Shown here one piece after another: positions 1 through 64,000 of a stretch of DNA of 64,000 nt. The notes beneath the pieces are model-generated. The model made no database searches. It worked only from the letters and a program-made list of their open reading frames with translations, and was not told the origin of the DNA. Origin of the DNA: Peribacillus kribbensis DSM 17871. GTDB taxonomy: Bacteria > Bacillota > Bacilli > Bacillales > DSM-1321. The stretch covers positions 96,952-160,951 of the forward strand of contig NZ_KE387240.1 of assembly GCF_000430765.1 (NCBI RefSeq), written 5' to 3'. The position numbers and the translations under genes were made by a program. Within the stretch, counting starts at the first letter, position 1. Each line of letters starts with the position of its first letter.

Positions 1-834
1 CTGGAGGACTTGGTATACGGGATGATGCTCCGGTCTGGTAACGATTCAGCAGCAGCGATCGCCGAATATGTCGGCGGGAGTCTAGAAGGATTTTCGTACT
101 TAATGAATAAAAAGGCAGAAGAAATTGGCATGCACCATTCCCATTTTTCAAACCCGCATGGATTAGACAACACGAAGGATCACTATTCCTCAGCCTACGA
201 TATGGCGCTGCTGACACGCTATGCGATGAATAATAAAGAATATAGAAAAATAGCCGGAACGAAGGTTCACAAAGCGCCCAACCCTTATGAAAACTGGGAC
301 TACACCTGGAAAAATAAAAACAGGCTGCTCACACAGCTTTATAAATATTGTACAGGAGGAAAAACAGGCTACACGAAAATGGCCAGGCGGACACTGGTCA
401 CGACTGCACATAAAGATGGGCTGGATTTAATTGCTGTCACTCTGAACGATGGAAATGACTGGGATGACCATAAAAGTTTGTTCGAGAGCGGATTTAAAAA
501 TTATGATCTAACGGCTCTTGCCCATTCGGGGGAGATCAAAGGCATCAAAAATAAAATATATAAAAATAATGTGTATCTAAAAAATGATTTCCTATTCCCC
601 CTGACATCCAAAGAAGCAGATTCAGTAACTTCAAAGATTCGTCTTCTGAAGCCTAAAACAGGCTGGAAGGATAAGGAAGACATCCCCGAAGTCGTAGGGA
701 AAATGAGTTTTTATCTGGAAGGTAAAAAGATTGGCAGCCGCAATATCTTCTATGGGAAGCTAAATGTAAAGCCCACCCTGCTCCAAAGCTGGAAAACCAT
801 GCTGTCTGCGGCACTGGGTATTCAAAATGGTTAA
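1..834 (+). CDS. dacB: D-alanyl-D-alanine carboxypeptidase DacB (5' end outside the window)
   Basis: Serine DD-carboxypeptidase (penicillin-binding protein 5*) that trims pentapeptides in spore cortex peptidoglycan. The reading frame is open at base 1, so the signal peptide and the SxxK nucleophile motif are missing. Visible are the SGN motif (bases 34-42) and the KTG motif (bases 361-369), two of the three catalytic signatures of this family. The C-terminal part fits the usual beta-rich domain followed by a short amphipathic membrane anchor. The stop overlaps the spmA start by 8 bases. The dacB-spmA-spmB order is that of B. subtilis, where the operon is transcribed in the mother cell during sporulation; no promoter is in view. 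Confidence 0.95.
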   Translation: MEDLVYGMMLRSGNDSAAAIAEYVGGSLEGFSYLMNKKAEEIGMHHSHFSNPHGLDNTKDHYSSAYDMALLTRYAMNNKEYRKIAGTKVHKAPNPYENWDYTWKNKNRLLTQLYKYCTGGKTGYTKMARRTLVTTAHKDGLDLIAVTLNDGNDWDDHKSLFESGFKNYDLTALAHSGEIKGIKNKIYKNNVYLKNDFLFPLTSKEADSVTSKIRLLKPKTGWKDKEDIPEVVGKMSFYLEGKKIGSRNIFYGKLNVKPTLLQSWKTMLSAALGIQNG

Positions 835-1420
835 TTATATCTGGGTAGGCATGACACTGATAGGGATCATTTTTGCCATGATCAACGGAACGATGGAGCA
901 GGTCAATGAGGCTGTCTTTAAAAGCGCAAAGGAAGCTGTTACGCTCTGCATTGGGCTAATCAGTATATTGGTTTTTTGGCTGGGCCTGATGAGGGTCGCA
1001 GAGGAATCCAGGCTCCTGGAGAAGGTATCGCTCCTCGTCAGACCGCTTGTCAGGCGCCTCTTTCCTGAAGTTCCGAGCTCACATCCCGCCATGGGATATA
1101 TTGTTTCAAATATCATGGCGAACCTGTTCGGGCTTGGAAATGCTGCCACTCCTCTGGGCATCAAAGCGATGGAGCAGCTGAAAAAATTAAATGGCGGGAA
1201 AACCTCAGCCAGCAGGTCCATGATCACCTTTCTGGCGATTAATACTTCCAGTATCACTTTGATTCCGGCTACTGTCATAGCCATCCGGATGAATTACCAT
1301 TCCGCATCGCCGACCGACATTGTTTTTCCTACCCTTATTGCCACCATCATTTCGGCAGCCGGCGGTATTCTGATCGACCGATACTTTTATTATAGAAGAA
1401 AGCGAAAAGGGAGGGAGTAG
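827..1420 (+). CDS. spmA: Spore maturation protein SpmA
   Basis: Membrane protein of 197 residues with several hydrophobic segments, belonging to the nucleoside-recognition/gate-domain family. SpmA acts with SpmB in dehydration of the spore core; the molecular activity is not established. The start overlaps the end of dacB by 8 bases and the stop is one base before the spmB start, so the three genes are very likely translationally coupled. The basic C-terminus (YYRRKRKGRE) fits a cytoplasmic tail. Identification rests on sequence character plus the dacB-spmA-spmB order. Confidence 0.94.
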   Translation: MVNYIWVGMTLIGIIFAMINGTMEQVNEAVFKSAKEAVTLCIGLISILVFWLGLMRVAEESRLLEKVSLLVRPLVRRLFPEVPSSHPAMGYIVSNIMANLFGLGNAATPLGIKAMEQLKKLNGGKTSASRSMITFLAINTSSITLIPATVIAIRMNYHSASPTDIVFPTLIATIISAAGGILIDRYFYYRRKRKGRE

Positions 1421-1421
1421 G

Positions 1422-1955
1422 ATGCAGTGGCTGAATTCTATTTCACTGTGGATCATTCCTCTGTTAATTGGATTTATCCTGATCTATGCCGTAATAAAGA
1501 AAGTCCCGGCCTATGAAAGCTTCGTCGAAGGAGGCAAGGAAGGGATAGGAATGGCTTTCTCGATCATCCCATTCTTGGTAGGGATGCTTGTAGCGATTTC
1601 CATTTTTCGGGCATCAGGAGCCCTCGATGCATTTGTTGATCTTCTCCGCCCCTTTCTTGATAAGATTGGAGTCCCTTCCGAAATCCTTCCTCTGGCCATA
1701 ATAAGGCCTATATCGGGGAATGCAGCCCTGGGTATGACCAGCGATCTCATTGCGGTCCACGGTCCCGATTCCTATATCGGGCGCTTGGCCGCCACTATTC
1801 AGGGAAGTACAGACACGACTTTTTATGTATTGACCGTCTACTTTGGAGCAGTCGGAATTAAGAAAATGGGAGACGCGCTAAAGGTGGGGCTGCTGGCGGA
1901 TCTTGTAGGAATAGCGGCAGCCATTCTTGTTGTCACCTTTTTTTTCGGATACTAA
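1422..1955 (+). CDS. spmB: Spore maturation protein SpmB
   Basis: Membrane protein of 177 residues, homologous in domain type to SpmA and its obligate partner in spore core dehydration. It has four to five predicted hydrophobic segments and ends in a strongly hydrophobic helix. A GGGAGG ribosome site lies inside the last codons of spmA. It is the last gene of the operon: a good rho-independent terminator follows at 1980-2034. Confidence 0.94.
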   Translation: MQWLNSISLWIIPLLIGFILIYAVIKKVPAYESFVEGGKEGIGMAFSIIPFLVGMLVAISIFRASGALDAFVDLLRPFLDKIGVPSEILPLAIIRPISGNAALGMTSDLIAVHGPDSYIGRLAATIQGSTDTTFYVLTVYFGAVGIKKMGDALKVGLLADLVGIAAAILVVTFFFGY

Positions 1956-1979
1956 AACCCAATGATGAAAGGTTTTTTT

Positions 1980-2034
1980 GGAGCTGGAGCATTTGCCTTC
2001 GTGGAACATGCTTTTAGCTCCTCTTTGTTTTTTT
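1980..2034 (+). terminator. Rho-independent terminator after spmB
   Basis: The arms GGAGCT and AGCTCC, extended inside by AGCAT/ATGCT, are followed by CTCTTTG and then a run of seven T. Confidence 0.75.
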
Positions 2035-2105
2035 GCGTAAATATGTCATAATTGTGTATCGCATGCAAAAGTTATGTAGAAGTAAGTTGAAAAGGATGAA
2101 TGAAC

Positions 2106-2840
2106 ATGGAGCGATTACAAAAGGTTATAGCTCATTCCGGCGTTGCCTCCAGAAGGAATGCGGAAAAATTGATATTAGAAGGAAAAGTTAAGGTAAACGG
2201 CAAGGTTGTCAAGGAATTGGGCACAAAGGTCGGCCCTAATGATAAAGTGGAAGTAAACGAAGTGCCCCTTCAAAAAGAAATTCCGGTTTATTTCCTCCAT
2301 TATAAAGAAAGAGGAGTCATCTCTGCTGCAAGTGATGATAAAGGAAGAAAAACAGTGGTTGATTTCTTTCCGGAAGTGGAGGAAAGAATCTATCCCGTTG
2401 GAAGGCTGGATTATGATACCTCAGGACTGCTTCTGCTGACAAATGACGGAGAATTTGCGAATTTATTGATGCATCCGCGAAATGAAGTAGAAAAGGTGTA
2501 TGTTGCAAAAATCAAAGGAATGATCCTTCGCGAAACGGTAAGGAAGATTGAAAGAGGAATTAAACTGGAAGACGGTATGACTGCACCGGCTAAAGTGAAG
2601 GTTCTTTCTGCCGATAAGAAAAAAGGGACGTCCATCGTAGAAATCAGCATTCATGAAGGGAAAAACAGACAGGTCAGAAGAATGTTCGAAGCTGTCGGAC
2701 ACCAAGTCATGAAGCTGAAACGCGAAAGATACGCTATGCTTGATTTGAGCGGCCTTCAGCCTGGAGATTCAAGGGAATTGACTCCTCATGAAGTGAAGCA
2801 GCTGCGGACGCTTGCACAAAGCACTGGAAAGAAATCTTGA
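2106..2840 (+). CDS. rluB: 23S rRNA pseudouridine synthase RluB
   Basis: Isomerises a uridine in domain V of 23S rRNA to pseudouridine. An N-terminal S4 RNA-binding domain (about residues 1-60, starting MERLQKVIAHSG) is followed by the RsuA/RluB catalytic domain, with the catalytic aspartate in the GRLDYDTSGLLL motif near residue 100 and the family motif EGKNRQVRRMF. I start at ATG 2106 because family members begin MERLQK and AAAGG at 2091-2095 is ten bases upstream; ATG 2100 in the same frame would add two residues. The gene follows spmB as in B. subtilis but behind its own terminator. Confidence 0.95.
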   Translation: MERLQKVIAHSGVASRRNAEKLILEGKVKVNGKVVKELGTKVGPNDKVEVNEVPLQKEIPVYFLHYKERGVISAASDDKGRKTVVDFFPEVEERIYPVGRLDYDTSGLLLLTNDGEFANLLMHPRNEVEKVYVAKIKGMILRETVRKIERGIKLEDGMTAPAKVKVLSADKKKGTSIVEISIHEGKNRQVRRMFEAVGHQVMKLKRERYAMLDLSGLQPGDSRELTPHEVKQLRTLAQSTGKKS

Positions 2841-2878
2841 TTTGTTTCCAGGCTTTGTGATGGAAAAATAATGGATAA

Positions 2879-2936
2879 GAAGAGCCCCGCAGACTGAAAA
2901 ATGAGCAAGGGGCGAAGCGGCAGGGCTCTTCATTCT
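2879..2936 (+). terminator. Possible terminator after rluB
   Basis: Perfect 9-bp arms GAAGAGCCC and GGGCTCTTC enclose a 35-base loop and are followed by a weak T-rich tail. The large loop makes this less certain than other terminators in the window. Confidence 0.4.
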
Positions 2937-2964
2937 TACTTAAGGCCGTGCAGCTCTGCTGGCT

Positions 2965-2979
2965 GTTTAAGCGCTTACT
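2965..2979 (+). promoter_or_regulatory. cre-like site upstream of resA
   Basis: The 15-mer centred on TTTAAGCGCTTACT matches the CcpA operator consensus except at two positions. It lies about 65 bases upstream of the resA -10 hexamer. Confidence 0.4.
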
Positions 2980-3022
2980 TATATTGCGGGGCTTTGTCAC
3001 AAACAATTCAAATAAATCGGAT

Positions 3023-3049
3023 TTGTCTAACAATGTAAAATGTTATAAT
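3023..3049 (+). promoter_or_regulatory. Promoter of resA
   Basis: Extended -10 TGTTATAAT with TATAAT at 3044-3049, and a -35-like TTGTCT at 3023-3028 with a short 15-base spacer. The resA start is 39 bases downstream. Confidence 0.6.
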
Positions 3050-3087
3050 CTTTGGAGGGCCATATAAGAACATTGGGGGGGGAAAGG

Positions 3088-3615
3088 ATGGCTAAGAAAC
3101 AGCGGCTTGTGGTGCGGACAATCATTCTTTTATTGCTTGCAGCAGCCTTGGTTTATGCATTGTATGCCAACCTTACTAAAGATAAAACCAAACAAGTCAA
3201 AATGAATGCAGCTGCGCCTGATTTTGTGCTGACTGATATGAAGGGTACGAAACATCAACTTTCCGATTATAAAGGAAAGGGTGTGGTCCTGAACTTTTGG
3301 GGAACCTGGTGTAAACCATGTGAAAAAGAAATGCCTTACATGGACAGCCAGTACAAGGATTTCAAAGCCAAGGGAGTGGAAATTTTGGCCGTGAACGTAG
3401 GGGAATCCAATTATTCTGTCCAAAATTTCATAGATCAATATCATTTGAGTTTCCCGGTTATGATTGACAAAAAAAGTGAAGTCCAGAATGCTTATAAAGT
3501 AGATCCATTGCCCGTTACCTTTATTATTGATAAAACCGGTAAGGTGATCGACCAGTTTACTGGGAGTTTGAGTGAATCTCAAATTAATAGCTTTATGAAC
3601 AGGATTAAACCTTAA
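3088..3615 (+). CDS. resA: Thiol-disulfide oxidoreductase ResA
   Basis: Membrane-anchored thioredoxin-like protein that reduces the haem-binding cysteines of apocytochrome c outside the membrane, for the ResBC haem ligation system. The N-terminal hydrophobic segment (about residues 10-27) is an uncleaved anchor. The active site is WCKPC inside NFWGTWCKPC, near residues 70-75, and a cis-proline follows in DPLPVTF. The start is ATG 3088, giving 175 residues; a longer in-frame ATG at 3052 lacks a ribosome site and lies directly on the promoter. First gene of the resABC run. Confidence 0.96.
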   Translation: MAKKQRLVVRTIILLLLAAALVYALYANLTKDKTKQVKMNAAAPDFVLTDMKGTKHQLSDYKGKGVVLNFWGTWCKPCEKEMPYMDSQYKDFKAKGVEILAVNVGESNYSVQNFIDQYHLSFPVMIDKKSEVQNAYKVDPLPVTFIIDKTGKVIDQFTGSLSESQINSFMNRIKP

Positions 3616-3630
3616 TAGGGAGTTTTACAT

Positions 3631-5250
3631 ATGAAGGAAGTAAAATGTGAATGCGGACACATAAATCCTGTTGGAACGGTTATATGTGAAGCATGCGGCA
3701 GAGTGATCGGGGATGGCGACGGCAGCGAAAAGCTTCTCGATATGCGTTACGAAGCAAGCCCCAGAAGATCACAGCATTACAACAAAACCATTGTCGATAA
3801 AATCTGGAACTTTTTCTCTTCTGTAAAAGTCGGCGTCTGGCTGATTGTCATCACGCTGGTCGCTTCGGCTGTCGGCACCATTTTCCCACAGGAAATGTAT
3901 ATTCCTCCAACCATACCTGCCGACCAATATTATAAACAGGAATATGGTACGCTTGGCCAGCTCTATTACCAGCTGGGCTTCGACAATCTATATAGCTCCT
4001 GGTGGTACATGATTTTGATCGCTTCGATCGGGATCTCTCTGGTGATCTGCAGTCTGGACAGGGTCATTCCGCTCTATAAAGCTCTTAAGAATCAGCGGAC
4101 AGCTCCAAGGGAAGGCTTCCTGGAAAAACAAAGACTCTTTGGTATAACAGAGGACAGCGCAGACGGAGTGGACATTCCATCCATCAAACAGAATCTTGCT
4201 TCTAAGAGATATTCCATAAAGGAAGAAAACGGAAGCATCCTTGCTGAAAAAAACCGGTTTTCAAGGTGGGGTCCATATGTGAACCATATAGGGTTAATCA
4301 TCTTCTTATTTGGCGCCCTCCTTCGATTTGTACCCGGCATGTATGTGGATGAAACACTCTGGGTTCGGGAAGGGGAAACGAAAGAGGTTCCGGGAACAGA
4401 CGGAAAGCTTTATTTGAAAAACGAAAAGTTTATCCGGCAGCTTTATAATAAAAGTAAGGATGACCAGGTCTTTCAAGACGCATTAAAAAAGAATCCGGCC
4501 GTCATAAAAAACTTTCAAACCAATGCTGTTCTGTATGAAAAAAAAGGGGATACACTCCCAGGTGAGCAGCCGGAACTGAAAAAAGTGGAAACAGATAAAA
4601 TCCAGGTGAACAGGCCATTAAAGTATAAACATTTTGCTTTTTACCAATCCGATTATAAGCTCGATGAAATGAATAAAATGAAGTTTAGATTGATAGATAA
4701 AAAGACTCAGACAAGCTTTGGCGGCCTGACCATAGATTTATATGATCCTAAAAAGGACTACAATCTTGGCAAGGGATACAGGGTTGAACTGTTAAATTAT
4801 TTTCCGGATTTTGAGTTTGATGAAAACAGCGAACCGGTTACCAAGTCCAGGATCCCGAATAATCCCGCTTTTGTATTCAATATGGTCACTCCTGACAGGC
4901 CAAAAGGCGAAGCGAGCTTTGTGGCTATCCGGCAGACCATCGAACCTGAGGGGAATAACAAATATAAAATGGCCTTTAATGGAATTGAGACACAAAACGT
5001 AACCGGGCTCACGGTTCGAAAGGATATGACTCTCTGGTTCCTTGCAATAGGCGGAGCAATCTTTATGATTGGGGTAGTGCAGGGAGCTTACTGGAATCAC
5101 CGAAGAATCTGGATTCAGAGAAAAAAAGGACAAGTATGGATTGCTGCGCATACAAATAAAAACTGGTATGGAATGAAAAGGGAGATACATTCGATATTGA
5201 CTGGGACCGCTCTTCAGGAGCCAAAGGACCAGCTTGATGAGAAGTCATAA
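3631..5250 (+). CDS. resB: Cytochrome c biogenesis protein ResB
   Basis: Large membrane component (539 residues) of System II cytochrome c synthase, which with ResC exports haem and attaches it to CxxCH motifs. The N-terminus carries a zinc-ribbon-like pattern (CECGH and CEACG in the first 25 residues) that is also found in B. subtilis ResB. Transmembrane segments lie near residues 65-85, 125-145 and 205-230, then a long extracytoplasmic domain, and a last membrane helix near residue 470. Fifteen bases separate it from resA. Confidence 0.95.
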
Positions 5251-5267
5251 AAGGGGAGGCAGCAAAC

Positions 5268-6446
5268 GTGGTTCAAATCAGCAGTAATTTATTGTACATT
5301 GCTTTTATTTTATACTTAATTGCAACTTTCTTCTTTGCAGGCTCGATTAAAATCCACTCTGACAAAGCAGCAAAGAAAACCAACCGCTGGTCTTTGATCG
5401 GAATCCTGATTACCATAATAGGCTTTGTTTCACAGGTTGGTTATTTTATAACGCGGTGGATAGCAGGCGGCCACGCACCCGTCAGCAACTTATTTGAATT
5501 CACCACGTTTTTTGGAATGATGCTAGTAGCTGCTTTTATTATCATTTATTTTATATACAAAACACCTGTTCTGGGAGTGTTTACCCTCCCGGTCGCTTTA
5601 TTGGTCATTGCCTATGCAAGTATGTTTCCCAAGGAAATCACACCTTTAATTCCGGCCTTGCAGAGTGACTGGCTTCATATTCATGTAACGACTGCGGCGG
5701 CCGGGGAAGCGATTCTGTCCATCAGCTTTGCGGCAGGGCTGATCTACTTAATCAAGCATGTGGACCAGACAAGGAGAAGCCAAAGGACCTTCTGGCTGGA
5801 ATTGACTCTATTTGGCTTAATTGCCACTCTTGGCTTTATAGCTGTTTCATCAGCTTTTTCTTCAGCTGGCTATGAGACGAAATTCAGCTGGGTCGATAAG
5901 CGGGGCAGCGATGCCGAGACGGTTTATCATATGCCTGCCTTAGTCGGTCCACACAAGTATGAAATGAAAACAAAGGGAAATATGGCACCTCTGGCTGAAA
6001 TGCCTGCCATGGTCAATGCAGAAAAGCTGAACACAGTGATATGGTCGCTCTTTGGCGGAATTATCATCTATCTCATCATCCGTCTGGTTTCAAGGAGGAG
6101 GGTGGCAGCCCTTCTTCAGCCGCTTGTAAGGCGGATTGATTTAAACCTTGTGGACGAAATCGGTTATCGGTCCGTCTTGATCGGTTTCCCGATTTTTACA
6201 CTGGGAGCCTTAATCTTTGCCATGATCTGGGCACAGATGGCCTGGACAAGGTTCTGGGGCTGGGATCCTAAAGAGGTATGGGCCCTTGTTACTTTCTTAT
6301 TCTACGCAGTATTTCTCCATCTCCGCCTTTCTAAGGGCTGGCACGGAGAAAAATCAGCGTGGCTTGCAGTGATAGGCTTTGTGATTATCATGTTTAATCT
6401 GATCGCTGTAAATCTGGTCATCGCCGGCCTGCATTCTTATGCGTAA
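5268..6446 (+). CDS. resC: Cytochrome c biogenesis protein ResC (CcsA family)
   Basis: Polytopic membrane protein of 392 residues that handles haem for System II cytochrome c synthase. It has the tryptophan-rich haem-handling signature [11 protein letters not shown] near residue 330 and conserved histidines in flanking loops. The start is GTG 5268, eight bases after a strong AAGGGGAGG site; the predicted N-terminus matches family members. Seventeen bases after resB, so resABC form one unit. No clear terminator separates it from resD. Confidence 0.95.
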
Positions 6447-6489
6447 TAACTAAGAAGCGTCCGGCTAAGGGGCTGCTTTTCGGACAACT

Positions 6490-6530
6490 TCCATATTGGA
6501 CATCTAATGATAGTTAGAGTTGAATATGGA
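6490..6530 (+). repeat. Inverted repeat between resC and resD
   Basis: Perfect 8-bp arms TCCATATT and AATATGGA are separated by 25 bases in the resD upstream region. The role is unknown; a regulator site or RNA hairpin is possible. Confidence 0.35.
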
Positions 6531-6600
6531 GATCCGGGGGCAGGCCCTTTTGTCTTTGTCAGGGGGAATAAGGACAAAAAACAAACAAAAGAGAGCAAAA

Positions 6601-6629
6601 TCGCAAAACTTTTGTGCTTCAACTATAAT
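6601..6629 (+). promoter_or_regulatory. Possible promoter of resDE
   Basis: TATAAT at 6624-6629 with a poor -35 (TCGCAA, 6601-6606) at a 17-base spacing, 75 bases upstream of the resD start. Confidence 0.35.
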
Positions 6630-6704
6630 AAAAGATATATAAAGATACTAATAATAGGGCTATCTCAGTTAACCCAAGAGAAGAAATGAGGGGGCATTAC
6701 ATAA

Positions 6705-7421
6705 ATGGAAACAGATTATAGAATTCTTGTAGTGGATGATGAGGAGCGGATTAGGAGACTTCTCAAAATGTACCTTGAGAGAGAAGGCTATCAGATTGAA
6801 GAAGCAGAAAATGGAATAACTGCCCTCGAAATGGCGGTCGAGAAAGACTATGATTTAATTCTTCTTGATATTATGATGCCGGGAAAAGACGGGGTGGAGG
6901 TCTGCCGGGATTTAAGGGAGAAGAAACCGACTCCTGTCATTATGCTGACGGCAAAAGGAGAGGAAATAAACAGAGTCCAGGGTTTTGAAGCTGGAACAGA
7001 TGATTATATTGTGAAGCCTTTCAGTCCAAGGGAAGTGGTTTTAAGAGTGAAGGCCATACTTAGACGGTCTTCCAATCATGGCTATATCCAGGCTGATACA
7101 TCTACAAAGGATATTTTGGTTTTCCCGCATTTAAATATAGATAATGATGCGCATAGAGTGACAGCGGATGGGGTGGAGGTAACTCTTACACCGAAAGAAT
7201 ATGAACTGCTTTATTTCCTGGCAAAGTCGACGGATAAAGTGTTCGACCGTGAGCAGCTGTTAAAGGAAGTATGGCATTATGAATTTTTTGGTGATCTCAG
7301 GACCGTGGATACTCATGTGAAAAGGCTTAGGGAAAAGCTGAATAAGGTTTCCGAAAATGCGGCTAAAATGATTGTCACTGTCTGGGGAGTCGGCTATAAA
7401 TTTGAGGTTGTGAATGGATGA
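6705..7421 (+). CDS. resD: Two-component response regulator ResD
   Basis: OmpR/PhoB-type regulator of 238 residues controlling genes for aerobic and anaerobic respiration. The receiver domain (1-120) has the acidic pocket DDEE near residue 11, phospho-acceptor D55 in LLDIMMPG and the conserved lysine in DYIVKPF. The C-terminal winged helix (about 138-235) contains TPKEYELL and RTVDTHVKRLREKL. GAGGGGG lies upstream of ATG 6705. The stop overlaps the resE start (ATGA), so the kinase is translationally coupled. Confidence 0.96.
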   Translation: METDYRILVVDDEERIRRLLKMYLEREGYQIEEAENGITALEMAVEKDYDLILLDIMMPGKDGVEVCRDLREKKPTPVIMLTAKGEEINRVQGFEAGTDDYIVKPFSPREVVLRVKAILRRSSNHGYIQADTSTKDILVFPHLNIDNDAHRVTADGVEVTLTPKEYELLYFLAKSTDKVFDREQLLKEVWHYEFFGDLRTVDTHVKRLREKLNKVSENAAKMIVTVWGVGYKFEVVNG

Positions 7422-9196
7422 TTCTTTGGAGAAGTGTAGTAGGCAAGCTGTGGGTCACCATCCTGCTGCTTGTTTCATTTGTATTGTCGATCCTAACCGT
7501 ACTAATGCTTGAGTTTTTTCAAAACTATCAAAAAAACCAGATGGAGCAGCAGCTTTCGGCGACTGCAGGAAGGATTGTGACCACTCTTCAGCAGAATAAA
7601 GAAGTGGAAACCACGTTGAAAATATCGTCAGAACTAGTGGGAGAATCCACAAAGGTCTTTGTGATGGAAGATGAGAATCATTATCTTGCTTCAAGGAATA
7701 TCCACCAGCCCGGGAATATGCTTGCCTTTGTAAAAGAGAATTCAGATCTGTCCGGGGTGATAGACCAACATAAAGCCGTTAAAAAGCAATTGGAACTTCC
7801 GTTTAGGGGAGAGAAAGCTGCACCTGTCATTCTGATCGGGGTCCCTCTGGAAATCAACGGACAGCAGGGAGCCGTATTCCTGTATCAATCCCTAGAGGCC
7901 ATGGAGGCAACCGTGCATTCGACAACGAAGGTGATCCTTTTAGCTGCAGGAGTGGCTGCAATCCTGACCACAATTTTTGCCTTCTTTTTATCCACCCGCA
8001 TCACGGCCCCCCTCCGCAAAATGAGACAGGCTGCTTTTGAAGTGGCGAGAGGCAAGTTTGATACTAAGGTGCCGATTCTGACACATGACGAAATCGGCGA
8101 ACTCGCAACAGCGTTTAATCAGATGGGGAAACAGCTGAAATTTAATTTGAATGCTTTGAATCAGGAAAAAGAAAATCTTGCAAGTATCCTTAGCAGTATG
8201 GCTGATGGAGTGATTACCTTTAACAGTGATGGAACCATCCTCGTATCCAATCCGCCAGCCGAGAGATTCCTCCAGTATTGGTACCAGGAAAAGGGCTTCA
8301 TCCAAGGGACCCATGAAGCTGTCCCATCCGTTCTCATGAAGATGTTTGAGCAGGCAGTCGAGCTGGAAAGCGAACAGACAGGCGAAATCTCTATCCAGCG
8401 CCACAATTGGGTGCTCATTGTCAGTCCGCTCTATAATAATAAGTCCATCCGCGGGGCTGTGGCCGTCCTGAGGGATATGACAGAGGAAAGGCGGCTTGAA
8501 AAGCTCCGTAAGGACTTCATTGCCAATGTTTCTCATGAATTGAGGACTCCCATTGCCATGCTGCAGGGATATAGTGAAGCAATTATCGATGACATCGGCA
8601 CAGAAGAAGATAAAAAGGAAATGGCCCAGGTCATTTATGAAGAATCCTTAAGGATGGGCAGGCTTGTCAATGATCTTCTGGACCTGGCCAGAATGGAAGC
8701 CGGGCGTATTACCTTGAACTATGAGGAAATGGAAATCGGCTCGTATTTAAAGAGGGTTGCCCATAAATTCCAGGGGCTTGCAAAGGAAAAGAACATAGCC
8801 ATATCTGTGGAGCTTCACGATTCAGAGGCAATATACCTATTTGATCCGGATAAGCTGGAGCAGGTCCTTACCAACCTTATAGATAATGCAATCAGGCACA
8901 CTCCGGAAAGGGGAAGCGTCCAGATTGTCCAATCCCGGGATATACAGGGCAGCCTGTCAATTGAGGTCCAGGATTCCGGTTCAGGTATACCGAAAGAAGA
9001 TCTCCCTTTCGTCTTTGAACGTTTTTACAAAGCCGACAAAGCCCGGACCAGAGGGCGTGCAGGGACCGGACTCGGCCTTGCCATCGCCCAGAACATCGTC
9101 CACGCCCACGGCGGACAGATAACCGTCAAAAGCACCCTGAACGAAGGAACCACCTTCTACATCACCATCCCGCAAAAAATGAAAGAAAACCACTAA
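7418..9196 (+). CDS. resE: Sensor histidine kinase ResE
   Basis: Membrane kinase of 592 residues that phosphorylates ResD. Order: transmembrane helix (about 10-30), extracytoplasmic sensor, second transmembrane helix (about 170-190), HAMP, PAS domain (about 255-350), HisKA with phospho-acceptor H373 in NVSHELRTP, then the ATPase domain with N box NLIDNAIRHTP and G boxes DSGSGIPKED and GTGLGLAIAQNI. The last 43 codons have an exceptional bias: by hand count 37 of 43 third positions are A or C, unlike the rest of the gene. A GC-rich repeat lies 81 bases downstream. Confidence 0.96.
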   Translation: MILWRSVVGKLWVTILLLVSFVLSILTVLMLEFFQNYQKNQMEQQLSATAGRIVTTLQQNKEVETTLKISSELVGESTKVFVMEDENHYLASRNIHQPGNMLAFVKENSDLSGVIDQHKAVKKQLELPFRGEKAAPVILIGVPLEINGQQGAVFLYQSLEAMEATVHSTTKVILLAAGVAAILTTIFAFFLSTRITAPLRKMRQAAFEVARGKFDTKVPILTHDEIGELATAFNQMGKQLKFNLNALNQEKENLASILSSMADGVITFNSDGTILVSNPPAERFLQYWYQEKGFIQGTHEAVPSVLMKMFEQAVELESEQTGEISIQRHNWVLIVSPLYNNKSIRGAVAVLRDMTEERRLEKLRKDFIANVSHELRTPIAMLQGYSEAIIDDIGTEEDKKEMAQVIYEESLRMGRLVNDLLDLARMEAGRITLNYEEMEIGSYLKRVAHKFQGLAKEKNIAISVELHDSEAIYLFDPDKLEQVLTNLIDNAIRHTPERGSVQIVQSRDIQGSLSIEVQDSGSGIPKEDLPFVFERFYKADKARTRGRAGTGLGLAIAQNIVHAHGGQITVKSTLNEGTTFYITIPQKMKENH

Positions 9197-9277
9197 ATCA
9201 CCAGGAACATGTAGATTAATCTTGTTACATGGGTAACAAAAGAAGAGCCGTGCTAAAAAAAGTTTCATCCAAAACAA

Positions 9278-9412
9278 GGCTGTTGGTTTCCGTTCCAGGC
9301 ACTTCGCTTTCCGCGGGGCAGGCGGTGAGCCTCCTCGCCGCAAGCGCCTGCGGGGTCTCACCTGTCCCGCTAATCCCGCAGGAGTCTTCGTGCCTGGAAC
9401 GTAGATCACCAG
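9278..9412 (-). repeat. GC-rich palindromic intergenic repeat, family A, copy 1
   Basis: About 135 bp whose ends are near-complementary (GGCTGTTGG... and ...GTAGATCACCAG) and whose inside alternates conserved blocks such as CGCTTTCCGCGGGG and GGGGTCTCACCTGTCCCGC. The same sequence in the opposite orientation occurs at 33551-33682 and 43622-43745. It contains no convincing gene. The 432-base gap 9197-9629 otherwise holds a terminator and the sigX promoter. Confidence 0.85.
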
Positions 9413-9523
9413 GAGTAACAAATAGTATACTGCCGCCTGTTTCTTTTTTTAGGACACCAAATCTAAATGTTCAAGCTTATTTTGTATTACAAATAAATAA
9501 GAGATTTTGATTATAAAACGAGA

Positions 9524-9553
9524 GGAAGGTTTAAACAGACCTTCCTTTTTTTT
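9524..9553 (+). terminator. Rho-independent terminator upstream of sigX
   Basis: Stem GGAAGGT/ACCTTCC with an 8-base loop, followed by eight T. It insulates sigX from resE transcription. Confidence 0.85.
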
Positions 9554-9576
9554 CTATATAAATGATATAGTAAGAA

Positions 9577-9603
9577 TGTAACTTTTAGCGGGGTATTTCC
9601 GAC
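9577..9603 (+). promoter_or_regulatory. Autoregulatory ECF (SigX-type) promoter of sigX
   Basis: TGTAAC (9577-9582), a 17-base spacer, then CGAC (9600-9603). This is the known SigX recognition pattern and spacing, 27 bases upstream of the sigX start, so sigX probably drives its own operon. Confidence 0.75.
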
Positions 9604-9629
9604 TAATTGATTGAGCGGAGGTGGGGGAA

Positions 9630-10169
9630 GTGGACTCCGTTTTCCATAGGATATATGAGGAGCATCACAAGGATTTATTCCAATTCTTATTCTATATGGT
9701 AAACAACCGGCAGACCGCGGAGGATTTAGTACAGGAAGTGTACATACGCGTCTATAAATCTCATCATACATTTCAAGGGAAAAGCGCGGAAAAAACCTGG
9801 CTGTATTCTATAGCCAGAAATACGGCCATTGACCATTTCAGGAAACAAAAAAGCTGGAAGCAGAGAATCATGGACAACTTTGACTGGGGGAAGCATGAGA
9901 TAAGAGATGATCACCCGCTTCCGGAGGAATTGGTAATGGAGCAGGAAGAGCTGAGCTCCATCTATCACTGCCTTGATTCCTGCACAGTGGATCAAAAGAC
10001 GGTCATTATATTGAGGTATATCCAGGATTTAAGCATTGCCGAAACCGCCGGTGTTTTGAACTGGTCAGAAAGCAAGGTAAAGACCACCCAGCATCGTGCT
10101 CTAAAACAGCTGAAAAAAATGATGAATGTTCAAAAAGAGAAAGGAGGTGTGCGTATTGAGAAGATCTAA
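9630..10169 (+). CDS. sigX: RNA polymerase ECF sigma factor SigX
   Basis: Group 4 (ECF) sigma factor of about 179 residues; in B. subtilis SigX controls cell-surface charge modification and peptide-antibiotic resistance. Region 2 is QFLFYMVNNRQTAEDLVQEV and RKTWLY-like KTWLYSIARNTAIDHFRKQ; region 4 is the helix-turn-helix SIAETAGVLNWSESKVKTTQ. GTG 9630 is preferred because GGAGGTG starts at 9617; GTG 9621 in frame lies inside that ribosome site. The end overlaps the rsiX start by 14 bases, typical for a sigma/anti-sigma pair. Confidence 0.93.
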   Translation: MDSVFHRIYEEHHKDLFQFLFYMVNNRQTAEDLVQEVYIRVYKSHHTFQGKSAEKTWLYSIARNTAIDHFRKQKSWKQRIMDNFDWGKHEIRDDHPLPEELVMEQEELSSIYHCLDSCTVDQKTVIILRYIQDLSIAETAGVLNWSESKVKTTQHRALKQLKKMMNVQKEKGGVRIEKI

Positions 10170-11430
10170 TTACAGTGAACAGGAAATTGAAGAGCTGCTG
10201 AGAAACTTACCATCAGTTACAGATACCCGTCCCAAGGCAGATATCTATCAGAATATGCAATTGGCTGCAGATAAACGCAGAAGTCCTATAAGATGGATTC
10301 CAATCGCGGCTTGTGCTGCTGTAATTGTATTGTTTTCAATATTGGCCGCTTCCTTTCGAATGAATCTTAACTCTGAACATAAAGTAAAGGTAAAAGACAG
10401 AAATGCTGTTTATCAATCTAATTCGGAATGGGATAAAAAAGCAGGATCAACCGTGAAGCCTGAAAACGCGGGCAAAAAAGAAACAGAAAAGGAGACCGGA
10501 AGCACTCCTCCGGCAGCTGAAGATAAAAAGCAGGAGGAGGCGCCTGCACCTTCAGACGATAAGGCGGAAACCATTGAAGGGAAACCGGGCACTGAAGAAA
10601 ATAAGGTGTTGAACGCACCGCTCAAAAGCAGCCTCGCCTTTTCGAAGGAAGGCGAAAGCCATTCGTATATAACGATTTCTGTACCAGATCCAAATCTCCA
10701 ATACTTCATCCCGCTGTCCTTTGATACAGATAAGACTGATAAGCAGGGACAACTGGAAGCTGTTGAGGAAAAAATGAAATCCATGAATGAGGAAAGCTAT
10801 GGCCTATCCAATTACTATCCGCTGAATCTTGGTTTCTCATTAGGGAATGAGGAAGGCACCGTCAATGTGGATTTTGCTGATAAAAGCTCTTATAACAATA
10901 GCTATGAATCGGGGCTCTTAAATGCCCTTGAGGATACATTCAGATATCTCGGTTATACAAAAATCACCTTCTCCACTGAAGGGAAGCCGGGGATTGAACT
11001 TTCAGATACAGGGGCGATGCAGGAGGCTCAGCTCCTGCCGCCGAAGCGATCGTTCTTGATTTATCAAAGCTCTCCTGAACATCCTAAATTTATTGTCCCT
11101 AATGTTAATTCATCGGCAGAAACCATTCAGGATGCTTTAAAGGAGATGCAGAACTTTGAAGCAAATAATTCTGCAGCAGCCTCCATTCCATCAGACTGGA
11201 AAATAGAGACTGCGGCCGAACGGGACGGCGTCCTTGTGGTAACCTTTTCTCCTGGGACTCTCATGGCCGAGAATGAAAATGCGCTTTTGGCCATTGAAGC
11301 GATTTTATTGACTGCTAAGGACTTCGGACTGAAAGCTGTGAAATTCGAAAATGCCCCGCTGGAAAAACTGGGACGATATGATTTAACAAAGGAAATAGAA
11401 GTCCCTTCAGCACCTAACGTTGTAGAATAA
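10156..11430 (+). CDS. rsiX: Anti-sigma-X factor RsiX
   Basis: Membrane-spanning anti-sigma factor that holds SigX at the membrane. The start is TTG 10156 (MRRSNYSEQEIEELL), eight bases after AAAGGAGGTG; an ATG ten codons upstream lies inside sigX without a ribosome site. There is an N-terminal cytoplasmic sigma-binding segment, one transmembrane helix (about 47-67), then a Lys/Glu/Pro-rich low-complexity linker (about 80-150) and an extracytoplasmic domain. At 424 residues it is longer than the B. subtilis protein as I recall it (about 370), apparently because of the linker. Confidence 0.9.
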   Translation: MRRSNYSEQEIEELLRNLPSVTDTRPKADIYQNMQLAADKRRSPIRWIPIAACAAVIVLFSILAASFRMNLNSEHKVKVKDRNAVYQSNSEWDKKAGSTVKPENAGKKETEKETGSTPPAAEDKKQEEAPAPSDDKAETIEGKPGTEENKVLNAPLKSSLAFSKEGESHSYITISVPDPNLQYFIPLSFDTDKTDKQGQLEAVEEKMKSMNEESYGLSNYYPLNLGFSLGNEEGTVNVDFADKSSYNNSYESGLLNALEDTFRYLGYTKITFSTEGKPGIELSDTGAMQEAQLLPPKRSFLIYQSSPEHPKFIVPNVNSSAETIQDALKEMQNFEANNSAAASIPSDWKIETAAERDGVLVVTFSPGTLMAENENALLAIEAILLTAKDFGLKAVKFENAPLEKLGRYDLTKEIEVPSAPNVVE

Positions 11431-11433
11431 TGC

Positions 11434-11456
11434 CATTCTATTTTTATTATAGAATG
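11434..11456 (+). terminator. Hairpin after rsiX
   Basis: Perfect 8-bp arms CATTCTAT/ATAGAATG with a 7-base T-rich loop, directly after the rsiX stop. No T-run follows, so it may be a 3'-end stabiliser or a weak terminator. Nothing else convincing is seen before the next gene at 11620. Confidence 0.4.
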
Positions 11457-11619
11457 TTGAAAATGAGAAATCTGATGGAGAGGCAGCCGGTCTTAGAACA
11501 GGGATTCAGGATATTATGTTCTGGATCCCTTATTTTATCGAGCCAAACCATTTCCTGTTCTGCCCTAAAGGATGAATTCATAAAATATAGATGGATATTT
11601 GAGATGCAAGGAGGATTTT

Positions 11620-11793
11620 ATGCTGGATTATGGAAAAAGATTTTTGATTGTACTGTTAGTGGGAATCTGCATCAGTCTGCTGTTTATTGGAGGGCGGCTG
11701 TCGGCTGCTAACGGTATTTTTGAAAGGCCTGGCCTGATTTGGGCCGGGAATCCAGGATTGTCTGCTTTTCCTTTCGGAGAGAACCAGAAATGA
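11620..11793 (+). CDS. Small single-span membrane protein (hypothetical)
   Basis: Not recognised. A 57-residue protein beginning MLDYGKRFLIVLLVGICISL, with one hydrophobic segment (about residues 8-27) and a short Gly/Pro-rich exterior tail. AAGGAGG at 11608-11614 is five bases before ATG 11620, which is the main support for expression; an in-frame ATG at 11599 lies upstream of that site. It sits between rsiX and the PHP phosphatase and could belong to the SigX operon or be independent. Confidence 0.55.
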   Translation: MLDYGKRFLIVLLVGICISLLFIGGRLSAANGIFERPGLIWAGNPGLSAFPFGENQK

Positions 11794-11913
11794 TAGACAG
11801 GCCTAAAAAAAACAGGTAGAAAGGTAAGGGTGAAAATTATAATATTCTGATAGTTTTTACTGGTATTTTCTGATCTCCCCCGTATAATGGAAAGATATAG
11901 GGAGGCATTAAAG

Positions 11914-12744
11914 ATGAGAACAGACTATCATAACCATTTGGAAACAGGCACTTTGACACTCGACTATTTGAAAAAATTCACAGATCGTGCCAGGAAAGAA
12001 GGAATTGACTTTTTTGGCATTTCTGAACATGCCTATCACTTTTATGAAACCGCGGATATTCTTCAAAACGGATGGGTAAATCCCAGAAGATACTACAAAA
12101 TGGAAGACTATACCTCATTGTTTAAACAGGCTTGGGATGCAGGAATTGATGTGAAAATGTCAATCGAGATGGATTATACTCCCGGCAGACACAAAGAAAT
12201 GGAGAAGTTTATTTCCTCCTATGACTTTGATTATGTAATCGGATCTATCCACTGGGTTGGGGATTTTGGGATTGATCTCAAGGAATATCTCCATGAATGG
12301 GAAAAGAGAGATGTCAAGACGGTTTACAAAAAGTACTTTGATCAGGTTGTAACGCTGGCTGAAAGCAATTTATTTGATATCATCGGACATATAGATCTTG
12401 TAAAAATTTTTAACTACATACCAAGCGACGAAGAATTTCTTTTGGAGCAGTATGAAAGGGCGACGGATGCACTAAAGAATTCGAAAACCTGTGTAGAAAT
12501 CAGTACCGCCGGACTCCGGAAACCCGTTGGCAAGATGTATCCTGATCCGGTTCTGCTGAAAATGTGCCGTCAAAAGGGAATCCCGATTGTATTATCATCC
12601 GATGCCCATTTCCCGGAGCATGTTGGTGCAGACTTCGACCAGGCTGAACAGCTTGCAAGGGAAGCAGGATATGACAGCTTAATGACCTTTTCAAAAGGAG
12701 AGCGGAGAGCCGTGCCGCTGGGAGATAAAACCCTAACCATATAA
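11914..12744 (+). CDS. PHP-family histidinol-phosphatase-like protein
   Basis: Metal-dependent phosphoesterase of the PHP superfamily, close to HisJ-type histidinol-phosphatases that hydrolyse histidinol phosphate. Metal-binding motifs are visible in order: YHNHLE (HxH, residues 6-8), ISEHAYH, SIHWVGD, IIGHIDL and SSDAHFPEHVG. ATG 11914 is eight bases after AGGGAGG (11899-11905); an upstream in-frame ATG at 11887 overlaps a TATAAT-like element. The other histidine genes are not here, apart from hisC at 52035. A different phosphoester substrate cannot be excluded. Confidence 0.8.
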   Translation: MRTDYHNHLETGTLTLDYLKKFTDRARKEGIDFFGISEHAYHFYETADILQNGWVNPRRYYKMEDYTSLFKQAWDAGIDVKMSIEMDYTPGRHKEMEKFISSYDFDYVIGSIHWVGDFGIDLKEYLHEWEKRDVKTVYKKYFDQVVTLAESNLFDIIGHIDLVKIFNYIPSDEEFLLEQYERATDALKNSKTCVEISTAGLRKPVGKMYPDPVLLKMCRQKGIPIVLSSDAHFPEHVGADFDQAEQLAREAGYDSLMTFSKGERRAVPLGDKTLTI

Positions 12745-12789
12745 ACGAAAAAACAGAGGGAAATGAAAGTTCCCTCTGTTTTTTCGTTT
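12743..12789. terminator. Bidirectional terminator between PHP gene and serA
   Basis: A perfect 20-bp stem (AAACGAAAAAACAGAGGGAA and its complement) with a 7-base loop. A-run and T-run are on opposite sides, so it terminates both convergent genes. It starts within the stop codon of the PHP gene. Confidence 0.92.
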
Positions 12790-12792
12790 ATT

Positions 12793-14367
12793 TTATAAAT
12801 GGATTGTATGCAAAAATGTGATATCTTCCGATTCGGATAATTTTTCGACTGCCTGGGAAGAGATGGGCTTGTCGAAGGTCAGCGCCATAATCGCCTCGCC
12901 GCCTGCCTGCTTTCTTCCTACCTGCATGGTGGCAATATTTACATCTAAATCTCCAAGTACCTTTCCAACATAGCCGATTACACCCGGTTTATCTGTATGC
13001 TGAATGTATAGAAGATTTCCTTCAGGGCTGAAATCAATATTGAAGCCATTCAAACTCAGGATGCGAGGTCCATAATGATCAATATAAGCTCCACGGATTT
13101 CAAAATTCCGATTCTCTGCTTTTACAGACAGGGAAATGGAATTTGCATAGCCATATGTATTTTCGGAGGATTTTTCACCGATGGTTACGCCCCGTTCTCT
13201 AGCGACCAGAAGTGCATTAACTTCATTCACAGGTGTATCAATCATTCTTTTAAAGAAACCGGCAACGAGCACTTTGGTCAATAGACTTTTTTCAAATTCC
13301 TCCGGAACACCTGCATAGGTGACGGAAAGCTCTAAAACAGCACGTTTCGTTAATTGAGAAGCAAGGGAGCCCATCTGTTTAACCAGCAAATAGAACGGCT
13401 GGATCTTTTGAAAAATTTCCTTAGAAATCGCAGGCAGGTTAATGGAGTTGGATACAGGATTGCCATTCAGATACTGAATCACTTCCTGGGCAACCTGTGA
13501 TGCGACATTCAGCTGTGCTTCCCTTGTTGAAGCTCCAAGATGGGGAGTGACAATCACTTCATCCAATTCGAGAAGCTTATTGGAAAATGGCGGTTCTTCA
13601 ACAAAAACATCGAGAGCAGCCCCTCCTGCATGCTTATTGATAATGGCATTATACAGAGCATCTTCGTCAATGATGCCTCCGCGCGCGCAATTTAAGAAGT
13701 AGACGCCTTTTTTGCATAAACCGATATTTTTCTCATTGATTAATCCCTTCGTCTCTTTTGTGAGGGGAGTATGGACGGTTATGATGTCAGCCTCAGCCAG
13801 TAATTCTTCAAGTGCGGATGCCTTGACATTCAGCTGCTTTGCGCGCTCTTCAGAAAAGAAAGGATCATAGACAAGGACATTCATGCCAAAAACTTTCGCA
13901 CGTTTCGCAAGTTCGGTGCCGATTCTTCCCATGCCTACAATGCCCAGGGTCTTGCCGAAAAGCTCCGTACCTGTAAACGCCGAACGCTTCCATTCCTTAT
14001 TCTTTACAGAAGAATGGGCCTGGGGTATATTCCTGACCAGGGAAGCCATCATGGCAAAGGTATGTTCAGCAGTTGAGATCGTATTCCCATCCGGTGCGTT
14101 TATGACTACAACACCGTGCTTTGTTGCGGCAGTAACATCAATATTGTCAATTCCCACTCCTGCGCGGGCGACAATCTTGATCTTCGGCATGGCCGCAAAC
14201 AGCTCATCTGTTACTTTTGTTTCACTTCTTACCAGAAGTGCATCAATATTCTGTAATTCTTCTCCCGCTTCCTGTACGGATTTTTGAATAACTTCCACAT
14301 TCGGAGCTTCATGCAGAGGGGCTAATCCTTCCGGTTTTATAGCATCTGCGACTAAAATCTTAAACAA
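12793..14367 (-). CDS. serA: D-3-phosphoglycerate dehydrogenase SerA
   Basis: First step of serine synthesis: NAD-dependent oxidation of 3-phosphoglycerate. Order: substrate/NAD domains with GIVGMGRIGTELA and the catalytic motifs LNCARGGIIDEDAL and VTPHLGAST, an intervening ASB domain, and a C-terminal ACT domain beginning near LLYIQHTDKPGVIGYVG. I prefer TTG 14367 (MFKILVAD) because GGTGAT sits five bases before it; ATG 14382 would add five residues but has no ribosome site. It has its own promoter at 14409-14437. Confidence 0.95.
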   Translation of the reverse strand: MFKILVADAIKPEGLAPLHEAPNVEVIQKSVQEAGEELQNIDALLVRSETKVTDELFAAMPKIKIVARAGVGIDNIDVTAATKHGVVVINAPDGNTISTAEHTFAMMASLVRNIPQAHSSVKNKEWKRSAFTGTELFGKTLGIVGMGRIGTELAKRAKVFGMNVLVYDPFFSEERAKQLNVKASALEELLAEADIITVHTPLTKETKGLINEKNIGLCKKGVYFLNCARGGIIDEDALYNAIINKHAGGAALDVFVEEPPFSNKLLELDEVIVTPHLGASTREAQLNVASQVAQEVIQYLNGNPVSNSINLPAISKEIFQKIQPFYLLVKQMGSLASQLTKRAVLELSVTYAGVPEEFEKSLLTKVLVAGFFKRMIDTPVNEVNALLVARERGVTIGEKSSENTYGYANSISLSVKAENRNFEIRGAYIDHYGPRILSLNGFNIDFSPEGNLLYIQHTDKPGVIGYVGKVLGDLDVNIATMQVGRKQAGGEAIMALTFDKPISSQAVEKLSESEDITFLHTIHL

Positions 14368-14408
14368 AATATCACCAGCCATTTCAGTAAAGTCTCAATA
14401 TTCGGTTA

Positions 14409-14437
14409 ATTCTACCTCGCTGAAAAAATATTGTCAA
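14409..14437 (-). promoter_or_regulatory. Promoter of serA
   Basis: On the minus strand: TTGACA (14437-14432), a 17-base spacer and TAGAAT (14414-14409). This is a near-consensus SigA promoter reading toward serA. Confidence 0.8.
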
Positions 14438-14451
14438 ATAAGATAAAAGGA

Positions 14452-14466
14452 GTGAAAGCGCTTAAA
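14452..14466. promoter_or_regulatory. cre-like site between serA and ribU
   Basis: TGAAAGCGCTTAAA resembles the CcpA operator with two mismatches. It lies 14 bases upstream of the serA -35 hexamer. Confidence 0.3.
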
Positions 14467-14536
14467 CTACGCCTGTTCCCGAATATCAAAGGCTTTTAAA
14501 ATATATTGGCTTCCTTATTGTCTTAGGGGTCTTTTA

Positions 14537-14567
14537 CTCTCGAAGTGATTTATCTTCACATCGAGAG
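14537..14567 (+). promoter_or_regulatory. Inverted repeat overlapping the ribU -35 element
   Basis: Arms CTCTCGAAGTGA and TCACATCGAGAG pair with one mismatch around a 7-base loop. The right arm covers most of the -35 hexamer, as an operator would. Confidence 0.45.
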
Positions 14568-14583
14568 AATTATGGTATATAAT
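14555..14583 (+). promoter_or_regulatory. Promoter of the ribU riboswitch transcript
   Basis: TTCACA (14555-14560), a 17-base spacer, TATAAT (14578-14583). Transcription would start about 20 bases before the riboswitch. Confidence 0.8.
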
Positions 14584-14612
14584 GTGTAATGTAATAAGAA
14601 AATTAATAAGTC

Positions 14613-14739
14613 TATCTTCGGGGCAGGGTGAAATTCCCGACCGGCGGTATTGAGCTGAAAGCTCTAAGCCCGCGAGCCTTTTTTGGCAGGATTTGGTGAG
14701 ATTCCAAAGCCGACAGTACAGTCTGGATGGGAGAAGATG
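14613..14739 (+). ncRNA. FMN riboswitch (RFN element)
   Basis: The characteristic RFN core is present: GGGGCAGGGTGAAATTCCCG, then ACCGGCGGT, GAGCTGAAAGCTCT, AGCCCGCGAGC, GATTTGGTGAGATTCC and AAAGCCGACAGT, closed by ATCTTC (14614-14619) and GAAGAT (14733-14738). The RNA binds flavin mononucleotide and represses downstream flavin transport genes. About 150 bases separate it from ribU, leaving room for the expression platform, which I could not define with confidence. Confidence 0.97.
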
Positions 14740-14891
14740 GAGGTTCTAAGACGTTCAAACATGCATTTATCGAACGTTTATTTGAATTTGCCATACAAGT
14801 CCCTTTCCGAATTTTTTTGGAGGGATTTTTTTATGGAATTCAAATGGACCTTTCCTCTTTTTTGGTGATAGACGAAAAGGAGAGAATAGAA

Positions 14892-15476
14892 ATGGCAAAA
14901 ACACAAAAGGTTAAAACAATGGTGGGAATTGGAATGTTCAGCAGCATTTCCTATATCCTAATGCTGCTGAACTTTCCGTTTCCTGGGTTCCCGGGTTTTC
15001 TGCTCGTTGATTTCAGCGATATTCCCGCATTGGTTGCGGCGGTTATCTTTGGTCCGCTTGCCGGTGTACTGGTGGAACTAATTAAAAATACGATTGATTA
15101 CCTTGCGACTGGGGCTGCTACAGGCGTTCCGGTAGGACAAATCGCAAACTTGACAGCCGGGGTTCTGTTCATCCTGCCTTCGTATTATATTTATAAGCGG
15201 ATAAGCTCCAAGAAGGGAATGGTGGCTGGCCTTATTGCTGGAACTGTCCTGATGAGCCTTTTAATGAGTGTTTTAAATTATTATGTTTTCCTGCCAGCGT
15301 ATTCGATTTTCCTGGGTGCGGATATGATGACTTCTGCGCAGACTAAAAAGCTGGTTGTCGGGTCTATATTCCCTTTCAATTTGGTTAAGGGAGCATTGAT
15401 CACCATCGTGTTTATGCTTTTATTTGCAAGGCTGCGCACTTGGCTTGAGAAGCAGGCTATATATAAGAATGTATAA
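14892..15476 (+). CDS. ribU: Riboflavin transporter RibU (ECF transporter S component)
   Basis: Substrate-binding membrane subunit of an energy-coupling-factor transporter for riboflavin (FmnP in B. subtilis). About 194 residues with five to six hydrophobic segments; the motif VDFSDIPALVA followed by GPLAGVLVELIKN is typical of RibU. ATG 14892 follows AAAAGGAGAG; longer in-frame starts lie within the riboswitch and are rejected. The preceding FMN riboswitch confirms the substrate. A bidirectional terminator follows. Confidence 0.95.
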   Translation: MAKTQKVKTMVGIGMFSSISYILMLLNFPFPGFPGFLLVDFSDIPALVAAVIFGPLAGVLVELIKNTIDYLATGAATGVPVGQIANLTAGVLFILPSYYIYKRISSKKGMVAGLIAGTVLMSLLMSVLNYYVFLPAYSIFLGADMMTSAQTKKLVVGSIFPFNLVKGALITIVFMLLFARLRTWLEKQAIYKNV

Positions 15477-15479
15477 ACA

Positions 15480-15514
15480 AAAACCCGCAGGCTTTTCTAT
15501 AGCCTGCGGGTTTT
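15480..15514. terminator. Bidirectional terminator between ribU and fer
   Basis: A perfect 14-bp stem AAAACCCGCAGGCT/AGCCTGCGGGTTTT with a 7-base loop, serving two convergent genes. Confidence 0.92.
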
Positions 15515-15525
15515 ATTTCATGCAT

Positions 15526-15777
<252 letters not shown>

Positions 15778-16070
15778 TTACCCTCCCATTATTAAACACT
15801 ATGTACTGTGTATTTCTTAAAAAACAACAGAAAACATGGTTACTAAAATTCATTGTAAAGCTGTTTTATAAACTTTTCAAGGACAAAAGAATTGTAAGTG
15901 TTTTCATGGATTGCTTGAGAGAACTTAATTTGGCAATAATTTCACCTAAACATCCAGACTGAGGACAGAATGTGACAAAATCCTAAAAGAACTATAAATT
16001 TTCAACACAGTATACCTTAGTATTTGTTAAAATTAAGACAGGTATTAGTAAAACTAAAGCGAGTGATTCT

Positions 16071-17132
16071 GTGATGCATTCCTACATGGAAGGAATAATT
16101 TTATACTGCCTTTCTAAGCTGAACGGCGAGAGGTCTATCTCTGGTCTATACCATCTGTTAAAGGGTAAAAAGTCCTCGCAGACCATCCAGGATGGGCATT
16201 TATTCGGGATCAGCTGTTTTTTTGGGGTTTACCCCTCCATAACCCGGGAAGCACTCCTGGAACTGCAGAAACAGTTTGCGGAACGGGGACTCCTGAATGC
16301 AGTTACTAATAATTATGCGGTAAGTCAGCTTGGCATGAAAGAACTGAGAATATTTTTTGAGAGATATCCGTTACTGGAACACATAAATGGGTGGGAAATA
16401 CAAAATCGTGCAGAAGTGTTCTGGAAAAGGCTGTCTTTGATGATTCAGGCTGTTTCCTATTTAGTCCGCAATGAAAAGGAGTATCTCCCCATTCAAAAGG
16501 ATCAGCAAATCCAAAATTGGGTAAAGCAATATATAAAGAGCTTGAAGGGAAACCGCTTTGAGATTCCTGAGAAGCTTTATGAAGAGCTTTTCGGGCTGTT
16601 AAACGAGGTCAGCGAAAGGGAGCAAAAGGTTTTTATCCTGCGCCTCAGCAGTCCGGTCCGTACGGGTCTGACGTACCGTCAGATTGCCGATGAGCTACAA
16701 ATTGAGGAAAGCTATGGATATTTCTTATTTCTTAATACCCTGCATTATATGGTGGCCGAAGTTTCACGGCATAGAGGCCGCTTTGGATTGCTTGCAGGCA
16801 TGGCAGAGGTGCCGAGGGATTCCGGGAAAGCTGTGACACAGTCCACTTTTGCCACTTATAAGCTGATTCAGTCGGGCCTTACGAAGGAACAGATAGCCGC
16901 AGCAAGAAGATTAAAGGTCAGTACCATAGAAGATCATATGGTGGAATTGGCCTTTATGGATGAAGGCTTTGATATTTCGCCATATCTAAGGCCGGGTCTT
17001 GAAGCAGACATTTTGTCCATAGCACGGTTACACAAGACAAAAAAGTTAAAAGACATCAAAGGAAGACTTGCTGAAGAGGCAAGCTATTTTCAAATCAGGC
17101 TTGTACTTGCCAGATATGGAGAAAACGTATGA
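16071..17132 (+). CDS. ypbB: YpbB, helix-turn-helix protein upstream of the RecQ-type helicase
   Basis: About 353 residues; the known B. subtilis neighbour of recS. The C-terminal part has a helicase-associated helix-turn-helix (around LTKEQIAAARRLKVSTIEDHM), often found next to RecQ helicases. The function is not established. The start is uncertain: GTG 16071, ATG 16074 and ATG 16086 are all in frame and the ribosome site is weak. The stop overlaps the helicase start by 4 bases (ATGA), implying coupled expression and a joint role in DNA unwinding or repair. Confidence 0.85.
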   Translation: MMHSYMEGIILYCLSKLNGERSISGLYHLLKGKKSSQTIQDGHLFGISCFFGVYPSITREALLELQKQFAERGLLNAVTNNYAVSQLGMKELRIFFERYPLLEHINGWEIQNRAEVFWKRLSLMIQAVSYLVRNEKEYLPIQKDQQIQNWVKQYIKSLKGNRFEIPEKLYEELFGLLNEVSEREQKVFILRLSSPVRTGLTYRQIADELQIEESYGYFLFLNTLHYMVAEVSRHRGRFGLLAGMAEVPRDSGKAVTQSTFATYKLIQSGLTKEQIAAARRLKVSTIEDHMVELAFMDEGFDISPYLRPGLEADILSIARLHKTKKLKDIKGRLAEEASYFQIRLVLARYGENV

Positions 17133-18649
17133 AACAACTCGAAGTGTATCTTGAAAAATATTTTGGATATAAGGAATTCAGGGAAGGGCAGAAGGAAACA
17201 ATCTCACAGCTGTTACAAGGGACAAATACACTGAGCATGCTGCCAACAGGGACTGGAAAGTCTTTGTGCTATCAGCTGCCGGTCTATATTACAGGAAAAC
17301 CTGCAGTTATTGTTTCTCCCCTTCTTTCATTAATGCAGGATCAGGCAGAACAGTTAAGGGTCCGCGGTGAAAAACGGGTAATTTCCTTCAATTCCTTTCT
17401 ATCCTTTGAAGAAAGACAAACAGCCATGAGGAATTTACATTCATATAAATTTATTTTTGTATCACCGGAAATGCTGCAATCCAGACAGCTTCTGGCTGGA
17501 CTATCCAGCCTGGATATTGGTTTCTTTGTAGTGGATGAAGCTCATTGTATTTCGCAGTGGGGATATGATTTCCGCCCAGACTATCTGCAGCTCAAAAGGG
17601 TCCGCAAAGAACTGTCCAATCCTTTGACGCTTGCCCTGACAGCTACTGCCACTCCCCAGGTGAGGAAGGATATCATCCGGCAGCTTGGCGAAGGGGAGTT
17701 TGCTGAAATTTTGTCCTCGATTGACCGCAAAAATATCGGGCTGATTGTGGAAAAAGCGGAAAGCTATGAAGACAAGCTTCAAAGGATGGCTGAGCTTGCC
17801 AAAAAACTTGGCGGACCGGGAATCATTTATTTCTCCAGCAGAAAATCGGCAGAAACTGCAGCCGAGTATCTATCCAGAAACCTGGAGGCAAGAACGGCCT
17901 ATTACCATGGCGCCCTTGAACAGGAACAAAGAATCCTGCTGCAGCAGCAGTTCATAAATGGCGAGCTGGATGTAATTTGTGCCACAAGCGCTTTTGGGAT
18001 GGGAATCAACAAACAGGACATCAAGTATGTGATTCATTTCCAAATGCCCATGCAGATGGAATCATACATCCAAGAAATTGGCCGGGCAGGCAGGGATGGC
18101 AGCGATAGCATTGCCATACTTTTATATCTTGATGGGGATGAAGGCCTTCAATGGAATTTCATTGAAAATGAACTGCCTTCTGACTCCCAGATTCACGGGT
18201 TATTTCATTTCTTGGAGGGAAATCGTCCTGGGACCCTTCCGGAATTGCAAAAGCTGCTATTCTCGAATGAGCTTGGCAGCCTGCTGAATATGAATGAGAT
18301 TCAGCTGCGTATTATCCAGCATCTATTTCAGGAAGTGGATTCGCTGGATGCTTTTGGACAGCTGAAGGAACAGATTTTTGAGTATATCAGCGAGAGAAAA
18401 CATTCAAAAATTCATAAGCTCCAGCAGTTTATGGACTGGGTGAAGGGCCATGCCTGCAGGAGGGAAACAGCGTCCGGCTATTTCAATCAGGAGCTTTTAG
18501 AAAAACCGGTATGGTGCTGTGATATCTGCGGATTGAAGGCTGAACAATACTTCAGCGAAGGGCTGAATAGGAAAAAAGCCGGTTCCAAGCCTTTTCATTG
18601 GAAGGAAGAGCTAAGGGAGATCCTGCTTCCGGTGAAACAGTCCTTATGA
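17129..18649 (+). CDS. recS: ATP-dependent DNA helicase, RecQ family (RecS)
   Basis: 3'-5' DNA helicase of 506 residues. Walker A is PTGTGKSLCYQLP (about 39-51), the DEAH box is VVDEAHCISQWGYDFRPDY (about 134), motif III is LALTATATPQVRKDI, and motif VI is QEIGRAGRDG. Cysteines in GHACRRE and WCCDICG form the RecQ zinc-binding site. The protein is short and lacks an HRDC domain, like B. subtilis RecS and unlike RecQ. Overlaps ypbB at its start and the CPBP gene at its end by 4 bases each. Confidence 0.92.
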   Translation: MKQLEVYLEKYFGYKEFREGQKETISQLLQGTNTLSMLPTGTGKSLCYQLPVYITGKPAVIVSPLLSLMQDQAEQLRVRGEKRVISFNSFLSFEERQTAMRNLHSYKFIFVSPEMLQSRQLLAGLSSLDIGFFVVDEAHCISQWGYDFRPDYLQLKRVRKELSNPLTLALTATATPQVRKDIIRQLGEGEFAEILSSIDRKNIGLIVEKAESYEDKLQRMAELAKKLGGPGIIYFSSRKSAETAAEYLSRNLEARTAYYHGALEQEQRILLQQQFINGELDVICATSAFGMGINKQDIKYVIHFQMPMQMESYIQEIGRAGRDGSDSIAILLYLDGDEGLQWNFIENELPSDSQIHGLFHFLEGNRPGTLPELQKLLFSNELGSLLNMNEIQLRIIQHLFQEVDSLDAFGQLKEQIFEYISERKHSKIHKLQQFMDWVKGHACRRETASGYFNQELLEKPVWCCDICGLKAEQYFSEGLNRKKAGSKPFHWKEELREILLPVKQSL

Positions 18650-19221
18650 AAAATAAACAGGCAGAAATCATTAAAACACTCTCAGACCGCCAGCTGTTAT
18701 TTCACTTAATGCTCACCCAGTTTTTACTGCTTTTCCTATCAGGCGTTTTAGGTTTTTTCCTATTTTCAGGCTGGAATGATTTCAAGGCGCTGTTTCGAAT
18801 ATCAGACAGTAATATATGGACGATTGGCATTCCGGCTGGCCTCCTTACTGTCCTGCTAGATTCCATGCTGACGAAAATCCTGCCTGAAAAATACCAGGAT
18901 GACGGCGGAATCAATGAACGCATCTTTAAGAGCCTTTCCTATCCCATGCTCCTTGTTGTGCCGGCTGTTGTTGCCGTATGTGAGGAAGTTTTGTTCAGGG
19001 GAGTCCTCCAATCCAATCTTGGCTTAATAACGGCAAGCCTGATATTTGCACTCGTGCATTACAGGTATTTGTTTAATTGGTACTTATTTGTTAATATGGT
19101 AATTCTCAGTTTCTTTATGGGATATCTATTCTACTGGACAGAAAATTTATGGGTTTGTATGGCTGTTCATTTTATTATTGACTTTCTGCTCGGTCTCTCT
19201 ATTAAATTTAAACACTCTTAG
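18646..19221 (+). CDS. ypbD: CPBP family intramembrane metalloprotease (YpbD-like)
   Basis: Membrane protein of 191 residues of the Abi/CPBP (type II CAAX prenyl endopeptidase-like) family. Catalytic motifs are EEVLFRG (residues 113-119), the histidine in FALVHYR (138) and the histidine in MAVHFIIDF (174). Its substrate is unknown. ATG 18646 overlaps the helicase stop (ATGA); a longer in-frame start would lie well inside recS. Confidence 0.87.
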   Translation: MKNKQAEIIKTLSDRQLLFHLMLTQFLLLFLSGVLGFFLFSGWNDFKALFRISDSNIWTIGIPAGLLTVLLDSMLTKILPEKYQDDGGINERIFKSLSYPMLLVVPAVVAVCEEVLFRGVLQSNLGLITASLIFALVHYRYLFNWYLFVNMVILSFFMGYLFYWTENLWVCMAVHFIIDFLLGLSIKFKHS

Positions 19222-19258
19222 AACCGAAGGCGGAAGAATGCAAAGTGAGGAATGAAAA

Positions 19259-19870
19259 ATGGAAAGCAAACTGAAACAGCATGAAGGGGACGAACGTCCT
19301 GCCATCGTGAATGAAAAAGCAGCTATGCCTTCCCGGAGCGAATTTCATCAAAAGAAGCGTGAAAAAGTGAAGGAGAAAAAAAAGAAGCGGAAAGTCAAAT
19401 TTCCGCTGCTGAAAATCCTCTCTTTCTCTTTTATCCTGCTGCCCATTGCCATCTTCTGCGCCTATCAATATTTTGGGAGCCAGAAAGGAAATGCAGCAAA
19501 GGAAGATACCGATGTGGAAATGGTAATTTATGATAAATCCGGTGATGCTTCGAGCAGTACTCAGGAAAGAAAAAAGCCTGTAAACAACACAGCTGGAACA
19601 GAGACTGATTCTGGTGTTAAATCGTCGGTAACACAGACTGAACCGGACTCCGGAGCTTCACAAAGCACGGATCGTACTTCAGATGCTGAAGGCAATGATC
19701 AATATCAAATCGTATATCATAAAGTGCTTCCGGGCGAGACGGTCTTCCGGATATCAATGGAATACTATAAATCCCAGGAAGGAATTCCTTTAATTCAAAA
19801 ATGGAATGGATTAAAGGGAAATGAAATCACAGAGGGTCAAACACTTAAGATCCCGCTGAAGAAAGAATGA
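19259..19870 (+). CDS. ypbE: YpbE, LysM-domain membrane protein
   Basis: 203 residues: a strongly basic cytoplasmic N-terminus (Lys/Glu-rich, about 1-48), one transmembrane helix (about 53-74), a Ser/Thr-rich linker and a C-terminal LysM peptidoglycan-binding domain (about 157-201, YHKVLPGETVFRISMEYY). It is probably anchored in the membrane with the LysM domain in the wall. Position between the CPBP gene and ypbF matches B. subtilis. The 192 bases that follow hold no evident gene or terminator. Confidence 0.88.
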   Translation: MESKLKQHEGDERPAIVNEKAAMPSRSEFHQKKREKVKEKKKKRKVKFPLLKILSFSFILLPIAIFCAYQYFGSQKGNAAKEDTDVEMVIYDKSGDASSSTQERKKPVNNTAGTETDSGVKSSVTQTEPDSGASQSTDRTSDAEGNDQYQIVYHKVLPGETVFRISMEYYKSQEGIPLIQKWNGLKGNEITEGQTLKIPLKKE

Positions 19871-20062
19871 TTTTTTAAGGGTTTGGATGCTTTGGTCCAG
19901 ACCCATTTTATTGTGTTCGTACTGGAACATTCATTTGCAGAACCTGCCTGGAATGGAACTCAGGCAGCTGATGTAAGAAGCAAAACCACCAAGGAAAACT
20001 TTAGTTATGAGTGTCCGGACAGGCTCATAAACTCTTGGTAAAGGACTTGGGAGGGAAGAGCT

Positions 20063-20521
20063 ATGGAAGCATGCATAAAGGCACTGGACGAACAAACTGA
20101 TGAGGCAACCAAACAGATGCTGCAGGCAGTAGTGAATCGAAAACGTAAATTTAAGAAATATAAGCAGAACCACCTTATGACGGTCAATGCCTGTTTGATC
20201 ATAAGCATGATGTTCCTGCTATATATCTACTTTTTTATCGCCAAACCGTATTCTTATTCGTTTTTTTCCATGTTCTCTGTTTTTGTGAACAGCTCAGTAA
20301 ACTTTGTCTGCCTTGTCCTGTCTATCAGCATGTATGGATATATGATCGTACTTAAAAAGAAAAAAGATAAAGCAGAGAAAGAGTTTCATGCACTTCGCTG
20401 TGAAATTATCGACAAAAGCAAACATCTATGGAAAAAAGACAGCTCATGGAATTCCAGGCACAAGGTGTTTGAAATGATGAAAAAGAATTTTGATATTAAC
20501 TTATATCATGAAAATAAGTAA
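20063..20521 (+). CDS. ypbF: YpbF, DUF2663 membrane protein
   Basis: 152 residues with two central hydrophobic helices (about 40-65 and 72-93), a charged N-terminus and a basic C-terminus. It fits the uncharacterised YpbF family by sequence character and by position after ypbE. GGGAGGG precedes the ATG by about eight bases. Function unknown. Confidence 0.82.
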   Translation: MEACIKALDEQTDEATKQMLQAVVNRKRKFKKYKQNHLMTVNACLIISMMFLLYIYFFIAKPYSYSFFSMFSVFVNSSVNFVCLVLSISMYGYMIVLKKKKDKAEKEFHALRCEIIDKSKHLWKKDSSWNSRHKVFEMMKKNFDINLYHENK

Positions 20522-20626
20522 GCCTTACAGGATGGCAAAGCTGACAGATATTGCTCATCAATTCCATGAACATATATTTCGTTAGTGACCTTTGACGTTG
20601 CTGATAAGTTTGTACGGAGGATCGTC

Positions 20627-20719
20627 ATGAAGGTGGAGAAGAATTCAAATATTCAAAAGTTCATGAGCAGACTGGAGAAGTCAGGCTTTACCATACTGAA
20701 TGTAACGGAAGATGAGTAA
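20627..20719 (+). CDS. Short 30-codon reading frame, possibly truncated
   Basis: Not recognised. A frame beginning MKVEKNSNIQKFMSRLEKSG and ending NVTEDE stops at TAA 20717. CGGAGG at 20615-20620, six bases before the ATG, is a strong ribosome site. After the stop the same frame stays open and continues plausibly (WLFVNSGFDKKKKYF), so this could be a small gene cut by a nonsense mutation, or a genuine micro-protein. Confidence 0.35.
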   Translation: MKVEKNSNIQKFMSRLEKSGFTILNVTEDE

Positions 20720-20768
20720 TGGCTGTTCGTGAATTCCGGCTTTGATAAAAAGAAAAAATATTTTACCG

Positions 20769-20802
20769 CCCCCTCTCATATGGTACAAAGAGGGGGTTTT
20801 TT
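20769..20802 (+). terminator. Terminator hairpin carrying the ribosome site of the next gene
   Basis: Stem CCCCCTCT/AGAGGGGG with a 12-base loop, followed by six T that end at the next ATG (20803). The right arm is also the only ribosome site of that gene. Confidence 0.75.
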
Positions 20803-21195
20803 ATGCATGAAATCATTCGTTGTATAGCAGGCTTTATCTCGGGATATTTATACATAAAATGGCTGGAGATTCCTGTCCCGTTTTCAGCAGGAGAATTTAT
20901 AGCAGGAGTCATTCTGGAACCCTTTAAATTTTTTGCGGCAGCAATCGCATTTCTTGCAGGGTTCTTATTTTACGCTATCCTGCTCAGGGAGTTATTCTTA
21001 ACCGTCCTACAATGGACAAAAAATATCCAGACTGCAAAGTGGAAAATACTCATCTATTTTGGCGTTATCCTGAGTCTGGGCATTCTTTATACGGCAGGTA
21101 AATGGCAGACTCTTGTCCTTTTCTGTTTCAGCTGCATGTATGGTATGATTTCAATAGACATTAAAAGTCTCCATAAAAAAAGGCTATCTGGATGA
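20803..21195 (+). CDS. Hypothetical membrane protein, 130 residues
   Basis: Not recognised. It begins MHEIIRCIAGFISGYLYIKW and has about four hydrophobic segments with short charged loops, ending in a basic tail (KSLHKKRLSG). The start codon follows directly on a terminator-like hairpin whose right arm (AGAGGGGG) supplies the ribosome site. Only 13 bases separate its stop from ypbG, so the two may be co-expressed. I know of no B. subtilis counterpart at this position. Confidence 0.6.
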   Translation: MHEIIRCIAGFISGYLYIKWLEIPVPFSAGEFIAGVILEPFKFFAAAIAFLAGFLFYAILLRELFLTVLQWTKNIQTAKWKILIYFGVILSLGILYTAGKWQTLVLFCFSCMYGMISIDIKSLHKKRLSG

Positions 21196-21208
21196 TTAAG
21201 GAGAATGT

Positions 21209-21979
21209 ATGCTGATATTGGTTATATCTATATTTATGATTGCTGCTCTGGCGCTGTTGCTTTATATGTGGAGGCTTGCTTTTTTGGATCAGGTGCTCGA
21301 GCATGAACTGAGATTTGAGGATTTTCCCAAAAGCTTTGGAAAACTGACCATTTTCTTTATTTCAGATATACACAGACGAATCGTTTCCGGCCATATTCTG
21401 CAGCAAGTGTCTAACAGGGCGGACATCGTTGTGATAGGCGGGGACCTTGCAGAAAAAAATGTCCCTTTTGAGAGAGTAGAAGATAATATTAGGAAATTAT
21501 CAGGACTTGCTCCTGTTTACTTTGTCTGGGGAAATAATGACTATGAAATGGATTATCACCTTCTTGACGCTACTCTTTTAAAATATGGTGTCAAGATTCT
21601 GGATAATACAGCGGTATTATTCGAATCTGATGAAGGAGATAAAATTTCACTGCTTGGAATCGATTATGTTGATGGGGAACGAGACCGGCTGGACCTGGCC
21701 CTGAAGGATGCAGAGGAAGATTCATTTAAAATCTTAGTAAGCCATACTCCTGCTGTTCTGGGACAGGTAGAGCCGGAGCATGACATCAGGCTGCTATTGA
21801 GCGGCCATACTCATGGAGGGCAGATCCGGCTGTTCGGATACGGACGCTATCAGAAGGGAAGGATAGCCAGCCGTGGTTCTCTTACATATCTTGTCAGCAA
21901 TGGCTATGGTACAAGCCTTGTTCCGTTAAGGCTGGAGGCAAAGCCTGAGACACATCTCATGACCATCCAGCCCAAATAA
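21209..21979 (+). CDS. ypbG: YpbG, membrane-anchored metallophosphoesterase
   Basis: Calcineurin-like phosphoesterase of 256 residues. An N-terminal hydrophobic helix (about 1-22) precedes the five family motifs: ISDIHRR (DxH), GGDLAE, GNND, SHTP and SGHTHGGQ, which bind two metal ions. Similar enzymes include UDP-2,3-diacylglucosamine pyrophosphatase-like and YkuE-type phosphodiesterases; the substrate is unknown. AAGGAG lies before the ATG. Confidence 0.88.
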   Translation: MLILVISIFMIAALALLLYMWRLAFLDQVLEHELRFEDFPKSFGKLTIFFISDIHRRIVSGHILQQVSNRADIVVIGGDLAEKNVPFERVEDNIRKLSGLAPVYFVWGNNDYEMDYHLLDATLLKYGVKILDNTAVLFESDEGDKISLLGIDYVDGERDRLDLALKDAEEDSFKILVSHTPAVLGQVEPEHDIRLLLSGHTHGGQIRLFGYGRYQKGRIASRGSLTYLVSNGYGTSLVPLRLEAKPETHLMTIQPK

Positions 21980-22074
21980 GCCTGCTTTTTAAAATCAGCT
22001 GGAAAGGGATATGCACCCTGAAATGCCATGTTCAATATGATACTTTGAAGATGGTGTATTCAGGAGGCATCCCA

Positions 22075-22656
22075 ATGAAGCTTGAGCGGCTGTCCAGTAA
22101 TAAAATTAAAATTTTTTTAACCTTTGATGATTTAATGGACCGCGGATTAACTACAGAGGATATTAAGGCAAATTCGCTTAAGGTTCATAAGCTATTCTAC
22201 AGTATGATTGAAGAGGCATGCAGCGCCTTGGATTTTGAAATGATCGGATCTATCGGGGTGGAGATCTTTTCGTTAAAGGCCCAGGGCCTTATTGTGATCG
22301 TAACAAGAGAAGAAGAAGACGAAATGTTTAATGACCTGGAGTCCCTATTTGAACTTGATGTCAGGCTTGCTGACAACTGTGATATCTTTTACGAGTTTCT
22401 GGAGCTTGAACATGTGATACAGCTCTGCCATCGTCTGCAAGTCATCGGAATACGTTCCGGATCCCTTTATAGTTATTGCGGCCGTTATTTTCTGCTGCTG
22501 GAGGGTGTATCAGACCAGCATTATGAAACGGTGGTCTCCATTGCGTCAGAATATGGAAGCCCGACTGCGCTGACCAGCCATCAAATTGTGGAATATGGAG
22601 CAGCAGTCATTGAAGGTTCTGCCATCACCACTATCACCCATTATTTTTCCTTGTAA
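22075..22656 (+). CDS. mecB: Adaptor protein MecB (YpbH), paralogue of MecA
   Basis: Adaptor of 193 residues that links substrates to the ClpC unfoldase, affecting competence and sporulation. The N-terminal substrate-binding region begins MKLERLSSNKIKIFLTFDDL; an acidic middle segment (EEEDEMFNDLESLF) connects to the C-terminal ClpC-binding domain. ATG 22075 lies seven bases after AGGAGG (22062-22067); an upstream in-frame ATG (22045) lacks a ribosome site. Being between ypbG and gudB supports ypbH rather than mecA. Confidence 0.88.
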   Translation: MKLERLSSNKIKIFLTFDDLMDRGLTTEDIKANSLKVHKLFYSMIEEACSALDFEMIGSIGVEIFSLKAQGLIVIVTREEEDEMFNDLESLFELDVRLADNCDIFYEFLELEHVIQLCHRLQVIGIRSGSLYSYCGRYFLLLEGVSDQHYETVVSIASEYGSPTALTSHQIVEYGAAVIEGSAITTITHYFSL

Positions 22657-22687
22657 GAAACTAAAGCTAGTCATAGCGGATATAAAG

Positions 22688-22720
22688 AAACAGTTTACGA
22701 TCTGCGTAAGCTGTTTTTTT
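22688..22720 (+). terminator. Rho-independent terminator after mecB
   Basis: Arms AAACAGTTTACG and CGTAAGCTGTTT pair with one G-T wobble around a 5-base loop, followed by a T-run. Confidence 0.88.
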
Positions 22721-22803
22721 GGGCTCACTTAAACTAGCAAAGATCAAAAATGACAGCGTTTTCAAATTAAATCTGAAAAATGGATTTTTAGGATTTTTCT
22801 CCT

Positions 22804-22831
22804 TTGCACAGAGGTTTCAAAGGTGTATACT
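22804..22831 (+). promoter_or_regulatory. Promoter of gudB
   Basis: TTGCAC (22804-22809), a 16-base spacer, TATACT (22826-22831), about 50 bases before the gene. Confidence 0.65.
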
Positions 22832-22882
22832 ATGTCTGAAAGAGCGGCCCTGCCCGATTATAGAATTCTTAGGAGGATACTA

Positions 22883-24160
22883 ATGGTAGCCGAAAAAAGC
22901 AATGAAACTGCAACTCAAGAAGATAAGCATGATGTGCTTAAATCGACTCAGACAGTAATTCATAAAGCATTGGAGAAGCTTGGATATCCAGAGGAAGTTT
23001 ATGAACTGCTGAAGGAACCTATTAGAATGATGACCGTGAAAATTCCAATCAGGATGGATGACGGATCTATAAAGATTTTTACTGGCTATAGAGCTCAGCA
23101 TAATGATGCTGTTGGACCAACAAAGGGAGGGATCCGTTTTCACCCGAACGTAACAGAACGTGAAGTAAAAGCGCTTTCTATTTGGATGAGCTTAAAATGC
23201 GGCATTGTGGACCTTCCGTACGGCGGGGGTAAGGGCGGAATCATCTGCGATCCAAGGAACATGTCTTTCCATGAACTGGAGCGCCTCAGCCGTGGATATG
23301 TCAGGGCAATCAGCCAGATTGTAGGACCAACAAAGGATATTCCAGCACCGGATGTCTTTACAAACTCGCAGATCATGGCCTGGATGATGGATGAATACAG
23401 CAGGATAGATGAATTTAATTCACCGGGGTTCATCACGGGAAAACCTCTTGTGCTTGGAGGCTCTCACGGCCGTGAATCAGCGACAGCTAAAGGGGTTACA
23501 ATCTGTATCCGTGAAGCAGCAGCTAAAAAGGGCATCCAGATTGAAGGCGCCAGGGTAGTCATCCAGGGCTTCGGGAATGCCGGAAGCTACCTGGCTAAAT
23601 TTATGCATGATGCGGGAGCGAAAGTGATCGGTATTTCTGATGCCTATGGAGCCCTTCATGATCCTGATGGCCTTGATATTGATTACCTTCTTGACCGCAG
23701 GGACAGCTTTGGAACAGTTACAAAACTATTTAAGAACACAATCAGCAATAAAGAGCTTCTTGAGCTTGATTGTGATATTTTGGTGCCTGCAGCCATTGAA
23801 AATCAAATCACCGAAGAAAATGCCCATAATATCAGAGCGAAAATCGTAGTTGAGGCTGCAAACGGCCCTACCACCATCGAAGCTACCCAAATTCTTACAG
23901 ACCGGGGCATCCTTCTTGTACCGGATGTTCTCGCTTCCTCCGGCGGTGTAACGGTCTCTTATTTCGAATGGGTGCAGAATAATCAGGGCTACTATTGGAC
24001 TGAAGAAGAAGTAGAGGAAAGACTGGAGAAAATCCTGGTCAAATCCTTCAACAACATTTACGACACCGCCCAAAGCAGACGCGTCGACATGAGACTTGCC
24101 GCCTACATGGTAGGAGTAAGAAAAATGGCCGAAGCAAGCAGATTCAGGGGATGGATATAA
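22883..24160 (+). CDS. gudB: Glutamate dehydrogenase GudB
   Basis: NAD-dependent glutamate dehydrogenase of 425 residues, converting glutamate to 2-oxoglutarate and ammonia. The catalytic lysine region is DLPYGGGKGGI and the nucleotide-binding motif is VIQGFGNAGSYLA. The segment TEREVKALSIWMSL lacks the 9-base duplication that inactivates gudB in B. subtilis 168, so the enzyme should be active. ATG 22883 follows AGGAGG (22871-22876). Toward the end the codon use changes: by hand count 35 of the last 43 third positions are A or C. A repeat array starts at the base after the stop codon. Confidence 0.96.
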   Translation: MVAEKSNETATQEDKHDVLKSTQTVIHKALEKLGYPEEVYELLKEPIRMMTVKIPIRMDDGSIKIFTGYRAQHNDAVGPTKGGIRFHPNVTEREVKALSIWMSLKCGIVDLPYGGGKGGIICDPRNMSFHELERLSRGYVRAISQIVGPTKDIPAPDVFTNSQIMAWMMDEYSRIDEFNSPGFITGKPLVLGGSHGRESATAKGVTICIREAAAKKGIQIEGARVVIQGFGNAGSYLAKFMHDAGAKVIGISDAYGALHDPDGLDIDYLLDRRDSFGTVTKLFKNTISNKELLELDCDILVPAAIENQITEENAHNIRAKIVVEAANGPTTIEATQILTDRGILLVPDVLASSGGVTVSYFEWVQNNQGYYWTEEEVEERLEKILVKSFNNIYDTAQSRRVDMRLAAYMVGVRKMAEASRFRGWI

Positions 24161-24355
24161 AGAAAAGCGGAAAGCGGTGCCTTCCACTTCAAAAATTGAT
24201 CAGGAATTCTATGTATCTCTAAAAATAATGTGAGAAACCTATACCTTGGAAGGCAGAGTCCTGACAAGCATAAGCCAAACCGCGCATGGGAAGTGCTTTT
24301 CCTTCCCATGCGCGGTTTGGCTTATGACTCGAAGGACTCAGCTTGGAGCTGGACA
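24161..24355 (+). repeat. Structured repeat family B, unit 1
   Basis: A unit of about 190 bp starting AGAAAAGCGGAAAGCGGTGC and ending GGAGCTGGAC. It contains stem P1 (GCCTTCCA 24179-24186 / TGGAAGGC 24247-24254), stem P2 (GAGTCCT 24256-24262 / AGGACTC 24333-24339), and within P2 a perfect 25-bp hairpin (24269-24293 / 24302-24326, loop of 8) closed by CATAAG/CTTATG. It begins at the base after the gudB stop. Confidence 0.92.
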
Positions 24356-24356
24356 A

Positions 24357-24549
24357 GAAGAAAAGCGGAGAACGGTGCTTTTCAAGCTCGCCTAGTCTAA
24401 AGCAGAATGATAAGGAAAAAGATTACAAAAACTAGACTTATTGAAAAGCAGACACCTGAAAGGCATAAGACGGACGGCAGTGAAAGGCGCTTTTTGCCTT
24501 TTGCTGGCGGCTGGCTTATGCCCGAAGGTGTCAGTTCGGAGCTGGACAA
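24357..24549 (+). repeat. Structured repeat family B, unit 2
   Basis: Same architecture with different stem sequences: P1 is GCTTTTCAA (24377-24385)/TTGAAAAGC (24441-24449) and P2 is GACACC (24451-24456)/GGTGTC (24527-24532). The inner hairpin, CATAAG to CTTATG, is imperfect here. Confidence 0.9.
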
Positions 24550-24550
24550 G

Positions 24551-24746
24551 AAGAAAAGCGGAAAGCGGTGCCTTCCACTTCAAAAATTGATCAGGGATTC
24601 TATGTATCTCTAAAAATAATGTGAGAAACCTATACCTTGGAAGGCAGAGTCCTGACAAGCATAAGACGAACCGTGCATGGGAAGTGCTTTTCCTTCCCAT
24701 GCGCGGTTTGGCTTATGACTCGAAGGACTCAGCTTGGAGCTGGACA
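24551..24746 (+). repeat. Structured repeat family B, unit 3
   Basis: Near-identical to unit 1 in its outer part, including P1 GCCTTCCA/TGGAAGGC and P2 GAGTCCT/AGGACTC. The left arm of the long hairpin differs at a few bases, so that hairpin is no longer perfect. Probably a recent duplication. Confidence 0.9.
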
Positions 24747-24925
24747 AGAAGAAAAGCGGAAAGCGGTGCCTTTCACTTCAAAAATTGATCAGGGATTCTA
24801 TGTATCTCTGAATAATGTGAAAAAACCTATATATTGGAAGGCAGAGTCCTGACAAGCGTAAGACGAACCGCCCATGGGAAGTGCTTTTTCTTCCCATGGG
24901 CGGTTCGTCTTATGACTCGAAGAAT
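24747..24925 (+). repeat. Structured repeat family B, unit 4 (3' truncated)
   Basis: P1 is GCCTTTCA/TGGAAGGC with a G-T wobble. The long hairpin is again perfect but with different pairs (GACGAACCGCCCATGGGAAG and its complement). After CTTATGACTCGAAGAATC the usual tail is missing. The bases to ypdA (24926-25093) show nothing else recognisable. Confidence 0.85.
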
Positions 24926-25093
24926 CGCATTCTTCTCCCAAAATCTCACTATGAAGCATAATAATTAGGAAAAGTGTTAGTGCAGAATACCTGATATTTG
25001 AAACAAATAAAAAAATCTCCTATCATTGGAATATATAGAATGATGAAATATAAAATAAATTGTTTAGTGAGACAACACAAGAGGAGTGCCGTC

Positions 25094-26074
25094 ATGCAGA
25101 ATGAAGATGCAATCATTATTGGAGGAGGCCCATGCGGCCTGGCCGCTGCCATCGCCCTTATAGAGCTGGGGAAGAATCCCCTGGTTATAGAAAAAGGAAA
25201 TATTGTTAATTCCATTTATCATTACCCAACCCATCAGACGTTTTTTAGTTCCAGTGAAAAGCTGGAAATTGGTGATGTTGCGTTTATTATTGAAGGCAGA
25301 AAACCTGTCCGCAATCAAGCTTTGGCCTATTATCGAGAAGTAGTGCGGAGGAAAAAGCTCAGAATCAATTCGTTTGAAAAAGTAGAAGGTGTTGAGAAGT
25401 CAGCTGACAGCTCCTTCATTGTAAAAACGTCCAAAGGAGAGTATAAGACTCCAAATGTTGTGATTGCTACGGGGTATTATGACAACCCGAATTATATGAA
25501 CATTCCTGGAGAAGATTTAGATAAAGTGTTCCATTATTTTAAAGAAGCGCATGAATTCTTTGATAAGGATGTTGTGGTGATAGGCGGAAAGAATTCCAGT
25601 GTGGATGCTGCGCTTGAACTGGTTAAGGCTGGGGCAAGAGTAACCGTATTTTACAGAGGCATGGAATACTCAAAAAGCGTAAAGCCATGGATTCTGCCAG
25701 AGTTTGATTCTTTAGTCAGAAATGGAACGATCAAAATGGAATTCAATGCTCATGTTACGCGCATTACCGATGACTCGGTCGAATATCGAATCGATGGGGA
25801 AAACCAAGCTGTAAAAAATGACTATGTTTTTGCCATGACAGGCTACCATCCGGATCATAGCTTTCTAAAAGCAATAGGGATACAGATTGACGAAGAAACT
25901 GGCAGACCTATTCATAATCCGGAAACAATGGAAACCAATATTCCGGGATTATTCATTGCCGGAGTAATTGCGGCGGGAAATAATGCGAATGAAATTTTTA
26001 TTGAAAACGGCCGCTTCCATGGAGGCTTAATTGCGGATTGCATCAAAGCCAAGGAGGAAGCAGGCAGAAGATGA
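25094..26074 (+). CDS. ypdA: Bacillithiol disulfide reductase YpdA
   Basis: FAD-dependent, NADPH-using reductase of oxidised bacillithiol, part of the Brx/YpdA redox repair pathway; 326 residues. It has the FAD-binding motif IIGGGPCGLAAAIAL with the conserved family cysteine after GGGP, and the NADPH-binding motif VVIGGKNSSVDAALEL. The block NSIYHYPTHQTFFSSSEKLE is characteristic of YpdA. ATG 25094 lies seven bases after GAGGAG; longer in-frame starts upstream are unsupported. Confidence 0.95.
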   Translation: MQNEDAIIIGGGPCGLAAAIALIELGKNPLVIEKGNIVNSIYHYPTHQTFFSSSEKLEIGDVAFIIEGRKPVRNQALAYYREVVRRKKLRINSFEKVEGVEKSADSSFIVKTSKGEYKTPNVVIATGYYDNPNYMNIPGEDLDKVFHYFKEAHEFFDKDVVVIGGKNSSVDAALELVKAGARVTVFYRGMEYSKSVKPWILPEFDSLVRNGTIKMEFNAHVTRITDDSVEYRIDGENQAVKNDYVFAMTGYHPDHSFLKAIGIQIDEETGRPIHNPETMETNIPGLFIAGVIAAGNNANEIFIENGRFHGGLIADCIKAKEEAGRR

Positions 26075-26270
26075 TCATGGCGAGGATTATGACAGCAAGA
26101 GAATTAACCTTGCTGTACTTTGGGCCAGCTATAATAAGGCAGTTCAGGGGAATTTCAAGTAATTTGCGGCACTCTGCCACAGCCGTTTGAAGATTATTGT
26201 TCAATTTCATTTTCATTTGGGGCCGATTCTGTTACGATTGACATATAACATGTAGAAATGAGGTCAGCAC

Positions 26271-26969
26271 ATGCTGGTCATTTTAACAGCCGGAATAGCT
26301 CCTGGCTTGGCATTGCTCAGTTATTTTTATTTAAAGGATTATTACGGAACAGAACCTTTGTCAGTGGTATTTAAAGCATTTATTTCCGGAGCGGTTCTTG
26401 TACTTCCTATTATGTTTTTAGAGTACGTATTAAAGAAAGAACATATTATCTTAAATCATTTTTCCTCAGCGTATTTTTCTGCAGGATTGATTGAAGAATT
26501 TTTTAAATGGTTTATTCTGCTATATGTGATCTATAATCATGTGGAATTTGATGAGCCATATGACGGAATCGTTTATGGCGCATCTGTCTCACTCGGATTT
26601 GGCACGCTGGAAAATATTTTATATTTAATAGGAAATGGAGTGGACCAGGCTTTTGGAAGAGCACTCCTTCCGGTATCCAGTCATGCTTTATTCGGAGTGA
26701 TCATGGGTTATTATTTCGGAAAAGGCAAATTTACCGATAAGAATAAATTCGTTTTTATCCTGCTGGCGTTTGCCGTCCCTTATCTTCTTCACGGAACATA
26801 TGATTATATCTTGCTTACACAGGAAAATTGGAGCTATTATATGCTCCCGTTCATGGCTTTCTTATGGTGGTACGGATTGCGAAAAGTAAAAATGGCAAGA
26901 ATTCTTTCAGACATACATGCTTCAAAATTATTAGAACAGAAAAAAACCCGTCAGGTAGGGGCTCTATAG
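26271..26969 (+). CDS. prsW: Intramembrane protease PrsW
   Basis: Site-1 protease that starts degradation of the anti-sigma factor RsiW in B. subtilis, releasing SigW under envelope stress. A polytopic protein of 232 residues with the catalytic motif LIEEFFKWF (E75, E76), the conserved GFGTLENI and the histidine in SSHALFG (H138). Neither SigW nor RsiW is in this window; SigX/RsiX at 9630-11430 is a different ECF pair. The C-terminal codons overlap its terminator. Confidence 0.92.
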
Positions 26970-26991
26970 TCCGCATCCTGGCGGTTTTTTT
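26941..26991 (+). terminator. Terminator overlapping the end of prsW
   Basis: AAAACCCGTCAGG pairs with CCTGGCGGTTTT (one bulge), with a loop of about 25 bases and a run of seven T. Confidence 0.7.
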
Positions 26992-27116
26992 GTGTTTTCA
27001 TTTGAATATGTAAGGATGCCCAGTTCCACATACAGCAGGAAGCTCTTTTTAGAATAATTGATAAGAATATGAAGAAAATAGAGTTATTGCTAATTAAGGA
27101 AAAGGAGTGTTATTGG

Positions 27117-27947
27117 GTGTCAGGAATCGCTGCAATTATCAAGAAGGGCATTATTTTCACAATCGTTTCTTTTGCTGCTGTTTCATTTACAGGAAGAGCA
27201 GAAGCCTTCACCAATCAGGTCATTCAAAGAGGAGCATCAGGGGATGATGTCATTGAACTTCAAGCCAGACTTCAGAACATCGGCTATTACAAAGGGAAAA
27301 TAGACGGTGTATTTGGCTGGAGCACCTACTGGGCACTGAGGAATTTCCAGAAGTCATTCGGACTCCCGATTGATGGCCTTGCAGGCGGATCCACAAAAAA
27401 TAAACTTGTAAAGTCTTCTAACTTCAATCGGGCATTCGTTCATGAACAAATCAGGAAAGGAAACAACTTTACCTATTATGGCGGTGTCCCGCTTAATCAG
27501 CAGGTTAAACCGGGTGGAAAAGGAAAACAGGCTGCTAGAGGGAACGGCGCGAAAAAAAGCACAACAACAGCTGTCAATACGCCCAATGGTTTTTCCCAGA
27601 ATGATATCCAGCTTCTGGCAAATGCTGTTTATGGAGAGGCGAGGGGCGAGCCTTATGTGGGACAGGTGGCAGTAGCAGCAGTTATTTTAAATCGGCTTGA
27701 AAGCCCGGTATTCCCTCATTCCATATCTGGTGTAATTTTTGAGCCGGGAGCCTTTACAGCTGTTTCGGACGGCCAAATCTGGCTGACCCCTAATCAAACA
27801 TCTAAAAAAGCAGTTTTGGACGCCATTAACGGATGGGATCCCACAGGAAATGCCTTATATTATTTCAATCCAGAAACAGCCACAAGCAGATGGATATGGT
27901 CAAGGCCGCAGATTAAGCAAATAGGGAAGCATATTTTTTGTAAATAG
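27117..27947 (+). CDS. sleB: Spore cortex-lytic enzyme SleB
   Basis: Germination-specific lytic transglycosylase that opens cortex peptidoglycan. A signal peptide (residues 1-30, ending GRAEA) is followed by a PG_binding_1 domain (about 35-95, RGASGDDVIELQARLQ), a low-complexity linker, and the Hydrolase_2 catalytic domain (about 175-276) with the catalytic glutamate in AVYGEARGEP. GTG 27117 lies about ten bases after AAAGGAG; a longer ATG start at 27069 would spoil the signal peptide. Paired with ypeB. Confidence 0.94.
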   Translation: MSGIAAIIKKGIIFTIVSFAAVSFTGRAEAFTNQVIQRGASGDDVIELQARLQNIGYYKGKIDGVFGWSTYWALRNFQKSFGLPIDGLAGGSTKNKLVKSSNFNRAFVHEQIRKGNNFTYYGGVPLNQQVKPGGKGKQAARGNGAKKSTTTAVNTPNGFSQNDIQLLANAVYGEARGEPYVGQVAVAAVILNRLESPVFPHSISGVIFEPGAFTAVSDGQIWLTPNQTSKKAVLDAINGWDPTGNALYYFNPETATSRWIWSRPQIKQIGKHIFCK

Positions 27948-27958
27948 GAGTGAAAAAT

Positions 27959-29308
27959 ATGATCAAGAATATCGTCATTGCTGTACTGGCGGTTGTTGTG
28001 GCTGCCACCGGCTATTGGGGATACCAGCAGCGCCAGGCAAAAAATTCAGTGCAGATTCACGCCGAAAATAATTACCAGCAGGCATTCCATGACCTAACCT
28101 ACCAGGTGGACCTTCTTCATGATAAGATTGGCACCAGCTTAGCCATGAATTCGAAAAAATCCCTTTCCCCAGCTCTGGCGGATGTATGGAGAATTTCTTC
28201 TCAAGCTAATATGGATATTGGACATCTCCCCTTGAGTGTACTCCCTTTTAACAAAACGGAAGAATTTCTATCAAATGTAGGGAATTTCAGCTACAAAGCC
28301 TCTGTACGGGATCTTGAAAAAGAGCCGCTTAATGGTAAGGAATATAAGACGCTCCAGAGCCTCTACCAGCAGGCGAACACCATTCAAAACGAGCTAAGGA
28401 AAGTTCAATATCAGGTTTTGAAGAAGAATCTCCGCTGGATTGATGCGGAAAAAGCCATGGCATCCAGGGAAGAAAAATCCGATAATACGATTGTAGATGG
28501 ATTTAGAGCGGTAGAAGAGAAGTCGGTCGGCTACTCGGAAAAGTCCGATTTTGATGCTGCATATACAACGATGAATAAAAAAGACCAGAACTTTAACCAT
28601 CTAAAAGGCAGAGAAATCACCAAGAAGGAAGCGGCAGCCATTGCTAAAAAATATTCCGGGGTTAATAAGGCAAAGTCACGGGTTACAAGCAATAAGAAAG
28701 GCTCTGACTTTGAATTTTATAGTGTAAACCTTGACCTTCCGGGTACAAAGGGCGAGGTGAATATGGATATTACCAAAAAAGGAGGATATCCAATCTGGCT
28801 GATTAATACCAGAAAGATCAAAGGAAGCAAAATAAGTCTGAATCAGGCAGCAAACAGTGCTGCACAATTTTTAAAAAGCAATAAATTTTCTTCTCTCGAT
28901 TTATATGAAAGCGCTCAGTATGATAATATCGGAATCTTTAATTTCGTTACAAATGATAAAGGGGTCAGAATTTATCCGGATTCTATCCGGGTCAAGGTAG
29001 CACTGGATAACGGCAGGATCGTGGGATTTTCAGCAGACGATTATCTTCAGGGCAATAAGAATCGTAAATTAGAAAAGCCCGTTGTTTCAGCCCAGGAGGC
29101 CAGAAAAAAAGTCAATCCCAAATTGCAGGTTATGGAGCAGAGGCTTGCTTATATCACAGGAAATGAAGGTTCGGAAGTTCTCTGTCATGAATTCCTGGGT
29201 ACAATAGGGGAAGATACGTACCGGATCTTCATTAACGCAAAAACCGGCGATGAAGAGAAGGTAGAAAAACTTCAAAATGCTGAACCCATTTATGATCAAA
29301 TGGTCTAA
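27959..29308 (+). CDS. ypeB: Germination protein YpeB
   Basis: Partner needed for SleB to be incorporated and kept in the dormant spore. About 449 residues: an N-terminal transmembrane helix (about 3-20, IVIAVLAVVVAATGYWGY), a helical region, then PepSY-like YpeB domains in the C-terminal half. ATG 27959 is eight bases after AGGAG; a GTG three codons upstream overlaps that site. Eleven bases after sleB, as in B. subtilis, where the pair is made in the forespore. Confidence 0.95.
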   Translation: MIKNIVIAVLAVVVAATGYWGYQQRQAKNSVQIHAENNYQQAFHDLTYQVDLLHDKIGTSLAMNSKKSLSPALADVWRISSQANMDIGHLPLSVLPFNKTEEFLSNVGNFSYKASVRDLEKEPLNGKEYKTLQSLYQQANTIQNELRKVQYQVLKKNLRWIDAEKAMASREEKSDNTIVDGFRAVEEKSVGYSEKSDFDAAYTTMNKKDQNFNHLKGREITKKEAAAIAKKYSGVNKAKSRVTSNKKGSDFEFYSVNLDLPGTKGEVNMDITKKGGYPIWLINTRKIKGSKISLNQAANSAAQFLKSNKFSSLDLYESAQYDNIGIFNFVTNDKGVRIYPDSIRVKVALDNGRIVGFSADDYLQGNKNRKLEKPVVSAQEARKKVNPKLQVMEQRLAYITGNEGSEVLCHEFLGTIGEDTYRIFINAKTGDEEKVEKLQNAEPIYDQMV

Positions 29309-29320
29309 GCATATTAGAAG

Positions 29321-29345
29321 AAAGAGCCGCTGGCTCTTTTTTTTT
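29321..29345 (+). terminator. Rho-independent terminator after ypeB
   Basis: Stem AAAGAGCC/GGCTCTTT with a 3-base loop, followed by an uninterrupted T-run. Confidence 0.9.
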
Positions 29346-29403
29346 GGAATAACACAGGCCTTTGTGTGCTTTTTGTTTTTTTTTATTAATGGGAAAATGG
29401 TCC

Positions 29404-29433
29404 TTGCCTGTTTAAAGAAGTACATGTCATAAT
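29404..29433 (+). promoter_or_regulatory. Promoter of ypfA
   Basis: TTGCCT (29404-29409), an 18-base spacer, and an extended -10 TGTCATAAT (CATAAT 29428-29433). Confidence 0.6.
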
Positions 29434-29487
29434 ATAGTAAGATTTTCCTTTCTAAACAACAAAACCATTGCTGGAAGAGTGAAATAT

Positions 29488-30141
29488 ATGATGAATATCG
29501 GTGATACAATCACATTTGAACCTAAACATACACACAAGCCTGAAAAATACCAGGCCATGGTTGTTGAAAGCAGGGATTCATCTTTTTATATTGATTATCC
29601 TGTGAATCTCAAAACGAGGAAACCAGTGTTTCTTCTTGACGGCAGCCAGATGAAAGGGTCGTTTGTCGGCCAGGACAATAATGTATATTTATTTGACACT
29701 CAGGTATTGGGAAGAAAAATGGCCAAGATTCCCATGATTGAACTGCAGAGCCCCACAGAGGAAGAGCTCATTAAGATTCAGCGAAGACAATTTGTGAGGG
29801 TTGAGACTGCCGTGGATGCTGCAGTCCATCCGATCGATGCCTCATTCTCTCCATTTTCAGCAGTAACCCTTGACCTAAGCGCCGGGGGAGCCTGTGTTGC
29901 TCTTCCCCGCGGGACTCGCCTTAATCCGCTGACAAGAAGCAAGATCTGGCTGTCCCTTCCCATGAATTCGGGGGAAACCATTTATCTATGCGCAAAAAGC
30001 GAGATAATCAGAATTGATGAAAATCGGGGAGGCATCCAGAAGGCTTCTATCAAATTCGAAGGCCTGGACCATAATGAGCGTCAGCATCTTATCCGCTTTT
30101 GCTTTGAAAGACAGCTGGGGATGAAGAAAAAAGGATTGTAG
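29488..30141 (+). CDS. ypfA: PilZ-domain c-di-GMP receptor YpfA (flagellar brake)
   Basis: Binds cyclic di-GMP and slows the flagellar motor in B. subtilis (also named DgrA/MotI). 217 residues: an N-terminal YcgR-like domain (about 1-90) and a PilZ domain (about 95-210) with both ligand motifs, RRQFVR (R100, R104) and DLSAGG (129-134). GTG 29479 is in frame, but ATG 29488 is better spaced from GGAAGAG. Confidence 0.92.
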   Translation: MMNIGDTITFEPKHTHKPEKYQAMVVESRDSSFYIDYPVNLKTRKPVFLLDGSQMKGSFVGQDNNVYLFDTQVLGRKMAKIPMIELQSPTEEELIKIQRRQFVRVETAVDAAVHPIDASFSPFSAVTLDLSAGGACVALPRGTRLNPLTRSKIWLSLPMNSGETIYLCAKSEIIRIDENRGGIQKASIKFEGLDHNERQHLIRFCFERQLGMKKKGL

Positions 30142-30205
30142 GCGGAATAAAAAAAAATCGTTTTCCCATACTCTTACTATCAAGCTAGAAGAGGAGGGGG
30201 ATTCA

Positions 30206-30391
30206 ATGAAACGGTTTGAAACGATTCTGTTAAAGCTTGTTATCATCCAGCTCATATTTCTACTGATATTTCAGCTGTATGTTCAAGGCGGAAATGTCTT
30301 TTTAGAGCAAAAACGCCTGGCCCAATACGAAGGGGTCACTAAGGATAGCTTTGAAAAAGCCCTCGAAGTACTTGGTTCTTACACGAAATAA
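30206..30391 (+). CDS. ypfB: YpfB family small membrane protein (DUF5359)
   Basis: 61 residues with one hydrophobic helix (about 8-27) and a charged C-terminal half. GAGGAGGGG precedes the ATG. Size, topology and position between ypfA and cmk match the uncharacterised B. subtilis ypfB. Confidence 0.8.
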   Translation: MKRFETILLKLVIIQLIFLLIFQLYVQGGNVFLEQKRLAQYEGVTKDSFEKALEVLGSYTK

Positions 30392-30397
30392 GAAACT

Positions 30398-30426
30398 ACT
30401 GGCGCCGCTTTGGCGCCAGTTTTTTT
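30398..30426 (+). terminator. Rho-independent terminator after ypfB
   Basis: Perfect 9-bp stem ACTGGCGCC/GGCGCCAGT with a 5-base loop and a run of seven or more T. Confidence 0.92.
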
Positions 30427-30645
30427 GGAAGCTTTTTTTATAAATGAACGTTAGGATTAATGAGTAATAAAATATGACTTTATGGTAAAATAAAAAAGCG
30501 GTATCTTTTTAACCCTATATTTTATCCGGGTTAAAAAGAAACTAAAGTAGGAATGGATTTTGATCTGCTCTTATGTTCAACAGACTATACGTGACCATTC
30601 ATGGTGAATAGATAGCAGTGCTTGGCAGGAGCTTTAGGAGGACTT

Positions 30646-31317
30646 ATGGAAAAGAAATTATCAATTGCAATCGATGGACCGGCAGCAGCCGGAAAAAGTA
30701 CAGTGGCTAAAATTATTGCTGAAAAGCTTACTTATATTTATGTGGATACAGGAGCAATGTATAGAGCATTGACTTATAAAGCAATTAAGCATGATGTAGA
30801 TGTTAATGATGAGCAGGGTCTGCTTGATTTATTGATGGAAAGTGAAATCTCTCTTCTTCCCGGAGAAAAGGGACAGACAGTGCTTCTTGATGGAGAGGAC
30901 GTTTCAACTGAGATCCGCACCAGCCAGGTAACCTCTTCAGTCTCAGCTGCTTCCAAGCATAAGGAAGTCCGCCGTGAAATGGTGAAGAGGCAGCAGATGC
31001 TGGGCAGAAATGGCGGGGTAGTTATGGATGGCAGAGATATAGGGACTTCTGTTCTTCCACATGCCGAAGTAAAAGTCTTTTTAATAGCAAGTGTGGATGA
31101 AAGAGCGGAGAGAAGGCATAAAGAAAATCTCGAAAAAGGCTTTCCTTCTGACCTTGAGGCCTTAAAACAAGAAATTGCCCTAAGAGACAAGCTTGATTCT
31201 GAAAGAGAGGTTTCTCCGCTTAAAAAAGCTGATGATGCCGTTGAAATCGATACTACATCCTTGAGTATTTCACAAGTAGCCGAACAAATCATGAAGTTAA
31301 TTGTGGAAAGGAATTAA
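30646..31317 (+). CDS. cmk: Cytidylate kinase
   Basis: Phosphorylates CMP and dCMP using ATP; 223 residues. The P-loop is [13 protein letters not shown] (residues 9-21); [14 protein letters not shown] and [18 protein letters not shown] are the nucleotide and CMP-binding motifs. ATG 30646 follows AGGAGG; a longer start at 30622 is unsupported. Directly upstream of plsC and rpsA, the common cmk-plsC-rpsA order. Confidence 0.96.
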
Positions 31318-31321
31318 ATAC

Positions 31322-31903
31322 GTGAATCTTTATACATTTGGCAGAGGTCTTGTTAAAACAATCCTTACCCCCTTGTTCAGAGTGAAAGTGATAGGGCTCA
31401 ATAACTTCCCGAAAGATGAAGGGGTGCTGATCTGCTCGAATCATATTGATAACCTGGATCCCCCTGTAGTGGGCATGACCGCACCAAGGCCTGTCCACTT
31501 TATGGCTAAAGAAGAACTATTCAATGCCCCACTTTTAAAATCCATCATGCCAAGGGTGAATGCTTTCCCTGTAAAAAGAGGGATGAGCGATAGGGAAGCT
31601 CTTCGCAGGGGACTTTCTATTCTGAAAGAAGGGCGTGTAGTCGGACTTTTTCCAGAAGGCACAAGAAGCAGGACAGGAGAAATCGGCAAGGGGCTTGCGG
31701 GTGCTGGATTCTTTGCACTCCGTTCCAATGCCAAAGTGATTCCATGCGCAATCATAGGACCTTATAAGCCTTTTAAACAATTAAAGGTCGTCTACGGAGA
31801 ACCGCTGGATTTTACGGAGTTCCGGGAGCGCAGGGCATCCGCTGACGAAGCAACTCAATATATAATGGATAAAATTAAGGAATTGCAGTCCCAACATAAA
31901 TAA
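31322..31903 (+). CDS. plsC: 1-acyl-sn-glycerol-3-phosphate acyltransferase
   Basis: Adds the second acyl chain in phosphatidic acid synthesis; 193 residues. It has the acyltransferase motifs SNHIDNLDPP (HX4D), VKRGMSDREALRRG, FPEGTRSRTG and VIPCAIIG. The start is GTG 31322, nine bases after AAAGGA; an in-frame ATG at 31301 lies inside cmk. Only a short N-terminal hydrophobic region is present, as in other short bacterial PlsC proteins. Confidence 0.92.
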   Translation: MNLYTFGRGLVKTILTPLFRVKVIGLNNFPKDEGVLICSNHIDNLDPPVVGMTAPRPVHFMAKEELFNAPLLKSIMPRVNAFPVKRGMSDREALRRGLSILKEGRVVGLFPEGTRSRTGEIGKGLAGAGFFALRSNAKVIPCAIIGPYKPFKQLKVVYGEPLDFTEFRERRASADEATQYIMDKIKELQSQHK

Positions 31904-32071
31904 TTCAGTTTACTTGACAAAAAAACTCTTTTGTAAGAATTTATTAAAAAGAGGGTTATTTCCGAATTACTATCGAAGCTTGAAATGGATGAATTTTTAA
32001 CTAAAAACCAAAAGTTTTATCATTTTAGTTTGCTCGAGCGCACAATCGGGAATATTTCAATAAAATGAAAA

Positions 32072-32100
32072 TTGCTGATTAATCGCTCTATTAATATATT
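32072..32100 (+). promoter_or_regulatory. Promoter of rpsA
   Basis: TTGCTG (32072-32077), a 17-base spacer, TATATT (32095-32100), about 50 bases before the start codon. Confidence 0.55.
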
Positions 32101-32151
32101 GGGCTTATAAAATTCTCGAGTAGAGCAGTCATGCGTTAAGGAGGAGTACAT

Positions 32152-33288
32152 ATGTCGGAAGAAATGAATGAAATTGAAGTGAACATCTATGAACCAGGTG
32201 ACAGAGTCACTGGAACTGTAACTAAAGTGGAAGAAAAACAAGTCATCATTGATGTCAAAAACAGTAAAACAGATGGCATCCTGCCAATCAGTGAATTGTC
32301 CAGCCTGCACGTGGAAAAAGCGTCAGATGCTGTTAATGAAGGTGATGAACTGGAGCTTGAAGTATTGAAAGTCGAGGATGAAGCTTTGATCCTTTCAAAA
32401 AGAAAGGTAGATGCGTTAAAGGCCTGGGATGAATTAGAAAGAAAATTCGAATCTCAAGAGGTCTTTGAATCTGAGGTAAAAGACGTAGTTAAAGGCGGCC
32501 TTGTGGTTGACCTTGGCGTTAGGGGGTTTGTACCAGCATCCCTTGTGGAAGATTACTTCGTAGAAGACTTTTCCGATTACAAAGGAAGAGCCCTTTCTTT
32601 TAAAATTGTAGAGCTGGATAAAGAAAAAAATAGAATCATCCTTTCTCACCGTGCGGTGGTTCAGGATGAAAAAGGCCAGAAAAAGCAGGAACTGCTTGAT
32701 TCCATCCAGCAAGGCCAGGTGCTTGAAGGAACCGTCCAAAGACTGACGGATTTCGGCGCATTTGTCGATATCGGAGGTATTGACGGTCTTGTGCATATTT
32801 CGCAGCTGTCCCACGAACACGTTGAAAAACCTTCAGATGTAGTAAACGAAGGTGACCGGGTTAATGTAAAAGTATTATCCGTGGACAGAGATAATGAAAG
32901 AATCTCATTGTCAATCAAAGAAACTCTGCCTGGGCCATGGGAACAGGTTTCTGAGAAGGCACAGTCTGGTTCCGTACTTGACGGAACAGTGAAGCGCCTT
33001 GTATCCTATGGAGCTTTTGTCGAAGTGTTCCCTGGAGTGGAGGGATTGGTTCATATTTCTCAAATCTCTCATAAGCATATTGGCACTCCGCACGAAGTCC
33101 TTCAAGAAGGACAGCAGGTACAGGTGAAGGTGCTGGATGTTAATGTAGACGATCAAAGACTTTCATTAAGCATTAAAGACCTGCAGGAAAAAGAACCTGA
33201 AATCAGCGATTATGACCTTCCGGAAGAATCAAAAGGCTTCCAGCTTGGAGAGCTTCTTGGAGATAAATTAAAAAATCTAGGCAAATAA
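32152..33288 (+). CDS. rpsA: S1 RNA-binding-domain protein (30S ribosomal protein S1 homologue, YpfD)
   Basis: 378 residues with four S1 (OB-fold) repeats at about 15-85, 100-170, 185-255 and 272-342, recognisable by the recurring GDRVTGTVTKVE, GQVLEGTVQRLTDFGAFVDI and SGSVLDGTVKRLVSYGAFVE starts. It is shorter than the six-domain S1 of proteobacteria; in low-GC Gram-positives the protein is not essential for translation. AAGGAGG precedes ATG 32152. It follows plsC but has its own promoter and terminator. Confidence 0.93.
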   Translation: MSEEMNEIEVNIYEPGDRVTGTVTKVEEKQVIIDVKNSKTDGILPISELSSLHVEKASDAVNEGDELELEVLKVEDEALILSKRKVDALKAWDELERKFESQEVFESEVKDVVKGGLVVDLGVRGFVPASLVEDYFVEDFSDYKGRALSFKIVELDKEKNRIILSHRAVVQDEKGQKKQELLDSIQQGQVLEGTVQRLTDFGAFVDIGGIDGLVHISQLSHEHVEKPSDVVNEGDRVNVKVLSVDRDNERISLSIKETLPGPWEQVSEKAQSGSVLDGTVKRLVSYGAFVEVFPGVEGLVHISQISHKHIGTPHEVLQEGQQVQVKVLDVNVDDQRLSLSIKDLQEKEPEISDYDLPEESKGFQLGELLGDKLKNLGK

Positions 33289-33315
33289 GATTTTATATTA
33301 GCTTTTGGATTTACG

Positions 33316-33345
33316 GGGTTCAGGATACTCTTCCTGAACCCTTTT
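33316..33345 (+). terminator. Rho-independent terminator after rpsA
   Basis: Perfect 10-bp stem GGGTTCAGGA/TCCTGAACCC with a 6-base loop and TTTT. Confidence 0.9.
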
Positions 33346-33550
33346 GCCATGCCTCAATGGATTAACCTCATATCACCTGCCCTTCTAGATAGAACAGATT
33401 ATAAAAGTCCATTTAATAGACGGGGAAACCTACGTAAGGAGTTTAATCTATTAAATAAGGTTGTTATTGTAATTGACTTATTATTAGTCAAAAGCGTTTT
33501 AGACAAAAGCCTTTTTAACCATTTTAAGCTATTTCATACTGTTGAAAAAC

Positions 33551-33682
33551 CTGTTGATTGGAGTGGAAGGCGCGAAGACTCCTGTGGGTTTAGCGGGACA
33601 GGTGAGACCCCGCAGGCGAAGCTGAGGAGGCTCACCGCCCGCCCCACGGAAAGCGAAGCGCCTGGAACGGAAATCAACAGCC
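33551..33682 (+). repeat. GC-rich palindromic intergenic repeat, family A, copy 2
   Basis: Begins CTGTTGATTGGAGTGGAAGG and ends GGAAATCAACAGCC, so the ends pair (CTGTTGATT/AATCAACAG). It shares internal blocks with 9278-9412 (reverse orientation) and 43622-43745. The 545-base gap between rpsA and yphA otherwise shows only a terminator and a small hairpin (GTTTTTAG 33751-33758 / CTAAAAAC 33767-33774). Confidence 0.87.
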
Positions 33683-33833
33683 TGAAACAGGCTGAGAAAA
33701 TGTATAGAGGATTTATTATTCAAAAAGGTTTTTCTGCATTTCGGCAAGTAGTTTTTAGGTATTCAACTAAAAACATATTTGCGTTTAAAAGATAGTAAAT
33801 TCAGACATAATGTTTCCTAGAGGTGGAAATAAG

Positions 33834-34442
33834 ATGGATGGATTATTATTTTATTGGATTTCCTGGATAGGGGTCGTGGTCACCCTGTTCCTTCTAAATA
33901 AATCGTTTACTGATCGCAGGTTTATCCTGTTTGGGCTCTTAGGAGCAATAATCGTAAGTCCGTACAGCTTGCGCATTGGACAGGCTGAAGCGAATCCATG
34001 CGGTCTATGGCTCGCTTTGATAAGTGTGTGGATGATTAGAACGCTTCCCTCCCTTTCATTGCTGACCTTTATTATCAGAACCCTGGTAGTTTCCTTTGCC
34101 TATGGCAGCATCAGCCTTCTATTTTTTTTAGATCCTGTCTGGATCATCTGGAACAAGACCTGGATGCTCGGTCTGTTCCTTACTTATATTATTCTTCTCT
34201 TGTTCGCAGATTGGAAAAAAAGAGTTTCTTCTCTAATACTTGGATTGTTTTTTGGGGATATTATGGTTAATGTCCTGTTTGGCAGCCTGAACATGCCTCA
34301 GGACTGGTTTGCAAAAACCTGGCTTGATTTAACATATCTCTCTGGTCTGCTGATATTTGCATGGGGTTCCCTAGAAAAAGGAATCAGGATTCTACAAACG
34401 TTTTTTCAGCAGAAAAACATTCCAAAGGAGAAGCAGGGATAA
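33834..34442 (+). CDS. yphA: YphA family membrane protein
   Basis: 202 residues with about six hydrophobic helices and short loops. ATG 33834 follows AGAGGTGG. It abuts yphB with no gap, so the two are likely co-translated. Position upstream of yphB and der matches B. subtilis yphA; the function is unknown. Confidence 0.82.
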   Translation: MDGLLFYWISWIGVVVTLFLLNKSFTDRRFILFGLLGAIIVSPYSLRIGQAEANPCGLWLALISVWMIRTLPSLSLLTFIIRTLVVSFAYGSISLLFFLDPVWIIWNKTWMLGLFLTYIILLLFADWKKRVSSLILGLFFGDIMVNVLFGSLNMPQDWFAKTWLDLTYLSGLLIFAWGSLEKGIRILQTFFQQKNIPKEKQG

Positions 34443-35339
34443 ATGGGACATAATGAGTTTTTGTATCCAATCATTTTTGGTGTTGTAACGGGAACCATCA
34501 TCAGAATTCTGATGCTTAAAACGGATTACAGGCAGTATCCGCCCCATCTTCATGGAAGGATCATTCATCTGGCTCTAGGTTTCATTGCTGCCGGGCTTGG
34601 AACAATTATGGTTCCATCCATATTGAAGGAAGAATATACAGCCATTACATTTTTAACGCTTGCAGCCTCCCAGTTCAGGGATGTGAGAAACATGGAGCGC
34701 ACCACGCTTCAGCAGCTGGATACCTTTGAACTGGTAGGCAGGGGCAATACCTATATTGAAGGAATTGCTGTGGCGTTTGAAGGGAGAAATTATTTGGTTA
34801 TTCTCTCTTCTTTCTTTACTACGGGCTTTTACATTGTGTTTAATATCTGGGCTGGGCTGATTTGTGCCATTGTATGTTTCTTTATCTGCCGGAAGCTGAT
34901 GGCTGGAAACCGTTTAAAGGATCTTGTGGATATTGAATATTCCGCACCCCGGTTTGAAGGCCCCGGATTATATGTTGGGGATATTTATATCATGAATATT
35001 GGACTTCCGGATAGGCAGAAGGAGATCCTGGAGAATGGCATGGGGTTTATATTAAAGCCAAAGAACTTTAATGCCAGTATCACGATTGCGAATCTAGGGC
35101 AGAGGCAGGCCATCTTATATGATGTATCTGTGGCTCTGGGAGTGTACAGGGATTCTGGGACTCCTGCCCTGGTTCCGCTCGCAAAACGCAATCTCAAAAC
35201 TGGCACTTTAGGAGTCTTTATTCTGCCGCAGACGAAGGATATTGATAAGGCAATCCAAATCCTTGCCAATGTCCCAGCTTTGGAAAATGCGATTAGGATT
35301 CCATCTAAGACCCTATCCCAGGAAAGGCAGGAAAGCTAG
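34443..35339 (+). CDS. yphB: YIEGIA family protein (YphB)
   Basis: 298 residues with several transmembrane segments in the N-terminal half and a soluble C-terminal domain. The family signature YIEGIA is present (in GNTYIEGIAVAFEG, about residues 100-105). The family is restricted to spore formers and presumed to act in spore envelope or membrane processes; no biochemical role is established. It follows yphA immediately and precedes the capping subunit by 2 bases. Confidence 0.87.
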   Translation: MGHNEFLYPIIFGVVTGTIIRILMLKTDYRQYPPHLHGRIIHLALGFIAAGLGTIMVPSILKEEYTAITFLTLAASQFRDVRNMERTTLQQLDTFELVGRGNTYIEGIAVAFEGRNYLVILSSFFTTGFYIVFNIWAGLICAIVCFFICRKLMAGNRLKDLVDIEYSAPRFEGPGLYVGDIYIMNIGLPDRQKEILENGMGFILKPKNFNASITIANLGQRQAILYDVSVALGVYRDSGTPALVPLAKRNLKTGTLGVFILPQTKDIDKAIQILANVPALENAIRIPSKTLSQERQES

Positions 35340-35341
35340 CA

Positions 35342-35533
35342 ATGGATACCTATATTACAAATAAGATCATGGCAGTGATTACAACAGCCAGCAATGTTTC
35401 TCCCGGGGGAGCACCTGTGTTCAAATGCCAGTCAAAGGATGATTTGTATAGTATCACAGCGAACCTGGAGGCCATTCTGGACGGCATTGCCCACGCTTTA
35501 AATGATGAAATCTATATAATAGTGAAACATTAA
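35342..35533 (+). CDS. Capping complex subunit for YIEGIA
   Basis: A 63-residue protein (MDTYITNKIMAVITTASNVS at the start) of the small family always encoded next to YIEGIA proteins. It starts 2 bases after the yphB stop, so a complex is likely. No membrane segment; it contains one cysteine (FKCQS). Confidence 0.8.
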   Translation: MDTYITNKIMAVITTASNVSPGGAPVFKCQSKDDLYSITANLEAILDGIAHALNDEIYIIVKH

Positions 35534-35546
35534 AGGGAAGACATTG

Positions 35547-35575
35547 TTGATTTGATAAAAGTTTGTTACTATAAC
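35547..35575 (+). promoter_or_regulatory. Promoter of a short transcript upstream of der
   Basis: TTGATT (35547-35552), a 17-base spacer, TATAAC (35570-35575). Confidence 0.55.
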
Positions 35576-35581
35576 ATAGAT

Positions 35582-35661
35582 GAGGTGTTTCTCTAAATAA
35601 GAGAACAGTAAAGCACTGTTGGTAATCCCTGTCAATCAGCATTTGACAGGGTCTATTTTTT
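35582..35661 (+). ncRNA. Candidate small RNA of three hairpins
   Basis: A promoter at 35547-35575 and a terminator ending at 35661 delimit a transcript of about 80 bases. It contains three consecutive hairpins: TTCTCT/AGAGAA, ACAGT/ACTGT and the terminator stem CCCTGTCAA/TTGACAGGG. It encodes no evident peptide. It could be an independent small RNA or an attenuating leader of der, whose start is 233 bases downstream. It does not match a riboswitch class I know. The rest of the gap (35662-35894) shows nothing definite. Confidence 0.5.
35627..35661 (+). terminator. Rho-independent terminator upstream of der
   Basis: Perfect 9-bp stem CCCTGTCAA/TTGACAGGG with a 7-base loop, then TCTATTTTTT. Confidence 0.85.
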
Positions 35662-35894
35662 AGATTCAATGCCATGTGCTTAAAGTATAGATGAAAGTTA
35701 TTATGGTATTAAAGAAGGCTACATAAATTCCCAGTGGATTTCATGCTTCATAAACCATCTATCAGAGAAGCTATTTACATAAAGTTTTTATTGCAGCTAT
35801 TCACCTTTCTCCTGTGATAGAAGTAAATAGTTTTCTATACTGGATAAAGAATAGTAGAGAATGCCTTAAGCTGCATTTTGAAAGGATGAAGAAC

Positions 35895-37205
35895 ATGCCA
35901 AAACCTGTAGTGGCAATTGTAGGGCGCCCGAATGTAGGGAAGTCCACAATTTTTAACCGAATTGTCGGCGAGCGTGTATCGATTGTTGAAGATATCCCGG
36001 GGGTTACCAGGGATAGGATCTATAGCTCCGGCGAGTGGCTGACTTATGATTTTAATATTATTGATACGGGCGGAATAGATATCGGGGATGAACCTTTCCT
36101 AGAACAGATCCGCCAGCAGGCTGAGATTGCCATCGATGAAGCGGACGTCATTATTTTCATGACCAACGGCAGGGAAGGAGTCACGGCTTCGGATGAAGAA
36201 GTGGCAAAAATTTTATATAAAACCAATAAGCCTGTGGTTCTTGCTGTCAACAAAGTCGATAACCCTGAAATGAGAGATCAAATCTATGATTTCTATTCAC
36301 TTGGTTTTGGTGAGCCTTTCCCTATCTCTGGTTCTCATGGACTTGGATTGGGAGATCTGCTGGATGAGGTGGCCAAGAATTTCCCTAAATTTGAGGGAGA
36401 TGAGTATGGCGAGGATGTTATTAAATTTTCATTGATCGGAAGGCCGAACGTCGGGAAATCTTCATTGGTCAATGCCCTCCTCGGTGAAGAGAGGGTGATT
36501 GTCAGCGATATAGAGGGTACGACCCGTGATGCGATTGACTCTCCATATAAATATAATGGTCAGGAATATGTCATCATCGATACTGCTGGTATGAGGAAAA
36601 AAGGAAAAGTATACGAAACCACAGAGAAATATAGCGTTCTCCGTGCATTGAGGGCGATCGAGCGTTCTGATGTTGTCCTTGTCATATTGAACGGCGAAGA
36701 AGGCATAAGGGAGCAGGATAAAAAAATAGCTGGGTATGCGCATGAGTCCGGCCGCGGTGTCATTATCGTGGTCAACAAATGGGATGCCGTCGAGAAAGAC
36801 GAAAAGACCATGAAGGAATTTGAGGCAAATATCCGTGCTCACTTTTTATTCCTGGATTATGCCCCTATTGTTTTTCTATCAGCTAAAACGAAAAAAAGAA
36901 TCCATACCCTGATTCCTGTTATAAACAGTGTCAGTGAGAATCATTCAATGCGCGTTCAAACCAATGTACTGAACGATGTCATTACAGATGCTGTCGCCAT
37001 GAATCCGACTCCAACACATAACGGAAGCCGCCTGAAAATCTTCTATACTACACAGGTTGCCATTAAACCGCCGACATTTGTTGTATTTGTAAACGATCCG
37101 GAATTAATGCATTTTTCCTACGAGCGGTTCCTTGAGAATCGAATCCGGGATGCATTTGGCTTTGAAGGCACACCTATTAAAATCTATGGAAGACAGAGGA
37201 AATAG
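35895..37205 (+). CDS. der: Ribosome biogenesis GTPase Der (EngA)
   Basis: Essential double GTPase needed for 50S subunit assembly; 436 residues. The first G domain has GRPNVGKST (10-18), DTGG and NKVD; the second has GRPNVGKSS (182-190), DTAGM and NKWD; a C-terminal KH-like domain follows. ATG 35895 follows AAAGGATG; a longer in-frame start at 35814 is not supported. Eleven bases before gpsA. Confidence 0.97.
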
Positions 37206-37216
37206 GAGGGAGTATC

Positions 37217-38266
37217 TTGGAGAAACAAAAGGTGGCCGTCATCGGAGCAGGAAGCTGGGGGACTGCCCTTGCTATGGTATTGGCTGATAATGGCCATGAA
37301 GTGAGGCTGTGGAGCCATAAAGAGGAACAAGCGGAAGAAATCAATGAGAGGCATACCAACGCAAAGTACCTGCCTGGCATTGATCTCCCTCTGAATATCA
37401 AGGGCTATAGTTCTCTTGAAGAAGCACTGAATTCAAGCAGCAATATTATTATCCTTGCCGTCCCTACCAAGGCAATCCGGGAAGTCACGGGGAAGATTGA
37501 TAAAGCTGCACAGGCGCCTCTTACCATCGTTCACGTAAGTAAAGGGATTGAGCCTAATTCCCTGCTGCGCATTTCAGAAATGATTGAGGAAGAAATGTCT
37601 GCAGAGCTATTAAAGGATGTGGTGGTTTTATCCGGCCCCAGCCATGCCGAGGAAGTGAGTCTGCGCCATCCCACAACCGTGACTGTTTCATCTGAAAACT
37701 CTGAGTCTGCAGAGCTGATTCAGGATTTATTTATCAATCAGAATTTCCGGGTTTATACAAATCCAGACATCATTGGTGTGGAAATCGGGGGAGCCCTGAA
37801 GAATATCATCGCCCTGGCTGCCGGGATGACGGACGGACTGGGATATGGAGATAACGCCAAGGCTGCGCTGATTACAAGAGGCCTGGCAGAAATTGCAAGG
37901 CTTGGTACGAAGATGGGAGCTAATCCCCTTACCTTTTCAGGACTTGCAGGGATAGGAGATTTAATTGTTACCTGCACCAGTGTCCATTCAAGGAACTGGA
38001 GGGCAGGAAACCTGCTTGGAAAGGGCCATAACCTTGAAGAGGTCCTTGAAACCATGGGAATGGTGGTCGAAGGGGTGCGGACGACCAAAGCAGCCTACCA
38101 GCTGGCTGAAAAGTACGAAGTCTCTATGCCAATCGCACACGCGCTGTATAATGTTTTATTCAATAATGTGGAAGTCCATGACGCTGTTGACGGTCTAATG
38201 AACAGAATGAAAAAACACGAAATGGAAGATCTGGTTAACATTATGGAGGCAAGAATCCAGGAATAA
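37217..38266 (+). CDS. gpsA: Glycerol-3-phosphate dehydrogenase [NAD(P)+]
   Basis: Reduces dihydroxyacetone phosphate to sn-glycerol-3-phosphate for phospholipid synthesis; 349 residues. The nucleotide-binding motif is [12 protein letters not shown] (8-19), with the substrate motif SGPSHAEEV and catalytic lysine in [13 protein letters not shown]. The start is TTG 37217, following GGAGGGAG. Probably co-transcribed with der. Confidence 0.96.
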
Positions 38267-38385
38267 AGCTTACATTTATTTTATAAAAAGGGGCTTTTGA
38301 TGGTTCGTAAATGCCTTCCTCAGCATAAAATGCAACGAAACTAACTGGTATAAATACCTGGTGAATGAGTATTTAGTCAAAAATG

Positions 38386-38416
38386 CAGAAGATTGATTTC
38401 AATCTTCTGTTTTTTT
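38386..38416 (+). terminator. Rho-independent terminator after gpsA
   Basis: Stem CAGAAGATTG/CAATCTTCTG with a 4-base loop and a run of seven or more T. Confidence 0.9.
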
Positions 38417-38535
38417 ATTTGTTTTTGTGTACTGAGTGGAGAAAAAGAAATCTAACTTTTTTGTGAATATTGGCAAACTATCTTTTGCATTTTACAGAAA
38501 GCTTTGAAAATAGTAATGTTTTTCCTATTACCCTA

Positions 38536-38544
38536 TGATATAAT
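38536..38544 (+). promoter_or_regulatory. Extended -10 promoter of yphE-yphF
   Basis: TGATATAAT, 112 bases before yphE, without a good -35. The 389-base gap between gpsA and yphE otherwise holds only a terminator and AT-rich sequence. Confidence 0.5.
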
Positions 38545-38655
38545 ACAGCGGGATATTTATAGACTTAGCGGATTTTATGCCCGAAGCCGGAGAGAGTTCA
38601 GCCATGAATCCGTCAGATGCTTATATGCAGAGCCTGCAAAAAAGGAGAGGGGAAC

Positions 38656-38856
38656 ATGACACCAGCACTGCAGAAAATGTGGATTTCTATTGCCGCCATG
38701 TTTTTTATGGCCATTTCCATCTTACTGATCTATTCGAGCCGTTATAAATTTAAGGGATTTATGAAAGGGATTACAGCTTTTTTTGCCTATCTATTGATGA
38801 TTGTTTCAGGAATTATCATTATTTTTGTTGTATTAAGCGGTCCGACAAATGGTTAA
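38656..38856 (+). CDS. yphE: YphE, DUF2768 small membrane protein
   Basis: 66 residues with two transmembrane helices (about 8-27 and 40-62). ATG 38656 follows AAAGGAGAGGGG; a longer in-frame start at 38617 is unsupported. The stop overlaps the yphF start by 8 bases. Function unknown; a forespore role is suspected for the family. Confidence 0.83.
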   Translation: MTPALQKMWISIAAMFFMAISILLIYSSRYKFKGFMKGITAFFAYLLMIVSGIIIIFVVLSGPTNG

Positions 38857-39607
38857 ATATAGGACGGGCAGAAAAATAGCAGGCAGACTCCTGCTTTTCC
38901 TAAAGGCTGCGGCGGCCTCATTTTTTATTCTAAGCCTCTTAACGGGCTGCATGTATCCAGAAAAAGAGATGGCAAAAAACCAAGTTCCTTATAAAGACCA
39001 GATTCAATCCGTGCAGAGCGCGGTAAATCAGTTTAAACAAGATAACGGCGGTATCCTTCCCATTAAGACAAGGGATGCTTCTACACCTTATTATCAAAGG
39101 TATCCTGTGGATTTCGGGAGGCTTAAGCCATATATAGCAGAGCCTCCGGGCAACTCCTTTGACAATGGAGGAGTTTTTCAATACGTCATTATCAATGAAG
39201 AGAAAGATCCTACAGTTAAACTGTTCGATGTAAGGATGGCAGACAAGGTGCAGGACATTTCGATCCGTCTGGATATGTACCTTCAGTCCCATAAGTATCC
39301 CCCTGTAAAAGAGGTTCTTAATTATAATGCGTATATACTGGATTACAAAAAACTGGGCTACAAAAAGGCACCGACCGTATTGAGCCCATACACCCAAAAG
39401 GAACTCCAGGTAGTTATGGGAAATGACGGGAAATTATATGTGGATTATACACCTGATCTTCAGGAGGCCTTGAATAAAAGGAAGGAATCTTTTAAACCGG
39501 GAGAGGATATAAGGGGCATTCTTGCCAAGGAATCTATGTTTGTTCCCGCTTTTTCACTTCCTTATACGATAGAGAAAGGAACACGAAAAATTATATTTAT
39601 GAAGTGA
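38849..39607 (+). CDS. yphF: YphF family lipoprotein
   Basis: 252 residues with a basic N-terminus, a hydrophobic signal segment and the lipobox LLTGC (Cys 34), so it should be lipid-anchored outside the membrane. The rest is soluble and mostly charged. It overlaps yphE by 8 bases, as in B. subtilis. Function unknown. Confidence 0.85.
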   Translation: MVKYRTGRKIAGRLLLFLKAAAASFFILSLLTGCMYPEKEMAKNQVPYKDQIQSVQSAVNQFKQDNGGILPIKTRDASTPYYQRYPVDFGRLKPYIAEPPGNSFDNGGVFQYVIINEEKDPTVKLFDVRMADKVQDISIRLDMYLQSHKYPPVKEVLNYNAYILDYKKLGYKKAPTVLSPYTQKELQVVMGNDGKLYVDYTPDLQEALNKRKESFKPGEDIRGILAKESMFVPAFSLPYTIEKGTRKIIFMK

Positions 39608-39635
39608 AAATGAGCCTGCCGGGCTCATTTTTTTT
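39608..39635 (+). terminator. Rho-independent terminator after yphF
   Basis: Stem AAATGAGCC/GGCTCATTT with a short loop and a T-run, starting right after the stop codon. Confidence 0.9.
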
Positions 39636-39663
39636 CGTTTTTGCAGACTTTTTCAACGCGGCA

Positions 39664-39718
39664 GGGAGGTATATAGGAAAAAAGTGTAAAAAAAGTTGTG
39701 CAGGTAAGAATACCTCCC
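39664..39718 (+). repeat. Long-loop inverted repeat upstream of spoIVA
   Basis: Perfect 9-bp arms GGGAGGTAT (39664-39672) and ATACCTCCC (39710-39718) with a 37-base A-rich loop. I could not recognise a SigE promoter with confidence in this gap. Confidence 0.45.
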
Positions 39719-39883
39719 CTTTTGCAAAATATAATAAAGGAGAGGTTTTTTGCTGAGCCCGAGCAGGATAAATCATAAAAAACTTGGAATATACCAGTTG
39801 GACAACATCATAGATATATAATGTCCAGGTTTTAAAAATTGATTTGAAGGTTTTATATAGGGAAAAGATCGGGAGGGGATCTC

Positions 39884-41362
39884 TTGGAAAAGGTTGATGT
39901 GTTCAAGGATATAGCCGAGCGTACAGGCGGAGATATATATCTGGGAGTGGTAGGGGCTGTCCGTACGGGTAAATCTACTTTTATTAAAAAGTTTATGGAA
40001 CTGGTGGTGCTTCCAAACATCAATAGTGAATCAGACAGGGCGCGTGCCCTTGATGAACTTCCGCAAAGTGCAGCAGGAAAAACCATCATGACGACAGAGC
40101 CGAAGTTTGTTCCGAATCAAGCCGCTTCCATTCAAGTGGATGAAGGGCTTGAAGTGAATATTCGTCTGGTCGATTGTGTAGGCTACACGGTTCCGGGAGC
40201 AAAGGGCTATGAGGACGAAAACGGTCCCCGCATGATTCATACGCCATGGTATGAGGAGCCGATTCCCTTTCATGAGGCAGCAGAGATAGGGACAAGGAAA
40301 GTGATTCAGGATCATTCCACACTGGGTGTTGTGATCACAACAGACGGAACAATCGGTGAGATTCCGCGTGCGGATTATATTGAAGCGGAAGAACGTGTTG
40401 TAAATGAACTGAAAGAAGTGGGAAAACCATTCATCATGATTGTTAATTCGGTTCAGCCCCACCATCCTGAAACAGACCGGCTGCGTGTGAAGCTGCAAGA
40501 GAAATATGATATCCCTGTTTTAACGATGAGTGTTGAAAGTATGCGTGACACAGATGTCATGAATGTGCTTCGAGAAGCCCTTTATGAATTCCCGGTGCTA
40601 GAGGTGAATGTCAACCTTCCAAGCTGGGTCATGGTGCTAAGGGAAAATCACTGGCTGCGTGAAAGCTATCAGGATGCGGTCAAAGAAACAGTAAAGGATA
40701 TCAAACGGCTTAGGGATGTAGACAGAGTCGTCCATCAATTTAATGATTTTGAATTTATAGACCACGCAAGCCTTGCAGGTATGGAAATGGGCCAGGGAGT
40801 AGCGGAAATTGACTTATACGCACCAGATGAGCTTTATGATGAAATTTTAAAGGAAATTGTAGGAGTCGAGATTCGGGGCAAGGACCATCTTCTGGAATTG
40901 ATGCAGGATTTCGCCCATGCAAAATCGGAATATGATCAGATATCGGATGCCCTTAAAATGGTGAAGCAAACAGGCTATGGAATCGCAGCTCCATCTCTTG
41001 CGGATATGAGCCTGGATGAGCCGGAAATCATCCGTCAGGGCTCCAGATTTGGTGTAAGATTAAAAGCAGTCGCTCCTTCCATTCATATGATTAAGGTGGA
41101 TGTCGAATCAGAATTCGCTCCTATCATTGGAACCGAGAAACAAAGTGAAGAACTGGTTAGATATCTCATGCAGGATTTTGAGGATAATCCGCTCTCTATC
41201 TGGAATTCGGATATTTTTGGAAGGAGCCTGAGCTCGATTGTCCGGGAAGGAATCCAGGCTAAACTTTCGCTCATGCCGGAGAACGCGAGATATAAACTGA
41301 AAGAAACACTAGAGAGAATTATCAATGAAGGATCTGGCGGTTTAATTGCCATCATTCTATAG
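39884..41362 (+). CDS. spoIVA: Spore coat morphogenetic ATPase SpoIVA
   Basis: Cytoskeletal-like ATPase that polymerises around the forespore and forms the base layer of the coat; 492 residues. Walker A is GAVRTGKST (24-32), followed by VDCVGYTVPGAKG, in an N-terminal GTPase-like domain. The C-terminal region ends GSGGLIAIIL, the conserved anchor that meets SpoVM and SipL. The start is TTG 39884 after GGGAGGGG; the resulting N-terminus MEKVDVFKDIAERTGG is that of the family. Confidence 0.97.
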   Translation: MEKVDVFKDIAERTGGDIYLGVVGAVRTGKSTFIKKFMELVVLPNINSESDRARALDELPQSAAGKTIMTTEPKFVPNQAASIQVDEGLEVNIRLVDCVGYTVPGAKGYEDENGPRMIHTPWYEEPIPFHEAAEIGTRKVIQDHSTLGVVITTDGTIGEIPRADYIEAEERVVNELKEVGKPFIMIVNSVQPHHPETDRLRVKLQEKYDIPVLTMSVESMRDTDVMNVLREALYEFPVLEVNVNLPSWVMVLRENHWLRESYQDAVKETVKDIKRLRDVDRVVHQFNDFEFIDHASLAGMEMGQGVAEIDLYAPDELYDEILKEIVGVEIRGKDHLLELMQDFAHAKSEYDQISDALKMVKQTGYGIAAPSLADMSLDEPEIIRQGSRFGVRLKAVAPSIHMIKVDVESEFAPIIGTEKQSEELVRYLMQDFEDNPLSIWNSDIFGRSLSSIVREGIQAKLSLMPENARYKLKETLERIINEGSGGLIAIIL

Positions 41363-41387
41363 CCGGATCATCCATACATTCATAATG

Positions 41388-41466
41388 GGCTTCTGCCTGT
41401 ACAGCCAAAAGGAAAGCGGTAAGACGCTTTTCTATAGAGGCTGCAGGGCAGGAACCTTTTTTTTTT
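41388..41466 (+). terminator. Terminator after spoIVA with an internal hairpin
   Basis: GGCTTCTGCCTGTACAGCC pairs with GGCTGCAGGGCAGGAACC with minor mismatches, enclosing a second hairpin (GGAAAGCG/CGCTTTTC), then ten or more T. The rest of the gap to hbs (41467-41742) is AT-rich. Confidence 0.75.
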
Positions 41467-41681
41467 CGAAAGTTATTAATGTATGCATGGAAACAAGAAA
41501 ACATTCCCATTAAATGAGGAATTCACTTGCTAAGGGTTAGTGATTGTGATAATCTACATACAGAAAATGTTCTAAACGTTGCTATTTCAATGATTCTGGC
41601 CCCTTTTTCAGGCAATCGCCTCCAAAATTGGCATAGAATTTCAAGTTATAGGTTTAGAATTTTTATAATTTGCTTAGACAG

Positions 41682-41701
41682 GTAATAAGCCTTTTTATTA
41701 C
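41682..41701 (+). promoter_or_regulatory. 5'-leader hairpin of hbs
   Basis: GTAATAA/TTATTAC with a 6-base loop, 25 bases before the ribosome site. A TATAAT at 41664-41669 lies just upstream and may be the -10, though without a good -35. A stabilising leader stem is one possibility. Confidence 0.4.
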
Positions 41702-41742
41702 TGGCAGGAAAAGCGAATGCCCTTTGGGAGGAGGTGAATGGC

Positions 41743-42015
41743 ATGAACAAGACAGATCTAATTAACGCAGTTGCTGAAGCTAGCGAACTTTCTAAGAAAG
41801 ATGCTACAAAAGCAGTTGATGCTGTTTTTGATTCAATACTAGATGCATTAAAAAATGGCGATAAGGTACAATTAATCGGTTTTGGTAACTTCGAAGTACG
41901 TGAGCGTGCTGCCCGTAAAGGACGCAACCCTCAAACTGGCGAAGAAATCGAAATCGCTGAAAGCAAGGTTCCTGCATTCAAACCAGGAAAAGCGCTTAAA
42001 GATGCAGTAAAGTAA
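41743..42015 (+). CDS. hbs: DNA-binding protein HU (HBsu)
   Basis: Nucleoid-associated protein of 90 residues that bends DNA as a homodimer. The HU signature [21 protein letters not shown] is split by the beta arm carrying the intercalating proline (RNPQTG). ATG 41743 lies seven bases after GGGAGGAGGTG; GTG 41734 is inside that site. It has a strong T-ending codon preference typical of highly expressed genes here, in contrast to mtrB nearby. Confidence 0.97.
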
Positions 42016-42048
42016 TACATATGAACATTATGTACTTTGCGCTAAGGA

Positions 42049-42077
42049 AGGATCACGGTTTTCCGTGGTCCTTTTTT
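42049..42077 (+). terminator. Rho-independent terminator after hbs
   Basis: AGGATCACGG/CCGTGGTCCT (one G-T pair) with a 4-base loop and six T. Confidence 0.9.
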
Positions 42078-42174
42078 GCTATTAAAAATGCAAATGTGTT
42101 AAGATGGGGATATCTTTAGCGATATACAGCACATGCCGTATATTCGTGTTTTAGGGTTTACAGGAGGAAATGAA

Positions 42175-42741
42175 ATGACAGAAGTTAACCATGCGCAAAT
42201 CGAAGAAGCTGTACGAATGATACTGGAAGCGGTTGGAGAAGATCCGGACAGGGAAGGCCTTCTGGAAACGCCGAAAAGAGTAGCAAGAATGTATGAAGAA
42301 ATCTTTACAGGAATTAACCAGGACCCTGGCCATTATTTTGATACGGTTTTTGGGGAGGAACATGAAGAGCTTGTCCTGGTCAAAGATATTCCTTTCTATT
42401 CTGTATGTGAGCACCATCTGGTTCCCTTCTTTGGGCACGCACACGTTGCCTATATACCGAGGAACGGAAGAGTTACCGGTTTAAGTAAACTTGCCCGTGC
42501 AGTGGAGGCGGTAGCAAAAAGGCCGCAGCTCCAGGAAAGAATTACCTCCACAGTGGCAAATACGATCATGGAAAAATTAAAGCCATATGGTGTGATGGTG
42601 GTCGTTGAAGCGGAGCATATGTGCATGACCATGAGGGGCGTCAAAAAACCAGGCTCCAAGACCATTACCTCTGCAGTACGTGGCGTTTTTAGAGAAGATG
42701 ACCGTTCCAGAGCTGAAGTACTTTCTTTAATAACCAAGTAA
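42175..42741 (+). CDS. folE: GTP cyclohydrolase I
   Basis: Converts GTP to 7,8-dihydroneopterin triphosphate, the first step of folate synthesis (mtrA in B. subtilis); 188 residues. Zinc ligands lie in [10 protein letters not shown] (C78, H81) and in [16 protein letters not shown] 42175 follows AGGAGGAAATGAA; a longer frame from 42133 is unsupported. It forms the mtrAB operon with mtrB, 31 bases downstream. Confidence 0.96.
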
Positions 42742-42772
42742 CGCTTTTAATATAAAGGTAAGGTGAATCATA

Positions 42773-42997
42773 GTGAAAGAAACCATTAATCCCGACTTTG
42801 TAGTCATCAAAGCAAAAGAAGACGGCGTAAACGTAATAGGCTTAACAAGAGGAACAGACACCCGCTTCCACCACTCAGAAAAACTGGATGCCGGAGAAGT
42901 CCTCCTAGCCCAATTTACCGAACACACCTCAGCCATAAAAATCCGCGGAAACGCACAAATATACACACCATATGGAGAAATCCATAGTGAAAAATAA
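42773..42997 (+). CDS. mtrB: trp RNA-binding attenuation protein TRAP
   Basis: Forms an 11-subunit ring that, with bound tryptophan, wraps GAG/UAG repeats in trp leader RNAs and causes termination. 74 residues; the family blocks [14 protein letters not shown] and [18 protein letters not shown] are intact. The start is GTG 42773. Codon use is extraordinary: by hand count 64 of 74 third positions are A or C, with only two G and eight T. A repeat array begins at the base after the stop. The trp operon itself is not in its B. subtilis position (see 51973-52035). Confidence 0.95.
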
Positions 42998-43185
42998 AAA
43001 GCGGAAAGCGGTGCCTGCTAAACAAGCCTTTTTGAAAACACATTGATACACAATATAATTTATACATCAAACAAAATTAGCAGGCAGAGACCCGACAAGC
43101 ATAAGACGAGCCGGCTGTGAGGAGCGGTTTTGTCCTCATAGACGGATTGGCTTATGACTCGAGGGTCTCAGCTTGGAGCTGGATT
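42998..43185 (+). repeat. Structured repeat family B, unit 5
   Basis: Starts at the base after the mtrB stop (AAAGCGGAAAGCGGTGCC). P1 is GCCTGCTAA (43013-43021)/TTAGCAGGC (43077-43085); P2 is GAGACCC (43087-43093)/GGGTCTC (43163-43169). It has the inner CATAAG to CTTATG hairpin and the tail GCTTGGAGCTGGA. Its P1 and P2 sequences differ from those of units 1-4 yet still pair. Confidence 0.92.
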
Positions 43186-43186
43186 A

Positions 43187-43378
43187 ATAAAAAGCGTAGA
43201 ACGGTGCTTTTCAAACAATAATATTTTTTGGCAGAATGACGCTCACACAAGGTTAGAAATTAGAATTATTGAAAAGCAGCCATCCGACAAGCATAAGACG
43301 GGGTGGCTGTGGGAAGTGGTTTTCTTCCCATAGACAGCCTGGCTTATGACTCGAGGATGGCAGTTCGGAGCTGGATTA
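43187..43378 (+). repeat. Structured repeat family B, unit 6
   Basis: P1 is GCTTTTCAA (43206-43214)/TTGAAAAGC (43269-43277); P2 is GCCATCC (43279-43285)/GGATGGC (43355-43361), a fourth distinct P2 pair. The inner hairpin has GGGAAG/CTTCCC near the loop. Confidence 0.92.
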
Positions 43379-43565
43379 ATAAAAAGCGGAGAACGGTGCT
43401 TTTCAAAATAGAACTAAATTAAAGCAGAGTGACTATCATATAAGATATAACACCAAGCACCCATTGAAAAGCAGACACCTGAAAGGCATAAGACAGAAGG
43501 CATCAAAAGGCCCGCTTTTGGCCTTTTGATGGCGGCTGGCTTATGACCGAAGGCGGCAGTTCGGA
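43379..43565 (+). repeat. Structured repeat family B, unit 7 (3' truncated)
   Basis: P1 is GCTTTTCAA/TTGAAAAGC. The P2 left arm GACACC faces GGCGGC and no longer pairs fully. The inner hairpin keeps an 11-bp perfect stem (CATCAAAAGGC and its complement). The tail stops at GGCAGTTCGG, like a decayed end unit. Confidence 0.85.
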
Positions 43566-43621
43566 ATCTCTTAGCAGCTTGCTTAATAGATCGTTCTGTG
43601 AGGGTCCCTTTTAGCAACACA

Positions 43622-43745
43622 GGTTGTTTGGGACGGAAGGTGCGAGACTCCTGCGGGGGCGCGGGACAGTTGAGACCCCCAGGCGGTTCTTAGGAGGCTC
43701 AGCGCCCGCCCCCCGGAAAGCGAGCATCTGGAGTGGAAAACAACC
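43622..43745 (+). repeat. GC-rich palindromic intergenic repeat, family A, copy 3
   Basis: Runs from GGTTGTTTGGGACGGAAGG to GAGTGGAAAACAACC, with pairing ends (GGTTGTTT/AAACAACC) and internal blocks GAGACTCCTGCGGG and CGCCCGCC shared with 33551-33682. Together with units 5-7 it fills the 897-base gap between mtrB and hepS. Confidence 0.85.
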
Positions 43746-43832
43746 CCATTAATTCAACTGCCAAAATCATAAGCGGAAAGCTGGACAGATCTCAAACAAA
43801 TCATTTTAAAATCCGCTGCTTTTATATTATTA

Positions 43833-43841
43833 TGGTATAAT
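43833..43841 (+). promoter_or_regulatory. Extended -10 promoter of hepS
   Basis: TGGTATAAT (TATAAT 43836-43841), about 55 bases before the start codon, without a clear -35. It would restart transcription after the repeat cluster. Confidence 0.5.
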
Positions 43842-43894
43842 GTACTTTGTTTCGTATATTAGATAAGAAAATTGCAGTCATAAGGGTGATCAAT

Positions 43895-44668
43895 ATGCTA
43901 AATCTTGAAAATAAAACAACAGAATTAATTCAGCTTATTGAGGAAGCTGTTCATCATCCTTATCTGCTCAACTATATAGATAAGCCGGAGATCGACAAAG
44001 TAAAGCTTAGTCTGATCCTGGAGCTGTTCACAAAATCGGATCTGCCTGAAAAGAAAAAGAAAGATACGATCCTTGCGGCTATGCTTGTCCAGATTGCTTT
44101 GGATACACACGAACGAGTGTCTCTTTCTGTATCGGTCAGAGAGGATCCAATGGAATTGAAAAGCAGGCAGCTGACGATTCTGGCTGGAGATTACTTCAGC
44201 GGTTTATATTACAGCATTCTTGCCGGAATTGGAGAGGTTTCCTTTATCAAATACCTTTCAGGCGGCATTAAAGATATAAATGAACATAAAATCATGCTCT
44301 ACCAGGCTGATTTTCATCAACCTGGCGAGCTTCTAAAAACCCTTGAAATGATTGAATCCGGAATATTGCTGCAGGCTGCCGATGCTCTGGGGGAATCTTC
44401 AACAAAAGCATTTTTGTCCAAAATCCTTTTGTGTAAAAGGCTCATCGAAGAAAAGAAGCTTTGCCTGCAGGACGAGGGCTCCTATGCCCTGCAGCACTTG
44501 GAAACACTGCTTGGTGCCTCAGGTTCTGGAAATAAAGCAGAAAAAGCAGATATCATAAAGTTTTTAGACAGTACCACTGCATCGATTATCCAGGAATTAC
44601 ATAGTTCATCATTCGATATTGAGGCCAAAAAGGATTTTATATCAAAATTGGAGCAGAGGGCAAAATAG
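43895..44668 (+). CDS. hepS: Heptaprenyl diphosphate synthase component 1
   Basis: Small regulatory subunit that combines with HepT to make the C35 side chain of menaquinone-7; 257 residues. It is poorly conserved, but RQLTILAGDYFSGLYYSILA and INEHKIMLYQ match the family. ATG 43895 follows AAGGGTGATC. hepS-menG-hepT are closely spaced as in B. subtilis, where they form the ger C locus. Confidence 0.92.
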   Translation: MLNLENKTTELIQLIEEAVHHPYLLNYIDKPEIDKVKLSLILELFTKSDLPEKKKKDTILAAMLVQIALDTHERVSLSVSVREDPMELKSRQLTILAGDYFSGLYYSILAGIGEVSFIKYLSGGIKDINEHKIMLYQADFHQPGELLKTLEMIESGILLQAADALGESSTKAFLSKILLCKRLIEEKKLCLQDEGSYALQHLETLLGASGSGNKAEKADIIKFLDSTTASIIQELHSSSFDIEAKKDFISKLEQRAK

Positions 44669-44695
44669 CGGCAGCGGAAGAAGGGTAGATTTTTC

Positions 44696-45397
44696 ATGCA
44701 GCAATCAAAAGAACAAAGAGTGCATCATGTTTTTGAAAAAATATATAAGAACTACGATCAGATGAATTCTGTCATCAGTTTTCAGCAGCATAAAAAGTGG
44801 CGGAACCGGACTATGAAGCAGATGAAAGTAAAACCGGGCTCCAAAGCCCTGGATCTATGCTGCGGGACTGCAGACTGGACGATCGCCTTGGCAGAGGCGG
44901 CCGGGCCGCAGGGAATGGTAAAAGGACTTGATTTCAGCAAGAACATGCTTAAGGTTGGAAAAGAGAAAGTATCGCACCTCGGCCTCCATCAGGTAGAACT
45001 CATACACGGGAACGCGATGGAGCTTCCGTTTGAGGATAATACGTTTGATTATGTTACAATTGGATTTGGCCTGAGAAATGTCCCGGATTACAATCAGGTG
45101 CTGAAAGAAATGAACAGGGTACTTAAACCAGGCGGAATGGCTGTCTGCTTAGAAACGTCTCAGCCGACCATGCCTGTGTTCAAGCAGTTGTATTTCTTCT
45201 ACTTTCAATATATAATGCCTGTCTTCGGCAGGGTCTTTGCAAAAAGCTATGAGGAATATTCATGGCTTCAGGAATCCGCCAAGGATTTTCCAGGGATGAA
45301 GGAACTTGCTGATATGTTCAGAAAAGCGGGCTTTAAAAATGTGGACTTTACGCCCCATACTGGGGGAGTGGCAGCCACTCATATCGGCTATAAATGA
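44696..45397 (+). CDS. menG: Demethylmenaquinone methyltransferase
   Basis: SAM-dependent C-methylation of demethylmenaquinone, the last step of menaquinone synthesis; 233 residues. SAM-binding motif [11 protein letters not shown] (about 52-62), then GLDFSKNML, and the UbiE/MenG signatures [14 protein letters not shown] and MNRVLKPGG. It lies between the two subunits of heptaprenyl diphosphate synthase. Confidence 0.96.
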
Positions 45398-45436
45398 GTA
45401 TTTAAGGAAATCAGGAATAAGAGCTGGGTGAAATAA

Positions 45437-46399
45437 ATGAAGTTAAAAATGATGTATTCATACTTAAATTCAGATATCCAATTGATTGAACAAGAACTTG
45501 AACATACGATCCAGGCAGACTCACCTGTTTTAAGAGAAGCATCATTGCATTTATTGAAGGCAGGCGGAAAGAGGATTCGCCCAGTTTTTGTTTTATTGGC
45601 AGCAAAGTTTGGAAATTATGATATACATAGAATCAAGCATGCGGCACAGGCCTTGGAATTGATCCATATGGCTTCACTTGTGCATGACGATGTGATTGAT
45701 GATTCAGATCTCAGACGGGGTGTTCCTACAATTAAATCCAAGTGGGATAATAAGGTCGCCATGTATACGGGCGACTACATTTTTGCCCGGTCCCTAGAAT
45801 GCATGTCGGAAATTGGGGAGCCTCTTGCCCATCAGATTCTTTCTAAAACCATCGTAGAAGTATGTATAGGGGAAATAGAACAAATCAAAGATAAATATCG
45901 CTTCGACCAAAATTTAAGGGATTATCTCCGTAGAATAAAGAGGAAAACCGCACTGCTGATCGCTGTAAGCTGTCAATTGGGAGCCGTTGCTGCTGGAGTT
46001 AAAGAGGAAATCCATAAGAAATTGTTTCAATTTGGTTACTTTGTGGGGATGTCCTACCAGATAACCGATGATATTCTTGACTTTACTGCTACTGAAAAGG
46101 AACTTGGCAAACCTGCCGGAGGCGATTTGAAACAGGGCAATATTACACTTCCTGTATTGTATGCCATGGAAAATCACTCATTAAAGCCATTGATCACAAG
46201 TGTTACGGAAGATATTGATGATGCGAAGCTTGCTGCTGTTATAGAAGCGGTTAAGCATTCAGGGGCGATAGAGAAATCTATTGATATCAGCAATCGATAT
46301 CTGGACAGAGCATTAGATATATTGAAAGAAGTGCCTGCTGGAAAGCCGAGAAAAGCATTGATGGAACTGGCGAAATTTATCGGGAAAAGAAAATTTTAA
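45437..46399 (+). CDS. hepT: Heptaprenyl diphosphate synthase component 2
   Basis: Catalytic trans-prenyltransferase subunit, 320 residues, elongating farnesyl diphosphate to C35. First aspartate-rich motif HDDVIDDSDLRRG (D84, D85, D88), second ITDDILDF (about 211-215), and GGKRIRP for pyrophosphate binding. GGGTGA precedes the ATG. Acts with HepS. Confidence 0.96.
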   Translation: MKLKMMYSYLNSDIQLIEQELEHTIQADSPVLREASLHLLKAGGKRIRPVFVLLAAKFGNYDIHRIKHAAQALELIHMASLVHDDVIDDSDLRRGVPTIKSKWDNKVAMYTGDYIFARSLECMSEIGEPLAHQILSKTIVEVCIGEIEQIKDKYRFDQNLRDYLRRIKRKTALLIAVSCQLGAVAAGVKEEIHKKLFQFGYFVGMSYQITDDILDFTATEKELGKPAGGDLKQGNITLPVLYAMENHSLKPLITSVTEDIDDAKLAAVIEAVKHSGAIEKSIDISNRYLDRALDILKEVPAGKPRKALMELAKFIGKRKF

Positions 46400-46492
46400 A
46401 GAGCTCTGTTGCTAAATAAGATAAAAAATGATAATATTTTCGTGGATTGCCTTTATTCGGCAGAACCTATATAAACTGGAGGATTTGGAATC

Positions 46493-46939
46493 ATGGAAAA
46501 AACATTTTTGATGGTAAAACCTGATGGGGTTCAGCGCAGCCTGATTGGGGAAATTGTATCCCGCTTTGAAAGAAAGGGCTTTCACCTTGTTGGAGGAAAG
46601 CTTATGACGATTCCACAAAGCCTGGCTGAAGAGCATTATGGAGAGCACAAAGAACGTCCATTCTTCGGTGAACTAGTGAACTTTATTACTTCTGGTCCAG
46701 TCTTCGCTATGGTATGGGAAGGCGAAAACGTCATTGCGACAGCGAGACAAATGATGGGCTCTACAAATCCAAAGGATGCTGCACCAGGTACAATCCGTGG
46801 GGACTTCGGAGTTACAGTAAGCAAGAACATCATTCATGGTTCTGATTCTCCTGTAAGTGCAGAGCGTGAAATTGGTCTTTTCTTCAAAGAAGAAGAATTG
46901 AATCAATACACTAAACTTATTAATGAATGGATTTATTAA
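46493..46939 (+). CDS. ndk: Nucleoside diphosphate kinase
   Basis: Equilibrates nucleoside tri- and diphosphates through a phosphohistidine; 148 residues. Catalytic H115 lies in [27 protein letters not shown] is the nucleotide site. ACTGGAGG precedes ATG 46493. Codons end mainly in T or A, giving a useful contrast to mtrB. Confidence 0.97.
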
Positions 46940-46950
46940 TAGGCAAAACA

Positions 46951-46981
46951 AAGACTGGCATCCAGCCAGTCTTATTTTTTT
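46951..46981. terminator. Terminator between ndk and the convergent gene
   Basis: Perfect 9-bp stem AAGACTGGC/GCCAGTCTT with a 5-base loop, then TATTTTTTT. It may serve both strands. Confidence 0.88.
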
Positions 46982-46988
46982 GCCCAGC

Positions 46989-47420
46989 CTATAGAATTTT
47001 TAAATAGAGCCCTGCCAGCCTTCCGTTATTGATGGTTTGCTCAATTTTAAAATCAAGCGGATCAAATTGATAATTGCGGCTGGACGCCCATTCCTGCATC
47101 TTCTCAAAATGGGCTGCCATGTCTTTTACATCCCCTGAATAAAGGGAGTATATATATTGTTGTTCAGGAATGGATACTCCTTCGAACCCTATCGGAATAT
47201 CGCTGAAATCCCTGACCTCTGCTCCAACCAGCTGTGTAAACACTCCATCTTTTACCTGAAGGCAGATGTCCATCAGATCCTCTGAAGTCTTACATTTGAT
47301 TTCATCTTTTCTTTCCGTTACTTCCTGCCATGCCCTGGGCATTTCCGTCTGTAATTCCGTCCAGCTGCATGTCACTTTTTTTCCTACCGCCTTGAACGCT
47401 TCCTTTTTTAATAACTCCAT
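46989..47420 (-). CDS. GyrI-like effector-binding domain protein
   Basis: 143 residues forming a single GyrI-like/AraC effector-binding domain (MELLKKEAFKAVGKKVTCSW at the start; FEGVSIPEQQYIYSLYSGD in the middle). Such stand-alone domains bind small hydrophobic or cationic ligands. I start at the ATG at 47420, preceded by GGCGGGAGAG; the frame is open much further upstream but without a supported start. It is divergent from a regulator that carries a related domain at its C-terminus, which suggests a ligand-linked pair. Confidence 0.75.
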   Translation of the reverse strand: MELLKKEAFKAVGKKVTCSWTELQTEMPRAWQEVTERKDEIKCKTSEDLMDICLQVKDGVFTQLVGAEVRDFSDIPIGFEGVSIPEQQYIYSLYSGDVKDMAAHFEKMQEWASSRNYQFDPLDFKIEQTINNGRLAGLYLKIL

Positions 47421-47464
47421 TTTCTCTCCCGCCTCATTGTCAAAATTATCTTGCACTTTTATAA

Positions 47465-47474
47465 TACAATTGTA
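47465..47474. promoter_or_regulatory. Palindrome in the divergent promoter region
   Basis: The perfect 10-bp palindrome TACAATTGTA lies in the 118-base gap between two divergent genes. It is a candidate operator for the regulator at 47539. Confidence 0.4.
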
Positions 47475-47538
47475 CCTGGACAATTCTTGACATATTAGAC
47501 GATTTTTTTTCATTTTATAGAAAATTTTACGAGGGATA

Positions 47539-49097
<1,559 letters not shown>

Positions 49098-49110
49098 TAT
49101 TCTGAAAACA

Positions 49111-49134
49111 AAAGGCTGACATAGTTCAGCCTTT
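49111..49134 (+). terminator. Terminator-like hairpin after cheR
   Basis: Stem AAAGGCTGA/TCAGCCTTT with a 6-base loop, but only a short T stretch (TTTG). Confidence 0.6.
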
Positions 49135-49174
49135 GCTATTACTGCTAAAAATATTCATTTTTTTCTTTCAAAGA

Positions 49175-49204
49175 CTGTCAAAGCGTTTAGTAAAGTGTTA
49201 TACT
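49175..49204 (+). promoter_or_regulatory. Promoter of the aro operon
   Basis: CTGTCA (49175-49180), an 18-base spacer and an extended -10 TGTTATACT (TATACT 49199-49204), about 110 bases before aroC. Confidence 0.6.
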
Positions 49205-49317
49205 TCTTTTAACGCTTTTAAGCGCTAAAGAGTATGGATTTTTTATGAAATAGAACTTAAACTAAACAAATACGATTTAACTACATAATGTATGGGATTA
49301 GAGGAAGGTGGATGACG

Positions 49318-50487
49318 ATGAGATATTTGACAGCAGGAGAGTCGCACGGCCCACAATTAACTACGATTATTGAAGGTCTTCCGGCCGGCATGGAGCTGAC
49401 AGCTGAGGATATTAACCTTGATCTTGCCCGGAGGCAAAAAGGCTATGGGCGTGGAAGACGGATGCAGATTGAGAAAGACCAGGTATTTATTGCGAGCGGG
49501 GTCAGACATGGATATACCCTCGGTTCACCCGTTTCCCTGGTGGTAGAAAATAATGATTGGAAGCATTGGACTAAGATTATGGGCAGTGAGCCACTCGCTG
49601 ATGAGGAAAGCGGCGAGGTTAAAAGGAAAATTACCAGACCCCGACCAGGACATGCTGACTTGAATGGCGGACTGAAATACGGTCACCGTGATTTAAGAAA
49701 CGTCCTGGAAAGATCCTCGGCGCGTGAAACCACAGTAAGAGTGGCCGCTGGGGCGGCAGCTAAAAAAGTCCTTTCTCTTCTCGGTGTTAAAGTCACTTCT
49801 CATGTTGTGGAAATTGGCGGTGTAAAAGCAGAGTCTAAACCAATGTCCATCGAGGAGATCCAGAAGGTTTCCGAGGAGTCCCCTGTCAGATGCCTGGAGC
49901 CCAAGGCGGAAAAAGAAATGATGGAAGCAATAGACCGGGCAAAGGAAAATGGAGATTCGATCGGCGGGATCGTAGAAGTTATTGCGGAAGGAATGCCTGC
50001 AGGTGTAGGAAGCTATGTTCATTATGATAGAAAGCTGGACGCTAAAATTGCAGCTGCGGTTGTCAGCATCAACGCATTTAAAGGAGTAGAATTCGGCATT
50101 GGCTTTGAAGCGGCCCACAAGCCTGGCAGTGAGGTGCATGATGAAATAGCCTGGGATCCTTCAAAAGGATACTATAGGGAGTCCAATAATCTTGGAGGCT
50201 TTGAAGGAGGAATGACGACCGGGATGCCGATTGTGGTACGTGGAGTCATGAAGCCGATTCCTACTTTGTACAAACCTCTTAGAAGCGTTGACATTGACTC
50301 TAAAGAAACATTCACTGCAAGCATAGAGAGGTCTGACAGCTGTGCGGTTCCCGCTGCAGCTGTTGTGGCAGAAGCAGCGGTGGCCTGGGAACTGGCTTCT
50401 GCACTTTTGGATCAATTCAATTCAGATAGAATGGAATCCTTGGTAAAGTCGGTTGAAGATCAAAGGGCTTTCGCAAGGGAGTTTTGA
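49318..50487 (+). CDS. aroC: Chorismate synthase
   Basis: Last step of the shikimate pathway (aroF in B. subtilis), FMN-dependent; 389 residues. Signatures GESHGPQ near the start, [35 protein letters not shown] and PTLYKPL. ATG 49318 gives the family N-terminus [16 protein letters not shown] 49312 and a longer frame are less likely. First gene of aroC-aroB-aroH-hisC-tyrA-aroA. Confidence 0.97.
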
Positions 50488-50488
50488 C

Positions 50489-51577
50489 ATGGAGACTCTA
50501 AAGATTGAAACAGCGAACACAAGCTACCCGGTTTATCTTGGCAGGGACGTACTGAAACAGCTGCCGGCCTTTTTAAACGAACATTTTCCTTCTTCCAGAA
50601 CCCTTCTTCTTATTACGGACGAAACGGTTGCTAAGCTTTATCTAACACCCTTCTTAAATATCTTGAAGGAAACAGGGATGGAAATTCTGGTCAAGACTGT
50701 TCCGTCAGGAGAAAAAGCTAAAACCTTCGATGTTTATTATGAATGCCAGACATTTGCACTGGAAAATAAACTTAACCGAAAATCCTTGGTATTGGCATTT
50801 GGCGGGGGAGCTGTAGGAGATCTTGCAGGGTTTGTGGCAGCTACTTTTATGAGAGGGATCCCTTTCATCCAGATTCCTACCACAATCCTTGCCCATGATA
50901 GTGCTGTGGGCGGAAAGGTCGCCATCAACCATCCAGCAGGTAAGAATATGATAGGAGCCTTTTACCAGCCGAGGGCCGTTTTTTACGATACAGAATGTCT
51001 GTCTTCCCTTCCTGCCAAAGAAATACGGTCAGGTTTTGCTGAAATCATTAAAGAGGCCATTATTCAGGAGCCTGAATTTTTGAAATGGCTGATGGCGGCA
51101 GTGGATCATCTCGGGAACATCGATCAGGAGAGCCTGGTAAGTGCCATTGAGTCAGGAATTAAAATCAAAGGCAGTATTGTAAAGCAGGACGAGCTGGAAA
51201 ATGGAGTAAGAGCCTATTTGAATTTTGGCCATACCCTGGGCCACGCCCTAGAAAATACCCTTGGCTATGGAAGGATTACACATGGAGAGGGAGTCATGAC
51301 CGGCATGATATTCGCCCTCAGATTATCTATCAAATATACAGGCCTGGACTTTGATTTAGATGCTTTTACTGAGTGGGTGAAAAAACTGGGATATACCATT
51401 TCCCTGCCTGATACAGTACAGCATGAAGATCTGCTGGCTGCAATGAAAAAGGATAAAAAAACAACGGGTGATCAAGCAGCCTTTGTCCTTTTGAAAGAGA
51501 TTGGAGAGCCTGTAATTAAAGAAATATCAGACAAAAATATTTTAACCGAATTATCATATATGGCTGAAAACGGCTAA
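50489..51577 (+). CDS. aroB: 3-dehydroquinate synthase
   Basis: Second step of the shikimate pathway, forming dehydroquinate from DAHP with NAD and a divalent metal; 362 residues. Motifs FGGGAVGDLAGFVAATFMRG, PTTILAHDSAVGGKVAIN and the metal histidines in NFGHTLGHALE. Only one base separates the aroC stop from ATG 50489; AAGGGAG lies inside the end of aroC. Confidence 0.96.
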   Translation: METLKIETANTSYPVYLGRDVLKQLPAFLNEHFPSSRTLLLITDETVAKLYLTPFLNILKETGMEILVKTVPSGEKAKTFDVYYECQTFALENKLNRKSLVLAFGGGAVGDLAGFVAATFMRGIPFIQIPTTILAHDSAVGGKVAINHPAGKNMIGAFYQPRAVFYDTECLSSLPAKEIRSGFAEIIKEAIIQEPEFLKWLMAAVDHLGNIDQESLVSAIESGIKIKGSIVKQDELENGVRAYLNFGHTLGHALENTLGYGRITHGEGVMTGMIFALRLSIKYTGLDFDLDAFTEWVKKLGYTISLPDTVQHEDLLAAMKKDKKTTGDQAAFVLLKEIGEPVIKEISDKNILTELSYMAENG

Positions 51578-51595
51578 TACAGAGGAGGAACAAAC

Positions 51596-51973
51596 ATGAT
51601 CCGAGGAATCAGGGGAGCCATAACGGTTGAAAAGAATGAAGAACAGACGATTATCAGGGCTGCTGAAAGATTGGTCAGGGACCTTATCAAAGAAAACTCC
51701 ATTGAGCCTGATCATGTGGCATCGGTTTTGATCTCTGTTACGGATGATATTGATGCGGCGTTTCCAGCCAGGGGGCTTAGGGAAATAGAGGGCTGGACCT
51801 ATGTACCGGTAATGTGCATGAGGGAAATACCAGTCCCGCAGTCTCTTGGCATGTGTATAAGGGTGATGATGCATGTGAATACAAAAATAGAGCAGGAGAA
51901 TATTCATCATGTATACTTAGAGGGAGCGGTCGCTTTAAGGCCCGATTTAACAGGAAAGAAAATGTCTATATAA
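51596..51973 (+). CDS. aroH: Chorismate mutase AroH
   Basis: Monofunctional AroH-type mutase converting chorismate to prephenate; 125 residues forming a trimer. Conserved blocks [12 protein letters not shown] at the start, [14 protein letters not shown], the catalytic CIRVMMHV and [19 protein letters not shown] precedes the ATG. In B. subtilis the trp operon follows aroH; here hisC follows 61 bases after the stop. Confidence 0.96.
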
Positions 51974-52034
51974 ACGAAGCAGGACCTTTTCGTGTAGAAT
52001 GCACCTTAATTTTGTGAAAGCGGGAGTGGTTGTA

Positions 52035-53129
52035 ATGAAATGGAAAAAAGCTGTACTAAATCTTAAGCCCTACCAGCCTGGGAGATCTATTGACGAAGTG
52101 AAACTCGCCTATAATCTGGATCATATAGTGAAGCTTGCTTCCAATGAAAATCCATTTGGATGTTCAGAGAAAGCATTAGAAGTAATGAAGAGTTTCCCGT
52201 CTTCGCTTGCCCTCTACCCGGATGGATATGCCACGGTTTTAAGGGATGCGGTCGCAAAGCATTTAGATGTTAACAGGGAAGAGCTTATCTTCGGCAATGG
52301 CTCTGATGAAATCATCCAGGTTATTGCAAGGAGCCTTCTATACCCTGGTGTCAATACGGTCATGGCTGCGCCGACCTTTCCTCAATACAGGCATAATGCC
52401 GTTATTGAAGGAGCTGAAATACGAGAAATCCCGCTTGTAGATGGGGCACATGACCTTGAGGGCATGCTCCAGGCTATAGACGAAAATACATCGGTGATTT
52501 GGGTATGTTCGCCGAATAATCCGACCGGCCTGTATATCGGCGAGGAAAGCTTGATTGCCTTTTTAGAACGGGTACCCTCTGATGTTCTTGTCGTAATGGA
52601 TGAAGCCTACTATGAGTATGCTCATGCTGAAGATTACCCTGATACTATCAAACTGTTAAAAGAATATAAAAATCTGATCATCCTTAGAACTTTTTCTAAA
52701 ATCTATGGATTGGCAAGCTATAGAGTAGGATACGGAATTGCGGATGAAAAAACGATTGCGAAACTGGATCCCGCAAGAGAACCTTTCAATACCAATACCG
52801 TGGGGCAGATGGCGGCAGCTGCAGCCTTAGAGGATCAAGACTTTATCAATTCTTGCTATAACAGCAACCGCAGAGGACTTGAACAATTTTACAGCTTCTG
52901 TGAAGAAGAGGGCCTTGACTATTACCCATCCCAAGGGAATTTCATTTTAATAGATGTGAAATGCCAGGGCGATGAAGCCTTTCAATACTTATTAGAAAGA
53001 GGCTATATTGTCCGTTCCGGAAATGCTCTCGGTGCACCGACTTCCATCCGGGTCACTGTAGGTTCTCCGGAACAAAATCAAGGAGTCATTGATGAATTGA
53101 AGAATTTCTTGAACAGCAAAAATCAATGA
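52035..53129 (+). CDS. hisC: Histidinol-phosphate aminotransferase
   Basis: PLP enzyme of 364 residues acting in histidine synthesis; in Bacillus it also transaminates prephenate-derived keto acids for Tyr and Phe. [10 protein letters not shown] binds substrate phosphate, and the PLP lysine lies in [20 protein letters not shown] 52035 follows GGGAGTGG. It sits between chorismate mutase and prephenate dehydrogenase, which fits the dual aromatic role. Confidence 0.96.
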
Positions 53130-53195
53130 ATCTTTTGTCCAGCGCTAAAGCTTTTTGGTACGCCGGATGCCGATTCAAAAAAGGGAGCTAAGTCA

Positions 53196-54299
53196 ATGGA
53201 GGGAAATGTATTTGTCATAGGGCTGGGTCTCATAGGCGGATCTGTTTCCCTGGCAATTCGGAATAAGCATGAGAAAGCTTTTATTACCGGCTATGATATC
53301 GACGGCCGGAACCTTCGCCTTGCCAAGGTACTCGGCCTTATAGACAGCGAGGCATCCTCAATCAGAGAAGGGGCCGAAGCTGCGGATCTCATTATTATTG
53401 GGACGCCTGTCATTCAGGCGGAAGCCATCATAGAAAAGCTCTGCAGTTATGAATTAAAACAGAATGTTATCATTACGGATGTGGGAAGTACAAAAAAGGG
53501 AATCACCGAAACTGCCCTCTGCTTAAAAGAAAAAGGCTGTACCTTTATTGGGGGCCACCCGATGGCAGGCTCCCATAAGAGCGGAGCAATCGCAGCCAAG
53601 CCCCATCTTTTTGAAAATGCATTTTACTTGCTGACTCCTTACAAAGATACTTCAGAGGAGTCTGTTGACCGTCTCAAGAGTTGGCTTGCCGGGACCAAGG
53701 CGAATTTTCTAGTTGTATCCCCGGAACAGCATGACAGTCTTACCGGGGTGATCAGTCACTTTCCTCATATCATTGCTTCGGGACTCGTTCATCAGGCAAA
53801 GGATTATGAAGAAAAAGATGAATTAGTAACACGCCTTGCTGCCGGAGGTTTTCGGGATATTACACGGATTGCATCCAGTTCTCCTGAGATGTGGCGGGAC
53901 ATATTGCTTCATAACAAAAGGGTTCTGCTTCAGTTAATGGAAAATTGGCTGAATCAAATGGGGCAAGTAAAATCAGCCCTGGAACAAGGTGACAGTAAAG
54001 GGCTCTTTGAGTATTTCGCTGTGGCCAAGCAGTTTAGAGATGATCTTCCTGCCGGCTCACAAGGAGCCATCCCTGCTTTTTATGATCTGTATATCGATGT
54101 ACCCGATTATCCTGGGGTCATTTCAGAGATAACCGGGTATCTGGCGAAAGAAAAGATCAGTATCACCAATATTAGGATCCTGGAAACCCGGGAGGAAATT
54201 TATGGAGCGCTTGTGGTGAGCTTTCAAAGCGATCATGATCGGAAATTAGCCGAGGATTGCATCCGTCATCATACCAGTTATGAAACATTTTTAACCTAA
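53196..54299 (+). CDS. tyrA: Prephenate dehydrogenase with C-terminal ACT domain
   Basis: NAD-dependent oxidative decarboxylation of prephenate to 4-hydroxyphenylpyruvate; 367 residues. The nucleotide-binding motif is [15 protein letters not shown], and [12 protein letters not shown] and [12 protein letters not shown] carry catalytic histidines. An ACT domain (about 295-365, [19 protein letters not shown]) indicates allosteric control, probably by tyrosine. Confidence 0.96.
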
Positions 54300-54325
54300 G
54301 TATGTTTATTGAAAGGAGGAGCAGA

Positions 54326-55624
54326 ATGGAAAGCATTACTTTAAGTTTATCGGGCGCTTCGTTACAGGGAGAAGTGGAAATACCCGGCGATAAGTCTATA
54401 TCGCACAGGGCTGTAATGTTTGGGTCGCTGGCTGAGGGAGTGACCACTGTCCGGAATTTTCTTCCTGGCTCCGACTGCCTGAGCACTATTGACTGCTTTA
54501 GAAAGCTTGGAGTCCGCATCCACCAGGAAGGAAGCAATGTGACCATCACGGGTAACGGATTTAGAGGATTGCTCGAACCCCAGGAACTGCTTGATACTGG
54601 AAACTCAGGAACTACAACCAGGCTTATGCTTGGAATTCTTGCGGGACTCCCGTTCCATTCCGTCATGGCTGGTGATTCTTCCATTGCCAAAAGGCCGATG
54701 GGCAGAGTCGTGAGCCCTCTTAGGGAGATGGGGGCTGTGATAACAGGCAGGAGCGGGGGAGAATATACCCCGCTCGCGATCAATGGCTCAAAACTGAAAG
54801 GAATTCGGTATGAGCTTCCTGTAGCAAGTGCCCAGGTAAAATCAGCTATTCTGCTCGCGGGCCTTCAGGCCGAGGGAGAGACTGTTGTAATCGAAAAATC
54901 CAAAACCAGGGATCATACGGAAAGAATGATCGTGCAATTCGGCGGTGCCATCGATGTAGATCAAACAGTCATTAAATTAAATGGGCCACAGGTATTAAAA
55001 GCGGCAGACGTGCATGTCCCTGGAGATATCTCTTCTGCGGCATTTTTCCTGGCAGCTGGTGCTGTCACACCCCACAGCACGATTGTTTTGAGGAATGTTG
55101 GTCTGAACCCTACAAGGGACGGTATCCTTGAAGTTCTGAAACGCATGGGTGCAAAGATGACGATCAGCCGGACAGAAAGCGAAGCTGCCGAGCCTGTCGG
55201 GGATATAACAATTTCCTCATCCGAATTACAAGGTGTGGAAATCAGCGGGAACCTGATTCCAAGGCTGATCGACGAAATTCCGATCATCGCCCTTATTGCT
55301 ACTCAGGCGAGGGGGAAAACAATCATTAGGGATGCAGCCGAGCTAAAGGTGAAGGAAACAAATCGCATAGATACCGTTGCCGGAGAACTGGCAAAGCTTG
55401 GTGCCAAGATTACTCCTACAGAAGATGGATTGATTATTGAAGGTAAGACATCTTTGTCAGGAGCCGAAGTTTCAAGCCATGGAGACCATAGAATTGGCAT
55501 GATGCTTTCAGTTGCTTCACTTATTACAGAGGGAGAACTGGTTTTACAGGACCCGGCCTCCATTAATGTTTCATACCCTCAGTTTTTTGAGCATCTAAAT
55601 TCACTTGCAGGCAGTAATAAATAG
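54326..55624 (+). CDS. aroA: 3-phosphoshikimate 1-carboxyvinyltransferase (EPSP synthase)
   Basis: Joins shikimate-3-phosphate and PEP (aroE in B. subtilis); 432 residues. Signatures [40 protein letters not shown] and VKETNRI, and [13 protein letters not shown] near the end. The LDTGNSGTT site resembles class II (glyphosate-insensitive-type) enzymes, an inference only. ATG 54326 follows AAAGGAGG. Last gene of the operon, with a terminator at 55632. Confidence 0.96.
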
Positions 55625-55631
55625 TTTTGTG

Positions 55632-55661
55632 AAAGACCGGCGGTTTGAAGCTGGTCTTTTT
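55632..55661 (+). terminator. Rho-independent terminator after aroA
   Basis: AAAGACCGGC/GCTGGTCTTT (one G-T pair) with an 8-base loop and a T-run. Confidence 0.85.
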
Positions 55662-56005
55662 GCCGGTTTTTGTGAGGTTTTTTGGCATATAGTTTGTCCA
55701 TCCCTGCATAGCATATCTTATAAACCTTTTTAGAGTTGATTTTGATGTATGCTATTTAAAGGATATTTCATTACAGGCGGAGAATTAAGCTTTAAACTAT
55801 TCCTGATAAACGGGCCAGGATTTGCAAATGGAAATGAAGTGCAGAATTATGATAGACTAGTGGTTACAGTTTTGAATAGAAAATAATTCGAGCCGCCGGT
55901 AATACTGATCTAAGCGGCGTTAAGGGCAATGAACCGGTTGCAGTGAACTCAGGTTTTTTTGCCGGGTCGTAGCGGAATGGCTTTTCGAATGCGAGGGAAA
56001 TAAAG
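55662..56005 (+). other. Intergenic region before ypiA, possible leader
   Basis: No gene is seen. A possible stem GCCGC (55892-55896)/GCGGC (55914-55918), an AACCGGTT palindrome near 55932-55939 and a run of seven T (55954-55960) may form a structured leader or attenuator for ypiA. A weak TATGAT lies near 55849. Confidence 0.3.
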
Positions 56006-57268
56006 ATGAATGTTCAAGGAATTTTGCGAAAATTTAAAGATGGTGAATTGGACCACATAGAAGAACATATAAATGATATAAAAAACCACGGCAGCGAGGA
56101 TGAACTTCTGGAGCTTGCAGAAGGATGTACAGCCTTTGGATTTATGGAGGAAGCAAAAGAGTTATATGAACAATTGCTAAAGCTGTATCCAGATGAAGGG
56201 GAGCTCATCGTGTCCATCGCAGAAATCCTTACCGAATTGGATAAGGAAGATGAAGCACTTCTGCTCCTTGAAAAAGTCAGCCCGGAAGATCCGTCCTTCC
56301 CAAGTGCCCTTCTTCTGGAAGCGGATTTGTACCAGATGCAGGGTATGGACGAAGTAAGTGAAAGGAAGCTGCTGACAGCGAAAAAACTTCTTCCTGAGGA
56401 AATCATTATTGATTTTGCCCTGGGTGAGCTTTTCTATCAGCAAGGAAAGTTTAATGAAGCACTACAAAGCTATCAAACCGTGCTAAAGCAGGAAACTGAG
56501 ATTTCAGGAGTGAATATCAATCAGAGAATTGCAGATAGTTTAGGCTCGATCGGACAATTTGAAGAGGCCCTGCCGTTTTTTGAAAAAGCACTGAAGGATA
56601 AACTGGAAATCAACCTGCTATTTGAATATGGATTTACAGCTTATCAGGCAGGCAATTACAAGACGGCTGCAGAGAAACTGACAGAGTTAAAGAATCTTGA
56701 CCCTGAGTATCACTCACTGTATCTGTATCTGGCAAAATCCCACGAGCATATGAATGACCTGGACGAAGCATTATCTGCTGCAAGGGAAGGGATCAGGCAG
56801 GATGAATTCAATAAAGAGCTAAGCCACTTTGCCGGCATGATGGCTTTGAAAAAGGGCCATGAAGATGAGGCAGAGAACTTCTTTAAAAACGCGTTGGCAC
56901 TCGACCCCGGTTATATGGAAACCGCGCTTAACCTTTTAAAGCTTTATCTTCACCAGGAAAAATACGAAGAAATATTGGAAGTTGTCGATTCCGTAAAACA
57001 GTATGGAGAGTATGATCCCCAATTTGACTGGATTCTGGCATCAAGCCATCTGGCTCTGGAAAATTACAAAGAAGCTGCTGATTATTTCACTGAGGCTTAT
57101 TCTTCTTTTAAAGATAATCAGGACTTTTTAGAAGAATACGGATATTTTCTAATAGAAGAAGGAAAAACGAAGGATGCTGCCGAAATATTTAGTAAGCTAC
57201 TCAGCCTGCAGCCGGCAAATGATGAATACATCCTTACCCTGGAACGATTGAATGAGAGCATGCTTTAA
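56006..57268 (+). CDS. ypiA: Tetratricopeptide repeat protein YpiA
   Basis: 420 residues made almost wholly of TPR units (for example EEAKELYEQLLKLYPDEGEL, NEALQSYQTVLKQ, DEAENFFKNALALDPGYMET and KDAAEIFSKLLSLQPAND), without signal or membrane segment. It probably acts as a cytoplasmic scaffold. In Listeria, homologues work with ReoY in ClpCP-dependent turnover; here reoY/ypiB is the next gene, supporting a shared role, but the partner is inferred. Confidence 0.88.
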   Translation: MNVQGILRKFKDGELDHIEEHINDIKNHGSEDELLELAEGCTAFGFMEEAKELYEQLLKLYPDEGELIVSIAEILTELDKEDEALLLLEKVSPEDPSFPSALLLEADLYQMQGMDEVSERKLLTAKKLLPEEIIIDFALGELFYQQGKFNEALQSYQTVLKQETEISGVNINQRIADSLGSIGQFEEALPFFEKALKDKLEINLLFEYGFTAYQAGNYKTAAEKLTELKNLDPEYHSLYLYLAKSHEHMNDLDEALSAAREGIRQDEFNKELSHFAGMMALKKGHEDEAENFFKNALALDPGYMETALNLLKLYLHQEKYEEILEVVDSVKQYGEYDPQFDWILASSHLALENYKEAADYFTEAYSSFKDNQDFLEEYGYFLIEEGKTKDAAEIFSKLLSLQPANDEYILTLERLNESML

Positions 57269-57391
57269 GAAATCCTTTTCCGCTAAAGGAAACTCAATAA
57301 ATGAAATAAGGAAAAAGGTCTTACTGATCGGGCATGAGCCAAATGAATCGGCATAGCAAGTAAAAATATTAGCTACAGAGGAGGGAATCAC

Positions 57392-57937
57392 ATGCACACC
57401 CCTGTTTCTGTTAACGAGAAAAAAGAATTTATCCGTTGGTTTCTAAATCACTATCAGCTGAAAAGACGGGAATGTGTCTGGATATTAAATTATTTAATCA
57501 GCCATGATCAGCTGATGAAAAAAGTTCATTTTGTGGAACAGGCGAATTTATGTCCAAGAGGTTTGATTATGTCGACACATTGCGTGGATGAAGCACCTTT
57601 TAGATTTTACAAGGCTAATATTATGACAACCGATGCTGAGAAGTCATTTCATGATATCAGGCTGAACCGCGATGAGGAGATTTACATCCAGCTGAATTTC
57701 AGGGCAGCTTACTCCTCCCATCAATATGCAGCTGTTTTAGAGGAAAACCCCTTCATGCCAAAAAACTCCCTTTCCAACGAGAAGGACAAAATTTTGGCTG
57801 AGCAGTTCCTGGAAACCTCCCTGGCAATGTTTCAAAGGGATAAACTGATGGAACTCATCGACAGGGCATTGGACCAGCAGAATGAAGAGGAATTTCACCG
57901 GCTGTCTGCCCAATTAAAAAATTTAAAGAAACATTAA
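57392..57937 (+). CDS. reoY: ReoY family proteolytic degradation factor (YpiB)
   Basis: 181 residues of the UPF0302 family. In Listeria ReoY, together with ReoM, is required for ClpCP degradation of MurA and so limits peptidoglycan synthesis; the same role is inferred here. Recognisable blocks are [20 protein letters not shown] and the C-terminal helical region. GAGGAGGG precedes the ATG. It follows ypiA by 123 bases. Confidence 0.88.
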
Positions 57938-57947
57938 TATCAAAGAT

Positions 57948-57982
57948 AAAGGGTATCAGAATATTTTTCTGAAACCCTTTTT
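57948..57982 (+). terminator. Rho-independent terminator after reoY
   Basis: AAAGGGT-A-TCAGA pairs with TCTGA-A-ACCCTTT (one internal mismatch), then a T-rich tail. Confidence 0.82.
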
Positions 57983-58130
57983 CTATATGTAAATAAGTCA
58001 GCTGCCGTCCATATTTTATCCATTTGATATGTGCGCATTAAAAGGACAGGTTTTGAACGCAATCCGAAATGCACAGGTGTGGCTTTGAGAGTTTAGAAGA
58101 CTAAAAGTCTGTTTTTATTCTTAATGCTCA

Positions 58131-58145
58131 ATGTAAAAATTACAT
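58131..58145 (+). promoter_or_regulatory. Palindrome upstream of ypiF
   Basis: ATGTAA-AAA-TTACAT, followed by the overlapping ACATGTTACAATGT, about 65-80 bases before ypiF. Possible operator. Confidence 0.35.
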
Positions 58146-58210
58146 GTTACAATGTACATAATCAAGAGGCTGATTCCAGCCTGAAAATGAAAGCATCGGG
58201 AGTGGTATAC

Positions 58211-58675
58211 ATGAAATGGGTACAAAAGGATATTGAAATGTTTCAGGAGGCAAGAGAGCATATTGATACAGTCTTGGTTCCCATGATTGGAATCGATATG
58301 GGAACAGGCATGAAGCAGTCTGCACAGATGCAGGAGTTCCTCGCCATCCTGGCTTCCGAAATTGAAAGGCAGTTCAAAGGGAGAATGATTTTGCTGCCGC
58401 CGTTTACATACTGGCCCCCTTCAGATTCTCTCACTCTTCAACATTCTGCGTTATCATGGAAGAATAGCATCCTTGAAGAAGGATTCAAGCATGTTTTCTT
58501 TATCACATGCGACAGCCTATGGCGGGGGAATGAAGGGGAACTCGGAGGTTCCTTGATATGGATCCCATCCATCCCGCTCGAGGGTCTTGATGACCATTAT
58601 AAGCGTGAATTGATGAGCGGGCAGGTCAGTCAGATTGCAAATGTTTTTGCACAAAAATGGTTAGTTGAAAAATAG
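58211..58675 (+). CDS. ypiF: YpiF, DUF2487 protein
   Basis: 154 residues, soluble, beginning MKWVQKDIEMFQEAREHIDT; matches the uncharacterised YpiF family by sequence character and by position before qcrA. ATG 58211 follows GGGAGTGG; an open frame further upstream (from 58124) covers the palindromic region and is not supported. Function unknown. Confidence 0.82.
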   Translation: MKWVQKDIEMFQEAREHIDTVLVPMIGIDMGTGMKQSAQMQEFLAILASEIERQFKGRMILLPPFTYWPPSDSLTLQHSALSWKNSILEEGFKHVFFITCDSLWRGNEGELGGSLIWIPSIPLEGLDDHYKRELMSGQVSQIANVFAQKWLVEK

Positions 58676-58728
58676 AAAATTTTGTGAACATTAAATCTTT
58701 GGTATATCTTTAATCATTTACCAGATTA

Positions 58729-58757
58729 TTGACCGATTGGAAATATTGATATATCAT
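58729..58757 (+). promoter_or_regulatory. Promoter of qcrABC
   Basis: TTGACC (58729-58734), a 17-base spacer, TATCAT (58752-58757), about 80 bases before qcrA. Confidence 0.7.
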
Positions 58758-58838
58758 TGTAATGTCCTAGTTTTATAGCTTTTTACTTTTTTGATTGGTC
58801 ATTAAAGACCCAGTTTTCGGATAGAGGGGGGAAAATGT

Positions 58839-59345
58839 ATGAGCAAACATCGAGTTTCAAGACGTCAATTCCTGAATTATACGCTTACTGGTGTAGGCGG
58901 TTTCATGGCGGCGGGAATGTTAATGCCGATGCTCCGATTTGCAGTTGACCCTGTATTGGAAGCGTCTGCAGGCGGGAATTTTGTGGCTACCAAGCAGAAG
59001 GTTGCCGATCTTACGGATAAGCCGACCCGTGTGAATTTTTCATTCACTCAAAAGGATGCTTGGTACGAGTCTGACGTGACCAATATTGCTTGGGTTTACA
59101 AAAACAATGATGGAAAAATTGTTGCCCTTAACCCAACATGTAAGCATTTGGGCTGTACAGTGGACTGGAATACCAATAAGGATCATCCTAATCAGTTTTT
59201 CTGTCCTTGCCATTTTGGGCGTTATACCAAAGATGGAACAAATGTACCAGGGACTCCACCTCTTAAGCCTTTGGATATGTACGAATACAAAGTAAAAGAT
59301 GGAATCCTTTATCTTGGGGCTGTAGTTCCGCATAAGGAGGCGTAA
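58839..59345 (+). CDS. qcrA: Menaquinol:cytochrome c reductase iron-sulfur subunit
   Basis: Rieske [2Fe-2S] subunit of the b6c-type complex, 168 residues. The N-terminal VSRRQFLNYTL resembles a twin-arginine signal and precedes a membrane anchor (about 13-33). Cluster ligands are C101 and H103 (CKHLGC) and C122 and H125 (CPCHFG), with C106-C124 as the disulfide. GGGGGG lies before the ATG. First gene of qcrABC. Confidence 0.97.
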   Translation: MSKHRVSRRQFLNYTLTGVGGFMAAGMLMPMLRFAVDPVLEASAGGNFVATKQKVADLTDKPTRVNFSFTQKDAWYESDVTNIAWVYKNNDGKIVALNPTCKHLGCTVDWNTNKDHPNQFFCPCHFGRYTKDGTNVPGTPPLKPLDMYEYKVKDGILYLGAVVPHKEA

Positions 59346-59348
59346 TCA

Positions 59349-60023
59349 TTGTTAAACAAGATTTATGATTGGGTTGACGAACGGTTAGATATTACGCCGC
59401 TGTGGCGCGACATTGCAGACCATGAAGTGCCTGAACACGTAAACCCCGCACACCACTTCTCAGCTTTTGTATACTGTTTCGGGGGATTAACTTTCTTCGT
59501 CACTGTCATCCAGATTCTTTCAGGAATGTTTCTAACCATGTACTATGTGCCGGATATTAAAAATGCCTGGCAGTCTGTTTATTATCTCCAAAATGAAGTT
59601 GCTTTTGGACAAATTGTCCGCGGAATGCACCACTGGGGCGCCAGCCTGGTTATTGTCATGATGTTCTTACATACTTTGCGTGTTTTCTTCCAGGGAGCAT
59701 ATAAAAAGCCTCGTGAATTAAACTGGATCGTTGGTGTGTTAATATTCTTTGTTATGCTTGGTTTAGGTTTTACAGGTTATTTGCTGCCATGGGACATGAA
59801 AGCGCTATTTGCGACCAAGGTAGGTCTTCAGATTGCTGATTCTATTCCATTGATAGGTCCATATGCAAAAACTTTGCTTGCAGGTCATCCATCCATTGTA
59901 GGAGCAGAAACACTTACCCGTTTTTTCGCCATTCACGTGTTCTTCCTTCCAGGAGTTCTGCTTGGATTAATGGCTGCCCATTTCTTAATGATTCGTAAGC
60001 AGGGTATCTCAGGACCATTGTAA
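59349..60023 (+). CDS. qcrB: Menaquinol:cytochrome c reductase cytochrome b subunit
   Basis: Cytochrome b6-type subunit of 224 residues with four membrane helices and haem-ligating histidines in MHHWGASLVIVMMFLHTLRV and in FAIHVFFLPGVLLGLMAAHF. The start is TTG 59349, eight bases after AAGGAGG, so it is translated from the same message as qcrA three bases upstream. The quinol-site PEWY-type region lies in qcrC, as in all b6c-type complexes. Confidence 0.96.
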   Translation: MLNKIYDWVDERLDITPLWRDIADHEVPEHVNPAHHFSAFVYCFGGLTFFVTVIQILSGMFLTMYYVPDIKNAWQSVYYLQNEVAFGQIVRGMHHWGASLVIVMMFLHTLRVFFQGAYKKPRELNWIVGVLIFFVMLGLGFTGYLLPWDMKALFATKVGLQIADSIPLIGPYAKTLLAGHPSIVGAETLTRFFAIHVFFLPGVLLGLMAAHFLMIRKQGISGPL

Positions 60024-60065
60024 AAGAATTTGCGTATACATCTATTTTAAGGGAGGGGGACTCAC

Positions 60066-60827
60066 ATGCATCGTGGAAAAGGCATGAAGTTCGTCGGAGA
60101 TTCACGTGTTTCCGCCGTAAGAAAACCAAATATTCCGAAAGATTATTCGGAGTATCCTGGAAAAACGGAAGCCTTCTGGCCGAACTTTCTATTAAAAGAA
60201 TGGATGGTCGGCGCGGTTTTCCTAGTTGGCTATCTGTGCTTGACGATTGCTCATCCATCACCGCTTGAAAGAATTGCAGATCCGACCGATACTGGATACA
60301 TTCCATTGCCGGACTGGTATTTCCTATTCTTATACCAATTACTGAAATATACGTATGCCTCAGGCCCATATAATGTAATCGGCGCGCTGGTCATACCAGG
60401 CCTCGCGTTTGGAGGCTTACTGCTTGCTCCTTTCATTGACCGGAGCCCGCATAGGCGTCCTTCCAAGCGTCCGGTCGCTACAGGCTTCATGCTTTTGGCG
60501 CTGGCAGCTATCGTTTACCTTACCTGGTTCTCAGTTGCGACGCACGATTGGAAAAAAGCAGAACAGCAGGGTAAGATTGTTGAGCCTGCTAAATTCGATA
60601 AGAGTGATCCTGGATATGCAGTTTACCAAAAGCAAAGCTGTATTGGCTGTCATGGGAAGGAACTTACAGGCGGAATAGGACCTTCATTGGTTGGGAACGG
60701 ATTGAAGCCTGAGGAAATCGCCCAAATTGCCCATAAAGGGAAAGGGTCCATGCCGCCCAACCAATACAAAGGCAGCGAAGAAGATTTGAAAAAACTTGCT
60801 ACCTTTATCTCTAGCTTGAAAAAGTAA
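60066..60827 (+). CDS. qcrC: Menaquinol:cytochrome c reductase cytochrome b/c subunit
   Basis: Fusion of a subunit IV-like membrane domain (about 40-160, with PLPDWYFLFLYQLLKYTY equivalent to the PEWY loop) to a C-terminal cytochrome c domain. The haem site is CIGCH (C192, C195, H196) with likely axial M229 in KGSMPPNQ. This fusion is normal in Bacillus. Haem attachment depends on the ResABC system encoded at 3088-6446. Confidence 0.97.
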   Translation: MHRGKGMKFVGDSRVSAVRKPNIPKDYSEYPGKTEAFWPNFLLKEWMVGAVFLVGYLCLTIAHPSPLERIADPTDTGYIPLPDWYFLFLYQLLKYTYASGPYNVIGALVIPGLAFGGLLLAPFIDRSPHRRPSKRPVATGFMLLALAAIVYLTWFSVATHDWKKAEQQGKIVEPAKFDKSDPGYAVYQKQSCIGCHGKELTGGIGPSLVGNGLKPEEIAQIAHKGKGSMPPNQYKGSEEDLKKLATFISSLKK

Positions 60828-60834
60828 GTCAATG

Positions 60835-60868
60835 AAAGCTGGCACTTTGCGCCAGCTTTTTGTTTTGC
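60835..60868 (+). terminator. Rho-independent terminator after qcrC
   Basis: Perfect 9-bp stem AAAGCTGGC/GCCAGCTTT with a 7-base loop and a T-rich tail. Confidence 0.87.
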
Positions 60869-61056
60869 CGGTTCAGGCTTAAAGCTGTTTAATACTCCAT
60901 AAAAGTCTTAAATAATGGGATTGATCAAAAAAGAGCCTTTGTTATTTAAGTCTTCTAACCGTATACTCAGGAAGGAGATGATTTTTCCCAATTGCCCGCT
61001 CCTTTCTTTATTCTGGAAAAGGGGACTTGAAATTAAATCACGAAAGTAGGATTTTT

Positions 61057-61647
61057 ATGGCGTATCTGTATTCTATATTGGCGAATAAAAATGTATTATG
61101 GCTCCTTTTTATTGTTAACCTGCTGGGTACGGCCTATGGATATTATTGGTATGGATATCAGCTGGCAGAGACTCCGGCCATTTTTCTTCCCTTTGTTCCT
61201 GACAGTCCAACAGCAAGCTTGTTTTTTGTACTGGTCCTGCTGGGTTTTATCTTAAAAAGGAACTGGGGCTTATTCCAAGCCCTGGCAATCATGACTCTGT
61301 TTAAATATGGAATATGGGCAGTAGCCATGAATCTTTTCCTCTTAAAAGTACAGGGGACCCTCGACTGGACTGGATATATGCTAATGGCTTCTCATGGAGC
61401 CATGGCAATCGAAGGGGTGTTGTATTCTCCCTTCTATAAGATTAAAAAATGGCATTTTGCTGTAGCCGCCATCTGGACCTTGCATAATGAAATGATTGAT
61501 TATGTGTTTTATCAGATGCCCAACTATGGAGTGTTGATGAGATATATGCAGGACATCGGATATTTCACTTTCTGGCTTAGTATTTTATCCATTTTTATTG
61601 CCTATGCTCTCGGCTATCGCATGAATAGAAAAACCTACCAGATCTGA
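61057..61647 (+). CDS. ypjA: YpjA, DUF1405 membrane protein
   Basis: 196 residues with five to six hydrophobic helices. It begins MAYLYSILANKNVLWLLFIV, and the block LHNEMIDYVFYQMP is typical of the family. A TTG ten codons upstream (61027) follows AAAAGGGG very closely; I prefer ATG 61057 behind AGTAGGAT, but this is not certain. Position after qcrABC matches B. subtilis. Function unknown. Confidence 0.85.
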   Translation: MAYLYSILANKNVLWLLFIVNLLGTAYGYYWYGYQLAETPAIFLPFVPDSPTASLFFVLVLLGFILKRNWGLFQALAIMTLFKYGIWAVAMNLFLLKVQGTLDWTGYMLMASHGAMAIEGVLYSPFYKIKKWHFAVAAIWTLHNEMIDYVFYQMPNYGVLMRYMQDIGYFTFWLSILSIFIAYALGYRMNRKTYQI

Positions 61648-61707
61648 TGAGAAAGTTCTATACATGTCCCTCCTTACATAAATTTTAGTATATGAGGAGG
61701 GGCATTT

Positions 61708-62496
61708 ATGTTTAGAGTAAAATTTCTGCTTACAGCCATTCTTTTAGTTTTACCTGTCTCGAACGTCTTTGCGGAAGGCAGATCACTTGAAAAACTGGAT
61801 CAGATTGCAGACGAAGCCCTGCAGCTTGTAAAAAGCGACCGCATTCCTGAAACAGCTTCGGTCTTAAAGTACTTTTCAAGCCAATTCCTGTCTATGACAC
61901 CGAAGGATTATCCCTTCAGCATGGACGAGCAAAGAACCATTACAGTCTCTCAACAGGAAGCATTGAGGACTGTTCAATCCACTTCCACCCCTCTAAAAGA
62001 TAAAATCAGCGCCGTTACGACTTTCAGACTTTTAATAGATGCGATTTCTTCCAACCATCAGCCGATGTGGACAGAAATGGAAGGACGTATGATGGAAACC
62101 TTCAACAGTGCAGAAGAAGCTTTAAGGAAAAACGATAGAGAGAAATTTGAGGAGGACTTCTCCCAGCTGTTATCCGAATACAGCCTGATTCACCCTTCTC
62201 TTCAAGTAGATATTGCACCTGAGAAAATTCAAAAGGTGGATGCGAAATTTAGTTATATGCAGCAGTACGATCCTTTGGCGATGGAGGCAGAAAATACTCC
62301 TGAAGAAATGGAAGCTCTCCGGGGGGATTTAAAATCCATTTTTGAAGAAGTTAAGAAAGATGAGACTGACCCATCCCTTTGGTGGGTAATGATATCTACA
62401 GGGAGTATTATCATCCTGACCCTCTCATATGTCGGCTGGAGAAAGTATATAGGAAGCAAAGAATCGGAAAACACTCGAAAAGAGCGGAACGATTGA
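61708..62496 (+). CDS. ypjB: Sporulation protein YpjB
   Basis: 262 residues with a signal peptide (about 1-22, ending VFAEG), a helical extracytoplasmic domain and a C-terminal transmembrane helix (about 228-247) followed by a short charged tail. GAGGAGGGG precedes the ATG. In B. subtilis ypjB is SigE-controlled and mutants have a mild sporulation defect. Confidence 0.85.
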   Translation: MFRVKFLLTAILLVLPVSNVFAEGRSLEKLDQIADEALQLVKSDRIPETASVLKYFSSQFLSMTPKDYPFSMDEQRTITVSQQEALRTVQSTSTPLKDKISAVTTFRLLIDAISSNHQPMWTEMEGRMMETFNSAEEALRKNDREKFEEDFSQLLSEYSLIHPSLQVDIAPEKIQKVDAKFSYMQQYDPLAMEAENTPEEMEALRGDLKSIFEEVKKDETDPSLWWVMISTGSIIILTLSYVGWRKYIGSKESENTRKERND

Positions 62497-62557
62497 CACT
62501 ACAAGAAGGGAAAATTAAAATATAGTAAACCATTCATTATGATGAAAGGGGAACAGC

Positions 62558-63229
62558 ATGTTAATTTACTTCATTCTCATAATTCTGGTGCCTCTGTACG
62601 CACAATTTAAGGTAAAGAGCACCTATAATAAATATTCCAGAGTTCATAATTCCTCCGGCCGAACTGGCGCCCAAGTGGCGAGGTCCATTCTGGACAGCCA
62701 CGGCCTTTATCATGTGGGAGTAGAGGAAACACGCGGTTTTTTAAGCGACCATTATGATCCTAGATCCAAGACGGTCCGCCTTTCGAGCAGCAACTTCCAT
62801 GGCTACTCTCTTTCCAGTGCCGCTGTTTCTGCCCACGAAGTTGGCCATGCCATCCAAGATCAGCAGAACTATGCTTTTCTAAGATTCCGTCACGCCTTGG
62901 TTCCGGTAGCAAACATTGGTTCAAACTTCTCGTGGATTCTAATCCTGATCGGCATCTTTGCCCATTTATCAGGCCTGTTGCTGCTGGGGATTGTTTTCAT
63001 GGCTCTGGCAGTGTTGTTCCAGGTCGTCACTCTTCCAGTGGAATTCAACGCATCAAGCCGTGCAATGAATGAAGTTGTACAGCTGGGACTGATTCACAGA
63101 GATGAAGAGAGGGAAACAAGGAAAGTCTTGAACGCGGCAGCACTGACTTATGTCGCTGCAGCTGCTGTAGCAGTGCTGGAGCTGTTGCGTTTGGTATTCA
63201 TTTATACCGGCATGACGAGAGATGAATAA
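62558..63229 (+). CDS. Zinc metallopeptidase (YugP family)
   Basis: Membrane protease of 223 residues: an N-terminal helix, a catalytic segment with HEVGH (H93, E94, H97), then two or three hydrophobic helices (about 118-160 and 195-218). The downstream VEFNASSRAM motif is shared by the family and may supply a third zinc ligand. Substrate unknown. In B. subtilis yugP is elsewhere, so this placement after ypjB differs. Confidence 0.88.
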   Translation: MLIYFILIILVPLYAQFKVKSTYNKYSRVHNSSGRTGAQVARSILDSHGLYHVGVEETRGFLSDHYDPRSKTVRLSSSNFHGYSLSSAAVSAHEVGHAIQDQQNYAFLRFRHALVPVANIGSNFSWILILIGIFAHLSGLLLLGIVFMALAVLFQVVTLPVEFNASSRAMNEVVQLGLIHRDEERETRKVLNAAALTYVAAAAVAVLELLRLVFIYTGMTRDE

Positions 63230-63242
63230 AATTTACAAAAGG

Positions 63243-63269
63243 ACAGTCAGCTATTGCTGGCTGTTTTTT
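63243..63269 (+). terminator. Rho-independent terminator after the metallopeptidase gene
   Basis: ACAGTCAGC/GCTGGCTGT (one G-T pair) with a 4-base loop and six T. Confidence 0.88.
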
Positions 63270-63283
63270 CTGGTGTATATTTA

Positions 63284-63312
63284 GTTCAATGTTAAATTGT
63301 TCAATATTAAAC
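63284..63312 (+). promoter_or_regulatory. Direct repeat upstream of the MarR gene
   Basis: GTTCAATGTTAAAT and GTTCAATATTAAAC, offset by 15 bases and 30 bases before the start. The outer bases TTAGTT/AACTAA also form an inverted pair. Likely operator for the regulator downstream. Confidence 0.5.
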
Positions 63313-63342
63313 TAATTATATAGGAAAGGAATAGGATGAAGA

Positions 63343-63801
63343 ATGGACTTTAACGATGAAAAGGTAAAAAAAGCTGCTGAACTGATCCAATCATTTTTGA
63401 ATGTGATCAAAACTACTACAGATTTTTCCCGGCAGAATGCCGAAAGTTTAGGGTTGAGCCTGCAGCAAATGTCTATCATAAATATATTGTTCTCTTTTCC
63501 TGGATCAACGCTCAAAAATGTGACGGAAAAACTTTCTATTTCAAAGAGTACTGGAAGTATAAGCGTTGACGGATTGGTAAAATCCGGTCTCGTGGAGCGA
63601 TCGCTGTCTGAAACGGACAGGAGGGAAATCAGTCTGAAGCTGACTCCAAAAGGAGAAGAACTATCGAAGAAATCGCAGGAAAATGCTTATTCCTATAAAG
63701 CCATGATGATAGCACTGGAGCAGTTCAATGATCAGGAAGTGAGCTCGCTTCTTAAGATGCATCATGAATTATTATCAGGGCTAAAGGCTGTTCAACTATA
63801 A
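63343..63801 (+). CDS. MarR family transcriptional regulator
   Basis: 152 residues with the MarR winged helix: helix-turn-helix in LKNVTEKLSISKSTGSISVD (about 57-76) and the wing in GLVERSLSETDRREISLKLTPKG (split by the beta hairpin). It probably binds as a dimer to its own promoter region. The ligand and target genes are unknown; the repeated element at 63284-63312 is a candidate operator. Confidence 0.85.
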   Translation: MDFNDEKVKKAAELIQSFLNVIKTTTDFSRQNAESLGLSLQQMSIINILFSFPGSTLKNVTEKLSISKSTGSISVDGLVKSGLVERSLSETDRREISLKLTPKGEELSKKSQENAYSYKAMMIALEQFNDQEVSSLLKMHHELLSGLKAVQL

Positions 63802-63830
63802 AAAAGAATGTTAGTTTTTTAGATGAAAAT

Positions 63831-63858
63831 GGCTGTGAGAGGTAACCCCGCCACAGCC
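63831..63858 (+). terminator. Hairpin after the MarR gene
   Basis: GGCTGTG/CACAGCC with a 14-base loop, 30 bases after the stop, followed by GTTTAC only. A weak terminator at best. Confidence 0.4.
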
Positions 63859-63871
63859 GTTTACTTGTATA

Positions 63872-63956
63872 GAAATGCACCGTTCCAGGCCATGGGAAGA
63901 AAGGCGCTTCCCACGGCCTGCTCATCTTATGCTGGTCGGGCCTCTGCCTTCCAACT
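63872..63956 (-). repeat. Structured repeat family B, partial reversed copy
   Basis: Read on the minus strand it contains GGAAGGCAGAGGCCCGACCAGCATAAG-type sequence (in pieces), an inner stem with GGGAAG and CTTCCC, then GAACGGTGC. The second half of the unit (CTTATG onward) is deleted or replaced, and the expected order of the blocks is changed. Confidence 0.7.
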
Positions 63957-64000
63957 AGTTGTATTTTTCTGTATATTTATGATTTACATTGTGATCTTCC

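Follow-up and report, generated by a model that had tools for sequence, protein, structure and literature searches.

The stretch of DNA analysed here (hereafter the window) comprises 64,000 nucleotides of the Peribacillus kribbensis DSM 17871 genome, and it raises the question of what the tandemly repeated sequence immediately behind its glutamate dehydrogenase gene is, how it came to lie there and what it may do. The host gene occupies positions 22823–24160 of the plus strand and terminates with a TAA codon (24158–24160) located 2 nt before the first repeat unit. Its name, gudB, is the label given in the preliminary description of this locus; the product was matched by the NCBIfam glutamate dehydrogenase profiles with a best E value of 5e-163, under their curated cut-offs. 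A search with TRF found a single array in this region, spanning 24160–24922 with a period of 198 and 3.9 copies. Four head-to-tail units sharing a common tail had been described. The tandem repeats proved to be real, but only three units are complete: unit 1 (24163–24354, subtype A), unit 2 (24361–24547, subtype B) and unit 3 (24554–24745, subtype A), all on the plus strand, scored 180.2, 157.4 and 178.9 bits, respectively, with our covariance model R1. These three share the tail GGAGCTGGAC. Unit 4 (24752–24922, plus strand) is truncated at its 3′ end, where homology ceases at approximately 24922, and lacks both the second strand of stem P2 and the tail; its R1 score of 119.7 bits was obtained over 24752–24940, the match being degenerate. 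Consecutive units are separated by the same 6-nt linker, AAGAAG, at 24355–24360, 24548–24553 and 24746–24751.

Complete units follow the layout AAAAGCGG, P0, P1 with a long variable loop, a P2/P3 hairpin, P0′ and GGAGCTGGAY. In unit 1, an outer 3-bp stem AGC (24166–24168 with 24348–24350), paired in 97.3% of alignment cells, is separated by a GGA/GGA internal loop from P0, where AAGC (24172–24175) faces GCTT (24341–24344). Stem P1 (24178–24186 with 24247–24255) encloses an AT-rich variable loop of near-constant length (24187–24246), and is followed by P2 (GAGTCCT at 24256–24262 with AGGACTC at 24333–24339) and by the 25-bp stem P3 (24269–24293 with 24302–24326). The sequences quoted earlier for P1 and P2, including the wobble-paired P1 of unit 4, were all found in the DNA. 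The inner hairpin, said to be perfect in two units, is an exact 25 bp in unit 1 but contains one G-T pair in unit 4. Stem P0 had been overlooked: it reads AAGC/GCTT in units 1 and 3 and GAAC/GTTC in unit 2, where P1 is GCTTTTC and P2 GACACCT. Because P0 closes the structure, the fold is a three-way junction, and the repeat is a non-coding unit of approximately 190 bp for which modelling predicts a three-way junction fold. The window contains a second array of the same family on the plus strand (42997–43573), with units at 42997–43184, 43190–43376 and 43382–43573 (R1 scores of 188.0, 189.4 and 114.7 bits), the last of them devoid of a tail. This array sits between an ORF at 42133–42741, which we take to encode a GTP-cyclohydrolase-like protein, and an ORF at 43847–44668. 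A weak partial match on the minus strand (63859–64000, 36.4 bits) is cut by the edge of the window.

The preliminary description had also proposed that compensatory changes in the stems reflect a maintained fold. We aligned 37 units from the P. kribbensis genome and evaluated a 48-pair structure that had been written by hand from unit 1. This structure was formed in 92.0% of cells and slid versions of it paired in 34–47%, a comparison tilted in its favour as the structure was taken from one row of the alignment. Double compensatory changes were observed at 32 of the 48 pairs and in 227 cells, values reached in none of 500 shuffles for either measure, and the proposal is well borne out. The doubly changed pairs included 3 of 4 in P0 (95.3% of cells paired; variants AAGC/GCTT, GAAC/GTTC or GAGC/GCTC), 5 of 9 in P1, 6 of 7 in P2 and 17 of 25 in P3. 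Two sister species provided 147 distinct rows with 37 of 48 pairs doubly changed (977 cells), rows that had been aligned to the model and are thereby biased towards its structure. Across genera, a 24-pair subset corresponding to a shorter form of the element showed double changes at 15 pairs among 14 sequences. Minimum-energy RNA folding of units 1 and 2 recovered P0, P1, P2 and P3 without any alignment, with z-scores of −9.37 and −4.91 (0 of 200 shuffles each). When unit 1 was folded as DNA the minimum-energy structure retained the same helices, and the centroid structure was without P0 and the outer stem. Across the 37 units, G-T pairs outnumbered A-C mismatches 95 to 11, and therefore the strand kept foldable is the one running in the direction of gudB. 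This was clearest in P3 (76 to 0), while P0 alone gave 5 to 7. Such an asymmetry may reflect folded RNA or folded single-stranded DNA alike.

The suggestion that this is an undescribed multi-copy structured element was likewise supported. A blastn search with unit 1 returned 79 matches in the 5.05-Mb genome, no matches in 72,556 plasmid records and none in phages. With model R1, scored on up to 150 candidates, the three genus genomes yielded no fewer than 121, 149 and 147 matches; besides P. kribbensis these are Peribacillus deserti V1-29 and DSM 105482 (G001 and G002). Model R2, built on the shorter 120-nt form and scored on 59 candidates per genome, found matches in 57 of 61 genomes and in 25 of 28 genera, with at least 10 in 26 genomes and 1–3 in many others. 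Loci with members were found in Rossellomorea, Robertmurraya and Fredinandcohnia, as well as in Anoxybacillus, where P3 has diverged. The pattern GCATAAG..CTTATG was discarded as a family finder, being too narrow and giving as many matches in controls. In Rfam, no family reached its gathering score over the array, and a permissive scan of 24100–25000 yielded 19 matches, all under the gathering score and 11 of them to microRNA families. The only Rfam family to score in the 64-kb window was an FMN riboswitch at 14610–14742 (123.5 bits). A literature search by sequence strings and words, of partial coverage and including few subscription papers, returned no description of this repeat family. The family is real and order-wide, and no existing name for it was found within the literature and Rfam searched. 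Behind gudB in other genera, sequences with similar ends and quite different interiors were noted (L121:5725–5960, L141:5578–5935 and L145:5887–5937); we read these gudB-associated elements as a modular superfamily.

We then examined where the arrays start. Matches were grouped into 96 arrays, and an array was called stop-adjacent if its start fell between −12 and +5 nt relative to the stop of a co-oriented ORF (90 aa or longer). This was the case for 24 of the 96 arrays, compared with 547 of 18,600 random intergenic points from the same loci (2.9%). The spacing was often exact, with 12 arrays at +4 and 5 at 0, that is 17 of 96 versus 0.65% of random points. Within the wider interval of −40 to +60, 35 arrays started near a co-oriented stop codon. 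A mirror control, in which the stop codon of an antisense ORF was sought at the right end, gave 1 of 96 in the narrow interval (unchanged when the trailing partial unit was counted in) and 8 of 96 in the wide one. For the remaining 72 arrays no adjoining stop codon was detected. Among 65 gene ends in named relatives that matched a gudB-end pattern, at least one of which (L144) is not gudB, the stop codon is directly followed by an element or part of one in five (L080, L121, L126, L141 and L145), with differing subtypes and clearly different interiors, and most are empty. Elements also recur at a second conserved gene, presumably ychF, whose product ends in ..HFRFNV (L015, L271, L276 and L075): its stop codon carries them in each of the three genus genomes, in degenerate form in G001, and in G015 as well.

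The sequence at the junctions offered a possible reason for this placement. The gudB end, GGCTGGATTTAA, resembles the element tail, GGAGCTGGAT, and the left flanks have a position-wise majority of TAACAAG or similar, as do the linkers (86 unique linkers profiled). A stop triplet was present at −7 to −5 in only 13 of 57 other first-unit flanks, so that TAACAAG is to be regarded as a position-wise majority and not as a fixed motif. These similarities hint that the tail of the element may itself be an insertion target, which would explain the head-to-tail arrays. A second repeat (..CCCGCAGGAGTCTTCGCGCCTTCCACTCCAATCAAC; for example L006:1691–1730 and L014) hosts 27 of the 96 arrays, as judged from their left flanks, and in most cases the array is a single unit. 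At first sight these resembled independent insertions into a target, but with both flanks nearly constant composite spread is equally likely; the second repeat and the element may have spread together.

In order to compare occupied and empty sites, the flanks of 16 of the 24 stop-adjacent arrays were searched for in the genus genomes. Eleven of the 16 sites (L036, L038, L051, L013, L174, L181, L179, L193, L214, L194 and L201) had an empty counterpart in one or more of the other genus genomes. In ten cases the left junction coincides with the stop codon kept by at least one relative or falls within 2 codons of it. At L038 the array lies approximately 15 codons inside the coding sequence kept by both relatives and itself supplies a TAA stop codon. 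Homology at the empty sites mostly resumes downstream of the array, with offsets varying from a few to hundreds of bases. Seven sites (L016, L015, L172, L177, L194, L217 and L201) were occupied in two or three species, some of the copies being degenerate, and L194 and L201 had both empty and occupied orthologs. For L281 and L282 no alignment reached the junction, and the comparisons for L051, L013, L174 and L217 were made without a close ortholog from the third genome. Since a number of sites carry arrays in each of the three species, movement would be slow or past. With regard to target-site duplications, the right flanks were too diverged or the arrays too truncated to fix the right junctions; duplications within the linkers were considered and dropped, as just some linkers share 3–5 nt with the left flank.

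A terminator-like hairpin was found no more than 450 nt downstream of the last complete unit in 9 of the 24 stop-adjacent arrays, compared with 3 of 240 base shuffles, and inside the array in 3 of the 24. The downstream hairpins indicate that the arrays lie where the 3′ untranslated region (UTR) of the messenger should be. What speaks against this is that in the region 24100–25120 the promoter- and terminator-like matches inside the units were all on the minus strand. A role as intrinsic terminator was rejected, there being none on the plus strand of this region and five on the minus strand. A coding role was also set aside, as the ORFs overlapping the array look like chance and the loops vary freely. 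Hardly any two copies have the same P1 loop, yet its length is kept, and a central ATG (positions 23–40) is present in 51 of 56 distinct loops. Orthologous P1 loops of sister species are still recognisable (L184 versus L210); the loop therefore drifts fast, with compensation taking place in the stems. Two inner variants were seen: subtype B units in L190, L205 and L214 carry a terminator-like hairpin in the P1 loop (GGCTAAGC..GCTTAGCC or similar) followed by a T-rich stretch, and some units (L027, L030, L038, L046 and L047) contain an extra module of approximately 30–70 nt between P2 and P3 (TAAAGAAGACTTGCTGATTGGCGAGCG...TTAGTCGCACTTATGC).

The arrays follow a grammar of their own. Ninety contained a complete unit, and the pattern of the right flank places 64 of these outside the second repeat. 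After the last tail-bearing unit, these 64 show a further, clearly 3′-truncated unit ending short of model position 170 in 42 cases, one ending at 177–183 in 6, a further full-length unit in 5 and no further unit in 11; these end points are approximate, since an alignment may break off prematurely within the variable loop. Tail-like sequence precedes 12 first units, in one case being the end of the host gene (L194). Among the others, L014, L198 and L199 may follow a 5′-truncated unit, four are too near the end of the fetched sequence and the rest follow fuller units. Adjacent units had equal P0, P1 and P2 stems in 31, 26 and 9 of 107 pairs, compared with 34, 29 and 21 of 53 pairs of next-but-one units. 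This difference between neighbours gave P values of 0.0005 (P0), 0.003 (P1) and 0.0005 (P2) against shuffling within arrays. Against random pairs from all tandem arrays, P1 showed no such difference (0.7575), and P0 and P2 a weak one (0.0855 and 0.0575). The pattern is in part accounted for by duplication of dimers, which explains ABAB runs (for example L210); for mixed arrays of two units one has to suppose that a second unit arrived, that a unit was lost or that selection disfavoured equal neighbours.

Several small repeat families and recombination sites of bacteria invite comparison. Integron attC sites also follow stop codons; their core sites are RYYYAAC and GTTRRRY and they are served by the IntI integrase. 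We found that the element lacks the terminal inverted repeats of a MITE, as just 3 bp of its ends, AAAAGCGG and GGAGCTGGAY, pair with each other. Enterobacterial REP/BIME sequences are likewise folded, intergenic and present in many copies, part of them near stop codons, as are 24 of 96 arrays here against 2.9% of random points. REPs are palindromes of 20–40 bp (PMC3733652), and those within 15 nt of a stop codon are reported to stall ribosomes (PMC12306157, citing its reference 17). By contrast, the present unit is a multi-helix three-way junction of 120–190 nt, repeated in tandem in one orientation, with no Y1/RAYT gene found in the window's genome and, by pattern scan, no element found near 20 Y1 loci of relatives. 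The BOX elements of Streptococcus pneumoniae (PMC3049150) are interspersed and modular as well, fold strongly and contain inner modules in tandem; there boxB is repeated inside boxA and boxC, whereas here whole units are repeated, a search for terminal inverted repeats gave none and one array in four begins at a stop codon. The bcr1–bcr18 repeats of the Bacillus cereus group, characterised as 100–400 bp long with mobile features and a link to a TTTAT motif (PMC6542083), are likewise Bacillus repeats, compared here by description and not by sequence alignment. They differ in that, in our family, just 6 of the 57 left flanks of first units (24 nt each) contained TTTAT. Bhal-1 of Bacillus halodurans, a structured stem-loop family of 36 copies from the same order (PMC2267715), differs in its length of 74 bp and may overlap the short form of the present family. 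By analogy, the family would work like REP, BOX or bcr repeats. As it lacks tested defining features of REP and of MITE, we class it among the small structured mobile repeats as a new variant that belongs to neither.

On balance, we favour, if only slightly, the reading that the array is a tandem, non-coding element of approximately 190 bp that is non-autonomously mobile, inserts in sense orientation at stop codons and would constitute a structured 3′ UTR. It builds on the covarying fold and the strand that keeps it, on occupied and empty orthologous sites, on the excess at stop codons with its recurrent 4-nt spacing, on head-to-tail arrays whose 5′ end is defined and whose last unit is often truncated, and on stem subtypes that tend to differ between neighbours. 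HUH enzymes of the Y1 type act on a folded single strand from its 5′ end, and we infer that an enzyme supplied in trans would move the folded strand of the element in this way. TAACAAG-like sequences and the element's own tail would attract insertions, and the units would be co-transcribed with the upstream gene. Extrapolating from REP repeats, the fold beside the stop codon is predicted to slow ribosome release or to guard the mRNA 3′ end. Selection for position could mimic targeting. A rival proposal, in our judgement an unlikely one, is that the repeat is a host 3′-UTR RNA element which selection keeps and local duplication multiplies, and which is not mobile. Such a proposal would accommodate the orthologous arrays that two or three species share at one position, in which the stems have been preserved and the loops have diverged, the recurrent distance from the stop codon and the tendency of neighbours to have unequal stems. 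It is at odds with the 11 of 16 sites that are empty in another genus genome, and with the very high copy number and the many intergenic places occupied. More speculatively, and with considerable doubt on our part, the family may be an order-wide mobile element homing to translation-termination sites: it would insert in sense, a fixed few nt behind the stop codon or replacing it, and bring its own stop codon if needed, its arrays would arise from landing on its own tail, and orthogonal stem sets would alternate so that neighbouring junctions avoid joint misfolding.

The identity of a mobilising enzyme also separates the remaining explanations. A strict REP/BIME mobilised by a Y1 transposase of the RAYT type would agree with structured intergenic repeats near stop codons and with the single Y1 match found in each P. 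deserti genome, V1-29 and DSM 105482, in open frames of 203 and 184 aa (L226 and L227) that we take to be RAYT-like. We judge it quite improbable, as no Y1 protein was found in the window's genome, no Y1 match was obtained in 6 of the 26 genomes in which R2 matched 10 times or more, and the units are several times the length of a REP. Moreover, a pattern scan of 20 Y1 loci (the Y1 frame being read in 15) gave a few matches that were considered unrelated on visual inspection, and located no element within approximately 2.3 kb. Rolling-circle elements have a fixed 5′ end, miss their 3′ end and form multimers, and an element of another HUH kind (Rep or IS91/Helitron-like) would match the defined 5′ ends, the often ragged 3′ ends and the multimers observed here. 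Against this stands the lack of any Y2_Tnp match in the three genus genomes, a weak zero as no control genome gave a match, and we hold this explanation to be improbable. Sense insertion at gene ends would also be compatible with a retroelement copied from RNA, but no RVT_1 reverse transcriptase was found in the three element-rich genus genomes (controls positive in 3 of 14), making this origin very improbable indeed.

A structured sequence without an Rfam entry thus occurs in many genomes of one bacterial order. How small folded bacterial repeats choose their sites, and of what use they are to the host, are old open questions. With its oriented spacing from stop codons, its occupied and empty sites and its covarying fold, this family makes both the choice of target and an effect on the end of translation directly testable.
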